A stretch of DNA of 64,000 nucleotides, from assembly GCF_000215955.2 (NCBI RefSeq), contig NZ_AFNV02000014.1:1-64000 (forward strand). Reading direction: 5' to 3'. The notes under the pieces were generated by a model that ran no database searches, was not told the origin of the DNA, and saw only the letters and a list, made by a program, of their open reading frames with translations. The position numbers and the translations under genes were made by a program. Each line of letters opens with the position of its first letter. The stretch's first letter is position 1. Of this stretch, positions 1-64,000 are shown one piece after another. This DNA is from Salinisphaera shabanensis E1L3A (GTDB taxonomy: Bacteria > Pseudomonadota > Gammaproteobacteria > Nevskiales > Salinisphaeraceae).

Positions 1-467
1 CTCAGGTACTCGATACTACCTGTGGCCTGGGCCGCGACAGCGCCACCCTCGCCGCGCTCGACTGTACCGTCACCTCGCTCGAACGCCACGATGTTTTATT
101 CGCGCTCTTGGACGACGCCCGGGCGCGCGCGCAAACCGCGCCGCCGGTATGGCTCGCCGCATGGCGTGATCTGATTCATGCCGATGCGTGCGACTGGCTG
201 GCCCAGGCGCCAGATCGTGTATTCGATATCATTTATATCGATCCGATGTTCGATGCACCCCGGCGCAAGGCACGCCCGCAAAAAGCGCTTGCGTGGATGC
301 ACGAACTGGTGGGCACAGATACCGATGTCGCGTCATTGCTGGAACGCGCCCGCGAGCGGGCAGCGCGCCAGGTGGTGGTCAAGCAACATGCCCGGGCCAC
401 GTCGATCGCCCGCCCGGACCGTCAGGTCGAAGGCAAGGCGATCCGCTTCGATATCTATCTGAGCTGA
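1..467 (+). CDS. rsmJ: 16S rRNA (guanine1516-N2)-methyltransferase RsmJ, 3' part
   Basis: Open from the left edge in frame 3, so the N-terminus lies outside the window; about 154 residues are present. It opens with a class I SAM-binding loop (LDTTCGLGRDSATLA), followed by an acidic second strand (SLERHD). A YIDPMF motif sits where RsmJ has YLDPMF, and the C-terminal part has VVVKQHA and KAIRFDIYLS, both close to the RsmJ tail. By family knowledge the enzyme transfers a methyl group from SAM to N2 of G1516 of 16S rRNA. The next gene is convergent and begins 14 bases after this stop. The family assignment is firm; only the missing N-terminus limits it. Confidence 0.9.
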   Translation, partial: QVLDTTCGLGRDSATLAALDCTVTSLERHDVLFALLDDARARAQTAPPVWLAAWRDLIHADACDWLAQAPDRVFDIIYIDPMFDAPRRKARPQKALAWMHELVGTDTDVASLLERARERAARQVVVKQHARATSIARPDRQVEGKAIRFDIYLS

Positions 468-481
468 ACCCGGCTGCCTAT

Positions 482-1006
482 TTATATCGCGGCGAGACCG
501 GCCAGAAAGCGCTTGTAATTCTCTACATAGTGGGCCGCGCCGCGACGCAGTTTCTGCGCGTCGTCATCGCTGAGTTCACGCTTCACGCGCCCCGGCACAC
601 CGATCACCATGCTGTTGTCCGGTATTTCCTTGCCTTCCGGCACGAGCGCCCCGGCGCCGATCAGACAGTTGCGCCCTATTTTCGCGCCGTTGAGTACGGT
701 CGCCTTGATGCCGATGAGGCTGTTGTCGCCGATCGTGCAGCCATGGAGCATGGCCTGGTGGCCAATCGTGCAATCGGCGCCGACAGTCAAGGGAAAGCCG
801 GGATCGGTATGCAGCACGCACCCGTCCTGCACGTTACTGCCACGCCCGATCGTGATCAGTTCCTGATCACCGCGCAACACGGCGTTGAACCAGATGCTGG
901 CATCGATTTCGAGCTTCACGTTACCCAGAACGGTGGCGTTCTCCGCGACGAAGAACTGCCCGGCGTCGGGCGTTTGCGGCGTGGTGGCGTTCAGTCGATA
1001 CAACAT
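482..1006 (-). CDS. gamma-carbonic anhydrase family protein (left-handed beta-helix hexapeptide protein)
   Basis: 174 residues, the usual size for YrdA/CaiE/PaaY-type proteins. Repeated hexapeptides (I-G-x-N/D-x-x) run through the middle and would form a left-handed beta helix. The three histidines that bind metal in gamma-carbonic anhydrases are present: one in VLHTDPG and two in [10 protein letters not shown]. Activity as a hydratase is therefore possible but not proven, since many members are uncharacterised acyltransferase-like trimers. It is the last gene of a minus-strand run (TPR lipoprotein, yoaA, tsaB, this gene), 27 bases after tsaB. The start ATG is preceded by a GGA-rich stretch (GGAGGAAAATC on the minus strand read as GGAAAATC), which supports it. 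Confidence 0.85.
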
Positions 1007-1033
1007 GATTTTCCTCCGATTTCGGTTTTATAG

Positions 1034-1723
1034 CTAACGCGAGCCGCCCGGCTTGCGGGCGACGTCGTCGCGCACATACACCGGCAGCGCCTGCGATGCG
1101 GGCAAACCCTCGCCATGGCGCAATGCCGGCACCGCCAAGCGTGCAATATCGAGCGCGTGCGGCCAATGCTCGCTCGGCGTTAGTGCTTCGGGCGCCAGAC
1201 TGCGCTCGGTGGCGACCACGCCCCAGCCGTTGCCAGCACGGGTGTATTCGTTGGCCGTCTCTATCTCGAGCATCTCCGGTCGGATGACGCGTTCGTCGCC
1301 CAGCGGCCGCGGCGTAGCACCGTCACCGCGCACGTAGTCGGCGGTATAGATTTCGCCCATGCGGGCGTCCTGAACCACGCGCACGCGATTCACGTGCTCG
1401 TCGTTGTGCAGACACCGCGCGGCGAGTGCCGCAAGCGTGGAAACCGGTACGACGGGTCGATCCACACCGGCTGCAAGACCCTGAATGAGACCGGCGGCAA
1501 TACGCAGGCCGGTGAACGCGCCCGGCCCGCGCGCGAAAGCAAAACCGTCGAGATCGGCGAGCGTGAGTTCGGCCCGTTCGAGCAGTTCCGCAGCGAGCGG
1601 TAACAATCGACGCGCATGGGCCTGCGGCGCGATTTCGAAGTGCTCGACCTCGTAGCCACGTACACAGTCCACCACGGCCACGGATAGCGCTTCGGTCGAC
1701 GCGTCCAGCGCAAGTAACTTCAT
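1034..1723 (-). CDS. tsaB: tRNA N6-threonylcarbamoyladenosine biosynthesis protein TsaB
   Basis: 229 residues, typical of TsaB. The ASKHA-fold N-terminus (LLALDASTEALSVAV) and the following FARGPGAFTGLRIA segment are diagnostic. By family knowledge TsaB forms a complex with TsaD and TsaE that transfers the threonylcarbamoyl group to A37 of ANN-decoding tRNAs; TsaB is the scaffold paralogue and not the catalytic subunit. Its ATG overlaps the stop of yoaA as ATGA, so the two are likely translationally coupled. A yoaA-tsaB pairing is common in gammaproteobacteria. No oddities seen. Confidence 0.93.
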   Translation of the reverse strand: MKLLALDASTEALSVAVVDCVRGYEVEHFEIAPQAHARRLLPLAAELLERAELTLADLDGFAFARGPGAFTGLRIAAGLIQGLAAGVDRPVVPVSTLAALAARCLHNDEHVNRVRVVQDARMGEIYTADYVRGDGATPRPLGDERVIRPEMLEIETANEYTRAGNGWGVVATERSLAPEALTPSEHWPHALDIARLAVPALRHGEGLPASQALPVYVRDDVARKPGGSR

Positions 1724-3627
1724 GCGGGCGCCAGGCTGTCGAGAAATTCGCAGGCCACGGCCTGATCGCGAGTGATGGGCATAGGCGGCAGGCTCGCACG
1801 GATAGCCCCGCCGTAACGCGCCGTGAACAGCCGCGGATCACAAATCGCCAGCACGCCGCGATCGGCAGCATCGCGAATCAAACGTCCAACGCCCTGTTTG
1901 AGGGTGATGATGGCCTGGGGCAGCTGATAGTCCATGAACGGGTTTTCCCCGGCCTCTTTCATCGCCGTGAAACGCGCGGCAAGCACGGGGTCGGCCGGCG
2001 ACGCGAACGGCAACCGGTCGATGATGACCAGCCGTAGCGCCTGACCGCGTACGTCCACACCTTCCCAGAAACTGCTGGTGGCCACCAGCACGGCGCCGTC
2101 GTCCTGGCGAAAATCGGCAAGCAGATCGGCGCGCGGCGCGCTGCCTTGCATAAGCACCTCGATACCAGCCGCAGCCAGTGCCTCGCCGTAGCGCGCGACT
2201 GCACGATAACTGGTGCATAGCACAAACGTGCCGCCGCCGGACGCTTCGATCAACGACAGCGCCTGAGACACCACCGCGTCATCGAAATCCGGCGTGTTCG
2301 GCGCCGGCATGGTACGCGGCGCATAGAGCATGGCGTTTTGTTCATAGTCGAACGGGCTGGGCAGCACCTGCTGGGTCACATCCGTGAGCCCCAGTCGACG
2401 ACAGAAGTAATTCAGGTCGTTCTTCACCGCCAGCGTCGCGGAGGTAAAGATCCAGGCACCGGGATAGGCTTCGATCGCGCGCGAAAACGGCGTGGCCACG
2501 TCCAATGGGGTGCTGTGCCAAATCCAGGCACTACCCCGTTTTTCGAGCCAGCTGATGCGATCGGCATCGCTCGCACTGACCGTGGTCAGCGCGGCTTCCA
2601 GTTCGCCACAGCGGCGGGACAGCGCTTTCATCCGATCGCTGCGCGTGGCCACGGGTTCCAGGCCGGTCTTGAGCGCGATCAGCCCGGCCGCCAGATCGTC
2701 GCGCGCTGCCCGGCGTACATCTGTTTCCAGTTCTTCCCAACTCCGGTTGCCGGGCGCGTCGCCCAGCGCATCGGCAAATCGCCGCTCGGCGTTGCCGACA
2801 TCCTTGAGCTTGGCTTTCAGACCCGGCATGTCACCGCCGAGCGTGTCCAGTTCCGCGAGACCATCGCGTACCAGATCTTTAAGCTGGCGCGCCGAGAGTG
2901 CCTGGCCAAAGAACCGGCCGGCAATATCGGGCAGGCGGTGGGCTTCGTCGAGCACAATCGCATCGGCGCCGGGCAATACTTCGCCGAACCCGGATTCTCG
3001 CAGGGTCAGATCCGCGAACAGCAGATAGTGGTTGACGATTACCAGGTCCGCCGCCTGGGCCTCGCGGCGCGCGTGTACGACCCAGCACTGGTCGAACAAC
3101 GGGCATTCCTGGCCGAGGCAGTTGTCCGTGGTCGAGGTGATGCGCGGCCAGAGCGCGTCGCCGTCGCCGAGATCGCCGAATTCGCCCAGGTCGCCCGTCG
3201 TGGTACGGGCCGCCCAATCACGCACCGCGCGGATCTTGGGCGCAAGATAGAGATCGCCGCTGGCCTCGGTAAGATTGAGCCGGTGCAGGCACAAATAATT
3301 CGCACGCCCCTTGAGCACCGTGGCATGCACCGAGCGCCCGAGCACCGTCTGCGCCAGCGGTACATCCTTATCGTCGAGCTGGCTTTGCAGATAGCGTGTC
3401 GCGGTCGAAACGATAATCTTGCGCTGCGAAGCCAGTGCGGGCAGCAAATAGGCCAGCGTTTTGCCGGTGCCCGTGCCCGCCTCGACAACGAGCCGTTCGC
3501 CTGCATCGATGGCACGTGCGACCGCTGCCGCCATCTCGGCCTGCCCGGCGCGAGCCGCGTAGCCTGGCAAGGCACGCGAGAGCGCGTCATCGTCGGTGAA
3601 AAGCGCGGCGCCGGCCGCAGCACTCAT
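1720..3627 (-). CDS. yoaA: ATP-dependent DNA helicase YoaA (DinG/XPD family)
   Basis: 635 residues. Walker A GTGTGKT lies at residues 51-57 and the DEAH box (VLDEAH) at about 227-230. Four cysteines at about 113, 170, 175 and 181 (CLGQECPLFDQC) form the XPD-type [4Fe-4S] cluster. Helicase motifs V-VI appear near the C-terminus (SSFWEGVDV, QGVGRLIR). In E. coli YoaA is a 5'-3' helicase that works with the HolC clamp-loader subunit in damage tolerance; the same role is inferred here. Both ends overlap neighbours as ATGA: the start with the stop of the TPR lipoprotein and the stop with the start of tsaB. This indicates one mRNA. Confidence 0.92.
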   Translation of the reverse strand: MSAAAGAALFTDDDALSRALPGYAARAGQAEMAAAVARAIDAGERLVVEAGTGTGKTLAYLLPALASQRKIIVSTATRYLQSQLDDKDVPLAQTVLGRSVHATVLKGRANYLCLHRLNLTEASGDLYLAPKIRAVRDWAARTTTGDLGEFGDLGDGDALWPRITSTTDNCLGQECPLFDQCWVVHARREAQAADLVIVNHYLLFADLTLRESGFGEVLPGADAIVLDEAHRLPDIAGRFFGQALSARQLKDLVRDGLAELDTLGGDMPGLKAKLKDVGNAERRFADALGDAPGNRSWEELETDVRRAARDDLAAGLIALKTGLEPVATRSDRMKALSRRCGELEAALTTVSASDADRISWLEKRGSAWIWHSTPLDVATPFSRAIEAYPGAWIFTSATLAVKNDLNYFCRRLGLTDVTQQVLPSPFDYEQNAMLYAPRTMPAPNTPDFDDAVVSQALSLIEASGGGTFVLCTSYRAVARYGEALAAAGIEVLMQGSAPRADLLADFRQDDGAVLVATSSFWEGVDVRGQALRLVIIDRLPFASPADPVLAARFTAMKEAGENPFMDYQLPQAIITLKQGVGRLIRDAADRGVLAICDPRLFTARYGGAIRASLPPMPITRDQAVACEFLDSLAPA

Positions 3628-4166
3628 CGCATGAGCTGCTGGCTGGCGCTGCGATAGCTGCTGGCGCGCTGCATGGCTTCATCGGCGCCGCTGCGATCGC
3701 CACCGACACGACGCGCTTCGGCAATCAAGCGCCAGTTGTCGGCGCGTACGAACGGATTGTCCCCGGCGACGCTATTGGATTTACGCGCCATCGCCTCGGC
3801 CTGGCCGCCCTGGCCCTGGGCGAGTTTCACGCTGGCCAGGCGCTGATAGACAAACGCGTTACGCGGTTCCAGATCGAGCGCACGCTCCAGCGTGGCCGCG
3901 GCCATATCCATGTTGCCGTTGCGCGCGAGCGTATCGGCACGCCCGAGCAGCGATAATACCGCCGGGCTGCTGGCTTCCTGTGCAGAGCGCGGCGGCATGA
4001 CCTCGGGCTCGCTCGGCCGCTCCGGCACACGTTCTGGCTCGGGTGTACGCCCGGGCGACGGAATCGTGGGCGAGGCCGGGCCTTGTGGCGGCGGAAAGCT
4101 GGTGCGTTGGTTCGTGGCACAGCCCGCCAGAGCGACTAGCACCACAAGTGCTGCGATTCGTTGCAT
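3624..4166 (-). CDS. TPR-containing outer-membrane or periplasmic lipoprotein
   Basis: 180 residues with a clear lipoprotein signal peptide: MQRIAALVVLVALAGC, lipobox LAGC with Cys16. A Pro/Glu/Ser-rich linker follows (about residues 20-65). The C-terminal half carries tetratricopeptide-like helices (LGRADTLARNGNMDMAAATLERALDLEPRN and the next repeat). Such proteins act as protein-protein scaffolds in the cell envelope; the partner here is unknown. It is the first gene of the run that continues with yoaA, sharing an ATGA overlap. PBP1b lies just upstream on the same strand, so an envelope role (for instance with the PBP1b complex) is possible but is only inference from position. Confidence 0.8.
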   Translation of the reverse strand: MQRIAALVVLVALAGCATNQRTSFPPPQGPASPTIPSPGRTPEPERVPERPSEPEVMPPRSAQEASSPAVLSLLGRADTLARNGNMDMAAATLERALDLEPRNAFVYQRLASVKLAQGQGGQAEAMARKSNSVAGDNPFVRADNWRLIAEARRVGGDRSGADEAMQRASSYRSASQQLMR

Positions 4167-4273
4167 GATCCCAAACCTCTACTCAGATGGCAGCGTCGAT
4201 CTGCTGGGGGTAACGACCGCAACCTTTGCGCTGACATCGTCAGGTGCTTGAACGCGAGCGACCGATGACGCGA

Positions 4274-6697
4274 TCAGCCGAACAAGCGCTGTAGCCAGTT
4301 ACCCTCTTCCTGTTCTTCTTGCCGCTGTTGCGGCTGCTCACGACGATAGCGATTTTCGCGCATGATATCGCTATCGCAATCCGAAAGCCCGTCCGGCACA
4401 TAGCCGCGCACGAACGGCACTGGCGTAGTGCCGCTACAGCCGCCGTAATCATTGCCGGACGCGCCGTTGGGGTCGAACCGTAGGCGCAGCGGAACTTCCA
4501 CTACGTCCTCGGGCGGCACGTTCATCAAGCCGCGCGGGTCGATATCGGCCATGATACCGGCCCACAGCTGCAACGCACCCGTCGCCCCGGTGAGCTGTGC
4601 GGGTTTGTTGTCGTCGCGACCGACCCATACCACCGCCAGTCGGTTGGCCGCGAACCCGGCGAACCAGCTGTCGCGTAGATCGTCCGTAGTACCGGTCTTG
4701 CCAGCCACATTGATCGAGCGATCGAGGGTTCTGTACATCGTCGAACCGGTGCCGTAGCGCGCCACGCGCTGCAGTATCCAGTTGGTCAGATAGACCGGCG
4801 ATTCATCCACCGCGCGGCGAATCTTGAGCGGGTAGCGCGACAACGGCTCACCTTCGCGCGTGGTGACATCGCGAATGGCGAGCAAGGGCGTGTAATAGCC
4901 GCCGGCCGCAAGCGTGTTATAGATTTGTGCGACCTGCATGGGCGCCATATCCACGGCCCCGAGTGCCAATGACGGCACGGACAATGGATCGCCGTTGTAG
5001 CCAAGCTCTTTGAGCGTATCGATAACGTCGGGAATACCGACATCAAGCGCGAGACGTGCGGTCGACAGGTTATAGCTGTGGGTGAGCGCATAGTGCAGCG
5101 GCACTTCGCTGCCGTGCGTACTCTTGGAGTAATTCTGCGGCCGCCAGGTATCGCCGTTCGCCAGTTTGACCGATAGCGCACTGTCGTCGAGCGGCGTGAT
5201 CAGATTGTATTTCGACGGCTCGGCGAGTGCGGTGAGATAAACCACCGGCTTCATCAGAGAACCGATCGGCCGACGTGCATCGAGCGCACGGTTGAAGCCG
5301 GCGAAACCGGCATCGCGACCGCCCACCAGCGCCAGTACGCGCCCGCCTTCGACGCTGGTAACCACGGCCGAGGCTTGCAGGCTGTCGCGCTCAATACCGC
5401 GTGCCGCTTCGACCTTGTCGAGCCCGTCCGAGACCCGTTTTTCAGCGGCGGCCTGGACCTCGGGATCGAGCGTGGTGAAGATGCGCAGGCCTTCTTCGGT
5501 CAGGTCGGCGTCCTTGTACTGGCCCAGCAGTTGGCGACGCACCAGATCGATGAAGGCCGGATACTGGCTGGTACTGCGCACCGTGCGTGCGGTTACACCC
5601 AGATCAGCCTTCTTGGCTTCACGCCAGCTGTCTTCTTCCAGAAAACCGGCGCTGTGAAACATGTCCAGCACCAGGTTTCGGCGGCGCAGAGCGCGCTCCG
5701 GATTACGGCGGGGATCGTAGTAGCTCGGGCCCTTGACCATGGCCACCAGCAACGCGATCTCCTGGGGCTGCAGCTCTTCGAGGGGCTTCTGGAAATAGAA
5801 ATAGCTCGCCAGACCGAAGCCGTGAATCGCGCGGCCGCCATCCTGGCCGAGATAGACCTCGTTGAGATAGGCCTCGAGAATTTCCGGCTTGGAATAATGC
5901 GCATCGAGCAGGATCGCCATGAGCGCTTCCTTGGCCTTGCGCACCAGCGTCTGCTGATTGTTCAGATAGAAGTTCTTGACCAGCTGCTGGGTAATGGTGG
6001 AGCCGCCCTGGACCACACCGCCCGCGCGCAGGTTCGCGACCGCCGCACGCAGAATCGATTTCGGCGATACACCCCAGTGATTCATGAAATCCCGGTCTTC
6101 GACCGTGATCAGGCCGGCGGGCAACATCGGCGGCACATCGCCAAGCTTGACCAGAATCCGGTCTTCACCCTGCTTGGGGTAGATACTGCCGATCATGAGC
6201 GGGTCGAGCCGGATCAACGCCAGATCACCCTGTTTGTCGAGCGCGGAGAGCGAACTCACGCCGGTACTGTCGAAATTCAGCCGGATTTCGCGGGACGCCT
6301 GCTGTCCGTCCCAGAAATGAAACGCCCGGGTATGAATATCCAGCCGGCTAACGCTGCTGCGATACGTGCCCGACCGCGACAGGCTGGAACTGGCCCGATA
6401 GCCCTGGCGATCGAGCCGCGAGACGATCTCGCTGCGTGATAGGTCGAGGCCGGAATAGAGTTCGAGCGGGCTCGCATACACCTTGGCCGGTAACGTCCAG
6501 CGTGTGCCTTCGAACTGGGCACGAACCGCGCCGTCCAGATAGACCATGTAGCCGGCCAGTACCGCAGCCGCCATACAGCCCAGCAAGAACACATATGGCA
6601 GAAGACGTCGGAAGAACCCACGCTTCGCTTTCGTGCGCGTCGGTTTGCGCGCCTTGCGCTTGGGTGCAGCTCGAGTGGGTCGCTTTTTCTGGGCCAA
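4274..6697 (-). CDS. mrcB: penicillin-binding protein 1B, bifunctional transglycosylase/transpeptidase
   Basis: 807 residues, normal for PBP1b. A basic cytoplasmic tail is followed by one membrane segment (about 32-53) and a UB2H-like region. The GT51 glycosyltransferase motif EDRDF is at 200-204 and GGSTITQQ at about 231-238. The transpeptidase carries SLMK (active Ser480), SYN at 541-543 and KTGTT at 667-671. It polymerises and crosslinks peptidoglycan on the outer face of the inner membrane. The reading frame starts at TTG with a weak GCGGAA ahead of it. The C-terminal tail is Gln/Glu/Arg rich. It stands apart from its neighbours by about 105 bases on each side. Confidence 0.94.
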   Translation of the reverse strand: MAQKKRPTRAAPKRKARKPTRTKAKRGFFRRLLPYVFLLGCMAAAVLAGYMVYLDGAVRAQFEGTRWTLPAKVYASPLELYSGLDLSRSEIVSRLDRQGYRASSSLSRSGTYRSSVSRLDIHTRAFHFWDGQQASREIRLNFDSTGVSSLSALDKQGDLALIRLDPLMIGSIYPKQGEDRILVKLGDVPPMLPAGLITVEDRDFMNHWGVSPKSILRAAVANLRAGGVVQGGSTITQQLVKNFYLNNQQTLVRKAKEALMAILLDAHYSKPEILEAYLNEVYLGQDGGRAIHGFGLASYFYFQKPLEELQPQEIALLVAMVKGPSYYDPRRNPERALRRRNLVLDMFHSAGFLEEDSWREAKKADLGVTARTVRSTSQYPAFIDLVRRQLLGQYKDADLTEEGLRIFTTLDPEVQAAAEKRVSDGLDKVEAARGIERDSLQASAVVTSVEGGRVLALVGGRDAGFAGFNRALDARRPIGSLMKPVVYLTALAEPSKYNLITPLDDSALSVKLANGDTWRPQNYSKSTHGSEVPLHYALTHSYNLSTARLALDVGIPDVIDTLKELGYNGDPLSVPSLALGAVDMAPMQVAQIYNTLAAGGYYTPLLAIRDVTTREGEPLSRYPLKIRRAVDESPVYLTNWILQRVARYGTGSTMYRTLDRSINVAGKTGTTDDLRDSWFAGFAANRLAVVWVGRDDNKPAQLTGATGALQLWAGIMADIDPRGLMNVPPEDVVEVPLRLRFDPNGASGNDYGGCSGTTPVPFVRGYVPDGLSDCDSDIMRENRYRREQPQQRQEEQEEGNWLQRLFG

Positions 6698-6801
6698 TTC
6701 CGCTATCCGCGCCAGTCAGGGACGCCGATAGTACCAAAGCTCAGCGCGAGTTTTGTGCGCCGCACCGACCGACGGTACGACACGGCAGCCAGGCAGTCGA
6801 T

Positions 6802-7539
6802 TCAATCGCCGCGCCGACGCGCCGCACCCTCGTTGATTTCTTTTTCCATGGCCTCGAGCCCGATGTGGCGCACGTCCTTGCCTTCCACGAAATACACCAC
6901 GTACTCGCTGATATTCGTGGAGTGATCGCCTATACGCTCCAATGCCTTCACCGCCCAGAGCACGTCAAGCATATGTCGTATGGTGCGCGGGTCTTCCATC
7001 ATGTAAGTGATGCACTGGCGTACGATGCCCTCATACTCGCGATCGACATCCTCGTCCTGCTGGGCGACACGCAGCGCCGCTTCCGAATCCAGGCGGGCAA
7101 AGGCGTCAAGCGCGTCGCGCAGCATCTCGCGCACGTGCCGGCCCAGCATTTCGATCTGGTAGAACGCGCTCTTCGGGCGGTCGTAGCTGGCGAGATGCGT
7201 GGACATACGGCCGATCTTTTCGGCTTCGTCACCGATACGCTCGAGATCGGTAATGGTCTTGGCCACGGCAATGATCAGGCGCAAATCGCCAGCCTGGGGC
7301 GCACGTCGAGCGAGAATGCGCGTGCATTCCTCGTCGATCTCGACTTCCATGCGATTGACTTCGGTATCGCCTTGGACCACCTCTTCGCCGAGCGCGCCCT
7401 CGCCGGTGATCAGCGCGCGCACCGCGTCCGCGATCTGCTGCTCGACCAGACCGCCCATGGCGAGTACAAGTTCTCGCACATCCTCCAGATCGGCATCGAA
7501 CTGCTTCGAAGTATGTTTTTCCAGCCCGACTTTATCCAT
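6802..7539 (-). CDS. phoU: phosphate transport system regulator PhoU
   Basis: 245 residues with the PhoU helical-bundle signature: two repeats containing the acidic metal-binding motifs (ERIGDEAEKI and ERIGDHSTNI). PhoU links the Pst transporter to the PhoR kinase and keeps the Pho regulon off when phosphate is plentiful. It is the last gene of pstS-pstC-pstA-pstB-phoU, starting 26 bases after pstB, as in E. coli and Pseudomonas. The assignment is firm. Confidence 0.96.
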   Translation of the reverse strand: MDKVGLEKHTSKQFDADLEDVRELVLAMGGLVEQQIADAVRALITGEGALGEEVVQGDTEVNRMEVEIDEECTRILARRAPQAGDLRLIIAVAKTITDLERIGDEAEKIGRMSTHLASYDRPKSAFYQIEMLGRHVREMLRDALDAFARLDSEAALRVAQQDEDVDREYEGIVRQCITYMMEDPRTIRHMLDVLWAVKALERIGDHSTNISEYVVYFVEGKDVRHIGLEAMEKEINEGAARRRGD

Positions 7540-7565
7540 AACGCTCTCCTGCCGGCCGTTGCCGT

Positions 7566-8399
7566 TCAGCCGTATCGGCCGGTGATGTAGTCCTCGGTCT
7601 TCTTCTCGCGCGGATGCGTGAACAACGAGTCGGTATCCGAGTATTCGACGATATTGCCGAGATGGAAGAAGGCCGTATAGCCCGCCACACGCGCTGCCTG
7701 CTGCAGGTTGTGGGTAACGATCACGATGGTGTAGTTCTCTTTGAGCTCATCGATAAGCTGTTCGACCGTGGCGGTGGCGACCGGATCGAGCGCCGAACAG
7801 GGCTCGTCCATCAGCAGCACCGACGGGCTCACCGCGATCGCGCGCGCGATACACAGGCGCTGCTGCTGACCACCGGAAAGCGACAGACCAGGCATCTGCA
7901 ACCGATCCTTGACCTCTTCCCACAAGCCCGCGCGCTTGAGCGAATGCTCCACCAGGTCTTCCATATCGGTGCGTTTGCGCACCTGACCGAGAATCTTGGG
8001 CGCGTAGGCAATATTATCGTAGATGCTTTTCGGAAACGGATTGGGCTTCTGGAACACCATGCCGATATGCGAGCGCAGCTCGACGACATCGACCTCCGGC
8101 GCATAGATGTTCTGGTTTTCGAACTCGACTTCACCTTTGATGCGCACATCCGGAATCAGATCGTTCATGCGGTTGAGACACCGCAGGAACGTCGATTTGC
8201 CGCAGCCGGAGGGGCCGATCAGCGCCGTGACTTCGTTTTCTGCCACATCCATCGATACGCCGTGTAGCGCCTGCTTCTCGCCATACCAGACCTCGAGGTC
8301 ACGGACCTTCATCTTCGTCTTCTGATTCACTCGCGGGCGCTCCGTGGTCGGCACTCGTACCACCTGGGTACTGTCGCCGGTCAAATCTCGTGTACGCAT
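7566..8399 (-). CDS. pstB: phosphate ABC transporter ATP-binding protein PstB
   Basis: 277 residues from the chosen ATG. Walker A GPSGCGKS is at about 62-69, the signature LSGGQQQR and Walker B LLMDEP follow, and the family's [11 protein letters not shown] segment is present. PstB hydrolyses ATP to drive phosphate import through PstC/PstA. The frame stays open 36 bases further upstream to a TTG at 8435, but the ATG at 8399 has GGAG about eight bases ahead and gives a more usual length. Even so, the first 25 residues are a family-atypical extension. It belongs to the pst operon. Confidence 0.96.
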
Positions 8400-8455
8400 C
8401 CTAAGTCTCCGCCCAAGAAAAGGGAAAATTTTCAAACCGTTGAGTCGGCGCCCGC

Positions 8456-9625
8456 CTACCAGCGGCGCTCGAACCGATTACGCAGAATGACCGCCGTGGC
8501 ATTGAGCGTGATCAACAGCGACAACAGCACCAGAATGCCGGCCGCGGTAAGACTCACATAGGCGCCTTCCGGCATGCCCGACCAGGTAAATATCTGGGCC
8601 GGCAGGACCGTTGCCGCCTCGGTCATGCTTGTTGGCGCATCCGGGATATACGCGATCATGCCGATCAGCAGCAGCGGCGCGGTCTCGCCCATGGCCTGTG
8701 CGATGCCGATGATCGTGCCGGTGAGAATGCCCGGCAGCGACAGCGGCAGGACATGATCGCGAATCGCCTGCCAACGCGAGGCACCCACCGCCTGCGCGCC
8801 CTGGCGGATATTCTGTGGCACTGCCTTGAGCGCGGCGCGCGTACTGATGATGATCACCGGCAGCGTCATCAGCGATAGCGTCAAGCCGCCCGCCAGCGCC
8901 GAGGAACGCGGCACGCCGAAAAAGTTGATGAAAATCGCAAGACCCAGCAAACCGAACAGAATCGACGGCACGGCTGCCAGGTTGTTGATATTGATCTCGA
9001 TGCCCTGGGTAAAGCGGTTATCCGGCGCAAACTCCTCAAGATAGATCGCCGTCGCAACACCGATCGGGAAACTCACGAGCAGCACGACGATCATGACGTA
9101 GAACGAGCCAACGAAAGCCGACCACAGCCCGGCGTTGGACGGGATCTTGGAGTCGCCGGAAAAGAACAAGCCGGAATTGAAGCCATAACTTACGCGCCCT
9201 TCCGAATCGAGGCGGTCGAGTGTGGCCTTGAGTTCCGGATCGAGGCGATCGCTATAGCCTTTGCGGTACTGGTCGACATGCGCGGTGGCGGTCAGCCAGC
9301 GTGTCTCGGTCGTACCCATGAGCTCGGGGTTGGCATCGACCCGACGCGGAATGGTGCGATAGAACGCCCGCGAAATCAGCGGCGATACCTCTTCGCGTAC
9401 CGATTCGTTGGTGAACTTGACCGTGTCTTCGTTGTAGGTGACTTCGACCTCGATCTCGGTCTGCACGAACGCCGAATAGCCCTGGCGAATCATGTCAGTG
9501 AAGAACAGCACGAGAAACGCCATGGCCAACACCAGCGCGCCGATGCAATAGGCCTTGAAGCGTTTTTCCGCACGGTAGCGTTTCTTGAGCTGGCGCGAAG
9601 GCGACAGCGTAATGCCTTGACTCAT
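8456..9625 (-). CDS. pstA: phosphate ABC transporter permease PstA
   Basis: 389 residues. An N-terminal membrane helix (about 28-48) is followed by about 130 residues of predicted periplasmic sequence, then five further membrane segments. The ABC permease loop EAAxxLGAS-like motif is seen as [13 protein letters not shown]. The enlarged first periplasmic loop resembles the long PstA of pseudomonads rather than the shorter E. coli form. It pairs with PstC to form the phosphate channel. The gene lies 20 bases after pstC, inside the pst operon. Confidence 0.94.
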
Positions 9626-9645
9626 AATCGAATGCCCTTTGAGCG

Positions 9646-10875
9646 CTATTCGTAGGACTGGCGGAACTTGCGAATCACGATGATCGAGATCAGATTCAGC
9701 GTGAGCGTGACCACGAACAGCACCAGGCCGAGCGCGAATGCGGCCAGCGTTTCGGGGCTGTCGAAGGCCTGGTCACCGGTGAGCGCATCGACGATACGCA
9801 CCGTCACCGTGGTCATGTCTTCGAGCGGGTTCCAGGTGAGGTTCGGCCGCAGACCGGCAGCCATGACCACGATCATGGTCTCACCCAGCGCGCGGGAAAC
9901 ACCCAGCAGCGCAGCGGCCATGATGCCGGGGAAAGCCGCCGGCAGAATGATCTGCTTGATGGTCTCGGATTTGGTTGCGCCCAGTGCATAGGCGCCTTCA
10001 CGAAGACTGTTGGGAATCGAATTGATCACGTCGTCGGACAACGACGAGATGAACGGAATGATCATGATCCCCATCACCAATCCGGGCGCGAGCGCGTTGG
10101 TATACGAGGCATGCAAGCCGAAGAAATTGGCCACCTCGACCACCAGCGGACTGACCGTGATCGCGGCGAAGAAACCGTAGACGACCGTCGGGATACCGGC
10201 CAGAATTTCGAGCATCGGCTTGGCCAGCGTGCGTACGCGATAGCTGGCGTATTCGGACATATAGATCGCCGAAAGCAGCCCCACCGGAATCGCCACCGAC
10301 ATAGCGACCAGCGTGATCATGAACGTGCCGGCAAACAGCGGTACCGAACCGAATTGGGAATCAGCGGCTTGCTGGCCGGGGCGGAATGTCGCCACCGGCG
10401 ACCAGTTGGTACCGGTCACGAAGTCCCAGACGCTGACCTGGCTGAAGAACTTCAGCGCCTCGAACAGAATCGAAATGATGATGCCGAACGTGGTGAGAAT
10501 CGACACCAGCGACGCGGCAAAGAGCGTCCAATAAACAAATTTCTCGATCGCATTGCGTGCACGCAGCGTCGGCTCGACCTTGCGTAGCGCGATCATCAGC
10601 CCGACCGCGGCACCGAAGAGCGCGAAAGACAGCACGAACGGTGCAGACGGAACCTGCAATCCCAGCAACGCAGCCGATGCGGCAACGATACCGATTGCAA
10701 GGGCCGGCAGCGCCATCCAGGTCGCCACATAAACGCCGTACTGCGCCGGCAAAGAATGCATACGGCTGCCCGCGGCGTCCGATAACAATGCCTTGCGTCG
10801 CCCGAGAGCGAACGCGACAGCGGCCATCGGTACGAGGCCACCGAAGAAGACGAGCAGTATTTGGCTGGTTTCCAA
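9646..10875 (-). CDS. pstC: phosphate ABC transporter permease PstC
   Basis: 409 residues with two or three extra N-terminal membrane segments before the core permease, which contains REGAYALGATKSETI (the loop that docks on PstB). It translocates phosphate with PstA. The frame begins at TTG, preceded by AGGA about eight bases upstream, and no ATG offers a better start. It follows pstS after a 106-base gap that holds a strong stem-loop. Confidence 0.94.
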   Translation of the reverse strand: METSQILLVFFGGLVPMAAVAFALGRRKALLSDAAGSRMHSLPAQYGVYVATWMALPALAIGIVAASAALLGLQVPSAPFVLSFALFGAAVGLMIALRKVEPTLRARNAIEKFVYWTLFAASLVSILTTFGIIISILFEALKFFSQVSVWDFVTGTNWSPVATFRPGQQAADSQFGSVPLFAGTFMITLVAMSVAIPVGLLSAIYMSEYASYRVRTLAKPMLEILAGIPTVVYGFFAAITVSPLVVEVANFFGLHASYTNALAPGLVMGIMIIPFISSLSDDVINSIPNSLREGAYALGATKSETIKQIILPAAFPGIMAAALLGVSRALGETMIVVMAAGLRPNLTWNPLEDMTTVTVRIVDALTGDQAFDSPETLAAFALGLVLFVVTLTLNLISIIVIRKFRQSYE

Positions 10876-10929
10876 AACGCGATCCTAGGCTGAAAAGCGA
10901 ATGCGGCGGGCCGCCATGATAATCAAGAT

Positions 10930-10966
10930 GGCGCCGGCACGCCGCTTATCGACGTGTACCGGCGCC
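10930..10966 (-). other. stem-loop in the pstS-pstC gap
   Basis: GGCGCCGGCACG at 10930-10941 pairs with CGTGTACCGGCGCC at 10953-10966, a 12-bp stem with a two-base bulge and an 11-base loop. No T-run follows on the minus strand, so it is not a full terminator. Position suggests it protects or partly terminates the pstS transcript, which would let PstS be made in excess of the membrane subunits. That role is inference. Confidence 0.7.
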
Positions 10967-10981
10967 GTGTCAGTCGAACGT

Positions 10982-12007
10982 CTAGCTTTCGAGATCCGAG
11001 GCCTTGAGCTTGGCACGCGATTCCCACTCACTACGCTCGGCTTTCAGACGATCCTCGGGCAGCGGGATGAGACCGAGGTTCTTCAGATAACCGCGGTCGC
11101 TCGCCATCTGATCCGACAGGAACATGTCGACATACTGCTCCATGCCTTCGACCTGATCGACGTGAGCGTTCTTGGTATAGAAGAACAGCGAGCGCGAAAC
11201 CGGGTACTCACCCGAGGAGATCAGATCGCGCTCGGGCTCGACGCCGTCGATCTTCGCGCCCTGGATCTTGTCGCGGTTTTCTTCCAGATAGGAGAAACCG
11301 AAGACGCCGAAGGCATCCTTGTTCTGAGCAAGCTTCTGCACGATCAGGTTGTCGTTCTCGCCGGAGGGCACGTATTTGCCGTCCTGACGGATCGTGGTGT
11401 AAGCCTCGTCATAGCCTTCGATGTTCTCCGAACCGTGTTCCATGACCAGTTCTTCGAACGCGTCACGGGTACCCGAGGATGTCGGCGGGCCGTAGATCAG
11501 GATGTCTCGATCCGGCAGCGACGAGTCAATGTCGCTCCACTTGTTGTACGGGTTGTCGACCATCTTGCCGTCTTTCGGCACCTTGGCGGCGACAGCCAGG
11601 GTGATCTGCTCACGACTCAGATCGATCGCATCGTCGGTCTTGCTCTGCGCGAACACGATACCGTCGAAGCCGACCACATTCTCGGTGATGTCCTTGACGC
11701 CATTGTCCTGGCACATCTTGAACTCGGACGGTTTCATGCGACGCGAGGCGTTGGTGATGTCCGGCGTATTGGCGCCCACACCGCCGCAGAACAGCTTCAT
11801 GCCGCCGCCGGAACCCGTGGACTCGACCACCGGCGTACGAACGTCGCTCGTCGCGCCCAGTTCCTCGGCGACATAAGACGAGAACGGATAAACCGTGGAC
11901 GAGCCCACGATACGAATCTGATCGGCAGCCTGCGCAGCACCAGCGGTGGCGAGCAGGCCCGCAGCGATACCCGCCGCGCCCAGCGTGTGTTGCAAACGAA
12001 GTTTCAT
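10982..12007 (-). CDS. pstS: periplasmic phosphate-binding protein PstS
   Basis: 341 residues from the ATG at 12007. The signal peptide has a basic start, a hydrophobic core (GAAGIAAGLLATAG) and cleavage after AQA. The mature protein begins DQIRIVGSSTVYPFSS and carries the phosphate-loop residues (GSSTVYP, STGSGGG, TSSGTRD) of the OprP/PstS family seen in Pseudomonas. It captures phosphate in the periplasm and delivers it to PstCA. The frame is open upstream to 12364, but that stretch crosses the Pho box and promoter and is not coding. Confidence 0.95.
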   Translation of the reverse strand: MKLRLQHTLGAAGIAAGLLATAGAAQAADQIRIVGSSTVYPFSSYVAEELGATSDVRTPVVESTGSGGGMKLFCGGVGANTPDITNASRRMKPSEFKMCQDNGVKDITENVVGFDGIVFAQSKTDDAIDLSREQITLAVAAKVPKDGKMVDNPYNKWSDIDSSLPDRDILIYGPPTSSGTRDAFEELVMEHGSENIEGYDEAYTTIRQDGKYVPSGENDNLIVQKLAQNKDAFGVFGFSYLEENRDKIQGAKIDGVEPERDLISSGEYPVSRSLFFYTKNAHVDQVEGMEQYVDMFLSDQMASDRGYLKNLGLIPLPEDRLKAERSEWESRAKLKASDLES

Positions 12008-12079
12008 CAATGTCTCCCGGATGAAAGATTTCAGGCCAGCGGTTCTGACCTGCGGTGAGTGTGGGAGCAAACTTTGAAC

Positions 12080-12113
12080 AGGGTATTGCCGATCGATGAC
12101 AGATTTGTGACAA
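12080..12113 (-). promoter_or_regulatory. Pho box and -10 element of pstS
   Basis: On the minus strand 12113-12096 reads TTGTCAC-AAAT-CTGTCAT, two 7-bp half-sites with a 4-bp spacer, close to the PhoB consensus CTGTCAT-AWAW-CTGTCAY. About ten bases downstream is TACCCT (12085-12080), a plausible -10 with the spacing known for PhoB-activated promoters, which lack a good -35. The pstS ATG is about 70 bases further on. Confidence 0.85.
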
Positions 12114-12446
12114 GCCGTATAAATAGGTCTTGTTCGCTGTTTTCTGGGCACTAGCGAGTCAATAGCCGCGGCCGCTCGACCCTTCATCCCAGCGGTTGCT
12201 GGCCGAGCGCGCCCGCGCTGTGCACCGGGGGCCGACACTAACCGAATCGGCGCTCTCCCGGGCGGCGAGGCGAATGCGCAACCCGTCGGGCGATTTCCAA
12301 GTCTGATGACGCGGCATTCACGGGCCCGAGTGCGTTTCGAAAACGTGTAGGCCTCGTTCGACACCGCGCCTTACGGCATCAAGCCGTTGCCAATGCCCTT
12401 ATGCCCGACGAACCCTGCCGGAAACGCGTGGCGATAAATAGCAGCC
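12114..12446. other. non-coding stretch upstream of the pstS Pho box
   Basis: Between the porin terminator and the pstS Pho box I see no convincing gene. The only long frame is the upstream extension of pstS, which lacks any recognisable protein content and would run through the promoter. No tRNA-like or riboswitch-like fold was recognised. Confidence 0.6.
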
Positions 12447-12474
12447 AAAAAAAGACCCCGGGCAAGCCGGGGTC
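12447..12474 (-). terminator. intrinsic terminator of the porin gene
   Basis: Reading the minus strand, GACCCCGG and CCGGGGTC form an 8-bp GC-rich stem (12474-12467 with 12461-12454) with a 5-base loop, followed at once by seven T residues (12453-12447). It lies about 44 bases after the porin stop codon. Confidence 0.92.
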
Positions 12475-12517
12475 ATGATCAAAGGGAGCAATCCGCTTCT
12501 TGTTTTCAGGGGAGTTT

Positions 12518-13774
12518 TTACAGGACCTGCTGGAACTGCAGGAACAGCGTGTTCTGATCCTCGCCGATACCGGCCGGGTTGATCACCTGCCCGTTCGCAT
12601 CGTTCGCATACAGCACGTCACGACCGATTTCATAGGTCAGCTGGATTTTGGCGTCATGCTTGTTGAAGAAGTAGTTCAAACCGGCCGAGTAACGCTTGTC
12701 CATGTCGTCGGAAATAATGGTGCCGTCGGCATCGCGATAGCCGTCGTCCAGATCCAGCGCAGAGAAGCCGGCGGTGAACTCGAGCTTGCTGGGCACGATC
12801 ATGTAGCCGGCCTTGACCATGTAGGTCATGAACTTCGCGTCGCCTTCATCGTTGACGAAGCCGATACCGTCGGTCACGCCGTTGTCGGAGAGAAAATCAC
12901 GGGTGCCATCGGTCACTTCCGCGTTGGTGTACTGAATGGCAGCATCCGCGGAGAAATACCCCGAACGGAAAGCGGCATCCACGCCCAGGCCAGTGACGCT
13001 GTCATATTCGCCTTCCGGGCTGCTATCGGCTTCAAAATCCTCGAACCCGGCGTCACTGTCGTTGTCCCAGTAGAAGCCGTTGAGGCCAAGGCCGAACTTG
13101 GTTTCTTCACCGAACGCACCCTGAGCGAGCTTGAACCCACCCAACGGAGTGAAATCGATACGGCCGGCAAACATCTTGCCGAAGTAATCCGGATCGCCGC
13201 TTACCCGCGATTCGAAGTCCACTTTGTCCAGATCGCTTTCCAGGCCGGCGTTGAATACGCCTGCTGCCACCTGAAACACGTCACTCGGCGCGGCGGTATA
13301 CAGAATACCGATCTGGCGATCCGGCACACCGAAATTGTGGTCACCCACCACGGTACGCTCGACGAACTGCTGACGCTTGGACGAGGTAAGCAACTCGCGC
13401 GAGTACGGCACGTTCATGTTGCCAACCTGGATCTCGCCGGCCGATAGCCCCGAATAGTTGATGAAAGCGTCCTTGACTTCCGGATCTTCCGACGTATCGC
13501 CAAAATCGACCTGCCAGATACCGTAAATGTTTTCCGTGAGCGTGCCTTCGATATAGAAGCGCATGCGGCGCAGAAAGAAATCGTCGCCCGAGTCGCTGCC
13601 TTCGCCTTCGCTATCGGCATCGACCAGACGGTACTGCGGTTGAAGACGGCCGCCGATCTCAAGCGACTTGTTGCCTTCCTCGTACAAGGTAATGCCGGCC
13701 GAAGCGAGCATGGGCATGGCGGTAACAGCCGCGCCGGCGAGCACGCCCATGGCGCGCAGTTGAAAACGGTTCAT
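12518..13774 (-). CDS. OprO/OprP-type phosphate-selective porin
   Basis: 418 residues. A signal peptide ends at AGAAVTAMPMLASAG, then the sequence begins with the typical GGRLQPQYRLVDAD strand and alternates short amphipathic beta strands to the end, finishing with the aromatic/hydrophobic strand NTLFLQFQQVL. OprO/OprP proteins are trimeric outer-membrane channels for phosphate and polyphosphate. The family match is good, but ion selectivity cannot be read from sequence. Tandem Pho boxes upstream and placement between phoR and pstS support a phosphate role. Confidence 0.88.
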   Translation of the reverse strand: MNRFQLRAMGVLAGAAVTAMPMLASAGITLYEEGNKSLEIGGRLQPQYRLVDADSEGEGSDSGDDFFLRRMRFYIEGTLTENIYGIWQVDFGDTSEDPEVKDAFINYSGLSAGEIQVGNMNVPYSRELLTSSKRQQFVERTVVGDHNFGVPDRQIGILYTAAPSDVFQVAAGVFNAGLESDLDKVDFESRVSGDPDYFGKMFAGRIDFTPLGGFKLAQGAFGEETKFGLGLNGFYWDNDSDAGFEDFEADSSPEGEYDSVTGLGVDAAFRSGYFSADAAIQYTNAEVTDGTRDFLSDNGVTDGIGFVNDEGDAKFMTYMVKAGYMIVPSKLEFTAGFSALDLDDGYRDADGTIISDDMDKRYSAGLNYFFNKHDAKIQLTYEIGRDVLYANDANGQVINPAGIGEDQNTLFLQFQQVL

Positions 13775-13820
13775 CAGTAGGTCTCCCTGGATTGTGTCTC
13801 GGCTTGTGCAGCCGCGGGAG

Positions 13821-13876
13821 AAACTACCTAAGACGTGTGACAGTCAGGTAACCGCTTTATGACGGTCATATGACGG
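13821..13876 (-). promoter_or_regulatory. tandem Pho boxes and -10 element of the porin gene
   Basis: Four half-sites lie in 11-bp register on the minus strand: CCGTCAT (13876-13870), CCGTCAT (13865-13859), CGGTTAC (13854-13848) and CTGTCAC (13843-13837), each separated by 4 bp. This is two full Pho boxes end to end. TAGTTT (13826-13821) follows ten bases after the last half-site and fits as a -10. The third half-site is the weakest. Binding of two PhoB dimers is inferred. Confidence 0.8.
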
Positions 13877-14070
13877 TGCCGAACGAGCGCGCTGAGATTG
13901 GCTTTTCAGCCATAGGACGTCGAAGGTGAAACACTTGCAATAGCCGGCCTCAGGCGTGGGCAGCGCGGCGATACCGTCTGATCGGGCCGCCGTCGGGCAA
14001 ACGATATATGGACACTCGTGCGCCTCGCCGGCCCGGGAGCGGACCCAGGTCGCGATCGGAACGGCTGCGT

Positions 14071-15399
14071 TCAGGCGGCCTGACGGTCGAGTGCGCGTTG
14101 TACCGGGAACCGGCAAGTAAACGTCGAACCAAAGCCCGGTTCGCTGTGGATCTCCAGCTCAGCTTCGTGATGCTCGAGGCAGTGTTTGACGATCGCAAGC
14201 CCGAGACCGGTCCCACCGCTGCTCGCTTGCCGCCCTGGATCGACGCGATAGAAGCGCTCGGTCAAACGCGGCAGATGCTGAGCTTCGATACCGGGGCCGT
14301 TATCGGTGACCGAAAAACAGGCCGCGTCCTCTTCTCGCCACCAGCGCACCTGGATCGTGCCGGCGTCGGTGGTGGTATAACGCACCGCGTTGGATAAGAG
14401 ATTGGAAAACACGCTCTCCAATTCGCCCGGCCGGCCATACAGGTCCAGGTCGGGTTCGATATCCAGCACGATCTCATGGGTCGTGCTGTTCGCACGTCGG
14501 ATATCGTCGACGAGCGATTGAATCATGGTCGGGATATCAATACGTTCCTGGCGCTGCTGCAACCCCTCGCTTTCGAGGCGCGCCAGTTTGAGCAGGCTGT
14601 CGATGATGCGGTTCATGCGCCGCGACTGTTCACCCATCTCCCGAATCGGCGCCTGCCAGCCGGTGAGCGCGCCATCGCTACCCGCCTCTTCTTCCATCAT
14701 TTCCAGATAGCCGCGCAGTACCGTCAACGGCGTTCGCAACTCGTGGGATGCATTGGCGACGAAATCCCGGCGGGTATGTTCGAGGCGTTTCTGCTCGCTG
14801 ATATCGCGCGCGATGAGCAGGCGCTGGTTATTACCGTACGGAATCAGCCGAAGCAGTAGCGTGTCCGCCTCGTTAACCGGCGACGGCACCTCGAGCTCGC
14901 CGATGTGCTCGGCCTTCATCAACTGGCTCGATACACGCGGATGGCGTAACAGATTCGCCAGGCGCTGGCCCAAATCCTGCGGGCTGCGCAGCGCCATCAG
15001 CGCACCTGCGGCCTCGTTGAACCACACGATTCGTCCTTGCGAATCGAGCACGACCGCGCCATCGGGCAGAGCCGCCGTCGAGGCCTGGAATTCGTGAACG
15101 ATGCTCTTGAGCCGCTTCTTGCGCTTGCGGTTGCGCTGTTTGAGCCGGTACAGCTCGGTATAGATCTCTTGCCAGACACCGATGCCCTCGGACGGCTCGA
15201 TTCGATCCGAGGCCAGCCAGCGATGCAGCTGGTAGGCATACATCAGGTGCATACCCAGATAGGCACACACGCCGATCAAAATGGCGACAAGCTCGTAGCC
15301 GGTCAGTAGCCCGACCACCGCGCACAGCGCAAGCCACGCGCCGATGATGAACAGTTCGCGACGCCATACCCGTGCCGCGCCCGCCGAGGGAATACTCAT
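14071..15399 (-). CDS. phoR: phosphate regulon sensor histidine kinase PhoR
   Basis: 442 residues. Two membrane segments near the N-terminus (about 15-55) and no sizeable periplasmic domain, as in E. coli PhoR. A charged linker (about 85-100) and a PAS domain (about 105-200) follow. The phosphorylated histidine is H219 in NASHELRTPL. The ATPase has NLLSNAVRYT, DNGPGI and GGTGLGLAIV. It senses phosphate status through Pst/PhoU and controls PhoB. It follows phoB after 27 bases. No terminator with a T-run was seen after it. Confidence 0.95.
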   Translation of the reverse strand: MSIPSAGAARVWRRELFIIGAWLALCAVVGLLTGYELVAILIGVCAYLGMHLMYAYQLHRWLASDRIEPSEGIGVWQEIYTELYRLKQRNRKRKKRLKSIVHEFQASTAALPDGAVVLDSQGRIVWFNEAAGALMALRSPQDLGQRLANLLRHPRVSSQLMKAEHIGELEVPSPVNEADTLLLRLIPYGNNQRLLIARDISEQKRLEHTRRDFVANASHELRTPLTVLRGYLEMMEEEAGSDGALTGWQAPIREMGEQSRRMNRIIDSLLKLARLESEGLQQRQERIDIPTMIQSLVDDIRRANSTTHEIVLDIEPDLDLYGRPGELESVFSNLLSNAVRYTTTDAGTIQVRWWREEDAACFSVTDNGPGIEAQHLPRLTERFYRVDPGRQASSGGTGLGLAIVKHCLEHHEAELEIHSEPGFGSTFTCRFPVQRALDRQAA

Positions 15400-15426
15400 A
15401 ACCTCGCCAGTCGCGATAGTGCGAGG

Positions 15427-16122
15427 CTACACCGCCTTGCTGGAGAATCGATAACCGCTGCCCCGCACCGTCTGAATGAAATGATCGAAACCGAACGGCG
15501 CAAGCGCCTTGCGTAGACGCCGAATATGTACATCCACCGTCCGTTCTTCAACAAACACATTCTGGCCCCAAACGCGGTCAAGCATCTGCTCACGTGAATA
15601 CACGCGTTCCGGATTGCTCATGAAGAATCGGAGTAGCCGGTATTCGGTGGGTCCGAGCTTGACCGGTGCATCGCCGGCCGCGACCCGCTGGCTGGCGGCG
15701 TCCAGAACCAGCCCATCGAGCTCCAGCGTTTCGTCCTCGCCACCTGGCAGGCTTCGGCGTAGCACCGCGCGCACGCGCGCGACGAGCTCGGAGGAGGAAA
15801 ACGGCTTGGTGATGTAATCGTCCGCGCCGAGATTGAGCCCTCGCACCCGGTCGTCGGCATCCACACGGGCGGTGACCATGATCACTGGCAACTGGGCGGT
15901 GAGCTCGTCGCGGCGCAGTTCGCGCGCGAACTCTGCGCCCGAAACACCCGGCAACATCCAGTCGAGCAACACCAGATCCGGACGCCGCTCGGCCATGGCA
16001 AGACGTGCGCTCTGCGCGTCCTCTGCTTCGCTGACGGCGAAATCCGCTCGCTCCAGGGCGAATCGAATCATGTCGCGGATCGGCGCTTCGTCCTCGACGA
16101 TCAGAACATGCTTGTGCTGCAT
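15427..16122 (-). CDS. phoB: phosphate regulon response regulator PhoB
   Basis: 231 residues from the ATG at 16122. The receiver has the acidic pocket VEDE, phosphoacceptor D54 (LLDWMLPG) and the conserved Lys in YITKPF. An OmpR-type winged helix follows, with the recognition region [15 protein letters not shown]. An in-frame ATG five codons upstream (16137) is possible, and neither start has a strong ribosome-binding site; 16122 matches the usual PhoB N-terminus. It activates the pst, porin and its own promoter. It is first in the phoB-phoR operon. Confidence 0.95.
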
Positions 16123-16155
16123 TACGTGGGGTCTCATGGGGACTATGACGCCGTA

Positions 16156-16189
16156 ACGCTAGGCACTCGATATTACAGCAATATGACAA
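16156..16189 (-). promoter_or_regulatory. Pho box and -10 element of phoB
   Basis: Minus strand 16189-16172 reads TTGTCAT-ATTG-CTGTAAT, two half-sites with 4-bp spacing that match the PhoB consensus well. TAGCGT (16161-16156) follows after ten bases as a likely -10. This indicates autoregulation of phoBR, as known in E. coli. Confidence 0.8.
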
Positions 16190-16215
16190 CGCTGGCCGGG
16201 CGACCCATGAACCGT

Positions 16216-18834
16216 TCAGGCAGCCACGTTGCTCTGTTCGAGCCCGGCGGCAACGATCTCACGCGTGTTGTCCGACAACTCGGCTTCGGCGATACGCGCA
16301 AGCGCTGCCCGCATGCCGTCGGCCTGCGCCGGAACATGGCGTGCCCAGTTGGTGAGCATGCCGGCCAGCGCAGCAGCGAGCTGCGGGTTCAGGCTGTCCA
16401 GGCGCAGTATCTCGTCGGCAATCAGTGCATAGCCTGCACCGTCGGCACGATGAAACCCGACACGATTGCCGCGTACGAAACCACCCAGCAGCGCACGAAT
16501 ACGATTCGGATTGGTGAAATCGAAGCGCGCATCAGCCAGCAATTCCCGCACGCGTTCCACGCTGTCGTCACGACGCGTCGTCGCTTGCAGTCTGAGCCAT
16601 TTGTCCATGACCAGCGGATAATCCGCCCATGTCTGCGCGAAATCGTCGAGCACGCGTTGGCGTTCGGGCGCGTTCAGATCGCGCAGCGCATCGAGCGCGG
16701 CCATGCGATCAGTCATGTTGTCTGCGCCGTCGTAGACAGCGGCGGCGCGCGCGGCTAAGCCCGGTGCTTCAATCGTCGCCAGATAATCCAGCGCAACTGC
16801 AAAAACACGTCGGCGCCCTGCTTCGGCAACGTCGAATATATACGCGCTACTTGCCGCATGCGTATCCGCGAGCGCCTGGAAACGCTTGGCGAACCGAGTG
16901 GCGATCGCTTCTTTCAGCTCGCGCCGTGCGGCATCGATCGCAAAAATATCGACAGCGTCGAACTGTTCGCCGAGCATCGCTTCACTAGGCAGCGTCAGCA
17001 TTTCGGCAAGCAATTCACGATCGGCCGGTGGATTGTCGAGCAGTGTCTCTATCGCCTCGAACAACAGCTCGGGCGCCGCCACTGGCGCGTTGCCTTCACG
17101 GCGCGCCGACACATCGGCCACGAGTGTCTTCAGATACAGCGCCTGGGCCGCATCCCAGCGGCAGACCGGATCGCTGTCGTGTGCCATCAGGCGTGCGAGT
17201 GCTTCGTCGCTTTGCTCATATTCCAGGCGCACGGGCGCGGTGAAACCGCGCAGCGCAGACACGGTCGGCTCGGCGTCGAAGCCATCGAACGTCCAGCTTT
17301 GTTCGGCGCTGTTCAAGCGCAGCACCTCGGCTTCGCGCACGGGCGCACCCTCGGCATCGAACAGCGCGATTTCAACGGGGATATCGAACAGCGGCTTGTC
17401 GTTCTGGTCGGGCGTGGCCGGCGTGTGCTGTGACAACGTCAGCTGCAGCCGGCCATCCTCAAAGTCGGTCGCGACCCGTACCCGCGGCGTGCCTGCCTGG
17501 GCATACCAGTGCCGGAACTGAGCGAGGTCGAGGCCGGTGGATTCTTCCATTGCGACCACGAAATCCTCGATGGTCACCGCCTGGCCGTCGTGCTTGTCGA
17601 GATAATGACGCACAGCAATAATGAACGCATCACGCCCGGCCATCTGCGCGATCATGCGGATCACCTCGCCGCCTTTCTCATAGACGGTGATGGTGTAGAA
17701 GTTGTTCATCTCCACATAGGATTCCGGGCGTACCGGATGCGCCCGCGGGCCGCCGTCCTCGGGGAACTGGATTTCGCGCATGGTCCGCACCTGGCGAATA
17801 CGGGTGACGCCAGGCGAGCCCTGATCGATCGCGAACTGGTGCTCGCGATAGACGGTGAGCCCTTCCTTCAACGACAGCTGGAACCAGTCGCGACAGGTCA
17901 CGCGGTTGCCGGTGTAGTTGTGGAAATACTCGTGGGCGACCACGTCGCGCACGAGCGCGAAATCGCTGTCGGTTGCAGTATCCGCACGCGCAAAGATACA
18001 GGCCGTGTTGAACACGTTCAGGCCCTTGTTTTCCATGGCCCCCATGTTGAAGCTGCCCACGGCCACCGTGACGTAGCTGTCCAGGTCGTACTCTAGACCG
18101 TAGGTGTCTTCGTCCCAAGCCATGGCCTGCTTGAGCGAAGCCATGGCGTGGTGGCACTGGTCTTCGTTGCCGTGCTCGGTATACAGCCGCAAATCGACCT
18201 TACGGCCCGACGCTGTAGTGTAGCTGTCGCGAATCATGCCCAGATCACCGACCACCATCGCGAACAGATAACAGGGTTTGGCGAACGGGTCTTCGAAGAC
18301 CGCGTAATGACGGCCGTTGTCGAGCGTACCGGAATCGACACAGTTGCCGTTGGCCAGCAGCACCGGGAATTTGTGTGCATCGGCGCTGATTCGCGTGGTG
18401 TAGCGCGCCATGACGTCCGGACGGTCCGGGAAATATGTAATCCGCGAGAACCCGTTCGACTCGCACTGGCTACACAGGATATCGCCGGAGCGATAGAAGC
18501 CCTCGAGCGACAGATTCTGCTCGGGGCCGATAGTGTTTTCGACGACGAACGTGAATATTTCAGGCGGGTTATGGATAACCAGCGCGTTGTCGCTCAACGC
18601 ATATTCATGCGTATCCAGCGCGCGACCGTCGATGGCGGCCGACAAGAACTGCATGTCCCGGCCGTCCAGGCGCCATTGGGACGTATCGTTCGCGTCAGGG
18701 TTGCGCCGTACCGCGTACGTCGCCCGCACCTGCGTGCGATCGCTTCGAATTTCGAAATCCAGATCAACCGTATCGATCAGATACGCCGGCGGCTGGTAGT
18801 CGGCGCGATACTTGCGCTGGGTGTCGCCAGTCAT
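16216..18834 (-). CDS. pepN: aminopeptidase N (M1 zinc metallopeptidase)
   Basis: 872 residues, the size of E. coli PepN. It contains the substrate-binding GAMEN motif and the zinc motif HEYFHNYTGN (HExxH), with the third ligand Glu downstream in the segment LSLKEGLTVYREH. It removes N-terminal residues from peptides in the cytoplasm. The gene stands alone, with phoB downstream of it in the other direction of reading and the KAS III-like gene upstream on the same strand. Confidence 0.95.
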   Translation of the reverse strand: MTGDTQRKYRADYQPPAYLIDTVDLDFEIRSDRTQVRATYAVRRNPDANDTSQWRLDGRDMQFLSAAIDGRALDTHEYALSDNALVIHNPPEIFTFVVENTIGPEQNLSLEGFYRSGDILCSQCESNGFSRITYFPDRPDVMARYTTRISADAHKFPVLLANGNCVDSGTLDNGRHYAVFEDPFAKPCYLFAMVVGDLGMIRDSYTTASGRKVDLRLYTEHGNEDQCHHAMASLKQAMAWDEDTYGLEYDLDSYVTVAVGSFNMGAMENKGLNVFNTACIFARADTATDSDFALVRDVVAHEYFHNYTGNRVTCRDWFQLSLKEGLTVYREHQFAIDQGSPGVTRIRQVRTMREIQFPEDGGPRAHPVRPESYVEMNNFYTITVYEKGGEVIRMIAQMAGRDAFIIAVRHYLDKHDGQAVTIEDFVVAMEESTGLDLAQFRHWYAQAGTPRVRVATDFEDGRLQLTLSQHTPATPDQNDKPLFDIPVEIALFDAEGAPVREAEVLRLNSAEQSWTFDGFDAEPTVSALRGFTAPVRLEYEQSDEALARLMAHDSDPVCRWDAAQALYLKTLVADVSARREGNAPVAAPELLFEAIETLLDNPPADRELLAEMLTLPSEAMLGEQFDAVDIFAIDAARRELKEAIATRFAKRFQALADTHAASSAYIFDVAEAGRRRVFAVALDYLATIEAPGLAARAAAVYDGADNMTDRMAALDALRDLNAPERQRVLDDFAQTWADYPLVMDKWLRLQATTRRDDSVERVRELLADARFDFTNPNRIRALLGGFVRGNRVGFHRADGAGYALIADEILRLDSLNPQLAAALAGMLTNWARHVPAQADGMRAALARIAEAELSDNTREIVAAGLEQSNVAA

Positions 18835-18897
18835 GACAGGCTGCCTAAGAGGATGAATGGATACGTCGTCGCGAAGGCGCTTCTATACCAGTCGCAC

Positions 18898-20019
18898 TTA
18901 TCGCTTGCGAGTAATAACGCTACCCGCGGAGTAGCCCGCGCCAAAACCGCACAGCACGCCGACATCGCCGGCGACCATGTCGTCCGAGAACTTGTGGAAC
19001 ACGATCACCGGCGAAGCCGAACTGGTGTTGCCGTATTCGGCAAGCACCGACGGCATCTCGGCTTCGCTGGCCTCGCGGCCGAGCACGCGCTTGCAGATCA
19101 GCGTATTCATGTTGATGTTGGCCTGATGCAACCACAGCCGCTTGATATCGGCCGCATCCACATCCAGCTCGTCGGCATGCTCGACGATCATCTGCGCCAC
19201 CATGGGGGCGACATCCTTGAACACGCGACGCCCGTTCTGCACGAACAGGCGATCCGCCTCGGAGCGCTCGTCCATCTCGGCGCGATTGAGAAAGCCGAAA
19301 TTATTGCGGATGTTATTCGAGAACTCGGTCTTGAGCCGGGTACCCAACACCTCGAAGCCCTGCCCGTCTTCGACAGCGTCGGCGTGCTCGATAAGCGCCG
19401 CTGTGCATACGTCGCCGAAGATGAAGTGGCTGTCGCGATCACGGAAATTCAGATGCGCCGAACAGATTTCGGGGTTGACCATGAGCACCGTACGCGCGCT
19501 GCCAGACTTGATCATGTCGGCGGCGGTCTGGATACCGAAGGCCGCAGACGCGCAGGCCACGTTGATATCAAAACCGAAGCGCCCCGCGCCGAGATACTTC
19601 TGTACCTCGACCGCCAGCGCCGGATACGGGCGCGGCAGATTCGAACACGCCACCAGCACAGCGTCGATGTCTTCCGGGCGTTTACCGGCCTTTTCGAGAC
19701 AGGGCTCGATCGCGGCCATCGCCATTTCGCATTGCAGCGACGGCTCGTCGTTGCCGCGCGTACGAATCCACGGGTGCATCACGTCCGGGTCGATGATGCC
19801 GCTCTTTTCGACCACATAGCGGCTCTTGATACCCGATGCCTTGTATATGAAATCCGCGTTCGAAGGCGAAAGCGCTTCGACTTCGCCGCGCTCGATCGCA
19901 CTGGCGTTGTCGCGATTGTAATTCTCGACGTACGCGTTGAAGGCGGTGACCAGCTCTTCGTTGGAAACCGACTCCGGCGGCGTGTAGAGCCCGGAGGCCG
20001 AGATAACGACGTTGTTCAC
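18898..20019 (-). CDS. beta-ketoacyl-ACP synthase III (FabH-like)
   Basis: 373 residues from the GTG at 20019, which has GGAAGGGG ahead at good spacing; the frame is open to an ATG at 20064 but that start has no such site. The thiolase-fold triad is present: Cys156 (NVACASAAFG), His298 (LHQANIN) and Asn331 (GNTSSAS). It is longer than classical FabH (about 320) and resembles the Pseudomonas PA3286-type enzyme, which condenses medium-chain acyl-CoA with malonyl-ACP to prime fatty acid synthesis. That substrate preference is inference. It is not in a fab cluster here; a membrane-bound hydrolase lies upstream. Confidence 0.88.
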   Translation of the reverse strand: MNNVVISASGLYTPPESVSNEELVTAFNAYVENYNRDNASAIERGEVEALSPSNADFIYKASGIKSRYVVEKSGIIDPDVMHPWIRTRGNDEPSLQCEMAMAAIEPCLEKAGKRPEDIDAVLVACSNLPRPYPALAVEVQKYLGAGRFGFDINVACASAAFGIQTAADMIKSGSARTVLMVNPEICSAHLNFRDRDSHFIFGDVCTAALIEHADAVEDGQGFEVLGTRLKTEFSNNIRNNFGFLNRAEMDERSEADRLFVQNGRRVFKDVAPMVAQMIVEHADELDVDAADIKRLWLHQANINMNTLICKRVLGREASEAEMPSVLAEYGNTSSASPVIVFHKFSDDMVAGDVGVLCGFGAGYSAGSVITRKR

Positions 20020-20098
20020 CTGTATTCCCCTTCCATGACCGACAAAGCAAGCATTGCGCGGCATTCTCGCGCGCGAGCGCGTGTGTCACAACCGTGTC

Positions 20099-21544
20099 TT
20101 ATCGAGCGGCGCCACTGCGGGTGACGATCAGGCCATGCCGATCGAGCGCATCTTCGACGAACGGCAACAACTCCGCTTCACGCCGAACCGACAGATGCGA
20201 GCCGTGATACCAGTGCATCGCCGGCTCGCCCCAATGGCGCCACAGGCGCAACGGCTGTTCCGGGTCCACTAGCCGATCCGCGGTCGCAGCAAAGATATAA
20301 CGACGTTCATAGGGAACGACCGGCGTCAGGTGCAGCGGCGACACCGGCGCCATTAACGCGCTGAGCTGCGCCTGCGACAGCCCCTGCGCTTCCAGGTAGC
20401 GCAGATGCAGCGTCGGCATATGCGCCCACAACGCTGCCGGAATATCGGTTAACGGAATGCCGGCGATCACGCAGGCGAGATCGGCTTCGAAGGCCGCAAG
20501 CAACGCCGCGTGATAGCCGCCGAGACTGTAACCGAGCGCGCCGATCGGCTGGTCCGGCTGTTCGGCTCCGATCCAGGCCTTGAGCCGGCGCAGATCCCAT
20601 AAGCCCTGGGCCTGCGCGTGTACGAGATCGGCCATCGGGCCGTCGAGAAAATGGCCACCGGTCACACGCGCGATTCTTCGCGCACCGTGTAGCGGAAGGA
20701 TCGGCATCGCCACGTTCATGCCGAATTTGAGGTGCAGACGTTTCGCCCGGAATAACGATAGATCGAGCTCGTTGATGCCCATGCGATAGCCGTGGATGCA
20801 GATCAACCACGGCCGAGGTTCGCCTTCATGGCGGAAAATACGCGCGGCCATACGCTGATTGGGGCGATGTGCCTGCCAGCGGGCCGCACCGGGCAGCGCC
20901 GTATCCGCTTCGAAACCGCTATCGAAATGCAGCCAGTCAAACCGGCAACCCTGGGCTTTCGATGGCGTGAGTCGAACATCACGCGGTGGCGCAGGCGTAC
21001 GATGCCAGGATCGCCGATCGGCGCTCCAATGCCCGCTTTCGGCGAGATCGTGCAGCGCACTGAGCTCGTCGAAATCACGCTTTACCACCGCGCCACGTGG
21101 AATACGTGCGCCGGCGACGAACATACCAAGCAGCGCTTCGTCGGTCGCCACTTTTCGACAAACGCCCAGGGATAATGGCGGCTCGGGCACAGCGCGCGGT
21201 CGTACGGATTCCCGGGTTGCGACCCAGCCCGCCGCGAGAAAACACACGCTCCCACCGACAATCAAACCGAGCGAGACAAGGCCGAGCCATGGCCACAGCA
21301 CCACCGCCAGGAATATGCTCGCGACCGCACCCACGGCGAGATACTGGGTAATCTGGCGATCGCCCGGCCAGAATGCGATCGCGGTCGCACAGCCGAGAAG
21401 CGGCACACCGGCGAGCGTAGCCAGAACCGCCACAACCAGGCCATGAGACCAGCCGAAGATCAGCCATGCCAGGCCGACGACCAGCGGAATAAGTGCGGCC
21501 GCCTGCCAACGCGGCTGATCGCGCATGCGGCGAGGTTCGCTCAT
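20099..21544 (-). CDS. membrane-anchored alpha/beta hydrolase
   Basis: 481 residues. The first about 110 residues hold three or four hydrophobic segments (LIPLVVGLAWLIFGW and following). The rest is an alpha/beta hydrolase: oxyanion region ICIHGYRMG, nucleophile elbow GYSLGGY, acid candidate in TADRLVDPE and a late histidine in WYHGSHLSV. The substrate is unknown; esterase or lipase activity at the membrane is inferred. The small membrane protein gene immediately upstream ends one base before this start, so they form one unit. Confidence 0.78.
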   Translation of the reverse strand: MSEPRRMRDQPRWQAAALIPLVVGLAWLIFGWSHGLVVAVLATLAGVPLLGCATAIAFWPGDRQITQYLAVGAVASIFLAVVLWPWLGLVSLGLIVGGSVCFLAAGWVATRESVRPRAVPEPPLSLGVCRKVATDEALLGMFVAGARIPRGAVVKRDFDELSALHDLAESGHWSADRRSWHRTPAPPRDVRLTPSKAQGCRFDWLHFDSGFEADTALPGAARWQAHRPNQRMAARIFRHEGEPRPWLICIHGYRMGINELDLSLFRAKRLHLKFGMNVAMPILPLHGARRIARVTGGHFLDGPMADLVHAQAQGLWDLRRLKAWIGAEQPDQPIGALGYSLGGYHAALLAAFEADLACVIAGIPLTDIPAALWAHMPTLHLRYLEAQGLSQAQLSALMAPVSPLHLTPVVPYERRYIFAATADRLVDPEQPLRLWRHWGEPAMHWYHGSHLSVRREAELLPFVEDALDRHGLIVTRSGAAR

Positions 21545-21545
21545 T

Positions 21546-21911
21546 TCAACGCTGAGTCACCGCAAAAACGATCACGCCAATCAGAGCGACAAGCAATACG
21601 CCCTGGCCCAGCCACAGCGCCGGATGGCGCTTTTGCACCAGCCAGGTCGACAGCGCCGCGGCCGCCGTGAATATCGCGGTGACCAATGTGATCTGTACGA
21701 CATGGTCGAACCCGCCCCCGGCATCGGCCACAAGCTGGGGATACGGCCACATCATCAGGCAGACGACGGCATAAAGCAGCGTCATCAGCGCACCGATGCC
21801 GAGCGCGATCCAGTTGAGAAAAGACAGGAGTTTCAGTGTCGGTCCCCGTGATCCTGAGCAGTCAGCGCACGATGAGACTGTGCGCCGTGGCATAGTACGC
21901 CGGCTTACCAA
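21546..21911 (-). CDS. small integral membrane protein of unknown function
   Basis: About 95-121 residues with three membrane helices (FLNWIALGIGALMTLLYAVVCLMMW, an internal one, and the C-terminal GVLLVALIGVIVFAV). The start is unsure: the open frame begins at ATG 21911, but the first 27 residues are Arg/Ser/Cys rich and poorly protein-like, and no ATG, GTG or TTG lies just before the first helix, where a CTG (about 21833) is the only candidate. It sits directly ahead of the membrane-anchored hydrolase on the same strand. I recognise no family. Confidence 0.6.
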   Translation of the reverse strand: MVSRRTMPRRTVSSCADCSGSRGPTLKLLSFLNWIALGIGALMTLLYAVVCLMMWPYPQLVADAGGGFDHVVQITLVTAIFTAAAALSTWLVQKRHPALWLGQGVLLVALIGVIVFAVTQR

Positions 21912-21935
21912 TCAACGTCCACGCACAGGCTCGAT

Positions 21936-22442
21936 ATGTCCGAACCACGCGTTGTCTTCGCCCACGGCAAGGAAAGCGGGCCGTGGGGCAGCAAGATCCA
22001 GCACCTGGCCACTATCGCGCAAACCCAGGGTTTCGCGGTCGAGAGTCTCGATTACAGCGATCTTATGGATCCGCTCGCGCGCGTCGAACGGCTCGTCGAC
22101 CACACCCCTGCGGGCGCGCCGCTGATATTGGTCGGCTCGAGCATGGGTGGCTATGTCTCGGCGATGGCCTGCGATGCGCTCGAACCGGAGGCGCTACTGC
22201 TGATGGCGCCCGCGCTCTATCTCGACGGTTATCCCGGCGAGCCGGCCGGCTGCCCCGACGACACCATCGTCGTACATGGCTGGGATGACGACATCGTACC
22301 GCTGGATTCCAGCTATACCTTTGCCAAATCGCGCCGTGCGGCCCTCCATGTCGTTGCCGACGGCCACCGGCTGGCCGAATCCATCGAGTTCATTGGCGCC
22401 TTGTTCAGCGCTCAGCTGAAACGCGCGCTCGATCGCGTCTGA
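21936..22442 (+). CDS. small alpha/beta hydrolase (YqiA/RBBP9-like)
   Basis: 168 residues. [13 protein letters not shown] forms the oxyanion region, Ser in GSSMGGY is the nucleophile, Asp in WDDDIVP and His in DGHRL complete the triad. Short single-domain hydrolases of this kind are usually esterases of unknown substrate. It is divergent from the small membrane protein gene (25 bases apart). Its 3' end overlaps the 3' end of pyrD by 38 bases on the opposite strand, so both stops lie inside the other gene. Confidence 0.8.
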
Positions 22443-23487
22443 CCACACTCTTGAGTTCCCGGGCCCGCTGATCGGCATAGACCAGCTGGGCTGCACGGGC
22501 ACAGTCCGCGATAAGGCGCGGGCCCTGATAGATCAGCCCGGTATACATCTGTACTGCCGTGGCCCCGGCTTCAAGCTTGTCGGTGGCATCGCGCGCGCTT
22601 TGTATGCCGCCCACCCCAACGATCGGCAACTTCGTGCCCAAGCGCGTGCGCAAGGCCGCAATGACCTGGGTCGAACGTTCGCGTACCGGCACGCCGCTCA
22701 ACCCGCCGGCCTCGTTCGTCCAGCGCAAAGGCACACCATCGCGAGCGGTGGTGGTATTCGTTGCAATCACGCCATCGATACCGTGATGCAGCAGTCGGTC
22801 GGCAATGGCGTCGAGTTGTGATTCATCCAGATCCGGCGCGATCTTGACCGCCAGCGGTACATAGCGCGCCTCGGCTTCGGCCAGCCGATCGCGCTCGTCG
22901 CGCAGCGCGCCCAGCAGTTCGTCGAGGCTCTCACGGCCCTGCATGTCACGCAGACCTTTCGTATTCGGCGACGAAATGTTGATCGTGATGTAGTCGGCGA
23001 TCGAATAAACCGCGTTCAGGCCTGCCAGATAATCCGCCACGGCACGTTCGGGGGGCGTAATCGCGTTCTTGCCGATATTGATACCCAGGGCCGTGGCGCC
23101 GCGACGCCGTTTCGCACGTTCGACCAGGGCCGCCACACCGTCGTTGTTGAACCCCAGCCGATTGATCAACGCCCGCTGTTCCGGCACTCGAAACAACCGC
23201 GGCTTGGCATTGCCCGGCTGCGGCTCGGGCGTGACCGTCCCCACTTCGACGAACCCGAAGCCCAACGCCGACAACCCGTCGATACAGCGCCCGTCCTTAT
23301 CGAGCCCCGCAGCCAGACCGATCGGATTCGGCAACTGCAATCCCATGAGATCGACCGGCACATGCGGCACTTTGCGCGCATAGATTCGACGCGCAAGCGC
23401 CGCGCTGTGCGAAAGCGTACGCAGCGTGACGTCGTGTGCCGATTCCGGTTCAAGCGCAAACAACGCACTCCGGGCGAACGCGTACAT
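22405..23487 (-). CDS. pyrD: dihydroorotate dehydrogenase (quinone), class 2
   Basis: 360 residues. The short amphipathic N-terminal helix used to dock on the membrane is present ([18 protein letters not shown]). FMN and substrate residues appear in [10 protein letters not shown] and in [11 protein letters not shown], with the class 2 catalytic serine in the latter. It oxidises dihydroorotate to orotate with quinone as acceptor in pyrimidine synthesis. The start ATG has GGAGCG about five bases ahead. It overlaps the convergent hydrolase gene at the 3' end. Confidence 0.95.
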
Positions 23488-23739
23488 AAACGCTCCTGCA
23501 AATTGAATGACGAGAACACGTCAGTTGCAGTGCATTGTGACGTTGATCGACTGACCTTGCGAGTTAGTACGTGCGCGGTTTTGCTTAGGCCACCGGATGT
23601 TCACGCGCGTTTTGCTGACATACCGAACGAATCACGTGCAATTCGAAACTTTGCAAAACGACCGGGCATACATAAATTTGATCATGCCCCGAGACAACGG
23701 GAACATTAATTTCAGTAGCACTTGTTCATCAGCCGGACG
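23488..23739. other. gene-free stretch upstream of pyrD, richer in A/T
   Basis: No convincing reading frame. It holds the 5' region of pyrD (minus strand) and is visibly richer in A and T than its surroundings. An inverted repeat GGGCAT (23664-23669) and ATGCCC (23684-23689) with an A/T-rich 14-base centre could be a protein-binding site, but nothing ties it to a known regulator. Confidence 0.5.
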
Positions 23740-23745
23740 ATGTCC

Positions 23746-23888
23746 ATGACACGAGTGAACTACTGCCCACATTGCACCAATACAGCTGTTTTCGAATTCA
23801 TCGCAACCGCGTGCAGCGTATTTTCAACCGCCCGCACAAGTGGCAGTGCGAATCATGCGAACGTATCAAGCGTGTGCCGGCCTATTGA
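23746..23888 (+). pseudogene. small CxxC zinc-ribbon protein with a 1-nt frameshift
   Basis: From ATG 23746 the frame reads MTRVNYCPHCTNTAVF and then drifts into sequence without protein character. At the TTTT run (23789-23792) a shift by one base enters a second frame reading RIHRNRVQRIFNRPHKWQ, CESCERIKRVPAY and a stop at 23886-23888. Joined, this is a protein of about 47 residues with CPHC and CESC separated by about 29 residues, the layout of a small zinc ribbon with a basic middle. Loss of one T explains it. It may be a pseudogene, a sequencing error or, less likely, programmed slippage. I know no function. A short upstream extension with ATG at 23740 is also in frame. Confidence 0.6.
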
Positions 23889-24028
23889 TTCGTTCTTGTA
23901 CCGGGACATCGGCCTAAGATCCGTCTTGGCGTCGCACGAAACTTACGAGTGTCTCGTGGGCTTGCGCGCCAGCGCAGGCCACTGCCGGTCCTACAGCCAC
24001 GAAGCCAAAGCGCGTAAAATACGCGCGG

Positions 24029-25074
<1,046 letters not shown>

Positions 25075-25075
<1 letters not shown>

Positions 25076-25665
25076 TGAAGTCCGTACGTAGTCTGCTCGT
25101 TACCGTTTTTTTCTCACTCGCACTGTCGGCGCCTCTCGCGTTCGCTGCCGGCGATACCAGCAAGGATGACTCCATGGTTGTTATGCATACCAATCTCGGC
25201 GATATCACCATCGAGGTTTTCGAAGACGACGCGCCGAAATCGGCCGCGAATTTCCTGCAGTATGTGCGTGACGGTTTCTACGACGGCACCATCTTTCATC
25301 GCGTGATTCCGGGCTTCGTTATTCAGGGCGGCGGCTTCACCGAGGACTATCAGCAGAAGAAGACGCGCGACCCGATCACCAACGAAGCCGACAACGGCTT
25401 GAAGAACGATCGTGGCACCCTGTCGATGGCCCGTACCAGCGACCCCAACTCGGCCACCTCGCAGTTCTTCGTCAATCTCACCGACAACGCGCCCCTCAAC
25501 CCGAGCCGCGGCAACGCCGGCTATGCGGTGTTCGGCAAGGTCACCGACGGCATGGACGTGGTCGACAAGATCGCCGCCACGCCGACCGGTTCGGCCGGCC
25601 CGTTCCGCCAGGACGCCCCGCGCGAGCAGGTCGTGATCGAAACCGCGGAAGTCGTCGACAACTAG
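25075..25665 (+). CDS. ppiA: periplasmic peptidyl-prolyl cis-trans isomerase (cyclophilin)
   Basis: 196 residues with a signal peptide (SLLVTVFFSLALSAPLAFA, cleavage before AGDTS), so it acts in the periplasm. The cyclophilin core has FHRVIPGFVIQGGGF (catalytic Arg), a MARTSDPNSATSQFF segment and the closing GKVTDGMDVV. It speeds proline isomerisation during folding of exported proteins. It follows dusA with a one-base overlap and precedes lpxH by 16 bases, an arrangement (ppi-lpxH) common in gammaproteobacteria. Confidence 0.92.
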
Positions 25666-25681
25666 TCGACGGCCGGGCTTG

Positions 25682-26410
25682 ATGGCGACGCACCTGCTCG
25701 CCGATGTACATCTCATCGGCGACGACGATCCCAATGCCCAACGCCTGATTCGCTACCTGGACGGCCCGGCCCGCGCGGCTGAGGCCGTCTATGTGCTGGG
25801 CGACCTGTTCGATGTCTGGGTCGGCGACGATGGCTCCTTGCCCATGCATGCACGGGTGATCGATCGTTTTGCCGCGCTCGCACGTTCCGGCGTGCCGTTG
25901 TATTTCATGCGCGGCAATCGCGATTTTGCCGTCGGCGAAGCATTCGTGGCCGCCAGTCATATGCAGATTCTTAACGATCCGATCGTGGTCGATCTGTATG
26001 GCACGCCCACCCTGCTCTCGCACGGCGATATTTTCTGTACCGACGACACCGCACACCAAAAATTTCGTGCCCGCTATACCGATCCCCGCTGGCGCGCGCG
26101 GATGATGAAACTGCCGCTCTGGCTGCGTCGACATATTGCCAAACGTGCCCGAAAACGCAGCAGGCGTGGCAAGGCGGCAAAACCCGCGCACATCATGGAC
26201 GTCAACGCACATAGCGTTCGCGAGAGCATGCACAAGCACGGTGTCTCGCGGCTTATCCATGGCCATACGCATCGCCCGGACACGCACCCGCTGGAAATCG
26301 ACGGACAGCCTTGCGAACGCATCGTGATCGCGGACTGGCGCCCGGCCTGTGCGCAGATACTGGTCGCCGATCCTGGCGGCGTATACAGGCGAGATATCGC
26401 GTCACTTTAA
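25682..26410 (+). CDS. lpxH: UDP-2,3-diacylglucosamine diphosphatase LpxH
   Basis: 242 residues. Calcineurin-like metallophosphatase motifs in order: LADVHL, LGDLFDVWVGDD, RGNRDF, SHGDIF and HGHTHRP. LpxH cleaves UDP-2,3-diacylglucosamine to lipid X at the inner membrane in lipid A synthesis. The frame also offers a TTG one codon earlier (25679). Adjacent to the cyclophilin gene as is usual. Confidence 0.94.
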   Translation: MATHLLADVHLIGDDDPNAQRLIRYLDGPARAAEAVYVLGDLFDVWVGDDGSLPMHARVIDRFAALARSGVPLYFMRGNRDFAVGEAFVAASHMQILNDPIVVDLYGTPTLLSHGDIFCTDDTAHQKFRARYTDPRWRARMMKLPLWLRRHIAKRARKRSRRGKAAKPAHIMDVNAHSVRESMHKHGVSRLIHGHTHRPDTHPLEIDGQPCERIVIADWRPACAQILVADPGGVYRRDIASL

Positions 26411-26448
26411 TGACGTCCCAGCGCAAGCAGGCTCGGGCGGTGATAATG

Positions 26449-26466
26449 TGAAATTAATTCATTTCA
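26449..26466. promoter_or_regulatory. inverted repeat ahead of the SDR gene
   Basis: TGAAAT (26449-26454) and ATTTCA (26461-26466) form a perfect 6-bp inverted repeat around TAATTC, in an A/T-rich gap otherwise unlike the surrounding GC-rich DNA. It lies 15 bases before the SDR start codon and could be an operator or part of the promoter. No regulator is identified. Confidence 0.4.
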
Positions 26467-26481
26467 TAAACAGTTAACACC

Positions 26482-27243
26482 ATGCCGAATTACACTCTGA
26501 TCACCGGCGCCAGCTCGGGCATCGGCGAAAGTCTCGCGCGCGAATACGCTGAAGGTGGGTACGATCTGATCCTCACCGCGCGCCGCACCGATCGCCTCGA
26601 GAAACTGGCGGGCCAACTACGCGAGCAGCACGGTCGTACCGTCGAAGTCATCAGTGCGGATCTGGGCAATCCTGACGGCGTGGCCGAATTGGCCGATACG
26701 ATTATCGCCCGCGGCTGGGCATTAATGGGCCTGGTCAATAACGCGGGCTTTGGCGACAGCGGCGCATTTTCCAAGCGCCCTCGCGAAAAGCAACTCGCCA
26801 TGATCCAGGTAAATGTCACCGCACTGGTGGATCTTACCCATCGGCTATTGCCGACACTCGAGCGTGCCCAGGCGCCGTTCATCATCAACGTCGCGTCGGT
26901 CGCCGCCTTCCAGGCCGGGCCGAACATGGCGGTGTATTACGCCAGCAAGGCATTCGTACTGTCGTTTTCGGAAAGCCTGTCGGAAGAACTGCGCGGGCGC
27001 GTCTCGGTGAGCGCGCTATGTCCCGGTCCGACGGCATCGGAATTTGCCGAGCGTGCCGAGGCGAGCAAGGCCAACCTCTTCAAGATGGGCACGATGAGCA
27101 GCCAGAAAGTGGCCGCAATCGGTATCAAGAATCATCGCAATACGATCGTCGTGCCAGGCGTGCGTAACAAGCTTATGGTCTGGGGCGGCAAAATCACTCC
27201 GCGCGCCCTGCTACGGCGAATAGCTTACCGTATCAATAGCTGA
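26482..27243 (+). CDS. short-chain dehydrogenase/reductase
   Basis: 253 residues. Rossmann nucleotide-binding motif TGASSGIGESLA, the NNAG motif, and the catalytic YxxxK in YYASK with the upstream Ser in NVASVAA. The C-terminus is basic. Related to DltE/YohF-type SDRs; the substrate cannot be told. It stands alone after lpxH, with its own A/T-rich upstream region, and faces the convergent DUF455 gene 16 bases beyond its stop. Confidence 0.85.
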   Translation: MPNYTLITGASSGIGESLAREYAEGGYDLILTARRTDRLEKLAGQLREQHGRTVEVISADLGNPDGVAELADTIIARGWALMGLVNNAGFGDSGAFSKRPREKQLAMIQVNVTALVDLTHRLLPTLERAQAPFIINVASVAAFQAGPNMAVYYASKAFVLSFSESLSEELRGRVSVSALCPGPTASEFAERAEASKANLFKMGTMSSQKVAAIGIKNHRNTIVVPGVRNKLMVWGGKITPRALLRRIAYRINS

Positions 27244-27259
27244 ATCGGCGGTAACGCCG

Positions 27260-28054
27260 TTAGGAATGCCGACGTGCGAGCCAGTCGAGTTCGTTTTCGG
27301 AGAACTTGGCTTGGCGACGCGCCGGGAAGTTGTACGGTCCCGGCGGACCGCCGTTCATATATTCGTCGAGTAGCTGGGTGAACGTGCTGTCCGGGTCGAG
27401 CCCGCGTGGCTCGGCGCAGTAGCGAAACCAGCGCGTGCCGATTTCGACATGGGGCACTTCTTCTTCAAGAATCACTTCGAGGATGGCCACGGTCTCGCTG
27501 TCGCCGGCCTGGCGCAGTTTCTCGATCATGCCGGGCGTGACATCCAGCCCGCGGGCTTCGAGTACACGCGGCACCAACGCCATACGGATCATCACGTCGT
27601 GTGCGGTTTTCACCGCCATTTCCCATAAGCCGTTATGGGCATCGAAATCGCCGTAGGTGAAACCGTAGTCGGCCAGGCGGTTGTTGAGCATTTCGAAATG
27701 TCGCGACTCGTCGGCGGCCAGACTCAGCCAGTCGGCATAGAACGCCGCCGGCATGCCGCGAAAGCGATACGCCGCATCGAGCCCGAGATTGATCGCATTG
27801 AATTCGATATGGGCGATCGCGTGAATCAATGCTGCCCGGCCGGCTGGCTTGCCGAGCCCGCGCTTGGCGAGTTTGGCCGGATGCACCAGTGCGGGCGCAT
27901 CCGGTCGGCCGGGAACAATAACGGCCTCGGGCGTACCGCGCGCCTCGGCAAGCGCCGAACTGTCGCCTGCGTGCAGCGCGCGTGTCGCCGCGCATTTCTG
28001 CGCGGGGTCACGCATCATCAGCGCGGCATGGACGTCGTCGATTTGCACGATCAC
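27260..28054 (-). CDS. DUF455 family ferritin-like protein
   Basis: 264 residues of the DUF455 family. Helices with ExxH patterns typical of a di-iron four-helix bundle are visible: AIAHIEFNAINLGLD, ADESRHFEMLN and ILEEEVPHVEIG. Related proteins include MiaE-like hydroxylases; the substrate of this family is unknown. It starts at GTG overlapping the stop of metZ (GTGA), so it is probably translated from the metZ mRNA and therefore under the same control. Confidence 0.85.
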   Translation of the reverse strand: MIVQIDDVHAALMMRDPAQKCAATRALHAGDSSALAEARGTPEAVIVPGRPDAPALVHPAKLAKRGLGKPAGRAALIHAIAHIEFNAINLGLDAAYRFRGMPAAFYADWLSLAADESRHFEMLNNRLADYGFTYGDFDAHNGLWEMAVKTAHDVMIRMALVPRVLEARGLDVTPGMIEKLRQAGDSETVAILEVILEEEVPHVEIGTRWFRYCAEPRGLDPDSTFTQLLDEYMNGGPPGPYNFPARRQAKFSENELDWLARRHS

Positions 28055-29238
28055 TCCAGCCCGCGTGCAAGATCGGCGATGATGTCTTCGACGTTCTCCA
28101 GCCCGACCGAAATACGGATCACGCCGTCGGTAATTCCCGCACGCGCACGATCCTCGGCTGAGATGCGCGCATGCGTGGTACTGGCCGGATGTACGATCGT
28201 CGTACGCGTATCGCCAAGATTCGCCGTGATCGACAGCATTTTCGTACTGTTGATCAGCTTGAACGCGGCCTCGCGCCCACCAGCGACCCGCAACGACAAC
28301 ACGCTGCCGAAGCCGCCCGGCTGCTGACGCGCGGCGAGCTCGTGCTGTGCATGCGATGCCAGCCCCGGATAGTAGACATGCTCCACGCCGGGCTGGTCAT
28401 CGAGCCATTCGGCCACGCGCTGGGCGGAGCGACAATGGGCCTGCATACGCACTTCCAGTGTTTCCAGGGCCTTGTAGAACACCCAGGCATTGAACGGACT
28501 CATCGTCGGCCCGCAGGTACGCAGAAAGCGAAACACCTTGTCACCTACGATATCGGCATCGCCAACAACGGCGCCGCCGAGCGCTCGGCCCTGCCCGTCC
28601 AGAAACTTCGTCGCCGAGTGCGTAACGACATGGGCACCGAAATCGAGCGGGCGTTGCAAGGCGGGCGTACAGAAACAGTTGTCGACCACCAACAGAGCGT
28701 CGTTGTCGTTGGCGATCTCGGCAAGGGCCGCCATGTCGACGATTTCGGTCAACGGATTGGACGGCGTTTCCACGAACAACATCCGGGTGGCCGGCGTGAT
28801 CGCGGCCTTCCAGGCCTCGACATCTTCAGGCGGGACGTAGCTTGTAGTCATGCCGAGCTTGGACAGATAGTTGTTGAACATGCCGATCGTGGAGCCGAAC
28901 AGCGTATGCGCCGCCACGATATGGTCGCCGGCCTCGAGCGTGGCCAGACAGGTCGCCAGAATCGCGGACATGCCGGACGCCGTCGCCACACAGCACTCAC
29001 CGCCTTCCATCGCTGCCAGACGCTTGGAAAAGGCATCGACCGTGGGGTTGGTGAAGCGCGAATAGATATTACCCGGTGCATCACCGGCAAAGCGCTCGGC
29101 GCACTCTTCAGCCGATTCGAACACGAAGCTCGACGTCATATAGATCGCGTTGCTGTGCTCGCCTTCCGGCGTACGGTGCGTGCCGGCCCGTACGCCACGC
29201 GTAGCGGTACCCCAGCTTTCGTCGAAATCATCGGTCAT
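28051..29238 (-). CDS. metZ: O-succinylhomoserine sulfhydrylase
   Basis: 395 residues from ATG 29238, which has GGAG about eight bases ahead. Cys/Met metabolism PLP enzyme: PLP lysine in SATKFLDGQG, the phosphate-binding YSRFTNPT and SGMSAI. MetZ makes homocysteine directly from O-succinylhomoserine and sulfide, the route used in Pseudomonas. The frame is open 17 codons upstream, but that part overlaps the terminator hairpin of the leader. The leader looks like a SAM-II riboswitch, so repression by SAM is expected. The DUF455 gene overlaps its end. Confidence 0.94.
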   Translation of the reverse strand: MTDDFDESWGTATRGVRAGTHRTPEGEHSNAIYMTSSFVFESAEECAERFAGDAPGNIYSRFTNPTVDAFSKRLAAMEGGECCVATASGMSAILATCLATLEAGDHIVAAHTLFGSTIGMFNNYLSKLGMTTSYVPPEDVEAWKAAITPATRMLFVETPSNPLTEIVDMAALAEIANDNDALLVVDNCFCTPALQRPLDFGAHVVTHSATKFLDGQGRALGGAVVGDADIVGDKVFRFLRTCGPTMSPFNAWVFYKALETLEVRMQAHCRSAQRVAEWLDDQPGVEHVYYPGLASHAQHELAARQQPGGFGSVLSLRVAGGREAAFKLINSTKMLSITANLGDTRTTIVHPASTTHARISAEDRARAGITDGVIRISVGLENVEDIIADLARGLE

Positions 29239-29269
29239 AAAAAATCTCCAGGCAGGCGGTTTCGGGCAT

Positions 29270-29300
29270 AAAAAAACCCGCAGTCGCAATGCGATGCAGG
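29270..29300 (-). terminator. intrinsic terminator in the metZ leader (attenuator)
   Basis: Minus strand CCTGCA-TCGC (29300-29291) pairs with GCGA (29287-29284) and TGCGGG (29282-29277) across a 3-base loop with one bulged C, followed by seven T residues (29276-29270). It lies between the metZ promoter and start codon, 31 bases before the ATG, so it can act as an attenuator controlled by the riboswitch upstream. It could also stop read-through from the NYN gene. Confidence 0.85.
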
Positions 29301-29315
29301 CTTGCTGTCCCTCGA

Positions 29316-29364
29316 CCGTTTAGCGGAATTTATAGGGCGCCCGCAAGCTGTTACAAATCGGCGC
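29316..29364 (-). promoter_or_regulatory. SAM-II-like riboswitch in the metZ leader
   Basis: The minus strand shows a stem GCGCC (29364-29360) with GGCGC (29341-29337) enclosing an 18-base loop that opens with GATTT and has TTGC (29346-29343). Then come ATAAAT (29333-29328) and GCTAAA (29324-29319). The order, spacing and these conserved words match the SAM-II pseudoknot riboswitch known upstream of met genes, mainly in alphaproteobacteria. It begins within a few bases of the predicted transcription start and is followed 15 bases later by a terminator. SAM binding is inferred; the pseudoknot pairing was judged by eye and not computed. Confidence 0.72.
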
Positions 29365-29370
29365 GCATGC

Positions 29371-29399
29371 ATTATGAAGCGATTGGCTCCGATCGGCAA
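29371..29399 (-). promoter_or_regulatory. sigma-70 type promoter of metZ
   Basis: TTGCCG (29399-29394) and CATAAT (29376-29371) are separated by exactly 17 bases on the minus strand. Transcription would start about 29364, at the first base of the riboswitch stem. The promoter begins 13 bases after the stop of the NYN gene. Confidence 0.7.
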
Positions 29400-29411
29400 C
29401 CATATCGGCGT

Positions 29412-30146
29412 TTACCTCTCCAACCGCTGCGTACCACTTATCCGGACGTAATAAACGGCTGTACCGGAGCCTGAATCGTCGCGCCTGTCTTCTACTTCGA
29501 CGTACGTCAAAGCGTGTACCAGCTGCCCCAGTTTTTGATAACCGTAATTGCGAGCGTCGAAAGAGGGATCGTTCTTGTTGACTTGACTACCAACCGCAGA
29601 CAGGGAGGCCCAGCCGTCCTCTTTGGAAACAGCGCTAATAGCCGACTCCATTAAGCGGCGTAAATCGACGTTCTTCGATTCGTCGCTGATCGAAATAAGC
29701 TCTGCGGCACTTAGAATTTCGGTATAAACAAAGCGATCACAGGCAGAAACGAATGCTCGAGGTGTCTTCTTTTCACCGAATCCGTAGACGGTCAAGCCGG
29801 ATTCCCGAATTCGGGTCGCCAAGCGCGTAAAGTCGCTATCCGATGAAACTAGGACGAATCCGTCAAGATGCCCCTGGTGCAGTAAATCCATGGCGTCGAT
29901 AATCAACGCAGAATCAGTCGCATTTTTGCCGCTTGTATACCGAAACTGCTGAATCGGCTGGATAGCGTGCTCGTTAAGTTGCTCTTTCCAACCTCTCAGA
30001 TGTTCTGTAGTCCAGTCTCCGTAAGCACGTTTTACGCTCGCTAATCCGAACGAGGCAACTTCGCTAAGCAGTTCGGTACAACGCAGTGCCTGCGCGTTGT
30101 CGGCATCAATCAGTACTGCAAGTTTGTCGTACCGATCAACGACCAT
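29412..30146 (-). CDS. NYN (LabA-like PIN) domain protein with C-terminal OST-HTH/LOTUS domain
   Basis: 244 residues. The N-terminal NYN domain (about 5-150) has the acidic nuclease residues: D14 and D16 in IDADN, D78 in NATDSALI, and D103/D105 in SSDSDF. The C-terminal part (about 165-235) fits an OST-HTH/LOTUS RNA-binding domain (LRRLMESAISAV, then DARNYGYQKLGQLV). Such proteins are predicted metal-dependent RNases; no target is known. AGGTG precedes the ATG at good spacing. The gene is visibly lower in GC and uses A/T-ending codons more than its neighbours. It interrupts the usual purF-metZ adjacency, which suggests acquisition by transfer. Confidence 0.85.
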   Translation of the reverse strand: MVVDRYDKLAVLIDADNAQALRCTELLSEVASFGLASVKRAYGDWTTEHLRGWKEQLNEHAIQPIQQFRYTSGKNATDSALIIDAMDLLHQGHLDGFVLVSSDSDFTRLATRIRESGLTVYGFGEKKTPRAFVSACDRFVYTEILSAAELISISDESKNVDLRRLMESAISAVSKEDGWASLSAVGSQVNKNDPSFDARNYGYQKLGQLVHALTYVEVEDRRDDSGSGTAVYYVRISGTQRLER

Positions 30147-30173
30147 TAAAGCACCTCAAACGTTTGGGCCACG

Positions 30174-31685
30174 CTAACCGTCGTTATGCAGTTCCAGAAC
30201 CGCGTTGTCCTTGGTCCGCCGGTCCTCGCGCGCGGCGTCGGCACGAAACAGTTCCAGCTGCTCGAGATAGGAGGCGCTGATATCGGCGGTGACATATTCG
30301 CCGGTGAATACCGAGTCGTCGAAACGTTCCAGATCGGCGTTGCCGACGTTGACTGACCGCACCAGATCGTCCATATCCTGATAGATCAGCTTGTCGGCAC
30401 CGATGATTTCGGCGATCTCCTCTTCGCTATGACCATGGGCGACCAGCTCGGTAGCGCTGGGCATATCGATGCCGTAAACGTTCGGGTAGCGCACCGGCGG
30501 GGCCGCCGAGGCAAAATACACCTTGGCGGCGCCGGCCTCGCGCGCCATCTCGATGATCTGGCGCGAAGTCGTCCCACGCACGATCGAATCGTCGACGAGC
30601 AGCACGTTCTTGTCCGCAAACTCCAGATCGATCGGGTTGAGCTTCTGGCGTACCGATTTCGCCCGCTGCTGCTGGCCGGGCATGATGAAGGTGCGCCCGA
30701 TATAGCGATTCTTGATGAAGCCCTCGCGATATTTCACGTCGAGCTGACTGGCCAGCTCCACGGCCGCGGTGCGGCTGGTCGAGGGAATCGGAATCACCAC
30801 GTCGATATCGTGGTCGGGCCATTCACGCTGAATCTTTTCAGCCAGATACGTACCCATGCGCAAACGCGCCTTGTAGACATAGACGTCGTCGATCACCGAG
30901 TCCGGGCGCGAAAGATAGACATACTCGAAGATGCACGGCGCATAGCTCGGGTTATCGGCACATTGCTGCACGTGGATCTGACCGTCGAGCGTGATGACCA
31001 CACACTCACCGGGATTGATGTCGTCGATGAGTTCGTAGCCCAGCGCGTCCAGCGCCACCGATTCCGAGGCGATCATGTAATCGGTGCCGACTTCGGTTTC
31101 ACGCTTGCCGTAAACCACGGGGCGAATGCCATGTGGATCGCGAAATCCGATCAGGCCGTAACCAGTGATCAACGCGGTCGCGGCATAACCGCCGCTGCAA
31201 CGCCGATGCAAGGCCGTGACCGCCTCAAAGATATCCGAGGGCGCCAGCTGTAGGCGTTCGCTGCGCATCAACTCATGCGCGAAGACGTTGAGCAGAATCT
31301 CCGAGTCGGAGTCGGTGTTCAGATGGCGCCGATCCGAACGGTACAGCTCTTCCTTGAGCTGATCTGCATTGGTGAGGTTGCCGTTGTGCGACAGACAGAT
31401 CCCGTACGGGGTGTTCACATAGAACGGCTGCGCTTCCGCGCTGGTATCCACCCCGGCGGTGGGATAGCGCACATGACCCACTCCGGCGTTGCCTTGCAGG
31501 CGCAGCATGTGGTCGGTACGAAAGACATCACGCACCAAGCCGTTGTCTTTACGCAGAAACAGCCGGCCGCCACTGGTGGTGACGATGCCGGCGGCATCCT
31601 GGCCGCGATGCTGAAGCACCGTCAGCGCGTCATAAAGCTCTTGATTGACGGGAGTATGAGAAACAATGCCTACAATGCCGCACAT
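30174..31685 (-). CDS. purF: amidophosphoribosyltransferase
   Basis: 503 residues. N-terminal nucleophile Cys2 ([10 protein letters not shown], exposed after Met removal), the glutaminase RGQDAAGI and HNGNLTN segments, and the PRPP loop [14 protein letters not shown]. PurF makes 5-phosphoribosylamine from PRPP and glutamine, the first step of purine synthesis. It starts 12 bases after the stop of cvpA, the classical cvpA-purF unit. Confidence 0.96.
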
Positions 31686-31697
31686 AGCGAGACCAGT

Positions 31698-32228
31698 TCA
31701 GATAGAAGGGGAAGAATCTTCAGCCGGCGTTGCCGGCTCGGGATAGGTGATCGCGCCGGCCAGGTCCGGCGGCAGGAAATCGCGCGCCCAGAGCGCGCCG
31801 TCTTCCAAGTGGCCAATAAAAATCGATTGCTGCCACCAGGCATCGCGCGGCACCGGCGTCACACCCGCCAACAACACCAGCAGGATCAACAGCGCGATAC
31901 CGCGCAGCACGCCGAACAAGCCGCCGATGGCACGATCGGTACCCGCGAACCCGGTCTGATTCACCAGGCGCGCAATCACATAGTTGATAATCGCGCCGAA
32001 CAGCAACACCACGATGAAAATGACACCGAATGCGACCGCCAGGCGCGCGGAGCCGACCGATATCCAGCGCTCCAGAAACAGTGCGCCGGTATCGGCAAAG
32101 GAAAACGCCAGATAGAAGGCCAGAATCCAGGTCGCAAGCCCGATCGCTTCGCGCAGGAATCCTCGGAAGAAACCGATGATCGCGGACAGCGCGACCACGG
32201 CCAGTATGGCGATATCGACCCAGATCAT
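31698..32228 (-). CDS. cvpA: CvpA family membrane protein
   Basis: 176 residues with four membrane helices and the family's motif GFFRGFLREAIGLATWI near the N-terminus. CvpA is needed for colicin V production and bile/envelope stress resistance in enterics; its biochemical role is unsettled. It lies between the SPOR protein gene and purF as in many gammaproteobacteria. Confidence 0.92.
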   Translation of the reverse strand: MIWVDIAILAVVALSAIIGFFRGFLREAIGLATWILAFYLAFSFADTGALFLERWISVGSARLAVAFGVIFIVVLLFGAIINYVIARLVNQTGFAGTDRAIGGLFGVLRGIALLILLVLLAGVTPVPRDAWWQQSIFIGHLEDGALWARDFLPPDLAGAITYPEPATPAEDSSPSI

Positions 32229-32295
32229 TGCACCCGTTCACGCCGGCCGGATACGCATAGTCTAGCAAAGGGCCACCGTACCCGACCGTGCATGC

Positions 32296-32976
32296 TCACT
32301 CGGCTCGTCGAACCAGCGTGGCACGCCCGGCGCGACGCAGCTGGGCCGCCGCTGTATTCGCTGCGGCTTCATTCTCGAACGGGCCGATACGAACGCGATA
32401 ATAGGTGGTGCCGTTGACATCGCCCGCGCGGTAGAACGCCTTGAACTCGCTGTTGAGCTCGCGCGCGACCTTTTCGGCGCTGGCCTCGTCACGAAAGCTT
32501 GCCACTTGAACCACATAGCCGCCCGAGAACGACGCATTCTGGCGCAGCGAACCAGCGGAATTCGACGATTCCGGCTGGGCAGTCGCCCCGGCCGGCTCCG
32601 ACGGAGTTTCCGCCGCGGGCTCGGGCTCCGGCTCGGGTGCACGCACACTCTCGACCGGCGTGCGCTCCGGCACGCTGTTCGGCGATACCGCATCAGGCAA
32701 GTCGGGCGTCTCAACTTCGCTCGCAGCGGCCTCGGCTTCACGCTCGTTGGCGGCCGGTGCGCCGCTGGCGCTATCGGCATTGTCTTCATCAGGCGCGCTA
32801 TTGTCGTTGGCATTGGCGGGTCGCGCCTCGCCGTCCGGCGCCACCTCGTAGACCCGCATCGCTTCGGTATCGCCATCACCGCCCTGCATGCAGCGCGCCA
32901 GCATCAGCGGCAGCGCGATACCCAGAACGACCAGCACTGCGGCCCCGACAACTCGTTTTTTCATCACATCCTTCAT
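32296..32976 (-). CDS. dedD: SPOR-domain cell-division protein (DedD-like)
   Basis: 226 residues from ATG 32976, which overlaps the folC stop as ATGA. One membrane helix near the N-terminus (VVGAAVLVVLGIALPLMLA), a long acidic/Pro/Ala/Glu-rich periplasmic linker (about 35-145), and a C-terminal SPOR domain (YVVQVASFRDEASAEKVA to RAGRATLVRR) that binds denuded septal peptidoglycan. The position folC-dedD-cvpA-purF matches Pseudomonas and E. coli. Confidence 0.9.
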   Translation of the reverse strand: MKDVMKKRVVGAAVLVVLGIALPLMLARCMQGGDGDTEAMRVYEVAPDGEARPANANDNSAPDEDNADSASGAPAANEREAEAAASEVETPDLPDAVSPNSVPERTPVESVRAPEPEPEPAAETPSEPAGATAQPESSNSAGSLRQNASFSGGYVVQVASFRDEASAEKVARELNSEFKAFYRAGDVNGTTYYRVRIGPFENEAAANTAAAQLRRAGRATLVRRAE

Positions 32977-34229
32977 GACGGCATTGGCCTCCGGGCGTGC
33001 GCCACGGTAAGAAAGGAACCACAGACGACAATACGATCGCCGACCTGACTCGCGTGGCAGGCTGCAGCAAGCGCAGCCGCCGGCGAATCGAAACACCCGC
33101 CCTCGACGCCAACGCGCGCGGCCAGATCCCTGGCAGCCAGCCCCCGGCTTCCCAACGTGTCCAAGCCTGCGAAATAGAATCGATCCGCCACTTTTTCAAG
33201 ATGCGATACGACCGTCTCGACCGGTTTATCGGCAAGCATGCCGAGAACGATATGGGTACATCCGGCCGCCGGCTGTTCAGCCAACTCGTCTGCGAGCACA
33301 GCGACTGCCTCGGCGTTATGAGCGACATCGTAGATGATCGCTACCTCGCCGTCGACGCGTTCGCGCCGGCCCGGCAGTCGAGCCTGCGCGCAGCAAGCCT
33401 TTTCAATGGACTGAGCTTCAGGCAAAGCGCCCGTCAGCGCATCGACCGCCGCCAGTGCGCCGGCCAGATTATCGGCGAGCACGCCGCTCGTCGGATGCAA
33501 CCTGCGCGTGTGCGGGCCGCGAAAGAAACGCCAGCCATCGACGTCTGCTTCGATATCGAACGCATCGCCAATACACTCAAGCCGGGCGCCGATTGATTGT
33601 GCATGCGCGATCAGCGACGCCGGCGGCTGTCGATCGCAACACAGCGCCGGACGCTCGGTACGCATGACGCCGGCTTTTTCATGGCCGATGCTTTCGCGAT
33701 CGTCGCCGAGCCAATCAATATGGTCGAGACCAATATTGGTAATTAAAGCGACATCCGCGTCGACAATATTGACCGCGTCCAGACGCCCGCCGAGTCCGAC
33801 TTCAAGCACAGCGAAATCGACCGCCTGATCATCAAACAGCCAGAGCGCAGCAAGCGTGCCGTACTCGAAAAACGTCAGTCCCGTATCGCCACGGGCTGCT
33901 TCAACGGCACGAAACGCGCTGAGCAGCCTGGCATCCGAAACCGGTTCACCGTCGAGCCGAAAACGCTCGTTATAACGCCACAGGTGCGGCGACGTATACG
34001 TGCCCACGCGCCCATGCTCTGCGAGCAGGTTCTCGATGAGGGTGACACAACTGCCCTTGCCATTGGTCCCGGCAACGATCACGCGTTGGCCATGGCCCGA
34101 GGGCACACCCAGCCGACGTGCCACCTCGGCGACGCGATCCAGGCCCAGCTCCATTTCGCTGGCATGCAGCGTGAGCTGCCAGGCCAGCCAGTCGTCGACG
34201 CTGCCTTCTAAAGGCGCGGCCGTGCTCAC
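32973..34229 (-). CDS. folC: bifunctional folylpolyglutamate synthase/dihydrofolate synthase
   Basis: 418 residues. Mur-ligase fold: P-loop AGTNGKGS, the [11 protein letters not shown] segment and the metal-binding GLDHIDWLG. It adds glutamate to dihydropteroate and to folates. The start is GTG, overlapping the accD stop as GTGA; the stop overlaps the dedD start as ATGA. The chain of overlaps suggests coupled translation from trpB down to dedD. Confidence 0.94.
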
Positions 34230-35113
34230 GTTACATCGGCGGCCTGCTCAGGCGCAGCATCCTGATGCATGAATACGGATATCACCTTGTGAATCCGATC
34301 GCGCAGGTGCTTGCGTTCCACGATCATGTCGATCGCGCCGTGCTCAAGCAGGAATTCGCTGCGCTGGAAGCCTTCCGGTAGCGTCTGTTTGACGGTCTGC
34401 TCGATCACGCGCGGCCCGGCGAAGCCGATCAGCGCTTCCGGTTCCGCGACGTTGATATCGCCGAGCATGGCATAGCTTGCTGCCACGCCGCCCATCGTCG
34501 GATGGGTAAGCACCGAAACAAACGGTAGACCGCGATCGGCCAGACGCGTGAGCGCCGTACTCGTCTTGCCCATCTGTAACAGCGAGAACAGCCCTTCCTG
34601 CATGCGAGCGCCGCCGCTAGCCGAGAAGAAGATGAACGGGCAGTTGCGATCGATCGCGGCATGTACGCCGCGTACGAACGCTTCGCCGACGACGCTGCCC
34701 ATCGAGCCGCCCATGAAACCGAAGTCCAGTGCGCCCGCCACCACCGGCATTTGCTTGAGGCTGCCCGCCATGACCAAGGCCGCTTCGCGTTCACCCGAGT
34801 CTTTCTGGGCTTGGCTCAGCCGTTCGCGATATTTGCGGCTGTCGCGAAACTTGAGTGGATCGCGCGGTTCGATGCCCAGCGCCAGTTCTTCACGATTGTC
34901 GGCATCGAGAAACAGATCGAGGCGCTTGCGCGCGCGCAGACGCTGGTGCGCATTGCACTTCGGGCATACCTCGAGCGAGCGCTCCATCTCGGCGCTGTAG
35001 AGCACCGCGCCGCAGTTGCTGCATTTGGTCCAGAGCCCTTCCGGAACCGTACTTTTCTTTGCCGCCGAGTCGTTGCGCATCTGCGACGGCATGAGTTTTT
35101 CGAGCCAGCTCAT
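34226..35113 (-). CDS. accD: acetyl-CoA carboxylase carboxyltransferase subunit beta
   Basis: 295 residues. N-terminal zinc finger with two CxxC pairs (CSNCG and CPKCN), then the carboxyltransferase fold with [12 protein letters not shown] and [14 protein letters not shown]. AccD and AccA transfer carbon dioxide from carboxybiotin to acetyl-CoA in fatty acid synthesis. It overlaps trpA upstream (ATGA) and folC downstream (GTGA). Confidence 0.96.
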
Positions 35114-35946
35114 GCGCGGCGTGCCTCCCCTTTTGTGTTGTCCTGTTCGTCGATCGCCCGACGCATCGCCGACAGCGTATCGCGTAACGCGCTCTGCGTG
35201 GCGTCGCGGTCGGCCCCGTGTTCGGCGATCTGTCGCACCAGCGCACTGCCGACGACCACGGCATCGGCGACGCGCGATACGTCAGCGGCGTTGTCCGGTG
35301 TGCTTACGCCGAAGCCTACCGCCACCGGCAGCTCGGTTTTTGCGCGAATACGATCAATACTCGCAGCAAGCGACGATACGTCAAGGCTCGCCGAACCGGT
35401 CACGCCCTTGAACGATACGTAATAGATAAAACCGCCCGCGTTGGCACAGATCTTTCCGATTCGCTCGTCGCCCGTCGTCGGCGCAATCAGACACACCGCA
35501 TCGAGACCGGCACTCTGCAGCGTGGGTGCGACATCGGGCGCCTCTTCCGCGGTCATGTCGACGATGAGTACACCGTCCACCCCCGCCTTGCTGGCACGCT
35601 GTGCGAATACGTCGAGCCCCAGGCGGTCGATCGGGTTGAGATACCCCATCAGCACGATCGGCGTTTCGTTATCGCGTTGACGGAATTCCGTCACCATATC
35701 AAGCACGCCCGACAGGCTCGTGCCGGCCGCCAATGCGCGCTCGCAGGCGCCTTGAATGACCGGACCATCGGCCATGGGGTCGGAAAACGGCACGCCGACT
35801 TCGAGCACGTCCGCGCCGGCTTCGACCAGCGCATGCATGAAACCGACGGTGGCATCCGGCGCCGGGTCACCCGCCGTGACATAAGGAATGAGTGCGGTAC
35901 GCCCCTGCGCGCGCAGATCGCCCAAACGATTCGCCAACCGGCTCAT
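35110..35946 (-). CDS. trpA: tryptophan synthase alpha chain
   Basis: 278 residues from ATG 35946. Catalytic Glu and Asp lie in [14 protein letters not shown], and the glycerol-phosphate-binding loop is [10 protein letters not shown]. TrpA cleaves indoleglycerol phosphate and channels indole to TrpB. The open frame extends upstream inside trpB, but the ATGA overlap with the trpB stop marks the true start. Ends overlapping accD. Confidence 0.96.
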
Positions 35947-37190
35947 AGCGACTCTCCGGCAGCCTCGGCCACGCTCGACATATCCTTGTCGCCGCGACCT
36001 GACATGTTCACGAGCACGACCTGATCGGGACGCATCGTTGCGGCCAGTTTCTTGGCATAAGCCACAGCGTGTGCGGACTCGAGCGCCGGCATGATGCCCT
36101 CGATCCGGGTACATTCGTGGAACGCTTCGAGCGCTTCGGTATCGGTGATATCGACGTAATGGGCGCGCCCGATATCCTTGAGCCAGGAATGTTCGGGCCC
36201 GACGCCAGGATAGTCGAGACCGGCCGATACCGAGTGCGTCCCGCTGATCTGGCCATTATCGTCCTGCATGAGATAGGTGCGATTGCCGTGCAATACGCCC
36301 GAACGCCCCGCCGAGAGCGGCGCCGCATGACGCCCCGTGGCCAGGCCATCGCCGCCGGCTTCGACGCCATAAATGTGGACCTGTTCATCGTCGAGGAACG
36401 GATAAAACATGCCGATCGCGTTCGAACCGCCACCGACACAGGCGACCAGCGCGTCTGGCAGCCGATCAAGGCGCTCGAGCATCTGACGCCGGGACTCGCG
36501 CCCGATCACCGCCTGAAAATCGCGCACCATGGCCGGATACGGATGCGGGCCGGCGACTGTTCCGATGATGTAAAAGGTGTCGTCGACATGGGCGACCCAG
36601 TCGCGTAGCGCCTCGTTCATGGCGTCCTTGAGCGTCTTCGAGCCCGACTCCACCGGCCGCACCTCGGCGCCCAGCAGTCGCATGCGATACACGTTGGTCG
36701 CCTGGCGACGCATGTCTTCACTGCCCATGAACACAACGCATTCCAGGCCCAGGCGCGCGGCAACGGTGGCCGTCGCCACGCCGTGCTGCCCCGCACCGGT
36801 CTCGGCGATGATGCGTGTCTTGCCCATACGCGCAGCCAGCAAGGCCTGCCCGATCGTGTTGTTGATCTTGTGCGCGCCGGTATGGTTGAGGTCTTCGCGC
36901 TTGAACCATATCTGGGCGCCGCCGGCTTTCTTCGACAGCCGCTCGGCATGATAGATCGGCGTCGGACGTCCGACGTAATCGGCCAGATCCTTGTCGAGCG
37001 CTGCCATGAAGGCCGGGTCGTTACGCGCCGTTTCATAGGCGTCGGCCAGCTCATCGAGCGGCGCCATCAGCGTTTCGGCGACAAAGCGCCCGCCATACGG
37101 GCCGAAATGGCCGCGTACGTCCGGCATATTGCGCCATGCGTGCGCCAACGGTGTTCCGGGATCGAGCTGCTGGGGTTCGGGTTTTGTCAT
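35943..37190 (-). CDS. trpB: tryptophan synthase beta chain
   Basis: 415 residues from ATG 37190. The PLP lysine is in [10 protein letters not shown], the glutamate in ETGAGQHG and the PLP phosphate site in [10 protein letters not shown]. TrpB joins indole and serine into tryptophan. A GTG 14 codons upstream (37232) keeps the frame open, but the family start is at 37190, although no strong ribosome-binding site precedes it. It lies 70 bases after trpF. Confidence 0.96.
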
Positions 37191-37260
37191 GCTGTTCAAG
37201 CCTCTGGTCGATCGATACGCCAAAACGGGCACCTATCGTTCAATCGTTATTCGTGTCGCT

Positions 37261-37932
37261 TCAGGCTTCGGTCGCGCCTTCGCTCAGCCGACGTTCCATA
37301 CCGCCCGGGCGTGCGCGGCCAACCGCCGCGGTGAATTCTCGGACGCGTTCGGCATCCTTTATTCCCGGCGCACTTTCCACGCCGCTGCTCACATCCACTG
37401 CATACGGCTGAAAACGGGTAATAGCTTCACCGACGTTATCGGCATGCAGTCCCCCGGCGATGATGATCGGCATGTCCGGCATCGCGGCCTCGCGCTGCCA
37501 GTCGAATGTCTTGCCGCTGCCGCCGGCCGCACCGGCCCGATTGGCATCGAGCAAGAGCCCTTGCGCATCATGATAATAATCGGCCCAGGCCCGCGGCTCG
37601 ACGTTTTCCTCGCCCATGGGCACGCTCTTCAAAAACGGCCAGGCGAAGCGCCGGCAGAATTCGGCCGTCTCACGACCGTGGAATTGCAAGGCATCGGGGC
37701 GCAACTGATCGAGCACCGTCTGTACGGCGGCCGGGGCCGGCTCGAGAAATAGCGCGACGCGGGCGACGAACGGTGGCAGCTCGCGGCTGATCGCACAGGC
37801 CTGCTCGACGTCGATCGTGCGGGAGCTGGCCTCGTAAAAGACGAAGCCGATCGCGTCTGCACCGGCATCCACGCATACCAGCGCATCTTCCAGGCGCGTG
37901 ACACCACAAATCTTGATGCGTACTCGTTTCAT
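37261..37932 (-). CDS. trpF: phosphoribosylanthranilate isomerase
   Basis: 223 residues. The family's KICGVTRLEDA with catalytic Cys at the N-terminus, and the (beta/alpha)8 phosphate loops LAGGL-like IIAGGLHADNV and DVSSGVESAPG. It isomerises PRA to CdRP in tryptophan synthesis. It lies between truA and trpB, the gene order trpF-trpB-trpA found in many beta- and gammaproteobacteria. Confidence 0.95.
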   Translation of the reverse strand: MKRVRIKICGVTRLEDALVCVDAGADAIGFVFYEASSRTIDVEQACAISRELPPFVARVALFLEPAPAAVQTVLDQLRPDALQFHGRETAEFCRRFAWPFLKSVPMGEENVEPRAWADYYHDAQGLLLDANRAGAAGGSGKTFDWQREAAMPDMPIIIAGGLHADNVGEAITRFQPYAVDVSSGVESAPGIKDAERVREFTAAVGRARPGGMERRLSEGATEA

Positions 37933-37976
37933 AGCCGTCGCGTGGGCGAATGGCCTTGGTTTGCCAATACGACAGT

Positions 37977-38765
37977 TTACCAGCCGTCGTCATCCAGCGC
38001 CGGCGCCGGGAGCTCGAAATCCGGCGGATAATGGACACGGCGCAGCGACAACCCCTGCGCGGGCGCGGTCATACCGGCCCGGCGCCGGTCTTTATTCGCG
38101 AGCAGCTGGGCGAGCCACGCCGGGCCGCGCTCGCCGCGGCCGACCGGCAACAGACTACCGACGATATTACGCACCATGTGGTGCAGAAACGCGTTGGCCC
38201 GCACTTCCAGACGTATCCAGTCGCCACGCCGGACGACGTCACAGCGCGTGAGGTCGCGCCATGGCGTCTTGGCCTGACAGGCTGCGGCACGGAACGCGCT
38301 GAAATCATGGTAGCCGACCAGATGCTGGGCAGCGGTTTGCATGGCGTCGACATCGAGCCGGTGATGCGAATGGTAAGCACGGTTGCGCCAGAGCGCACTG
38401 GGCGCGGTACGGTCGAGTATCCAGTAGCGATATTCGCGAGCGACCGCACCAAAGCGCGCATGAAATGCCTGTGGGACCGGAACAACCCACTGCAGCGCGA
38501 TATCCTCCGGTAGATAGCGGTTGGTGCCCAGAAGCCAGGCACGTTCGCTGCGCTCGACTTCGGTATCGAAATGCACGATCTGGCCCTGGGCATGCACGCC
38601 GGTATCGGTGCGACCGCTACAGATGGTACGGATCGGCGCGGCGGCCAGGCGCGTAAGCGCTGCTTCGAGCGTGTCCTGTACGCTCGAAGCATGGGGCTGA
38701 CTCTGCCAGCCGTGATAGGCAGAACCGTCGTATTCGACACAGGCGGCCCAGCGCACTACGGGCAT
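37977..38765 (-). CDS. truA: tRNA pseudouridine(38-40) synthase
   Basis: 262 residues. The catalytic Asp is in CSGRTDTGVHAQGQ, and the family's VEYDGSAYHGWQ opens the protein. It isomerises U38-U40 in the anticodon arm of many tRNAs. Upstream, the 215 bases to fimV contain an A/T-rich patch (about 38870-38886) that may belong to its promoter. Confidence 0.95.
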   Translation of the reverse strand: MPVVRWAACVEYDGSAYHGWQSQPHASSVQDTLEAALTRLAAAPIRTICSGRTDTGVHAQGQIVHFDTEVERSERAWLLGTNRYLPEDIALQWVVPVPQAFHARFGAVAREYRYWILDRTAPSALWRNRAYHSHHRLDVDAMQTAAQHLVGYHDFSAFRAAACQAKTPWRDLTRCDVVRRGDWIRLEVRANAFLHHMVRNIVGSLLPVGRGERGPAWLAQLLANKDRRRAGMTAPAQGLSLRRVHYPPDFELPAPALDDDGW

Positions 38766-38980
38766 TTCATACCGAAAGCCGGACTACGTGCAGCATGCAG
38801 CCGGGCTCGCGCCCCAACAAGGGCCGCATAGTACGAGCGCACGTCTTCAATCGGCTTGGCAGCCGGGTGTCTAAAAATATACAAAACGACTGTGCTCGCG
38901 GTTCTTTGAACGGATTCAACGCATAACGCGTACCCGTCCCAGCCGGGACAGGCGCATAGCCGCACGATTATGAACAGCGC

Positions 38981-41580
38981 CTAGAGCTTGTTCAACAGCT
39001 CCTCGGCGGTCGCGCGCTGGGCATCATTGCCATCGTTCTGGACCTCTTCAAGGAGCTCCCGTGCAGCTGCGTTGTCTTCCATTTCGATATACATGCGTGC
39101 GAGATCAATCCGAATTTCGATCGGATCGGTTTCCACATCGTCGTCGGAAGCGGCCTCGTCGTCGTCGAGATCGAATTCGCTCATATCGATCGTTTCGACC
39201 GATTTCGGCGTGTCAGCCGGCGGCGTTTGACTGGTGCTATCGAGATCGAAGGCCAGACCGGGCTCATTGCCCTGATCATGCTGGCGCTCATCGCCCTCCA
39301 CGACCTCCTGATCCTGCCAGTCGAAACCATCGTCCTCGCGCAACGTCTCGTTACGTGACACAGCTTCCGGAAGATCGAGCCCGGCACGGGGGGCCTCGGC
39401 CTCTTCCGTATCGGGCAATGAGTCGTCGATAGTGAAATAGTGCGCATCCCGGCTCGCGTCATCTTCGTCGACCGCAGCCGGTAGCTCGTCGTCGAGACCA
39501 CTATCGCGGCCGGATACGAAACTCTCGTACAACGCTTCTGCCGACTCCGGATCGGGCTTCGGCGGGACGGCTTCGTCGGCGCTTTCCGAGCTGTCACTAT
39601 CCTGCAGCCCGAGCGCAAAGCGTGGATCCTGCGGCCGCAGTACGCGGCCCATTGACGCCACGCCAGCCCAACGCACGCCGTTGTCGGTCAAGCCCGTTCC
39701 AAAGCGCTCGATATTGGCCATGAAGGCGTTTTCGTCACCGGTGAGATAGTCGAGTTCCAGGCGCTTGTCTTGTAGCGCGTTGTCGTTCGGATGCTCGGCC
39801 AGACCCACCTCGAGTGTGTCACGCGCTTGTTCGAAATCGCCTGCCTTGATCTGGGCTTCGGCGCGTTCGACCCGCTGCGAAGGCCGTGCCGTATTCGGCG
39901 CCGGGGCGTCATAAGCCTGTCGCGACTCGGCCGGCCGCTCGAACTCTTCTTCGGCCGACGGCGGCACCGGCCGATCGCCCTCGGCCTCGAAGTGCAAGGG
40001 CACCGGCTTGTATTGACGGCGTCGACGCCAGGCCAAGAGCAAAGCAACCAGCGACAAACCGCCAGCAAACAGCAACAGGTTGCGCGGGCGCAACAAGCTG
40101 CTGGAGCTGCTTGAGCCGCTTGAGCCGACAACATCGATATCGTCCGCCGGCAACGGCTGGTAATCGTCGTCCGGTCGTGCGACTGAGTCGTCAGTTCCGG
40201 CTGTTTCGTCTACGGGGGCCGCTGTGTCTGCCGCCGTGGTGGCCGCCTCATCCGTGTCGACGGCTTCGGTCACCGCATCGTCGGACGCCGCGGCGGCCGG
40301 CGCAGGCTCGACACCCGCCGTGGCGTCTACGGCATTTTCAGCATCAGAACTCGCATCGGCATCGGCTTGAGCGGCCCCTGTGGCAGCCGTGGGGGCCACG
40401 CCGGTCGCAGCATCGACCGTGCCACCCGCACGGGTCGAATCGCTGCTCTGGTCCGAGGGCACCGTGCCTTGCGAGACCATCGGATCCGTATCGCCATCCA
40501 CACCTGCGTCATCGTTACGAGTCGCCTGTGTCGCCGCACTGCCGTCGGCCCCACTGTCGGCAAAGTCGGGCATCGTCAAACGACCGAAACCGGCGGTACC
40601 GACCGCGCCGCCCAATTCCTGGCCGTCCACGCGCGGCGGTTCCAGCCGCAAGCGGGCATCGGTGGTGGGCGCCGCTAGTTCGCGCCCGGGCCCACTACGA
40701 CCGGCCGCCGTGTCCGGGGCGGCTTGTGCCAGTTGCTCGACTGCCTCTGCCTGCTGTGCGCTCACCACCGCACGAGCCTCGTCAGACCCGATCGATCGAA
40801 TACGCTCGACTGGCGGAATCGCCAGCACCGCACCGCGCAACAGAATATTCATGTTGTCGCTGAATGCCTGCGGGTTATTGCGATAAAGCGCGACCTGCAT
40901 CTGGTCCAGCGTGGTGCCCGGCCGTCGTAGTCCCGCGGCAATGCGCGAAAGCGTTTCACCGGCCTGTACCGGGCCATAACGATCGGTACGCGGCTCATCT
41001 CGACGGCTGGGGGCTGGCGATGTCGTTTGCGCGGGGCTGGCGTTACTGGGAGAACGCTCGCGCGCGGCCGAAGACGGCTGTGCCACCGCCGCCGGCGCGT
41101 TCGCGGCCGCGGCGTAGCCGGCGCCCGTCCGGGCGGATCAAGCAAGACCGTATATTCGCGCAGCGCGCGGCCGCTACCAGTATCGGCTTCGATAAGAAAA
41201 CGCAGGAACGGTTCACGCACCGGCGCGTCGGTGGTCAAACGCAGTAATACCTGGCTGGATTCGTTGCCCGGACTGGCCACGATGCGGATTCGATCCGCCA
41301 GGGCCGTACGCTCGATTCCGAAGCGCCGAAACATATCCACGCTGGCCATATCGACCTGTAGCGCGGTCTTCTCCGCAGGCGTGAGGGCCACCAGATTGAT
41401 CGTGGCATCCAGCGGCTCGTTAAGCGCGGAGTGCACACGAATGGCACCGAAACCAAGCGCGGACGCCACGCCCGCGTTACATAACAAGGCCGCTACGGCT
41501 GCGCCCTGCAGCCTGCGCCTCAAATACGATTTTGAATCGACCACGGCGCCTGCATATCCCCCTGGATTCGACCCGCGCAT
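38981..41580 (-). pseudogene. fimV: FimV-like LysM/TPR inner-membrane protein, split by a 1-nt frameshift
   Basis: The N-terminal part, from ATG 41580 (GGGAAGG just ahead), has a signal peptide and the FimV opening LGFGAIRVHSALNEPLDATI, continuing to LREYTVLLDPPG. At about 41115-41131 the protein-like sequence moves to another frame (YAAAANAPAAVAQPSS). That frame holds the LysM domain (VQAGETLSRIAAGL), a long acidic linker, a membrane helix (LLLFAGGLSLVALLLAW) and the conserved C-terminal TPR end (ELLEEVQNDG). Adding one base rejoins the two as about 866 residues. FimV organises type IV pili and polar components by binding peptidoglycan. Loss of one G in a GC-rich run fits either a sequencing error or a real inactivating mutation. 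Confidence 0.85.
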
Positions 41581-41653
41581 TCGCCTTCCCGAAGAACTCG
41601 AATGCGCCGGCCGACGCGCATGCCGGCTTTCCGCCATGTCGCGTCGTGTATGT

Positions 41654-42679
41654 CTAGATGTATTTTTCTATCAACTTCTCGGCGATCTGCACACTGTTGA
41701 GTGCAGCGCCCTTGCGTACGTTATCGGCCACGACCCAGAAATTTAGACCATTTTCACAGGAAATATCTTCTCGGATACGCGACACGAAAACACCGTCCTG
41801 GTTCGCGGCGTCGGTCACCGCCGTTGCATAGCCCTCGGCATCCGCCGTGTCGACGACCGTCACCCCGGGCGCCGCCTGCAATAGCTCTCTGGCTTTTTCG
41901 GCCGACACCTTGTCGCGCGTTTCGATATGCAACGCCTCGGAATGCCCAAAGAACACCGGCACGTGCACTGCAGTCGGATTGATACGAATTCCCCGGTCGT
42001 CGAAAAGCTTGTGCGTCTCCCAGACCATCTTCATCTCTTCGCCGGTATACCCATTATCCAGCACAGCATCGATCCGAGGGAGCGCGTTGAATGCAATCTG
42101 CTTGGCGTACGCCGTGGGCTGCTTGATCGCCTGGCCGCTGAGCAGACGCGCACTCTGGTCCGCCAGTTCACGCATTGCCGCCCCGCCCGAACCGGATACC
42201 GCTTGATACGTCGCCACGTTGACGCGCTCGACATGGGCGAAATCGTGGATAGGCTTGAGTGCGACTACCATCTGAATGGTCGCGCAGTTCGGATTGGCGA
42301 TAATGCCACGCGTGCGGTAGCCGGCGATCGCCTCGGGATTGACTTCGGGAACCACCAGCGGCACGTCGTCGGCCTGACGAAAATGCGCGCTATCGTCGAT
42401 AACGACACAGCCCGCCTCGACGGCCCGAGGAACGAATTTCTCGGAGACCTTAGCGCCCGCCGAGAACAATGCAATCCGAACCTGTGCGAAATCGAATTCG
42501 GCCAGATTGCCGACGCTAATACTCTTGCCCTTGAAGCGCACGCGCTTGCCGGCAGAGCGCTCGCTGGCGAGAGCAAAAATCCGACCTACCGGAAAGTCAC
42601 GCGCCTCGAGAATCTCGAGCATGGCTTCGCCGACGGCGCCCGTGGCACCCACCACGGCAACATCGTATGCCTCGGCCAT
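41654..42679 (-). CDS. asd: aspartate-semialdehyde dehydrogenase
   Basis: 341 residues. NADP-binding VVGATGAVGEAMLE, active-site Cys in ANPNCATIQMV, and HVPVFFGHSEALHIET near the C-terminal third. It reduces aspartyl phosphate in the lysine/threonine/methionine pathway. Located between leuB and fimV, as in Pseudomonas. Confidence 0.96.
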   Translation of the reverse strand: MAEAYDVAVVGATGAVGEAMLEILEARDFPVGRIFALASERSAGKRVRFKGKSISVGNLAEFDFAQVRIALFSAGAKVSEKFVPRAVEAGCVVIDDSAHFRQADDVPLVVPEVNPEAIAGYRTRGIIANPNCATIQMVVALKPIHDFAHVERVNVATYQAVSGSGGAAMRELADQSARLLSGQAIKQPTAYAKQIAFNALPRIDAVLDNGYTGEEMKMVWETHKLFDDRGIRINPTAVHVPVFFGHSEALHIETRDKVSAEKARELLQAAPGVTVVDTADAEGYATAVTDAANQDGVFVSRIREDISCENGLNFWVVADNVRKGAALNSVQIAEKLIEKYI

Positions 42680-42724
42680 CCAGGGTCCTGTTTCAAGTCC
42701 GTTTAAACGGGCTGGGAATGCGTT

Positions 42725-43801
42725 TCAGCGTAGCATATCGACGATCGCACCACCGATCTCCTGGGTGCTCGCCATCTGTGTTTCGTCGTCCATGATGTCG
42801 CGCGTACGCAGGCCCCTATCCAAGGCATAACCGACCGCATTCTCGACCTTGTCGGCCAGATCACCGCGATCGAGCGTATAGCGCAGCATCATCGCCACCG
42901 ACAGGATGGTGGCGAGCGGGTTGGCTACCCCCTGACCCGCGATATCCGGCGCGCTGCCGTGCACGGGTTCGTACAGACCCTTGCCGTTGGTATCCATCGA
43001 TGCCGACGGCAGCATACCGATGGACCCGGTCAACATGGCCGCCGCATCCGAGAGCACATCGCCGAACAGATTACCGGTGACCAGCGTATCGAACTGCTTG
43101 GGTGCGCGTACCAGCTGCATCGCCGCGTTATCGACATACATGTGCGTGAGCTCGATGTCCTCGTACTCGGCGTGCAGCTCGGTCATCACGTCGCGCCAGA
43201 GCTGCGATACATCGAGCACGTTGGCCTTATCCACGCTGCACAGGCGACCGCCGCGCGCACGCGCGATATCGAAAGCAGCGCGCCCGATACGCCGAATCTC
43301 GTCCTCGTCATAGCGCATGGTATTGAACGCTTCACGCTTGCCGTTGGCATTCATATGGCGCCCGGCGGGCTTACCGAAGTAGATGCCGCCGGTGAGCTCG
43401 CGCACGATCATGATATCCAGGCCCGACACGATATCGCGCTTAAGCGCGGATACATGCGCCAACTGCGGATACAGAATCGCCGGCCGCAGATTCGCGAACA
43501 ACCCGAGTTCGCTTCGCAAACGCAGCAAGCCCGATTCGGGCCGATTGTCGCGTGGCTGATCGTCCCACTTCGGGCCGCCGATCGAGCCGAACAGAATCGC
43601 GTCGGCTGCTCGTGCCGCAGTCAGCGAAGACTCGGGCAACGGCACGCCTTCGGCATCGATTGCAGCACCGCCTACCAGAGCCTCCTCCAACTCGATATCC
43701 AGGCCATGATCGCTGGCAAGCGCCTCGAGTACGCGTACCGCTTCACGACATATTTCAGGGCCCACGCCATCGCCGGGCATCACGAGAATTCTTGCTGTCA
43801 T
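42725..43801 (-). CDS. leuB: 3-isopropylmalate dehydrogenase
   Basis: 358 residues. GDGVGPEI at the N-terminus, the substrate-binding arginines in [13 protein letters not shown] and the metal-binding aspartates in [15 protein letters not shown]-dependent oxidative decarboxylation in leucine synthesis. It lies 57 bases after leuD on the same strand. Confidence 0.96.
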
Positions 43802-43858
43802 GGATTCGCTGGTCCTTTTACCGAATGCTTGGCGAGCCGGGCTGGCGCCGACGTCATC

Positions 43859-44503
43859 TTACAGATCGCGGAAAAGCCACGGCTTTTCCTGAGCGCGCCT
43901 GGCCTCGAACGCACGGATTTCATCGGCATGCTGCAATGTCAGCCCGATATCGTCCAATCCCGAAAGCATATTCTTGCGCCGATAAGCATCCACATCGAAC
44001 GCGTACTCGTGCCCGGCCGCGGTGACGATCTTTTGCTCGTAAAGATCGACGCGTGCAGTCATACCGATATCAGCCTCAGCCTCCGAAAACAAAGCGTCTA
44101 CCTTTTCCTCTTCCAAAGCAATAGGTAACACGCCGTTCTTGAAGCAATTGTTGTAGAAAATATCAGCAAAACTGGGCGCGATGACGCAACGCATGCCGAA
44201 ATCTTCCAGGGCCCATACCGCGTGTTCACGTGAAGAACCGCAGCCAAAGTTCTCTCGTGCAAGCAAAATACTTGCTTGACGATAGGGTTCGCGATTGAGG
44301 ACGAAATCGGGATTTTCGCGGCGGCTGGCCACATCGGTTTCCAGCCCGCCCTGATCGAGATAGCGCCAGTCATCGAACAGATGCGGGCCAAATCCGGTAC
44401 GGCGGATCGATTTCAGAAATTGCTTGGGAATGATCGCGTCAGTATCGACGTTGGAACGGTCCAACGGCGCGACCAGCCCTTCGTGAATAGTGAATGCTTG
44501 CAT
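43859..44503 (-). CDS. leuD: 3-isopropylmalate dehydratase small subunit
   Basis: 214 residues, standard for LeuD. The signature [18 protein letters not shown] is intact, and the N-terminus reads [19 protein letters not shown]. It pairs with LeuC to form isopropylmalate isomerase. A methyltransferase gene separates it from leuC; the gap to that gene is 42 bases. Confidence 0.96.
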
Positions 44504-44545
44504 GATGTTATCTTCGCTACTTTGAAAAGGTGGAAGGATCGACGC

Positions 44546-45349
44546 TTATCGTTCGGCGGGTCGATGCGCGACGAAACGCAGCCGCACGTAGGGCGCAATC
44601 CAGCGGCCGTGCTCGTCTTGTAGAGAGTCGACGAGACGATCGCGTACCGCCGCGACATAGTCCTGTCGAGCGGCGCCCGGCTCGAATGCGGCCACGAACG
44701 GCCGTGCGAGCGTGGTCAGCCACTGACTCACGTCGCCGGGCAGTTCCGTCGGCCGCTCGAAGCTGGCCAACTGATCAACAACGAAACCTGCGTTTTCCAA
44801 GCGCTGTCGATATTCGGCATCGGTCGGAAAATACCAGGGATCGAGCGTATCCGGGTCGACGCCTCGCGCCTTTGCTTGCGCTCTGAGGGCGTCCTGAATC
44901 GGCGCCACATTGCCGGCGCCGCCGAATTCAGCCACGAAACGACCGCCCGGCACAAGCCGCTGATAAACGCCATCGATCACCACTTGCGGATCGCGTTTCA
45001 TCCAGTGCAGAGCCGCATTGGAAAACACGGCATCGAACCGGCCCGAAATTTCAGCGCAGTCAGCCAGCGCATGGCCATCGGCCACAATGGCGTGAATCCC
45101 GCGCTCGCGTGCCGCCGTGGCCAGATCGGGGCTGGCATCGACGCCCAGCACATCGGCACCACGTTCTACGAGCGTATGGCTCAATACGCCGTCGCCACAA
45201 CCCAGATCGAGGATTCGCTCGCCCGGCCTGGGATCGAGCAAATCGACGAGCGGCGCCGCCAGATCGGCCACAAAGCGCGCATCGCGCGCGTAGTCGGCCG
45301 CATTCCAGCCACCCGGCGTATCGCCGCTTGGCATAACAGAGCCGCTCAC
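44546..45349 (-). CDS. class I SAM-dependent methyltransferase (trans-aconitate methyltransferase-like)
   Basis: 267 residues. SAM-binding [14 protein letters not shown] and the acidic GVDAS, then [12 protein letters not shown], all close to Tam-type methyltransferases. Tam methylates trans-aconitate, a by-product of aconitase-type chemistry; LeuC is an aconitase homologue, so a repair or detoxification role linked to isopropylmalate isomerase is an attractive inference. The start overlaps the leuC stop as ATGA. In Pseudomonas a methyltransferase sits between leuD and leuB instead. Confidence 0.85.
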
Positions 45350-46755
45350 TGGGCGATGCCCAACTCGCGGATATCAACGAAGTGTCCATAGACCGCCGCC
45401 GCAGCAGCCATCGCCGGGCTGACCAGATGGGTACGTCCACCCTTGCCCTGGCGCCCTTCGAAGTTACGGTTCGAGGTCGACGCGCAGCGCTCTCCCGGCA
45501 ACAGGTTGTCGTCGTTCATACCCAGGCACATGGAACAGCCGGCATCCCGCCACTCGAAGCCGGCGGCCTTGAAGATCTGATCCAAGCCCTCTTTTTCGGC
45601 CTGCTGCTTCACCAAACCGGAACCCGGCACCACCATCGCCAGTTCGATGTTCGGGGCGACCTTGCGGCCCTTGAGGTATTCCGCCGCCACGCGCAGGTCT
45701 TCGATACGCGCGTTGGTACAGGAACCGAGAAATATCTTGTCGAGCATGATCTCGGTCATCGGTACGCCCGGCGTGAGATCCATGTATTCGAGCGCGGCAC
45801 GCCAGCCCTCCGCCTGATTCTCGTTGGCCGCATGTTCCGGGGCCGGCACACGGTCGGTCACCGGGCCCACCATTTCCGGCGACGTGCCCCAGGTGACCTG
45901 GGGTGCGATATCGGCGGCGTCGAGGACCACGACCTCGTCGTATTCGGCCCCCTCATCGGAAACCAGCGTGCGCCAGTACTTCTCGGCGCGGTCCCATTGC
46001 TCGCCTTCCGGGGCATAGGTCCGGCCGCGCATGTATTCGATCGTAGTGTCGTCCACGGCGACCATGCCGGCGCGCGCGCCCGCTTCGATGGACATATTGC
46101 AGATCGTCATCCGCCCTTCCATCGACAAGGCACGCACGGCTTCGCCGCCGTATTCGATCACGTAGCCGGTGCCACCGGCGGTGCCGATCTTGCCGATGAT
46201 GGCCAGCATAATGTCCTTGGCGGAAATGCCCGGCGCCACCTGGCCATCGACGCGCACCAGCATGGTCTTCGAGCGCGATTGCGGCAGCGTCTGCGTGGCC
46301 AGTACATGTTCGACTTCCGAGGTGCCGATACCAAAGGCCAAGGCACCGAACGCGCCGTGGGTCGCGGTGTGCGAATCACCGCACACGATCGTCATACCCG
46401 GCTGGGTCGCACCCTGCTCCGGTCCGATGATATGCACGATGCCTTGACGCGGATCGCCGAGGCCGAACAGCCGAATGCCATGCTCGTTGCAGTTCTTAAG
46501 CAAAGCATCGACCTGGGCGCGTGAAATGCTGTCGGCGATGCCGCCGTCGCGATTGATGGTGGGCACGTTGTGATCGGGCACGGCGAGATTGGCATTTACA
46601 CGCCAGACCGGCCGGCCGGCCAACTCTAAACCTTCGAAAGCCTGCGGCGACGTGACTTCATGGACCATGTGGCGGTCGATATAAAGCAGGCCGTTGCCGT
46701 CTTCTTCGCGAACCAGGTGTTCGTTGTAGAGTTTTTCGTAAAGCGTCTGTGCCAT
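45346..46755 (-). CDS. leuC: 3-isopropylmalate dehydratase large subunit
   Basis: 469 residues from ATG 46755 (GGAG seven bases ahead). The [4Fe-4S] cluster ligands are seen in FLGSCTNAR and in [11 protein letters not shown]. With LeuD it isomerises 2-isopropylmalate. The frame is open 14 codons further upstream without a ribosome-binding site. It starts the leu block and diverges from a LysR regulator. Confidence 0.96.
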
Positions 46756-46819
46756 GACTCGCTCCGGATCTGGGAATGGCGCAGAGGTTAAGCGCACCGC
46801 GCGAATTACTCAAATGAAT

Positions 46820-46847
46820 CTTTTGGATATAATCGATTACCTTTTGG
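46820..46847. promoter_or_regulatory. repeats in the leuC / LysR intergenic region
   Basis: The plus strand has CTTTTGG at 46820-46826 and again at 46841-46847, exactly 21 bases apart, that is two helical turns. Between them is the perfect palindrome TAATCGATTA (46830-46839). The site lies in an A/T-rich gap of about 107 bases between the divergent starts and is a good candidate operator for the adjacent LysR protein. Binding is inferred. Confidence 0.55.
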
Positions 46848-46862
46848 CAATAGTCATGCAGC

Positions 46863-47750
46863 ATGCAAACCGAAGCGATCCGGGCCTTCGTTACCGTCTG
46901 TGACCGGGGTTCTTTTCAAGCCGCAGCGGAAACGCTGCACCTGAGTCAGCCGACGATCAGCAAACGCCTTGCCGCGCTGGAAACACGGCTCGGCCACGAT
47001 CTGTTCGACCGCGTCGGACGCGGCGTGGCGCTCACCGAGGCCGGGCATGCCTACCTGCCCCATGCCCGCGAGCTGCTTGCGGTGGTGCAGGACGGCCGAC
47101 GCGCGCTGGATAATCTGGACGCCGACACCGGCGGACCGTTGCGCCTTGCGTTATCGCACCACGTCGGCCTCCACCGCATGCCCGAGGTACTGCGCGCCTA
47201 TATCGCGCGCTACCCCAAAGTCGCGCCGGAAATCGTGTTCGTGGATTCGGAAGCGGCCTGTCGCAGTGTACTTAACGGCGAGCGCGAACTGGCCGTGATC
47301 ACACTGCCGAGCCCGGCGCCCCCAGGCCTCGTCGAAGACTGCATCTGGGCCGATCCCATGAGCATTTTCGTGGGCCGCGATCACGCACTGGCCACTGCCG
47401 GGACGATCGACGTGGCCGATCTGGCGGCTTACCCGGCGGTTCTGCCGCCGGTGGAAAGCTATACCTACGCCATCATTGCGGATGCGCTGGGCCAGAGCGG
47501 GCTGGAGATCGAGCCGCGTATGACCAGCCACTATCTGGAGACACTGCGCATGCTCGCGGGCGTGGGCATTGGCTGGACCGTGCTGCCCACGTCAATGCAA
47601 CATCCCGAACTGACGCGGGTCGAGTTACCGGACGTTGTGATCGAACGCCGGCTGGGCGCGATACGTCACCCGCGCCGCAGCCTGTCAAACGCGGCGCGCG
47701 CCCTGCTGACCATGCTGGACGCGCTTCGCGAGCCCAAAGCGCCCGCCTAG
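46863..47750 (+). CDS. LysR family transcriptional regulator
   Basis: 295 residues. N-terminal winged helix (AFVTVCDRGSFQAAAETL, SQPTISKRLAALE) followed by a periplasmic-binding-like effector domain. Divergent from leuC, the same arrangement as in Pseudomonas, so control of leuC is likely; the effector could be isopropylmalate, as for other Leu-linked LysR proteins, but that is inference. The stop overlaps the stop of the convergent TPR gene by four bases. Confidence 0.9.
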   Translation: MQTEAIRAFVTVCDRGSFQAAAETLHLSQPTISKRLAALETRLGHDLFDRVGRGVALTEAGHAYLPHARELLAVVQDGRRALDNLDADTGGPLRLALSHHVGLHRMPEVLRAYIARYPKVAPEIVFVDSEAACRSVLNGERELAVITLPSPAPPGLVEDCIWADPMSIFVGRDHALATAGTIDVADLAAYPAVLPPVESYTYAIIADALGQSGLEIEPRMTSHYLETLRMLAGVGIGWTVLPTSMQHPELTRVELPDVVIERRLGAIRHPRRSLSNAARALLTMLDALREPKAPA

Positions 47751-49228
47751 CTTTCGCGAACGATACGCCAGCCGCCGTCCTCGCGTACCAGCGTCACGCG
47801 CTTGCGTTCACGATCTTCGTACGTACTGGACTTGTAGTGCTGGTTGAAGCTTGCCTGTGCGCGATCGTCGCCCAGCAGACTCACCTGGATATCGCTGATC
47901 TCGACCCGGATCCAGGCCGGGCCCTTGACGGCCTGATCACGCGACTTGGCCCAGGCGGTCAGGCTGGTACCGCCCTTCGGCTGATAGTTATCGCTGTATG
48001 CATTCAGGTAGCGACGCACATTCTGTGAAGACCAGGCCTCGGCCCAGTCCTCAAGCGCCTGCTCGACGGCCTGACGCGCCTGTGCCTGGCTTTCTGCCTG
48101 CATCTGCGCGGGTGCGGAACCGGCGGACGCATTCGCATTCTCGGTGCCGGCCGTCTGCGCCGGCGGTGCTTCGGATGCCGTGTCGGCCGGGTTCGGCGCC
48201 GGCGCGTCGTCAGCCGGCGGCGCTTCGCTCACCGTCTGGCTGTCCACGCTTTCGGTCTGGGTCGGCGACGTGGCGGCAACCGTGAAGTCCACCGCGTCTG
48301 CATCACCCTCGCGCAGGATCTGCCAGCCGTCGCCGGTTTCCTGCATCAGCAATGTCTTGGACTCGCGATCCTGATAGGTATTCGACTTGTAGCGCTGGGT
48401 AAACTTGACCAGCGCCTGTTCGCCGCGCCGATCGATCTGCGTATCGCTCAAGGTGACGTCGATACGTGCGGGACCGCTCACACGAGCGCGCCGCTGCGCG
48501 GCCCACGCCGAACGGCTCATGCCGTCGTCCGGCACGAAGTCCGGGCTGTACATCGATAGATAGCCGTCGACGTCTTGTGCCGACCAGACTTTGGCCCAGC
48601 TCTGGAGCGTGGATTGCGGCGTGCTCGTGTCGACTTCGACCGGTGTCTTCGCGCGTGCGGTGACGTTGGGAACGGCCGGCGGCGTCGGCTTGCCGGATTT
48701 TGCCGAACCTGCACTCATGCCGCCGCCGATGAATTCGGCCAGCTGCTGGCTTTTCGCGCGGGCGATCGCGTTGTCGCTTTCCAGTTCGCCCGCGCGTGCA
48801 TAGGCGCCCTGGGCCATCGCCACGTAGATATCGCCCAGATTCTCCTGGGCCGGACCATGCTGCGGATTGATCTCGACGGCTTTCTCCAGCGCCGCCTGGG
48901 CGCCTTCGAGATCGTTGTTGCGGGCACGCAGCACGCCGAGATTGTTCCAGGCCTCGGCCATTTCGGGATTGTCTGCAACCAAGGCGTTGAACGCATCCAG
49001 CGCCGCAGCGGTATCACCGCTACGCGCCAGGGCCAGCCCTTTCAGAAAACGCGCCTCGGCGTTGTTCGGCGTCTTGGCGAGCACTGCGTTAAGTTGTTGT
49101 ACCGCGCTCGAATAATCGTTGCGAGACAAGGCATCGCGTGCCGAATCCATATCCGCATGAGCCACGCCGCCCGACAGTGCGGCAACGATAAGGGCCGTAG
49201 CGGCCGTGGTCTTGATTCTGATGGTCAT
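47747..49228 (-). CDS. exported TPR protein with two NTF2-like (Cds6-type) domains
   Basis: 493 residues. A signal peptide (ATALIVAALSGGVAHA) is followed by three or four TPRs (about 25-165), a linker, then a domain of about 105 residues starting TLQSWAKVWSAQDVDGYLSMY. After a Pro/Ala/Glu-rich spacer a second copy starts QALEDWAEAWSSQNVRRYLNAY. Both share the pattern aromatic/Trp, YKSxTYxDRExK and GWxIxRE. NTF2-like domains of this type occur at the C-termini of L,D-transpeptidase-related proteins. Function unknown; a periplasmic scaffold is inferred. Confidence 0.8.
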   Translation of the reverse strand: MTIRIKTTAATALIVAALSGGVAHADMDSARDALSRNDYSSAVQQLNAVLAKTPNNAEARFLKGLALARSGDTAAALDAFNALVADNPEMAEAWNNLGVLRARNNDLEGAQAALEKAVEINPQHGPAQENLGDIYVAMAQGAYARAGELESDNAIARAKSQQLAEFIGGGMSAGSAKSGKPTPPAVPNVTARAKTPVEVDTSTPQSTLQSWAKVWSAQDVDGYLSMYSPDFVPDDGMSRSAWAAQRRARVSGPARIDVTLSDTQIDRRGEQALVKFTQRYKSNTYQDRESKTLLMQETGDGWQILREGDADAVDFTVAATSPTQTESVDSQTVSEAPPADDAPAPNPADTASEAPPAQTAGTENANASAGSAPAQMQAESQAQARQAVEQALEDWAEAWSSQNVRRYLNAYSDNYQPKGGTSLTAWAKSRDQAVKGPAWIRVEISDIQVSLLGDDRAQASFNQHYKSSTYEDRERKRVTLVREDGGWRIVRES

Positions 49229-49309
49229 CGGAACGAAATCCCCCGAGCGAGTTCTGTTGCGTTCGTATTATGCCGTTTAGTCATTGCGTTGCCAGACAAA
49301 CATAGCCTT

Positions 49310-50410
49310 TCAAGCGCGTTCTGATGCGATCGGCGCCAGACCACTGGCCACGTCGGCATTCTGGGCGCGATGGCGCAGGGCGTGATCGAGCAGCACGAGC
49401 GCGAGCATGGCCTCGGCAATCGGTGTCGCCCGCAGGCCGACACAAGGATCGTGTCGGCCCGTGGTGCGCATCTGTGTGGCCTGGCCGCTGGTATCGATCG
49501 TGTCACCGGGAATGATGATGCTCGACGTCGGCTTGAGCGCCATGCTCGCGCGAATCGTCTGGCCACTGGAAATCCCGCCCTGAATACCGCCGGAATGATT
49601 GCTGGCAAATCCGTCCGGCGACATTTCATCGCGATGCTGCGAGCCGCGCTGGTTCACCACCGCAAAGCCGTCGCCGATTTCCACCCCCTTGACGGCATTG
49701 ATGCTCATCAACGCCTTGGCGATCTCGGCGTCGAGGCGGTCGAATACCGGCTCGCCCCAGCCCGGAGGCACGCCGGTGGCGATGACGTTGATCCGCGCGC
49801 CGATCGAGTCGCCGTCTTTTCGCAGCGCGTTGATATAGTTTTCCAGCTCTTCAAGACGTTCTGACTCGGCACAGAAGAACGGGTTGTGGTTGGCCGCATC
49901 GAGATCCGTACAGGCCAGTTCGAGCGGCCCCATGGCCGCGAGATACCCCTGGATACGCACCCCGAAACGCTCGGCGAGCACCTTGCGCGCTATCGCCCCG
50001 GCCGCGACGCGCGTGGCAGTTTCGCGTGCCGAGGAACGTCCACCGCCGCGATAGTCGCGGATGCCGTATTTCTGTAGATAGGCGTAGTCGGCGTGATTGG
50101 GCCGGAACACGTCCTTGATCTTGGAATAGTCGCGCGAGCGCTGATCGGTGTTTTCGATGATCAGCCCGATCGGCGTGCCCGTGGTCTTGCCTTCGAAGAC
50201 GCCGGATACGATCCGCGCGCGATCGTCTTCGCGGCGCTGCGTCACATAGCGGGAGGTTCCGGGCTTGCGCCGGTCCAGTTCGACCTGGAGATCGTCTTCA
50301 CTGATTTCGATGCCGGGTGGACAGCCGTCGACGATGCAGCCGATCGCCGGCCCGTGACTTTCGCCAAAGGTCGTGACCGTGAATCGTTCGCCCCAGGTAT
50401 TGCCTGCCAT
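49310..50410 (-). CDS. aroC: chorismate synthase
   Basis: 366 residues from ATG 50410. The start [20 protein letters not shown] is diagnostic, followed by the FMN-binding [11 protein letters not shown] and [14 protein letters not shown] motifs. It makes chorismate from EPSP and so feeds the trp pathway in the middle of the window. It lies 22 bases after prmB, the usual prmB-aroC pairing. Confidence 0.96.
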
Positions 50411-50432
50411 AAGTCTTAGCTCGTCGAAAAAA

Positions 50433-51368
50433 CTACTGCGCGGTCGCGGCCTGTGCATCCACCCAGGCGTCGAGATCTTGTGCCTCCAGAACGCCGACAC
50501 CCAAGCCGCCGCGCTCGAGTTCCACCCACGTTATCGGCAGGTCCGGGTAAGTCTGCTCCAGGACAAAGGCGCTGTAACCGACTTCCAGCACCAGCAGCCC
50601 ATCTTCGCTGAGATAGTTGCGGGCGTCGAACAAAAGCCGTGCGACCAGGGAGAGATCGTCACTGTCACCATGAAAGGCGAAACCGGGTTCGTGCCGATAT
50701 TCCGGTGCCAGGCCCGACCATTCATCCCGCGTGACATACGGCGGATTGGTCACGATCAGGTCGAAACGCTGTTCAGGAAGCCCATCGAACAGATCGGCCT
50801 TCACATACTCCACCTGGGGCCCGATATCGTGCTTGTCACTATTGATCCGCGCGACATCCAGCGCATCGCTACTGGCATCAGTAGCCACAACACGTGCTTC
50901 TGGGAAGGCCAGTGCACAGGCAATCGCGATCGCGCCGCTGCCCGTACACAAATCGAGGATCGAAAGCGGCTCGCGATGCCCGAGCCAGGGCTGAAATTCG
51001 GTTTCGACGAGCTCCGCAATCGGCGAGCGCGGCACGATCACCCGTTCGTCGACAAAGAATTCGAGACCGGCGAACCAGGCTTTCTGCGTAATGTAGGCCG
51101 CAGGCCGGCGTGTTTCGATGCGGCGATGAATAATTTCGATAACCGCATCGCGCTCGGCAAAGGTGAGCGTGCTGTCCAGATAGACGTCTGGCAGCGTCGC
51201 ATCCAGCCCCAGTGTGTCGAGCACCAGATGGGCGGCCTCGTCCACAGCGTTGTCGCTACCGTGGCCGAACGCCAACTCCGACGCGGCGAAGCGCGATGCG
51301 CCCCAACGGATATAGTCCAGCACGCGCGTGAGCGTGGCAGCGATGTCGGTGTTGTCGTGGTGGGTCAT
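50433..51368 (-). CDS. prmB: ribosomal protein L3 glutamine N5-methyltransferase
   Basis: 311 residues. SAM-binding [14 protein letters not shown] and the glutamine-methyltransferase motif TNPPYV. PrmB methylates a glutamine of L3 in the large ribosomal subunit; the length and gene order (before aroC) favour PrmB over PrmC. Confidence 0.94.
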
Positions 51369-51542
51369 ACCTGCCTGTATATAGCCTGAAAACAGCCGTT
51401 ACCCGGCCTGCCGGGCATTCGACCGATACGCGATCGTGGCGGCGCCAAGCGCCGTGTCGCGCAAGGATAAACCACATCTGTACTTTGCGCGGATGCAAAG
51501 CGACGCTACGCTGCGCGCATCCACTGATTCACGATATTCCGA

Positions 51543-52439
51543 ATGGCTTCATCGAACCCGGCAAGCGCGGGTGACCGCCTGTTTGCCGCCATGCTGTGGC
51601 TATTGCCCACCCGCGCAATCTCGCGCGCAGCCCATGCGCTGGCGCGCGCACGAATGCCCTGGCTGAAACAAAGTCTGATCAACGCGTTCATGCGGCTTTA
51701 TCCTGGCATCGATATGAGCGAAGCGGCCCAGCCCGACCCCAGCGCCTATTCGAGCTTCAACGCTTTTTTCACTCGCGCACTGACGCCTGAAGCGAGGCCC
51801 ATGCCTGACGACCGCGAACGTATCGTGTCGCCGGTCGACGGTACGCTGGGCGCTTTTGGCGATGCCCGTAGCGGCATGATCTGCCAGACCAAGGGCATGG
51901 CCTACGATCTGCGTACGCTCGTGGGCGGCAGCGAAGCCTGGTCCGCCGCTTTTCTGGGCGGACGCTATGCGACCTTCTATCTCGCCCCGTCCAACTATCA
52001 TCGCGTACATATGCCGCTGGACGGCTGTGTGCGCGAGATGCGCTATGTGCCCGGCCGGCTGTTCGGGGTGAATCCGCGCTGTGTCCGCGCTATTCCGCGC
52101 CTGTTCGCGCGCAACGAGCGGCTGGTCACGATGTTCGATACCGCGGTCGGGCCCATGGCCATGGTCCTGGTCGGCGCCTTCATCGTGGGCGGCATCCATA
52201 CCCGGTGGGCCGGCCAGATCTGTCCGCCGCATCGACGCACGCCACGCAACGAGAGCTTCATCGATGCAACCCTGGAGAACGCCTACTATGCACGCGGCGA
52301 GGAAATGGGCCGCTTCTCGATCGGCTCCAGTGTAATCCTGCTATTCGGCCCAGGCGCGTTGGGTTGGGAAAACGAGCTGTTCAACGGCCAGCCCGTCAAG
52401 CTGGGCGATTCGATCGCACGTTTGGGCAACGGCGCCTGA
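51543..52439 (+). CDS. psd: phosphatidylserine decarboxylase proenzyme
   Basis: 298 residues. Catalytic triad candidates: Asp in VSPVDGTLG, His in NYHRVHMPLDG, and the self-cleavage Ser in FSIGSSVILLFG, where cleavage before Ser makes the pyruvoyl group. The usual LGST/MGST is IGSS here, a tolerated variant. It forms phosphatidylethanolamine at the inner membrane. The ribosome-binding site is weak. Convergent with epmA eight bases away, divergent from prmB. Confidence 0.93.
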   Translation: MASSNPASAGDRLFAAMLWLLPTRAISRAAHALARARMPWLKQSLINAFMRLYPGIDMSEAAQPDPSAYSSFNAFFTRALTPEARPMPDDRERIVSPVDGTLGAFGDARSGMICQTKGMAYDLRTLVGGSEAWSAAFLGGRYATFYLAPSNYHRVHMPLDGCVREMRYVPGRLFGVNPRCVRAIPRLFARNERLVTMFDTAVGPMAMVLVGAFIVGGIHTRWAGQICPPHRRTPRNESFIDATLENAYYARGEEMGRFSIGSSVILLFGPGALGWENELFNGQPVKLGDSIARLGNGA

Positions 52440-52447
52440 AATAGCGG

Positions 52448-53392
52448 CTAGCGACGCGGCCAATCAAAAGCCAGTGCGTCGCCGATGCCGTCGAACCCGC
52501 AGATCAGCGCGAGTAGTCGGTCCACGCCGAGCGCCACCCCGGCGCTTGCCGGCATGCCCGCCTGCATTGCATTCAAAAGGCGCTCATCCAGGCCGGTTTG
52601 CGCTACACCGGCCTCGGTGCGCAGGCGCTGCTCGCGCTGCATGCGATCGCGTGCGATCGCCGCGTCCGTAAGTTCCTCGGCGCCATTGGCCAATTCCACG
52701 CCCTGCCAGAACCATTCGAAGCGGCGGGCGATACCCGCGCGTTCGGAGTCGCTCGCCACGAGTACGGCATCGTCATTCGGAAAATCGACGACGCACACGG
52801 GCCCTTGCCGGCCAAGCGTGGGTTGGACCGCCAGACTCATGATCAGATCGAGCCAGAAGGCGCGATCGTCGTCGTCAGCAGCTTGCGCGGGTGCGAGCTG
52901 CCGTCGACGCGCCCAGTCGGCCAAGACGGCGCCTTCGCTTTCGATCGGATCAATGCCGGTCACGGATTCAAACACCGCGCGGTATTCGCAAACCGGTGCG
53001 CAGGCAACGCCGGCAACCGCTTCGACCAGATCTCGAGTCTCGGCCACGATATCCATCATGCTCGCCTGTGGCCGATACCACTCAAGCATCCAGAATTCGG
53101 GGTTATGCCAGCGCCCGGCTTCGCCCGCGCGAAACACGGGCCCCAATTGATAGATCGCGCCCATGTCGGCGGCGAGCAACCGTTTGAGCGCATGTTCGGG
53201 CGAAGGCACGAGATAGCCATCGACCCCGACCGCCATGCTGGCCAGCCCGCGTTCGGCCGGTGCGGCACTGGCGATCAGCGGCGTACTCACTTCCAGCACT
53301 TCGCGGCGCGCCATGAAGCTGCGGATGTCGCCAAGCAGCCGGGCACGGCGTTCGAGCGTTGCCCGCTTGGCCCGCGGGCGCCAATCGGTCAT
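52448..53392 (-). CDS. epmA: EF-P--(R)-beta-lysine ligase
   Basis: 314 residues from ATG 53392, with AAGG eight bases ahead; a GTG two codons earlier is the alternative. A lysyl-tRNA synthetase catalytic core without the anticodon domain: motif 2 as HNPEFWMLEWY and motif 3 as GVALGVDRLLALICG. EpmA attaches (R)-beta-lysine to Lys34 of EF-P. It follows efp directly on the same strand. Confidence 0.94.
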   Translation of the reverse strand: MTDWRPRAKRATLERRARLLGDIRSFMARREVLEVSTPLIASAAPAERGLASMAVGVDGYLVPSPEHALKRLLAADMGAIYQLGPVFRAGEAGRWHNPEFWMLEWYRPQASMMDIVAETRDLVEAVAGVACAPVCEYRAVFESVTGIDPIESEGAVLADWARRRQLAPAQAADDDDRAFWLDLIMSLAVQPTLGRQGPVCVVDFPNDDAVLVASDSERAGIARRFEWFWQGVELANGAEELTDAAIARDRMQREQRLRTEAGVAQTGLDERLLNAMQAGMPASAGVALGVDRLLALICGFDGIGDALAFDWPRR

Positions 53393-53432
53393 CTCCACGA
53401 CCTTACGAGGCTAGGCCACGCGCGATAAACGC

Positions 53433-54005
53433 TTAGCCTTCGTTGGCGCGCGAGACATACTCGCCCTTGCGCGTATCGACCTTCAGCGTTTCGCCCTCTT
53501 CGATGAACAAGGGCACACGCACCACCGCGCCGGTTTCCAGCGTGGCCGGCTTGCCGCCGCCGCCCGACGTATCACCGCGCACGCCGGGATCGGTTTCGGT
53601 CACGGTCAGGGTCACGAAATTCGGCGGATCGACCTGCAACGGCGTACCGTTCCAGAGCGTCACGCTGCAGGTGTCCTGGGCCTTGAGCCACTTGGTGGCA
53701 TCGCCAACCGCGGCTTCACTGGCCTGATACTGCTCGAAGGTGTTCGGCTCCATGAAGTGCCAGAACTCGCCGTCGTGATAGAGATACTGCAGGTCGACGT
53801 CCATGACGTCGGCGGCTTCCACGCTATCGCCCGACTTGAAGGTCCGTTCGATGACGCGGTTGGTTTTCAGGTTGCGAATCTTGACGCGATTGAACGCCTG
53901 ACCCTTGCCGGGTTTCACGAACTCGTTCTCGACAATGGCGCACGGGTCGCCGTCGAGAATGATCTTGAGCCCGCCCTTGAACTGGTTGGTATTGAAGGTC
54001 GCCAT
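53433..54005 (-). CDS. efp: translation elongation factor P
   Basis: 190 residues from ATG 54005. The modified lysine is Lys34 in the loop VKPGKGQAF, and the three beta-barrel domains are complete, ending [20 protein letters not shown] relieves ribosome stalling at polyproline. Its modification enzymes epmA and epmB flank it, which fits the beta-lysylation route rather than rhamnosylation. An upstream ATG 11 codons earlier is less likely. Confidence 0.96.
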
Positions 54006-54093
54006 AAAAGCTTGTTTCTGATTGGTTGAAAACCGCACGCCTCATAGGCGCGGCCGGTTGGCGCAGCGCGGGTGGCGCTCTACACTGGTCGCC

Positions 54094-55170
54094 ATGCATC
54101 ACGCCCAAGTCGAGACCTTGCGCGCGCCTGCCCGAAAGCGCGCCAGTCTATCGCAAACCGGTCACGGCTGGCAGCAGGCCATGCGTGAAGCGGTGACCGA
54201 TATCGGCACGCTTTGCGACCTGCTCGAGTTGTCGGACGCCCAGCGTGATGCGTTGATCGGCATACGAACCGGTTTCCCGTTGCGCGTACCGCGTAGCTAT
54301 ATCGCACGCATGCGCCGCGGCGATGTCGACGACCCTCTGCTACGTCAGGTTCTGCCCATAGCCGCAGAAAACGAACCTGTGCCGGGGTTTTCGATCGACG
54401 CGGTGGGCGATCACGCGAGCGCGCTCGGTGACGGCGTTCTGCACAAATACCATGGCCGCGCCCTGCTGGTGACCACCGGCGCCTGTGCCGTGCACTGCCG
54501 CTATTGCTTCCGGCGGCATTTCGACTATGCAAACCAGCATGCCGGTGCCCGTCAGGGCGAGGCCGCACTCGCGCATATTGCCGCCGATAAGAGCATCAAC
54601 GAAGTCATTCTCTCAGGCGGCGACCCGTTATCGCTGAGTAATAACCGTCTCGATGCGCTCGGGCACGCACTCGACGCAATCGAGCACGTCACGCGTATTC
54701 GTATTCATACCCGTACCGCCGTGGTGCTGCCCGAGCGTATTGATGCGGATTTGATCGCCTGGGTCCGTGAACGCCGCCAGCAATGCGTGATCGTCATCCA
54801 TGCCAATCACGCGCAGGAACTCGACGACACGGTTGCCCAGCGGCTGCTTGAACTGCGTGCCGCTGGCGCGACCCTGCTCAATCAAGCGGTTTTGCTCAAG
54901 AACGTCAACGATGATGTCGATACATTGATACAACTCAGCGAGCGGCTCTTTGCGCTGGGTGTGATGCCGTACTATCTGCACCTGCTCGACCGGGTGGCCG
55001 GAAGCGCGCATTTCGAAGTCGATGAGGCGCGTGCACGCATACTCATCGGCCGCGTGGCCGGGCGACTGCCCGGCTATCTGGTACCACGGCTGGCGCGCGA
55101 AAACGCCGGCGATGCCGCCAAGCAGGTTCTCGGCTACGACGCCGGGCCGAGTGCGGCCGATACGCGATGA
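54094..55170 (+). CDS. epmB: EF-P beta-lysylation protein EpmB (lysine 2,3-aminomutase family)
   Basis: 358 residues from ATG 54094. Radical-SAM cysteines C131, C135 and C138 (CAVHCRYC), with a glycine-rich ILSGGDPLSLS. EpmB converts (S)-alpha-lysine to (R)-beta-lysine for EpmA. Divergent from efp, with 88 bases between the starts. The open frame extends 24 codons upstream into that gap, but the start chosen matches the family. Confidence 0.94.
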   Translation: MHHAQVETLRAPARKRASLSQTGHGWQQAMREAVTDIGTLCDLLELSDAQRDALIGIRTGFPLRVPRSYIARMRRGDVDDPLLRQVLPIAAENEPVPGFSIDAVGDHASALGDGVLHKYHGRALLVTTGACAVHCRYCFRRHFDYANQHAGARQGEAALAHIAADKSINEVILSGGDPLSLSNNRLDALGHALDAIEHVTRIRIHTRTAVVLPERIDADLIAWVRERRQQCVIVIHANHAQELDDTVAQRLLELRAAGATLLNQAVLLKNVNDDVDTLIQLSERLFALGVMPYYLHLLDRVAGSAHFEVDEARARILIGRVAGRLPGYLVPRLARENAGDAAKQVLGYDAGPSAADTR

Positions 55171-55187
55171 TGTTGAAGGGGTAACCA

Positions 55188-57284
55188 TTGAACCAGCACA
55201 CAACGGCATCACAGCCGGGTACCGGGGTCGGCAAGACGCTTGCGGTCATGGCGATCACGGCCGATGAGGCCGTCTTCGAGCGGATTCGTCAGGTGCTTGA
55301 CGACAGCGACGATCCTGTCGATCTGATTCGCTCCGAGGATCCGAGCCAACTGGGCGAAGAGGACGCCATCTCCGGCGTTGCCGTGATCGGTCTGCATTGC
55401 CATACCGACAACGCACGCGCCCGCCGCGAGCTGGGGCTGGTTCATGGGCTTGCCGGACTCGCGCCCGTCGTCGTGCTCGACAACGGTGACGCGGGGCTTG
55501 AACGCGAGGACGCGTTCGCCGCCGGCGCCTGGGACATGGTGGCGCTCGCCGAAACCGATCTGCTGGAACTGCGCCTGCGTCAGGCGCTCGATATCGGGCG
55601 CGTGCGGGTCGAACTGCAGGACGCCGCACAGCGCCTCAACCAGACCCAGCGCCGCCTGGATGTGTTGCTCAGCCATGGACAGGATGCGCGCGCGACGCTC
55701 GTCGGCCAGCGCGTGGCTGACCCGAGCCCGGCATTCGCCCGTATGATCGGCGTCAACGATATCGAAAGCGCACGCGGCATCGACCTGCTCGAACGCGTCG
55801 CACCGCACGACCGCGACCGTTTTTCCAGCGCGCTCGACCAAGTCACCACCGAGCAGTCCGATGCGTCGCTGGTGTTCGATCTAACCACGCATCTGAACCA
55901 TCGTCAGAGCGTGCGCGCACTATTGACCCCGGGCGTTGCCGAGAAAAGCGACGAGCGCCGCACCAACGTCGTACTGCAATCGGTGGACAGCGAACACCGA
56001 GCCGGAGACGCGTCCCGCGGGCCCGCGCTCGACGGCCGCATGGCGCTGCATTCGGTGTTGTCCCAAACCGTAAGCCGGGCCAAGGAATATGTGCTCGGCA
56101 TGGTCTTCATCGCTATCGATGAAATTTCGGGGCTGCAGGATCAGTTCGGACTCGCCGAAAGCGATTTATTGCTTCAGGAAGTAGGGCTGTATCTGTTGCA
56201 AGCCATACGCGGTGAAGACCGTGTATTTCGTTTCGGCGCTGGCGAATACGTGATGATCATCGAACGCCATTCGGCCAACGAGATCGAAGATTTCGCACAG
56301 AGCCTGCATACCGCGCTTTCCGACGAAGTCTTCGGCGACGATCGTCAAAGCACGACAATGTCATCGAGCCTGTCCTATTGCGTGCTTTCCGGCGGCTCGT
56401 CCCAGAACGACGCGCGCTTGCAGCGCTTGATGGATACCGTATACGAGCTGCGCGATGAAGGCGGCGATGCCTGCCAGAAATGCGTCGTCGATAGTCCGAA
56501 CGATACCAGCACGGGCGCACACGAGGCTTGGGCCCAGCGCTTGCGCGAAGCGCTCGACCAGGATCGATTCAGCCTCGCATACCAGGGCGTCACCAGCCTC
56601 GCGGGCGACAGCCAGCCGTATTTCGATGTGCTGCTGCGCTATGTCGATGATCGCAGCGCACTCGTACGCCCGGGCGAATTCCTGCCGGCTGCCGAGCAAG
56701 CGAACATGATGCCCGATATCGATCGCTGGGTCGTACAACGCGCAATCGACGTGATCTGGCAGCAGAAGGCAAAGAACACTGAAATCATACTGTTCGTAAA
56801 ACTTTCGCCGGCCACGATCGAGGCCGGCGAGGCCTTCACGAGTTGGCTTGCGACTGCGATCGAGCAGCGTCCGGTCGAGCCGAGCGCGCTCATCTTCAGC
56901 TTCCGCGAAGACGATGTCCGCAGCAACGCCCGCCCGGCTACCCACCTCGCCCAGTCGCTGGCGGATGCGGGCTTTCGCGTGGCCCTAACCCATTACGGCA
57001 GTACGCCCAAGGCCGTTCAGGTTCTCGATCGCATGCCTGCCCACTTCATCAAACTCGCCCCCGATTTCGCGCGCCAGATGCTTGGCCGAGAAGAGGACGA
57101 ACGCCTGGCCCATATCATCGCCAGCGCGCGCGAGCGCGAGATCCCGCTCATCGCCGAACAGATCGAAGACGCCAACAGCATGGCCCGGCTATGGCAGGCG
57201 GGTATCAACTACGTGCAGGGCCATTTCATCCAGGAACCCGACACCGAAGCATTGACTGACGATACCGCCGCCGAGCCGTACTAG
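55188..57284 (+). CDS. fimX: FimX-like protein with degenerate REC, GGDEF and EAL domains
   Basis: 698 residues from a TTG start with GAAGGGG at good spacing. An N-terminal receiver-like domain (about 15-130) lacks the phosphoacceptor Asp. A PAS-like region and a GGDEF domain follow, the latter with FGAGEY for GGDEF. In the EAL domain (about 445-690) the EAL motif is DVL, NLS is KLS, DDFG is THYG, and QGxxxxxP is kept as QGHFIQEP. Catalysis is not expected; the pattern matches FimX, a c-di-GMP receptor for type IV pilus assembly. It follows epmB by 17 bases, so the two may be cotranscribed. Confidence 0.8.
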   Translation: MNQHTTASQPGTGVGKTLAVMAITADEAVFERIRQVLDDSDDPVDLIRSEDPSQLGEEDAISGVAVIGLHCHTDNARARRELGLVHGLAGLAPVVVLDNGDAGLEREDAFAAGAWDMVALAETDLLELRLRQALDIGRVRVELQDAAQRLNQTQRRLDVLLSHGQDARATLVGQRVADPSPAFARMIGVNDIESARGIDLLERVAPHDRDRFSSALDQVTTEQSDASLVFDLTTHLNHRQSVRALLTPGVAEKSDERRTNVVLQSVDSEHRAGDASRGPALDGRMALHSVLSQTVSRAKEYVLGMVFIAIDEISGLQDQFGLAESDLLLQEVGLYLLQAIRGEDRVFRFGAGEYVMIIERHSANEIEDFAQSLHTALSDEVFGDDRQSTTMSSSLSYCVLSGGSSQNDARLQRLMDTVYELRDEGGDACQKCVVDSPNDTSTGAHEAWAQRLREALDQDRFSLAYQGVTSLAGDSQPYFDVLLRYVDDRSALVRPGEFLPAAEQANMMPDIDRWVVQRAIDVIWQQKAKNTEIILFVKLSPATIEAGEAFTSWLATAIEQRPVEPSALIFSFREDDVRSNARPATHLAQSLADAGFRVALTHYGSTPKAVQVLDRMPAHFIKLAPDFARQMLGREEDERLAHIIASAREREIPLIAEQIEDANSMARLWQAGINYVQGHFIQEPDTEALTDDTAAEPY

Positions 57285-57302
57285 CGACGGCACCGGCGTA
57301 CA

Positions 57303-58199
57303 TCAAGCGCGCTGAGCGTGAACGCTTTCGAGAGCCGCAATGCGTTCTTCAAGCGGCGGGTGGGTCATGAAGTAGCGCTTGATGCCAAGTGCTTTCTTGC
57401 CGGAAATACCCAGCGCCTGCATCTGATCGGGCAGTTCGGTGGCGATCGTGCCCGCCTGCAAACGGCGCAGCGCGCCGATCATCTTGGCGCGCCCCGCCAA
57501 ATGGGCGCCGCCCGCATCGGCGGCGAACTCGCGCCGGCGCGAAAACCAGAACACGATCAGACTCGCCAGCACACCGAGCACCATTTCGGCAAAGATCACG
57601 GTCATGAAGTAACCGATGCCATGGCCACGCTCATTGCGCAGCACCATACGGTCGACGATATGCCCGATCACATGGGCAAAGAAGAAGACGAACGTGTTGA
57701 CCACGCCCTGAATGAGCGACAGCGTCACCATATCGCCATTGGCGACATGCGTAACTTCATGACCGATCACAGCCTCGGCCTCGTCGTGACTCATCTGGCG
57801 TAGTAGACCGGTGGATACGGCGACCAATGCGTTATTACGACTCATGCCGGTGGCGAACGCATTCATGTCGGGCGAGTCGTAGATCGCAACTTCCGGCATG
57901 CCGATACCAGCCTGCCGCGCCTGCCTCGTAACTGTCGATACGAGCCAGCTTTCCATCGCGTTCGACGGTTGCTGGATCACCTGAGCGCCAGTCATGCGCT
58001 TGGCCATGAATTTGGACATGGCAAGCGAAATGAGCGAACCGCCCATGCCAAACACCGCTGCAAAGATCAGCAGCGACGGAATATCGAGATCCACGCCGTT
58101 GGCGGCGAGCAGACTGGTGACGCCAAACAGCTGAAGAATGACCGACAACACCAGCATGATGGCGATGTTGGTCAGCAGAAACAGCCCGATACGTTTCAT
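57303..58199 (-). CDS. htpX: protease HtpX (M48 membrane metalloprotease)
   Basis: 298 residues. Two N-terminal membrane helices, zinc motif [10 protein letters not shown], two further membrane helices and the third ligand Glu in [11 protein letters not shown]. HtpX degrades misfolded inner-membrane proteins in the Cpx/heat response. Convergent with the FimX-like gene (18 bases). Confidence 0.95.
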
Positions 58200-58338
58200 C
58201 GACTACCCTGGAGTGCAAGATTCGAATGCTTAGATAGCGAACCCGCGAATAGGTTTCAATACCAAGGCGCGTTTTTTTACAAGCGAAGGCAGGGCCCGGT
58301 GTCTACCCTGCAGTTCACTGCCCCTTACCCGCTCGTAC

Positions 58339-60564
58339 TCAGCGCTGTTCGACAGAAACCGACTGTACTTGCGTGAATCCGCGGGGTAGCCGTTTGCCGC
58401 GTGACGCGCGCGGGCCGCGATACGCATCGCGCTCACCGGCCTTGAGGGTCATGTGCCGCTTGCCGCTATAGATCGTCAGTACCGCGCTTGCAGGCAGCGC
58501 TGCAAGCGCGACGACCTGTTCGTCCTTGTTAAGCGAGATCAGCTTGTTGCCCTTGCCCTTGGAAAGCGCCGGCAGCTCGTCCACCGGCAGGCAAAGCAAC
58601 TGCCCGGCGCTGGTGATGACACAGACTTCCGGATCCTCGCCCTCGATCGGCGCCGGCGCGAGCGCATCGGCGTTCTTGCCGACCGACAGCGCCGCCTTAC
58701 CGCTCTTGTTACGACTGCTGATGTCGCCCAGCGTTGTCGCAAACGCGTTGCCCGCCGTACTGGCGAGCACGCAGCGCGTGTTCTCGTCGCCGAGTGCGAC
58801 GCCTACGAAGCGGGCGCCATCGGCCGGGTTGAGACTGCCGGTGAGTGGTTCGCCCTGCCCGCGGGCCGACGGCAGCTTGTGGGCCGCGAGTGTGTAGCTG
58901 CGCCCGGTGGAATCGAGCACCACCAGCGTCTGGTTGCTCCGCCCCACCGCGTGGGTGAGATAGTCGTCGCCGCTGCGAAAACTCAGGCCCGCGGCATCGA
59001 CATCATGGCCTTTCGCTGCGCGTATCCAGCCCTGGCGCGACAGCACCACGGTAATCGGCTCGCTGGGCAGCAGATCAGCCTCGGAGAGTGCTTTGGCCTG
59101 ATCGCGTTCGACCATGCGGCTACGGCGCGCGTCGCCGTATTTCTCGGCGTCGGCCTTGATCTCGTCGCCGATCAGCTTGTCGAGCTTCTTGCGCGAGCCG
59201 AGGATCGCTTCCAACGTCTTGCGCTCGGCTTCCAGCTCTTCCTGCTCGCCGCGAATCTTGAACTCTTCGAGCTTCATCAGGTGCCGCAGACGCAGATCCA
59301 GTACCGCGTCGGTCTGCGTGCCGGTGAGCCCGAAGCGTTCCATCATCACCGGCTTGGGTTCGTCCTCGGTACGGATGATATGAATTACTTCATCAATATT
59401 CAGGTAGGCCGTGAGCAGGCCTTCGAGGATATGCAACCGGTCGAGCACGGCATCGAGACGATGTTCGAGCCGGCGCGTGACCGTCTGGCGGCGATAGGTC
59501 AACCACTCGGTGAGAATCTCGCGCAGATTCTTCACTCTAGGCGCTCCGTCGAGCCCGATTACGTTCAGATTGACGCGAATGCCCTTTTCCAGGCCGGTGG
59601 TGGCGAACAGATGCGCCATGAGCGCGTCGGTATCGACACGGTTGCTGCGCGGCACGATGATCAGGCGCGTCGGATTCTCGTGATCGGACTCGTCGCGCAG
59701 ATCCGACACCATCGGCAGCTTCTTGGCCGCCATCTGGCCGGCGATCTGCTCGAGCACGCGTGCGCCAGAGGTCTGGTACGGCAAGGCATCGATCACGATC
59801 TCGCCGTTTTCAATGGTGTAGGTCGCACGCAGGCGCACGATGCCGTTGCCCTTGGCATAGAGCTCGCGAATCTCTTCGGCCGGCGTGATGATTTCTGCGC
59901 CGGTGGGAAAGTCCGGCGCCGGCAGATATTCACAGAGCGTGTCCAGATCGGCATCGGGGTTGTTGAGCAGATGCACGGTGGCATCGGCCACTTCGCGCAG
60001 GTTGTGGGGCGGAATATCGGTGGCCATGCCCACGGCGATGCCCGTCCCACCGTTCAAGAGCACGTTCGGCAAGCGCGCCGGCATGGTCACCGGTTCGTTG
60101 AGCGTGCCATCGAAATTCGGCTGCCACTCGACCGTGCCCTGGCCCAGCTCGGAGAGCAGCGTGGCCGCGTACGCCGTCAGGCGCGATTCGGTATAGCGCA
60201 TGGCCGCGAACGATTTCGGATCGTCTGCGGTGCCCCAGTTGCCATGCCCGTCGATCAGCGGATAGCGATAGGAAAACGGCTGCGCCATGATCACCATGGC
60301 TTCGTAGCAGGCGGAATCGCCATGCGGATGGAATTTGCCGATCACGTCGCCGACCGTACGCGCGGCTTTCTTGGGCTTGGACGCCGCGGACAGCCCCAGT
60401 TCGGACATCGCATAGACGATACGGCGTTGCACCGGTTTGAGGCCGTCGCCGACATGCGGCAACGCACGGTCGAGAATGACGTACATCGCATAATCGAGGT
60501 AGGCCTTCTCGGCAAAGGTGCGTAGCGGTTGGCGCTCGCTTTCGTGTTCTGTGGTTGTCGCCAT
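58339..60564 (-). CDS. parC: DNA topoisomerase IV subunit A
   Basis: 741 residues. Catalytic Tyr in [11 protein letters not shown], and the quinolone region [13 protein letters not shown] with the unmutated Ser and Glu of the susceptible form. The C-terminal beta-propeller is shorter than in GyrA and lacks the GyrA box, which fixes it as ParC. It decatenates chromosomes with ParE, encoded upstream on the same strand. Confidence 0.95.
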
Positions 60565-60668
60565 GATCTTTTAAATGCGTTCCAGTCGGAATGAGCCGCG
60601 CCTTACACCGCCTGCTCTTTGGCTCAGCGGTCGGCCTCATCGCCTTGCGCGGCTTAATTTCTACGTAT

Positions 60669-62576
60669 CTAGACTTCGGCCTCGTGGCCCTTGGCTTCCA
60701 GCCAGCTGCGCCGATCCGAGGCACGCTTTTTGGCCAGCAGCATATCCATGAGCTCGTCGACTTCGGTATCCGGCAGGCCGTCTTTGTCGATCGATAGCTG
60801 TACGAGGCGACGCGTATCCGGCGCCATGGTGGTTTCACGCAGTTGCAGCGCACTCATCTCGCCCAGACCCTTGAAGCGCGTGACGCTGACCTTGCGCTTT
60901 TTCTTTTCGTTTTCGAGCCGGCGCAAGATCACATCGCGCTCATCGCGATCGAGCGCATAGAACACTTCCTTGCCGGCATCGATACGAAACAGCGGCGGCA
61001 TGGCCACGAACACATGCCCGTGCTCGACGAGCGGGCGAAAATGCTTGACGAACAGCGCGCATAAAAGCGTTGCAATATGCAGACCGTCTGAATCGGCGTC
61101 GGCCAGGATGCAGATCTTGTGGTAGCGCAGACGGTCGAAATTGTCGCTGGACGGATCGAGGCCCAAGGCGACCGAAATATCGTGGATTTCGTTCGAGGCC
61201 ATGATATCGGCCGGCTCGACCTCCCAGGAATTGAGTATCTTGCCGCGCAGCGGCATCACTGCCTGGAAATTACGATCACGTGCCTGTTTGGCACTGCCGC
61301 CGGCCGAATCGCCCTCGACCAGAAACAGCTCGGAACGCGACGGATCGTCGGTCACACAGTCGGTGAGCTTGCCCGGTAGTGCCGGCCCGGCCGTCACCCT
61401 CTTGCGCTTGACCTTCTTGGCGCTACGCGCCCGTGCCTGGGCATTGCCAATGATCTGGGCGGCCAGCAGTTCGCCGGTTTCCGCATGCCGGTTCAGCCAG
61501 AGCGAAAACGCGTCCTTGACCGCGTTGGACACGAAGCCACTGATATCGCGTGACGACAAGCGTTCCTTGGTCTGGCCAGAGAACTGCGGTTCGTTCATTT
61601 TGACCGACAGCACATAGGTACAGCCGGACCACACATCTTCCGGCGCGATCTTCACGCCGCGCGGCAGCAGATTACGAAACTCGCAGAACTCGCGCACGGC
61701 TTCGGTCAGACCGCTGCGCAGGCCGTTTACGTGGGTGCCGCCCGACGCCGTAGGAATCAGGTTCACATAGCTTTCAGCCACGCCGTCGACACCCGGCTGC
61801 TCGGGCGCGAGCCAGGTCAGTGCCCAGTCGACGGTCTGGCTGCCGCCGTCTTCTGCGCCGGTAAAAGCCGGCGTGATCACACATTCGATATCCTGCAGCG
61901 CGTCGGCCATGTAATCAGCCAGGCCGTCGGCGTACTGCCAGACGATATCCTCTTCAGCGGCTTCGTCGACGAAGTGCACCTTGAGGTTCGGGCACAGCAC
62001 CGCCTTGGCCCGCAGCAGGTGCTTCAAGCGCGCGGTCGCGAAGCGCGGGCTATCGAAATACTGCTGGTCGGGGTCGAAATGCAGCTTGGTGCCGGTCTTG
62101 TTTTGGGCACAGGTGCCGATTTCGGTGAGCGGGCTTTCCAGTTCGCCGCCGGTAAAACGCATCTCGTAATGCGTACCGCCGCGCCAGACCTGCGCTACCA
62201 GCGAAGTCGACAGCGCATTGACGACCGATACGCCTACGCCATGCAGCCCGCCGGAAAACTGGTACTGCTTGTTGGAGAATTTCCCGCCCGCGTGAAGACG
62301 CGTGAGAATCAGTTCGATGCCGGGCACGCCCTGCTCGGGGTGCACATCGACCGGCATGCCGCGACCATTGTCCGCGACCGACAAGGAGCCATCGGCGTGC
62401 AGGACCACATCGATTTCAGTGGCATGGCCCGCCAGCGCCTCATCGACACTGTTGTCGATGACTTCCTGGGCCAGATGGTTCGGCCGGGCCGTATCCGTGA
62501 ACATGCCCGGGCGTTTGCGTACCGGGTCCAGTCCGGACAGTACTTCGATATCGGCAGCGTCGTAGCGGCTGGCCAT
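60669..62576 (-). CDS. parE: DNA topoisomerase IV subunit B
   Basis: 635 residues from ATG 62576 (GAGGG ahead). GHKL ATPase motifs (NSVDEALAG, DNGRGMPVD, GGLHGVGVSVVNALS) and TOPRIM motifs (LVEGDSAGGSAKQARD, PLRGKILN, DADSDG). Size and sequence match ParE rather than GyrB. It precedes parC by about 104 bases; parE-parC adjacency is normal. Confidence 0.95.
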   Translation of the reverse strand: MASRYDAADIEVLSGLDPVRKRPGMFTDTARPNHLAQEVIDNSVDEALAGHATEIDVVLHADGSLSVADNGRGMPVDVHPEQGVPGIELILTRLHAGGKFSNKQYQFSGGLHGVGVSVVNALSTSLVAQVWRGGTHYEMRFTGGELESPLTEIGTCAQNKTGTKLHFDPDQQYFDSPRFATARLKHLLRAKAVLCPNLKVHFVDEAAEEDIVWQYADGLADYMADALQDIECVITPAFTGAEDGGSQTVDWALTWLAPEQPGVDGVAESYVNLIPTASGGTHVNGLRSGLTEAVREFCEFRNLLPRGVKIAPEDVWSGCTYVLSVKMNEPQFSGQTKERLSSRDISGFVSNAVKDAFSLWLNRHAETGELLAAQIIGNAQARARSAKKVKRKRVTAGPALPGKLTDCVTDDPSRSELFLVEGDSAGGSAKQARDRNFQAVMPLRGKILNSWEVEPADIMASNEIHDISVALGLDPSSDNFDRLRYHKICILADADSDGLHIATLLCALFVKHFRPLVEHGHVFVAMPPLFRIDAGKEVFYALDRDERDVILRRLENEKKKRKVSVTRFKGLGEMSALQLRETTMAPDTRRLVQLSIDKDGLPDTEVDELMDMLLAKKRASDRRSWLEAKGHEAEV

Positions 62577-62764
62577 GAGCCCTCGTCTTACTTGAAATAG
62601 CCACGGTTTGTATTGCCATGAATGGCACAAACCGCTTGTCGGCGAATGCGCGGCACGTTAAGCCAAGGCGCCTGGGCTGGCAATAGAGCCGTACCCAGCA
62701 CTGACGCCGCGCTCTTCTGTCGCTAGACTGTCCGGCCTATTGTTCACGCGACACAAACACAGTC

Positions 62765-63055
62765 ATGGCGAAAAAAAGCGCGCCCTCGGCCGAGACCGAT
62801 ACCCAGCCCCGTCTTGCCGCCTTCGAGGATTCGGTCACCGAACTCGAAGGGCTGGTCGAAGCACTCGAAAGCGGCGATGTATCGCTTGAACAGGCGCTCG
62901 CAAAATTCGAGCGGGGCGTGATCCTGGCGCGTGAATGTCAACAAACGCTCAAGCACGCCGAATTACGCGTCGACCAGCTACTTGCCGATGGCGACGGCGA
63001 GCATATAGCCACGTTCGATACGCCCTCGGACACCCAAGCAGACGACCAGCGCTAG
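62765..63055 (+). CDS. xseB: exodeoxyribonuclease VII small subunit
   Basis: 96 residues. Family pattern FEDSVTELEGLVEALESGDVSLEQALAKFERGVILARECQQTL. XseB joins XseA to degrade single-stranded DNA. It is usually upstream of ispA and dxs; here the next gene is a convergent GGDEF gene whose stop overlaps its stop, so it is detached from the isoprenoid genes. Confidence 0.92.
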   Translation: MAKKSAPSAETDTQPRLAAFEDSVTELEGLVEALESGDVSLEQALAKFERGVILARECQQTLKHAELRVDQLLADGDGEHIATFDTPSDTQADDQR

Positions 63056-64000
63056 CGCATCTTGGCATGCACCTGCGCGCCGTGCACATGCGCGCCGTCG
63101 TCGTCGGCCGCGTTGAACACATGGACCGCGCCCTTGCCCGAGTGCTTGACGCTATAGAGCGCACGATCGGCATTATGCATCAGCCGGTCGGCGTTTTCGC
63201 CGTTTGCCGGATAGAACGCCAGCCCAATACTCACCCCCACGGTGATGCCGTTGCTGCCGCCCGCACAGGGTAGTGAAATCGGGGCGCTCAGCCGGGCGCG
63301 CAGTTCTTCGCAAATACCGATACAGGTCTCTTCGCTGTCGACGCTTTCGAGGATCAGCGCGAATTCGTCACCCCCAAAGCGTGCAACCGTATCGGTTTTT
63401 CGCGTGTGCTCCCGCAACCGGTCCGCGATGGTCTGTAAGGTAATATCGCCAATGCCGTGGCCGAACTCGTCGTTAACCGGCTTGAAACCATCGAGATCCA
63501 TATAACCGAGCGCGAAGATCGTGCTGTTGCGTTTGGCCCGCTGCATGCTTGTCGCCAACCGATCAAGAAACAGCAGCCGATTGGGCAAACCCGTCAGCGC
63601 ATCGTGCGTTGCCAGTTGCTGGGCACGATCTTCGGCACGCCGACGTTCTTCTATTTCGCGTTCAAGCTGGGTATTGCGCTCATCCAGCTCCGCTAGCGCT
63701 TTCTTGAGCGCGCGGCGGCTTTCGTAGAGCTCAATGAAATTACGCACCTTGGCCGACAGCAGCGATGGATTGAGCGGCTTGGTGATGTAGTCGACCGCGC
63801 CGACGTCGTAACCCTTGAGCCGGTCCATATCGTCGGTCGCGCCGGCGGTTACGAAAATAACCGGCGTATGCTGCGTCGACTCTTCTCCATGCAGGAATTC
63901 CGCGACTTCCATGCCGTCCATACCAGGCATTTGAACGTCCAGCAGAATCAGCGCGAACTCGGCGTCGATACATGCAGCGAGTGCCTCGTTACCGCTTTCG
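63052..64000 (-). CDS. response regulator with GGDEF domain (diguanylate cyclase), 5' end missing
   Basis: Open to the right edge; 315 residues present. The receiver is nearly complete from ESGNEALAA, with the phosphoacceptor in LLDVQMPGMDG, Thr/Lys in YITKPL. A coiled-coil linker (ALAELDERNTQLEREIEERRRA) leads to a GGDEF domain with RFGGDEFALIL intact. The autoinhibitory RxxD site (RKTD) stands five residues ahead. It is therefore an active-looking, feedback-inhibited c-di-GMP synthase controlled by phosphorylation. A kinase may lie beyond the window. Confidence 0.92.
   Translation of the reverse strand, partial: ESGNEALAACIDAEFALILLDVQMPGMDGMEVAEFLHGEESTQHTPVIFVTAGATDDMDRLKGYDVGAVDYITKPLNPSLLSAKVRNFIELYESRRALKKALAELDERNTQLEREIEERRRAEDRAQQLATHDALTGLPNRLLFLDRLATSMQRAKRNSTIFALGYMDLDGFKPVNDEFGHGIGDITLQTIADRLREHTRKTDTVARFGGDEFALILESVDSEETCIGICEELRARLSAPISLPCAGGSNGITVGVSIGLAFYPANGENADRLMHNADRALYSVKHSGKGAVHVFNAADDDGAHVHGAQVHAKMR

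Follow-up and report, generated by a model that had tools for sequence, protein, structure and literature searches.

We analysed a 64,000-nucleotide stretch of Salinisphaera shabanensis DNA (the window), in which metZ and a DUF455 gene lie one behind the other on the minus strand. The GTGA overlap between them, pointed out in the first-pass annotation, is present in the sequence and, judged by these four shared bases, the DUF455 gene probably belongs to the same operon as metZ. purF and the metZ leader are separated by a gene whose product has NYN and OST-HTH/LOTUS domains (29412–30146, minus strand); in several relatives, unlike in the window, purF lies directly 5' of the switch.

The leader contains, all on the minus strand, the elements that had been read from it before, i.e. 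a promoter, a GC-rich stem, a loop with GATTT and TTGC, the motifs ATAAAT and GCTAAA, and a terminator, and each was found where it had been placed. For the coordinates see Table 1. The two promoter hexamers are spaced by 17 nt, match the consensus at nine of twelve positions and form the sole promoter-like pair within the 801 bases scanned; shuffled sequence gives a mean of 0.6 pairs in the same scan. A CATAAT or CATACT box occurs 6–11 nt 5' of stem P1 in 13 of 15 related leaders. Within the loop of P1, GATTT corresponds to the third strand of the SAM-II pocket and CTTGC to the 5' strand of P2, and the hexamer GCTTGC (29348–29343) is also the predicted antiterminator strand. TATAAAT (29334–29328) and GCTAAA (29324–29319) are both located 3' of stem P1. 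The terminator hairpin has a calculated energy of −15.9 kcal/mol and is joined to seven T; a simple scan for terminators gives a single site of this kind in the leader, compared with a mean of 1.0 in shuffled sequence. The folding energy of the leader is ordinary (z = −0.26), which is what a pseudoknot-blind method would give.

Table 1. Features of the metZ leader and of the genes downstream, in window coordinates.
Feature	Positions	Strand	Basis or remark
−35-like hexamer TTGCCG	29394..29399	-	consensus match only
−10-like hexamer CATAAT	29371..29376	-	consensus match; box shared with relatives
RF00521 (SAM_alpha) match, full model 1–79	29300..29374	-	33.7 bits (cut-off 36), E = 4.8e-6
P1 5' strand GCGCC	29360..29364	-	sequence; P1 covariation
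P1 loop, 18 nt, opens with GATTT and holds CTTGC	29342..29359	-	sequence, model alignment
P1 3' strand GGCGC	29337..29341	-	sequence; P1 covariation
L3 strand CCTATAAATTCC	29325..29336	-	relatives with hairpin P3 carry it at the start of L3; window without P3
P2 3' strand GCTAAACGG, pairs with loop TTGC	29316..29324	-	sequence, alignment
GCAAGC, complement of aptamer-loop GCTTGC; predicted antiterminator partner, overlaps terminator 5' arm	29300..29305	-	
Intrinsic terminator (hairpin 29303–29274, T tract 29276–29270)	29270..29303	-	
GGAG, likely metZ ribosome binding site	29246..29249	-	by eye
metZ, O-succinylhomoserine sulfhydrylase	28051..29238	-	similarity
DUF455 gene (PF04305), GTG start inside the GTGA overlap with metZ	27260..28054	-	

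Assignment to the SAM-II class

A search of 401 bases against 4227 Rfam families returned RF00521 as the sole family matched at E-values up to 10. A scan of all 64 kb of the window with gathering cut-offs gave zero Rfam matches. For RF00521 this cut-off is a curator's threshold, and 82 of the 106 matching genomes of the class stay below it as well. In a search of the whole genome the window copy was the top RF00521 match, with an E-value of 1.1e-5, four orders of magnitude from the runner-up at 0.19. All 14 control genomes gave a match at an E-value of 10, three did so at 0.05 and none at 0.01.

The structure was examined in an alignment (A5) built from a hand list of 43 related leaders, all with 18-nt spacing between CTTGC and GCTAA. 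In P1, changes on both sides occur at three of five pairs, and 100% of the cells are paired. The inner four pairs of P2 are formed in 43/43 leaders; being invariant, they are without covariation. The outer part of P2 is 81% paired, with one pair changed on both sides. Of the four outer pairs, which most relatives use, the window copy forms two (A29351–U29315 and C29350–G29316). Overall, 94% pairing in the real alignment compares with 32–56% in controls in which the sequences were slid. The pocket letters GATTT, TTGC and GCTAAA are invariant columns. Two results had been named in advance as together speaking against a SAM-II riboswitch, a score below the Rfam threshold and a lack of covariation: the first was indeed obtained (33.7 versus 36 bits), whereas the second was not, P1 covarying as described.

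Taken alone, the window element is an ordinary, unannotated member of the known SAM-II class. It lacks hairpin P3, as the description of SAM-II requires. Judged by profile match, covariation and pocket letters, the metZ leader is very probably a SAM-II riboswitch acting by transcription termination, most likely a SAM-responsive OFF switch upstream of metZ. The suggestion of a SAM-II-type aptamer with a terminator before metZ is thereby upheld, by the RF00521 match and by recurrence of the core in 15 of the 17 family genomes (see below). The nearest known counterpart is the SAM-II element before metZ of Sinorhizobium meliloti, which is like the window copy in the P1/P2 core, the pocket, the promoter before P1, the terminator and the metZ target; for Sinorhizobium the accessible text of PMC9373788 describes an early end of transcription at high SAM. 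Compared with RF00521, the window copy differs in its sub-cut-off score, a P1 loop three positions shorter than in the model, a short outer P2 and its gammaproteobacterial host, and its relatives differ in carrying P3.

metZ leaders in the family and hairpin P3

All 17 genomes of the family contain metZ. Comparison of the leaders in these related genomes, as proposed in the first-pass annotation, showed the core CGATTTG...CAGCTTGCGGGC...GCTAA before metZ in 15/17 when the leaders were read directly. The two genomes without it (G002 and G003) represent one other genus. RF00521 at E-values up to 0.05 finds only 5/17 genomes, none above the cut-off and one of them with its match away from metZ (L012 in G010), because of an insertion. 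A hairpin, P3, follows the 3' strand of P1 and precedes L3 in 11 of these 15 leaders. CTTGC and GCTAA are separated by 18 nt in four leaders (the window included), 30–54 nt in nine and 284–287 nt in two.

P3 itself shows changes on both sides at five of seven pairs in the nine leaders with a shorter P3. For the whole structure, we used an alignment (A1) of 13 of the 15 family leaders, the two with the long insert being left out. Its covariation score exceeds those of all 500 shuffles and of every slid version; the number of pairs changed on both sides in the same alignment was matched in 56 of the 500 shuffles and in a single slid version. According to a metZ tree, P3 must have been gained or lost at least twice on branches with good support. 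One such case is the sister pair of G011 (without P3) and G009 (with P3).

In G009 and G014, both Salinisphaera, an insert of about 265 nt is located inside P3 (L014:1142-1405 and L016:1138-1406). With 251 bases of it as query, we found nine matches in G009 and five in G014, the riboswitch copy counted in each, as well as two in G006; G000 and G011 gave none. The best further copies span query positions 14–232 and lack the outermost arms. These arms pair with each other in the riboswitch copies (31 nt, 87% complementary in L016; by eye in L014). We read the insert as a dispersed repeat that would have landed in the loop of a pre-existing P3.

Distribution across the class

The gammaproteobacterial class in the GTDB sense includes the betaproteobacteria. 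Our sample of this class comprised 274 genomes from 221 genera. RF00521 at E-values up to 0.01 matched 106 of the genomes (84 genera), with 24/274 above the cut-off. A model trained on the 43 leaders of A5 (R1) matched 133 genomes and 105 genera at E-values up to 1e-4; these E-values are rough, the training loci lie among the 274 genomes and match by construction, and R1, being limited to the 18-nt spacing, leans to copies without P3. In a check on a further set of 80 loci, 613,197 bases in total, R1 gave 80 matches at E-values up to 0.01, one per locus and at the known place.

The CTTGC–GCTAA distance is 18 nt in 53 of 57 class loci found by pattern, the others having 19, 20, 39 and 39 nt. 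After reduction of 60 class loci to one per genome and gene, 51 of the remaining 56 precede a methionine gene, assigned by similarity: metZ (38), metK (6), metF (3), metY (2), metN (1) or metX (1). In the other five the downstream gene is without a match to the methionine references, and four of these loci have a second, tandem copy. Such tandem arrangements, in which another SAM-II-like core follows the first terminator, were seen in L032, L033, L035 and L059, with next genes that likewise have no methionine-reference match; tandem SAM-II is already known. In some loci before metK or metN the loop CAGATTGC replaces CAGCTTGC (L037, L045, L051 and L052, the halomonad metN leaders L105, L139 and L141, and others). 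One genome of the class (G262) has five RF00521 matches, all above the cut-off, and seven with R1.

purF lies upstream in 25 of the 38 metZ loci. Since the element is widespread and the order purF–switch–metZ is often kept, inheritance fits better than recent horizontal transfer, which had been suggested for this locus and is not favoured here. Nor does the window copy extend the range of the class, as had been supposed: gammaproteobacterial SAM-II elements were published between 2005 and 2009 (accessible texts of PMC1273637, 2005; PMC2258182, 2007; PMC2704228, 2009).

A search pattern with P3-length spacing yielded at least 119 stretches, 80 of which were examined as loci. Among the matches listed, they come mostly from betaproteobacteria, Halomonas/Vreelandella, Legionella and Salinisphaera; two metagenome-assembled genomes, one under the name Alistipes and the other under Alphaproteobacteria, are probably mis-binned. 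Three loci (L115, L122 and L145) are tandem copies and were excluded. Among the remaining 77, the insert folds better than 95% of its own shuffles in 53, where about four are expected, and 63 precede metX (30), metN (16), metZ (15) or metY (2). In nine halomonad leaders P3 has four of seven pairs changed on both sides, with a covariation score of 0.225 compared with at most 0.069 for slid versions. Eighteen of the P3-pattern loci, searched at the Rfam cut-offs, gave zero riboswitch matches. The strict P3 pattern was found in 7 of the 274 class genomes, one instance being a short duplication with no hairpin; the reversed pattern gave none in this sample, among the matches listed. Judged by these patterns, P3 is frequent in some groups and not class-wide. 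We are confident that the window element belongs to a beta- and gammaproteobacterial branch of SAM-II whose members appear to score no higher than the Rfam cut-off and in many cases to have P3 between P1 and L3.

RF02424 on the opposite strand

RF02424 (Bp2_287) was first seen antisense to three family leaders. In the 274 class genomes it gave 50 matches, none reaching its cut-off of 70. For 45 of these there is an overlapping RF00521 match, without exception on the opposite strand; two of the five without such an overlap carry P3. Antisense RF02424 matches were recorded at L020, L107 and L132 and at 45 class loci. Read backwards, the RF02424 consensus contains GCGUCGAUUUG, CUUGCGGACGC and CAGCUAA, i.e. 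a SAM-II core with a compensated P1. It shares these core letters with the type of element in the window and differs from it by the opposite strand and the sub-cut-off scores. RF02424 thus seems to describe the strand opposite to SAM-II, and genomes would then be annotated with an unsupported antisense RNA. In the accessible text of its source paper (PMC3521395) this 'Burkholderia sRNA' was proposed to act in cis on methionine genes. Searching part of the literature for RF02424 by text brought up no paper, and the link may have been published.

Relationship to SAM-V and to the metXZ element

According to the accessible text of PMC6061858, P3 of SAM-V stands directly after P1, and SAM-II is stated to be without P3. 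No account of a SAM-II element with P3 was found in our partial coverage of the literature. The element could be filed as SAM-V (RF01826) or as an intermediate between SAM-II and SAM-V, an assignment we regard as unlikely. Both classes share the pseudoknot pocket, the short outer P2 is as in SAM-V, and P3 has the SAM-V position, directly after P1, in the 11 family leaders that carry it. The window copy, however, has no P3, and neither the window nor the P3-bearing leaders L107 and L132 gave a SAM-V match at E-values up to 10. Furthermore, SAM-V is reported to act on translation, with the ribosome site in P2, whereas the window has a terminator platform and its likely ribosome site (GGAG, 29249–29246) is not inside the outer P2 and lies about 65 nt downstream of P2, beyond the terminator. 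A SAM-V profile search of 299 genomes of the phylum gave no match anywhere and detected no control either.

It is very improbable that the SAM-II fold senses another ligand here, e.g. S-adenosylhomocysteine, or both ligands. SAM/SAH riboswitches are likewise H-type pseudoknots (accessible text of PMC7367207), but the pocket retains GATTT, TTGC and GCTAAA, the downstream genes belong to methionine and SAM synthesis, and no SAM/SAH family matched at E-values up to 10. An accidental likeness to SAM-II, in a leader that is either constitutive with a terminator or an attenuator responding to a signal other than SAM, would agree with the ordinary folding energy and with promoter and terminator scans that taken alone are near chance, but is hardly credible in view of the Rfam E-value, the core in 15/17 relatives, the covariation and the methionine genes downstream in 51/56 class loci.

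Retaining SAM-II as the preferred assignment, we compared the P3-bearing copies with the metXZ element of betaproteobacteria. In the accessible text of Leyn et al. 2014 (PMC4239095) this is a pseudoknot with a terminator before metX or metZ, with an A-or-C consensus position and six conserved regions, of which 1 pairs with 4 and 2 with 6; it was named as new and not as SAM-II, and SAM_alpha was given only for Rhizobiales and Rhodobacterales among the genomes studied there. Our text search for metXZ and riboswitch, in partial coverage of the literature, found only this paper. The betaproteobacterial copies with P3 contain CAGMTTGC and have metX or metZ as the gene downstream, and they agree with the metXZ element in topology, genes and the A-or-C position. 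On this comparison by description, the two may be the same element.

We are inclined to think that SAM-II and SAM-V constitute one family, joined by a large beta- and gammaproteobacterial branch in which P3 comes and goes at one orthologous switch, even between sister species, and tolerates a 260-nt repeat, and that this branch has been catalogued as the metXZ element and as the wrong-strand RF02424. The branch with variable P3 appears to be new within the literature covered; a SAM-II element with a terminator before metZ, as in the window, is of a known kind. Annotation probably recognises SAM-II in no more than part of the gamma- and betaproteobacteria in which it occurs, and methionine regulation would therefore be misread there. 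Since P3, the hairpin by which SAM-II and SAM-V have been told apart, differs at a single locus between members of one genus, natural pairs of RNAs are available in which its role could be tested.

Proposed switching mechanism

Based on the leader sequence and on predicted pairings, we propose the following mechanism. At low SAM, GCUUGC of the loop would pair with GCAAGC at the base of the terminator; the terminator would thereby stay open, and metZ and the DUF455 gene could be transcribed. Once SAM is bound, the GCUUGC strand, half of it in P2, would be locked in the pseudoknot; the terminator could then fold and transcription would halt. As the loop strand holds the UUGC of P2, SAM binding and antitermination should be mutually exclusive. 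MetJ was absent from this genome in a search that detected the E. coli control.

In folding calculations at growing transcript lengths, the GCUUGC:GCAAGC helix is present for 3' ends from 29296 to 29281, and a P1-like stem and the terminator take over at 29277. The complementarity between aptamer and terminator arm in the window amounts to −14.4 kcal/mol, a high value that 27.5% of shuffled arms also reach. By eye, GCARGC occupies the antiterminator position in 7/15 related leaders, or in 11/15 if matches inside terminator 3' arms are included. A terminator is present in 14 of the 15 leaders of the Salinisphaeraceae set; hairpins of −9 kcal/mol or better were found in 14/15 family, 35/40 class and 63/77 P3-pattern leaders.

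Duplex energies were compared with those of shuffled arms for these 15, 40 and 77 leaders, the 40 class leaders being a hand list and some of the terminators counted being weak. Among leaders with a terminator, the duplex between the loop/P1 strand and the terminator arm is significant at the 5% level in 3/14, 4/37 and 2/70. For the P2 3' strand the corresponding numbers are 1/14 in the family and 15/37 and 12/70 in the wider sets. No general antiterminator rule emerges from these data: no single pairing passes across the three sets, and in this test the window case is not significant. In other members of the class, pairing between the P2 3' strand and the arm exceeds expectation (15/37), and the antiterminator partner may therefore differ by lineage.
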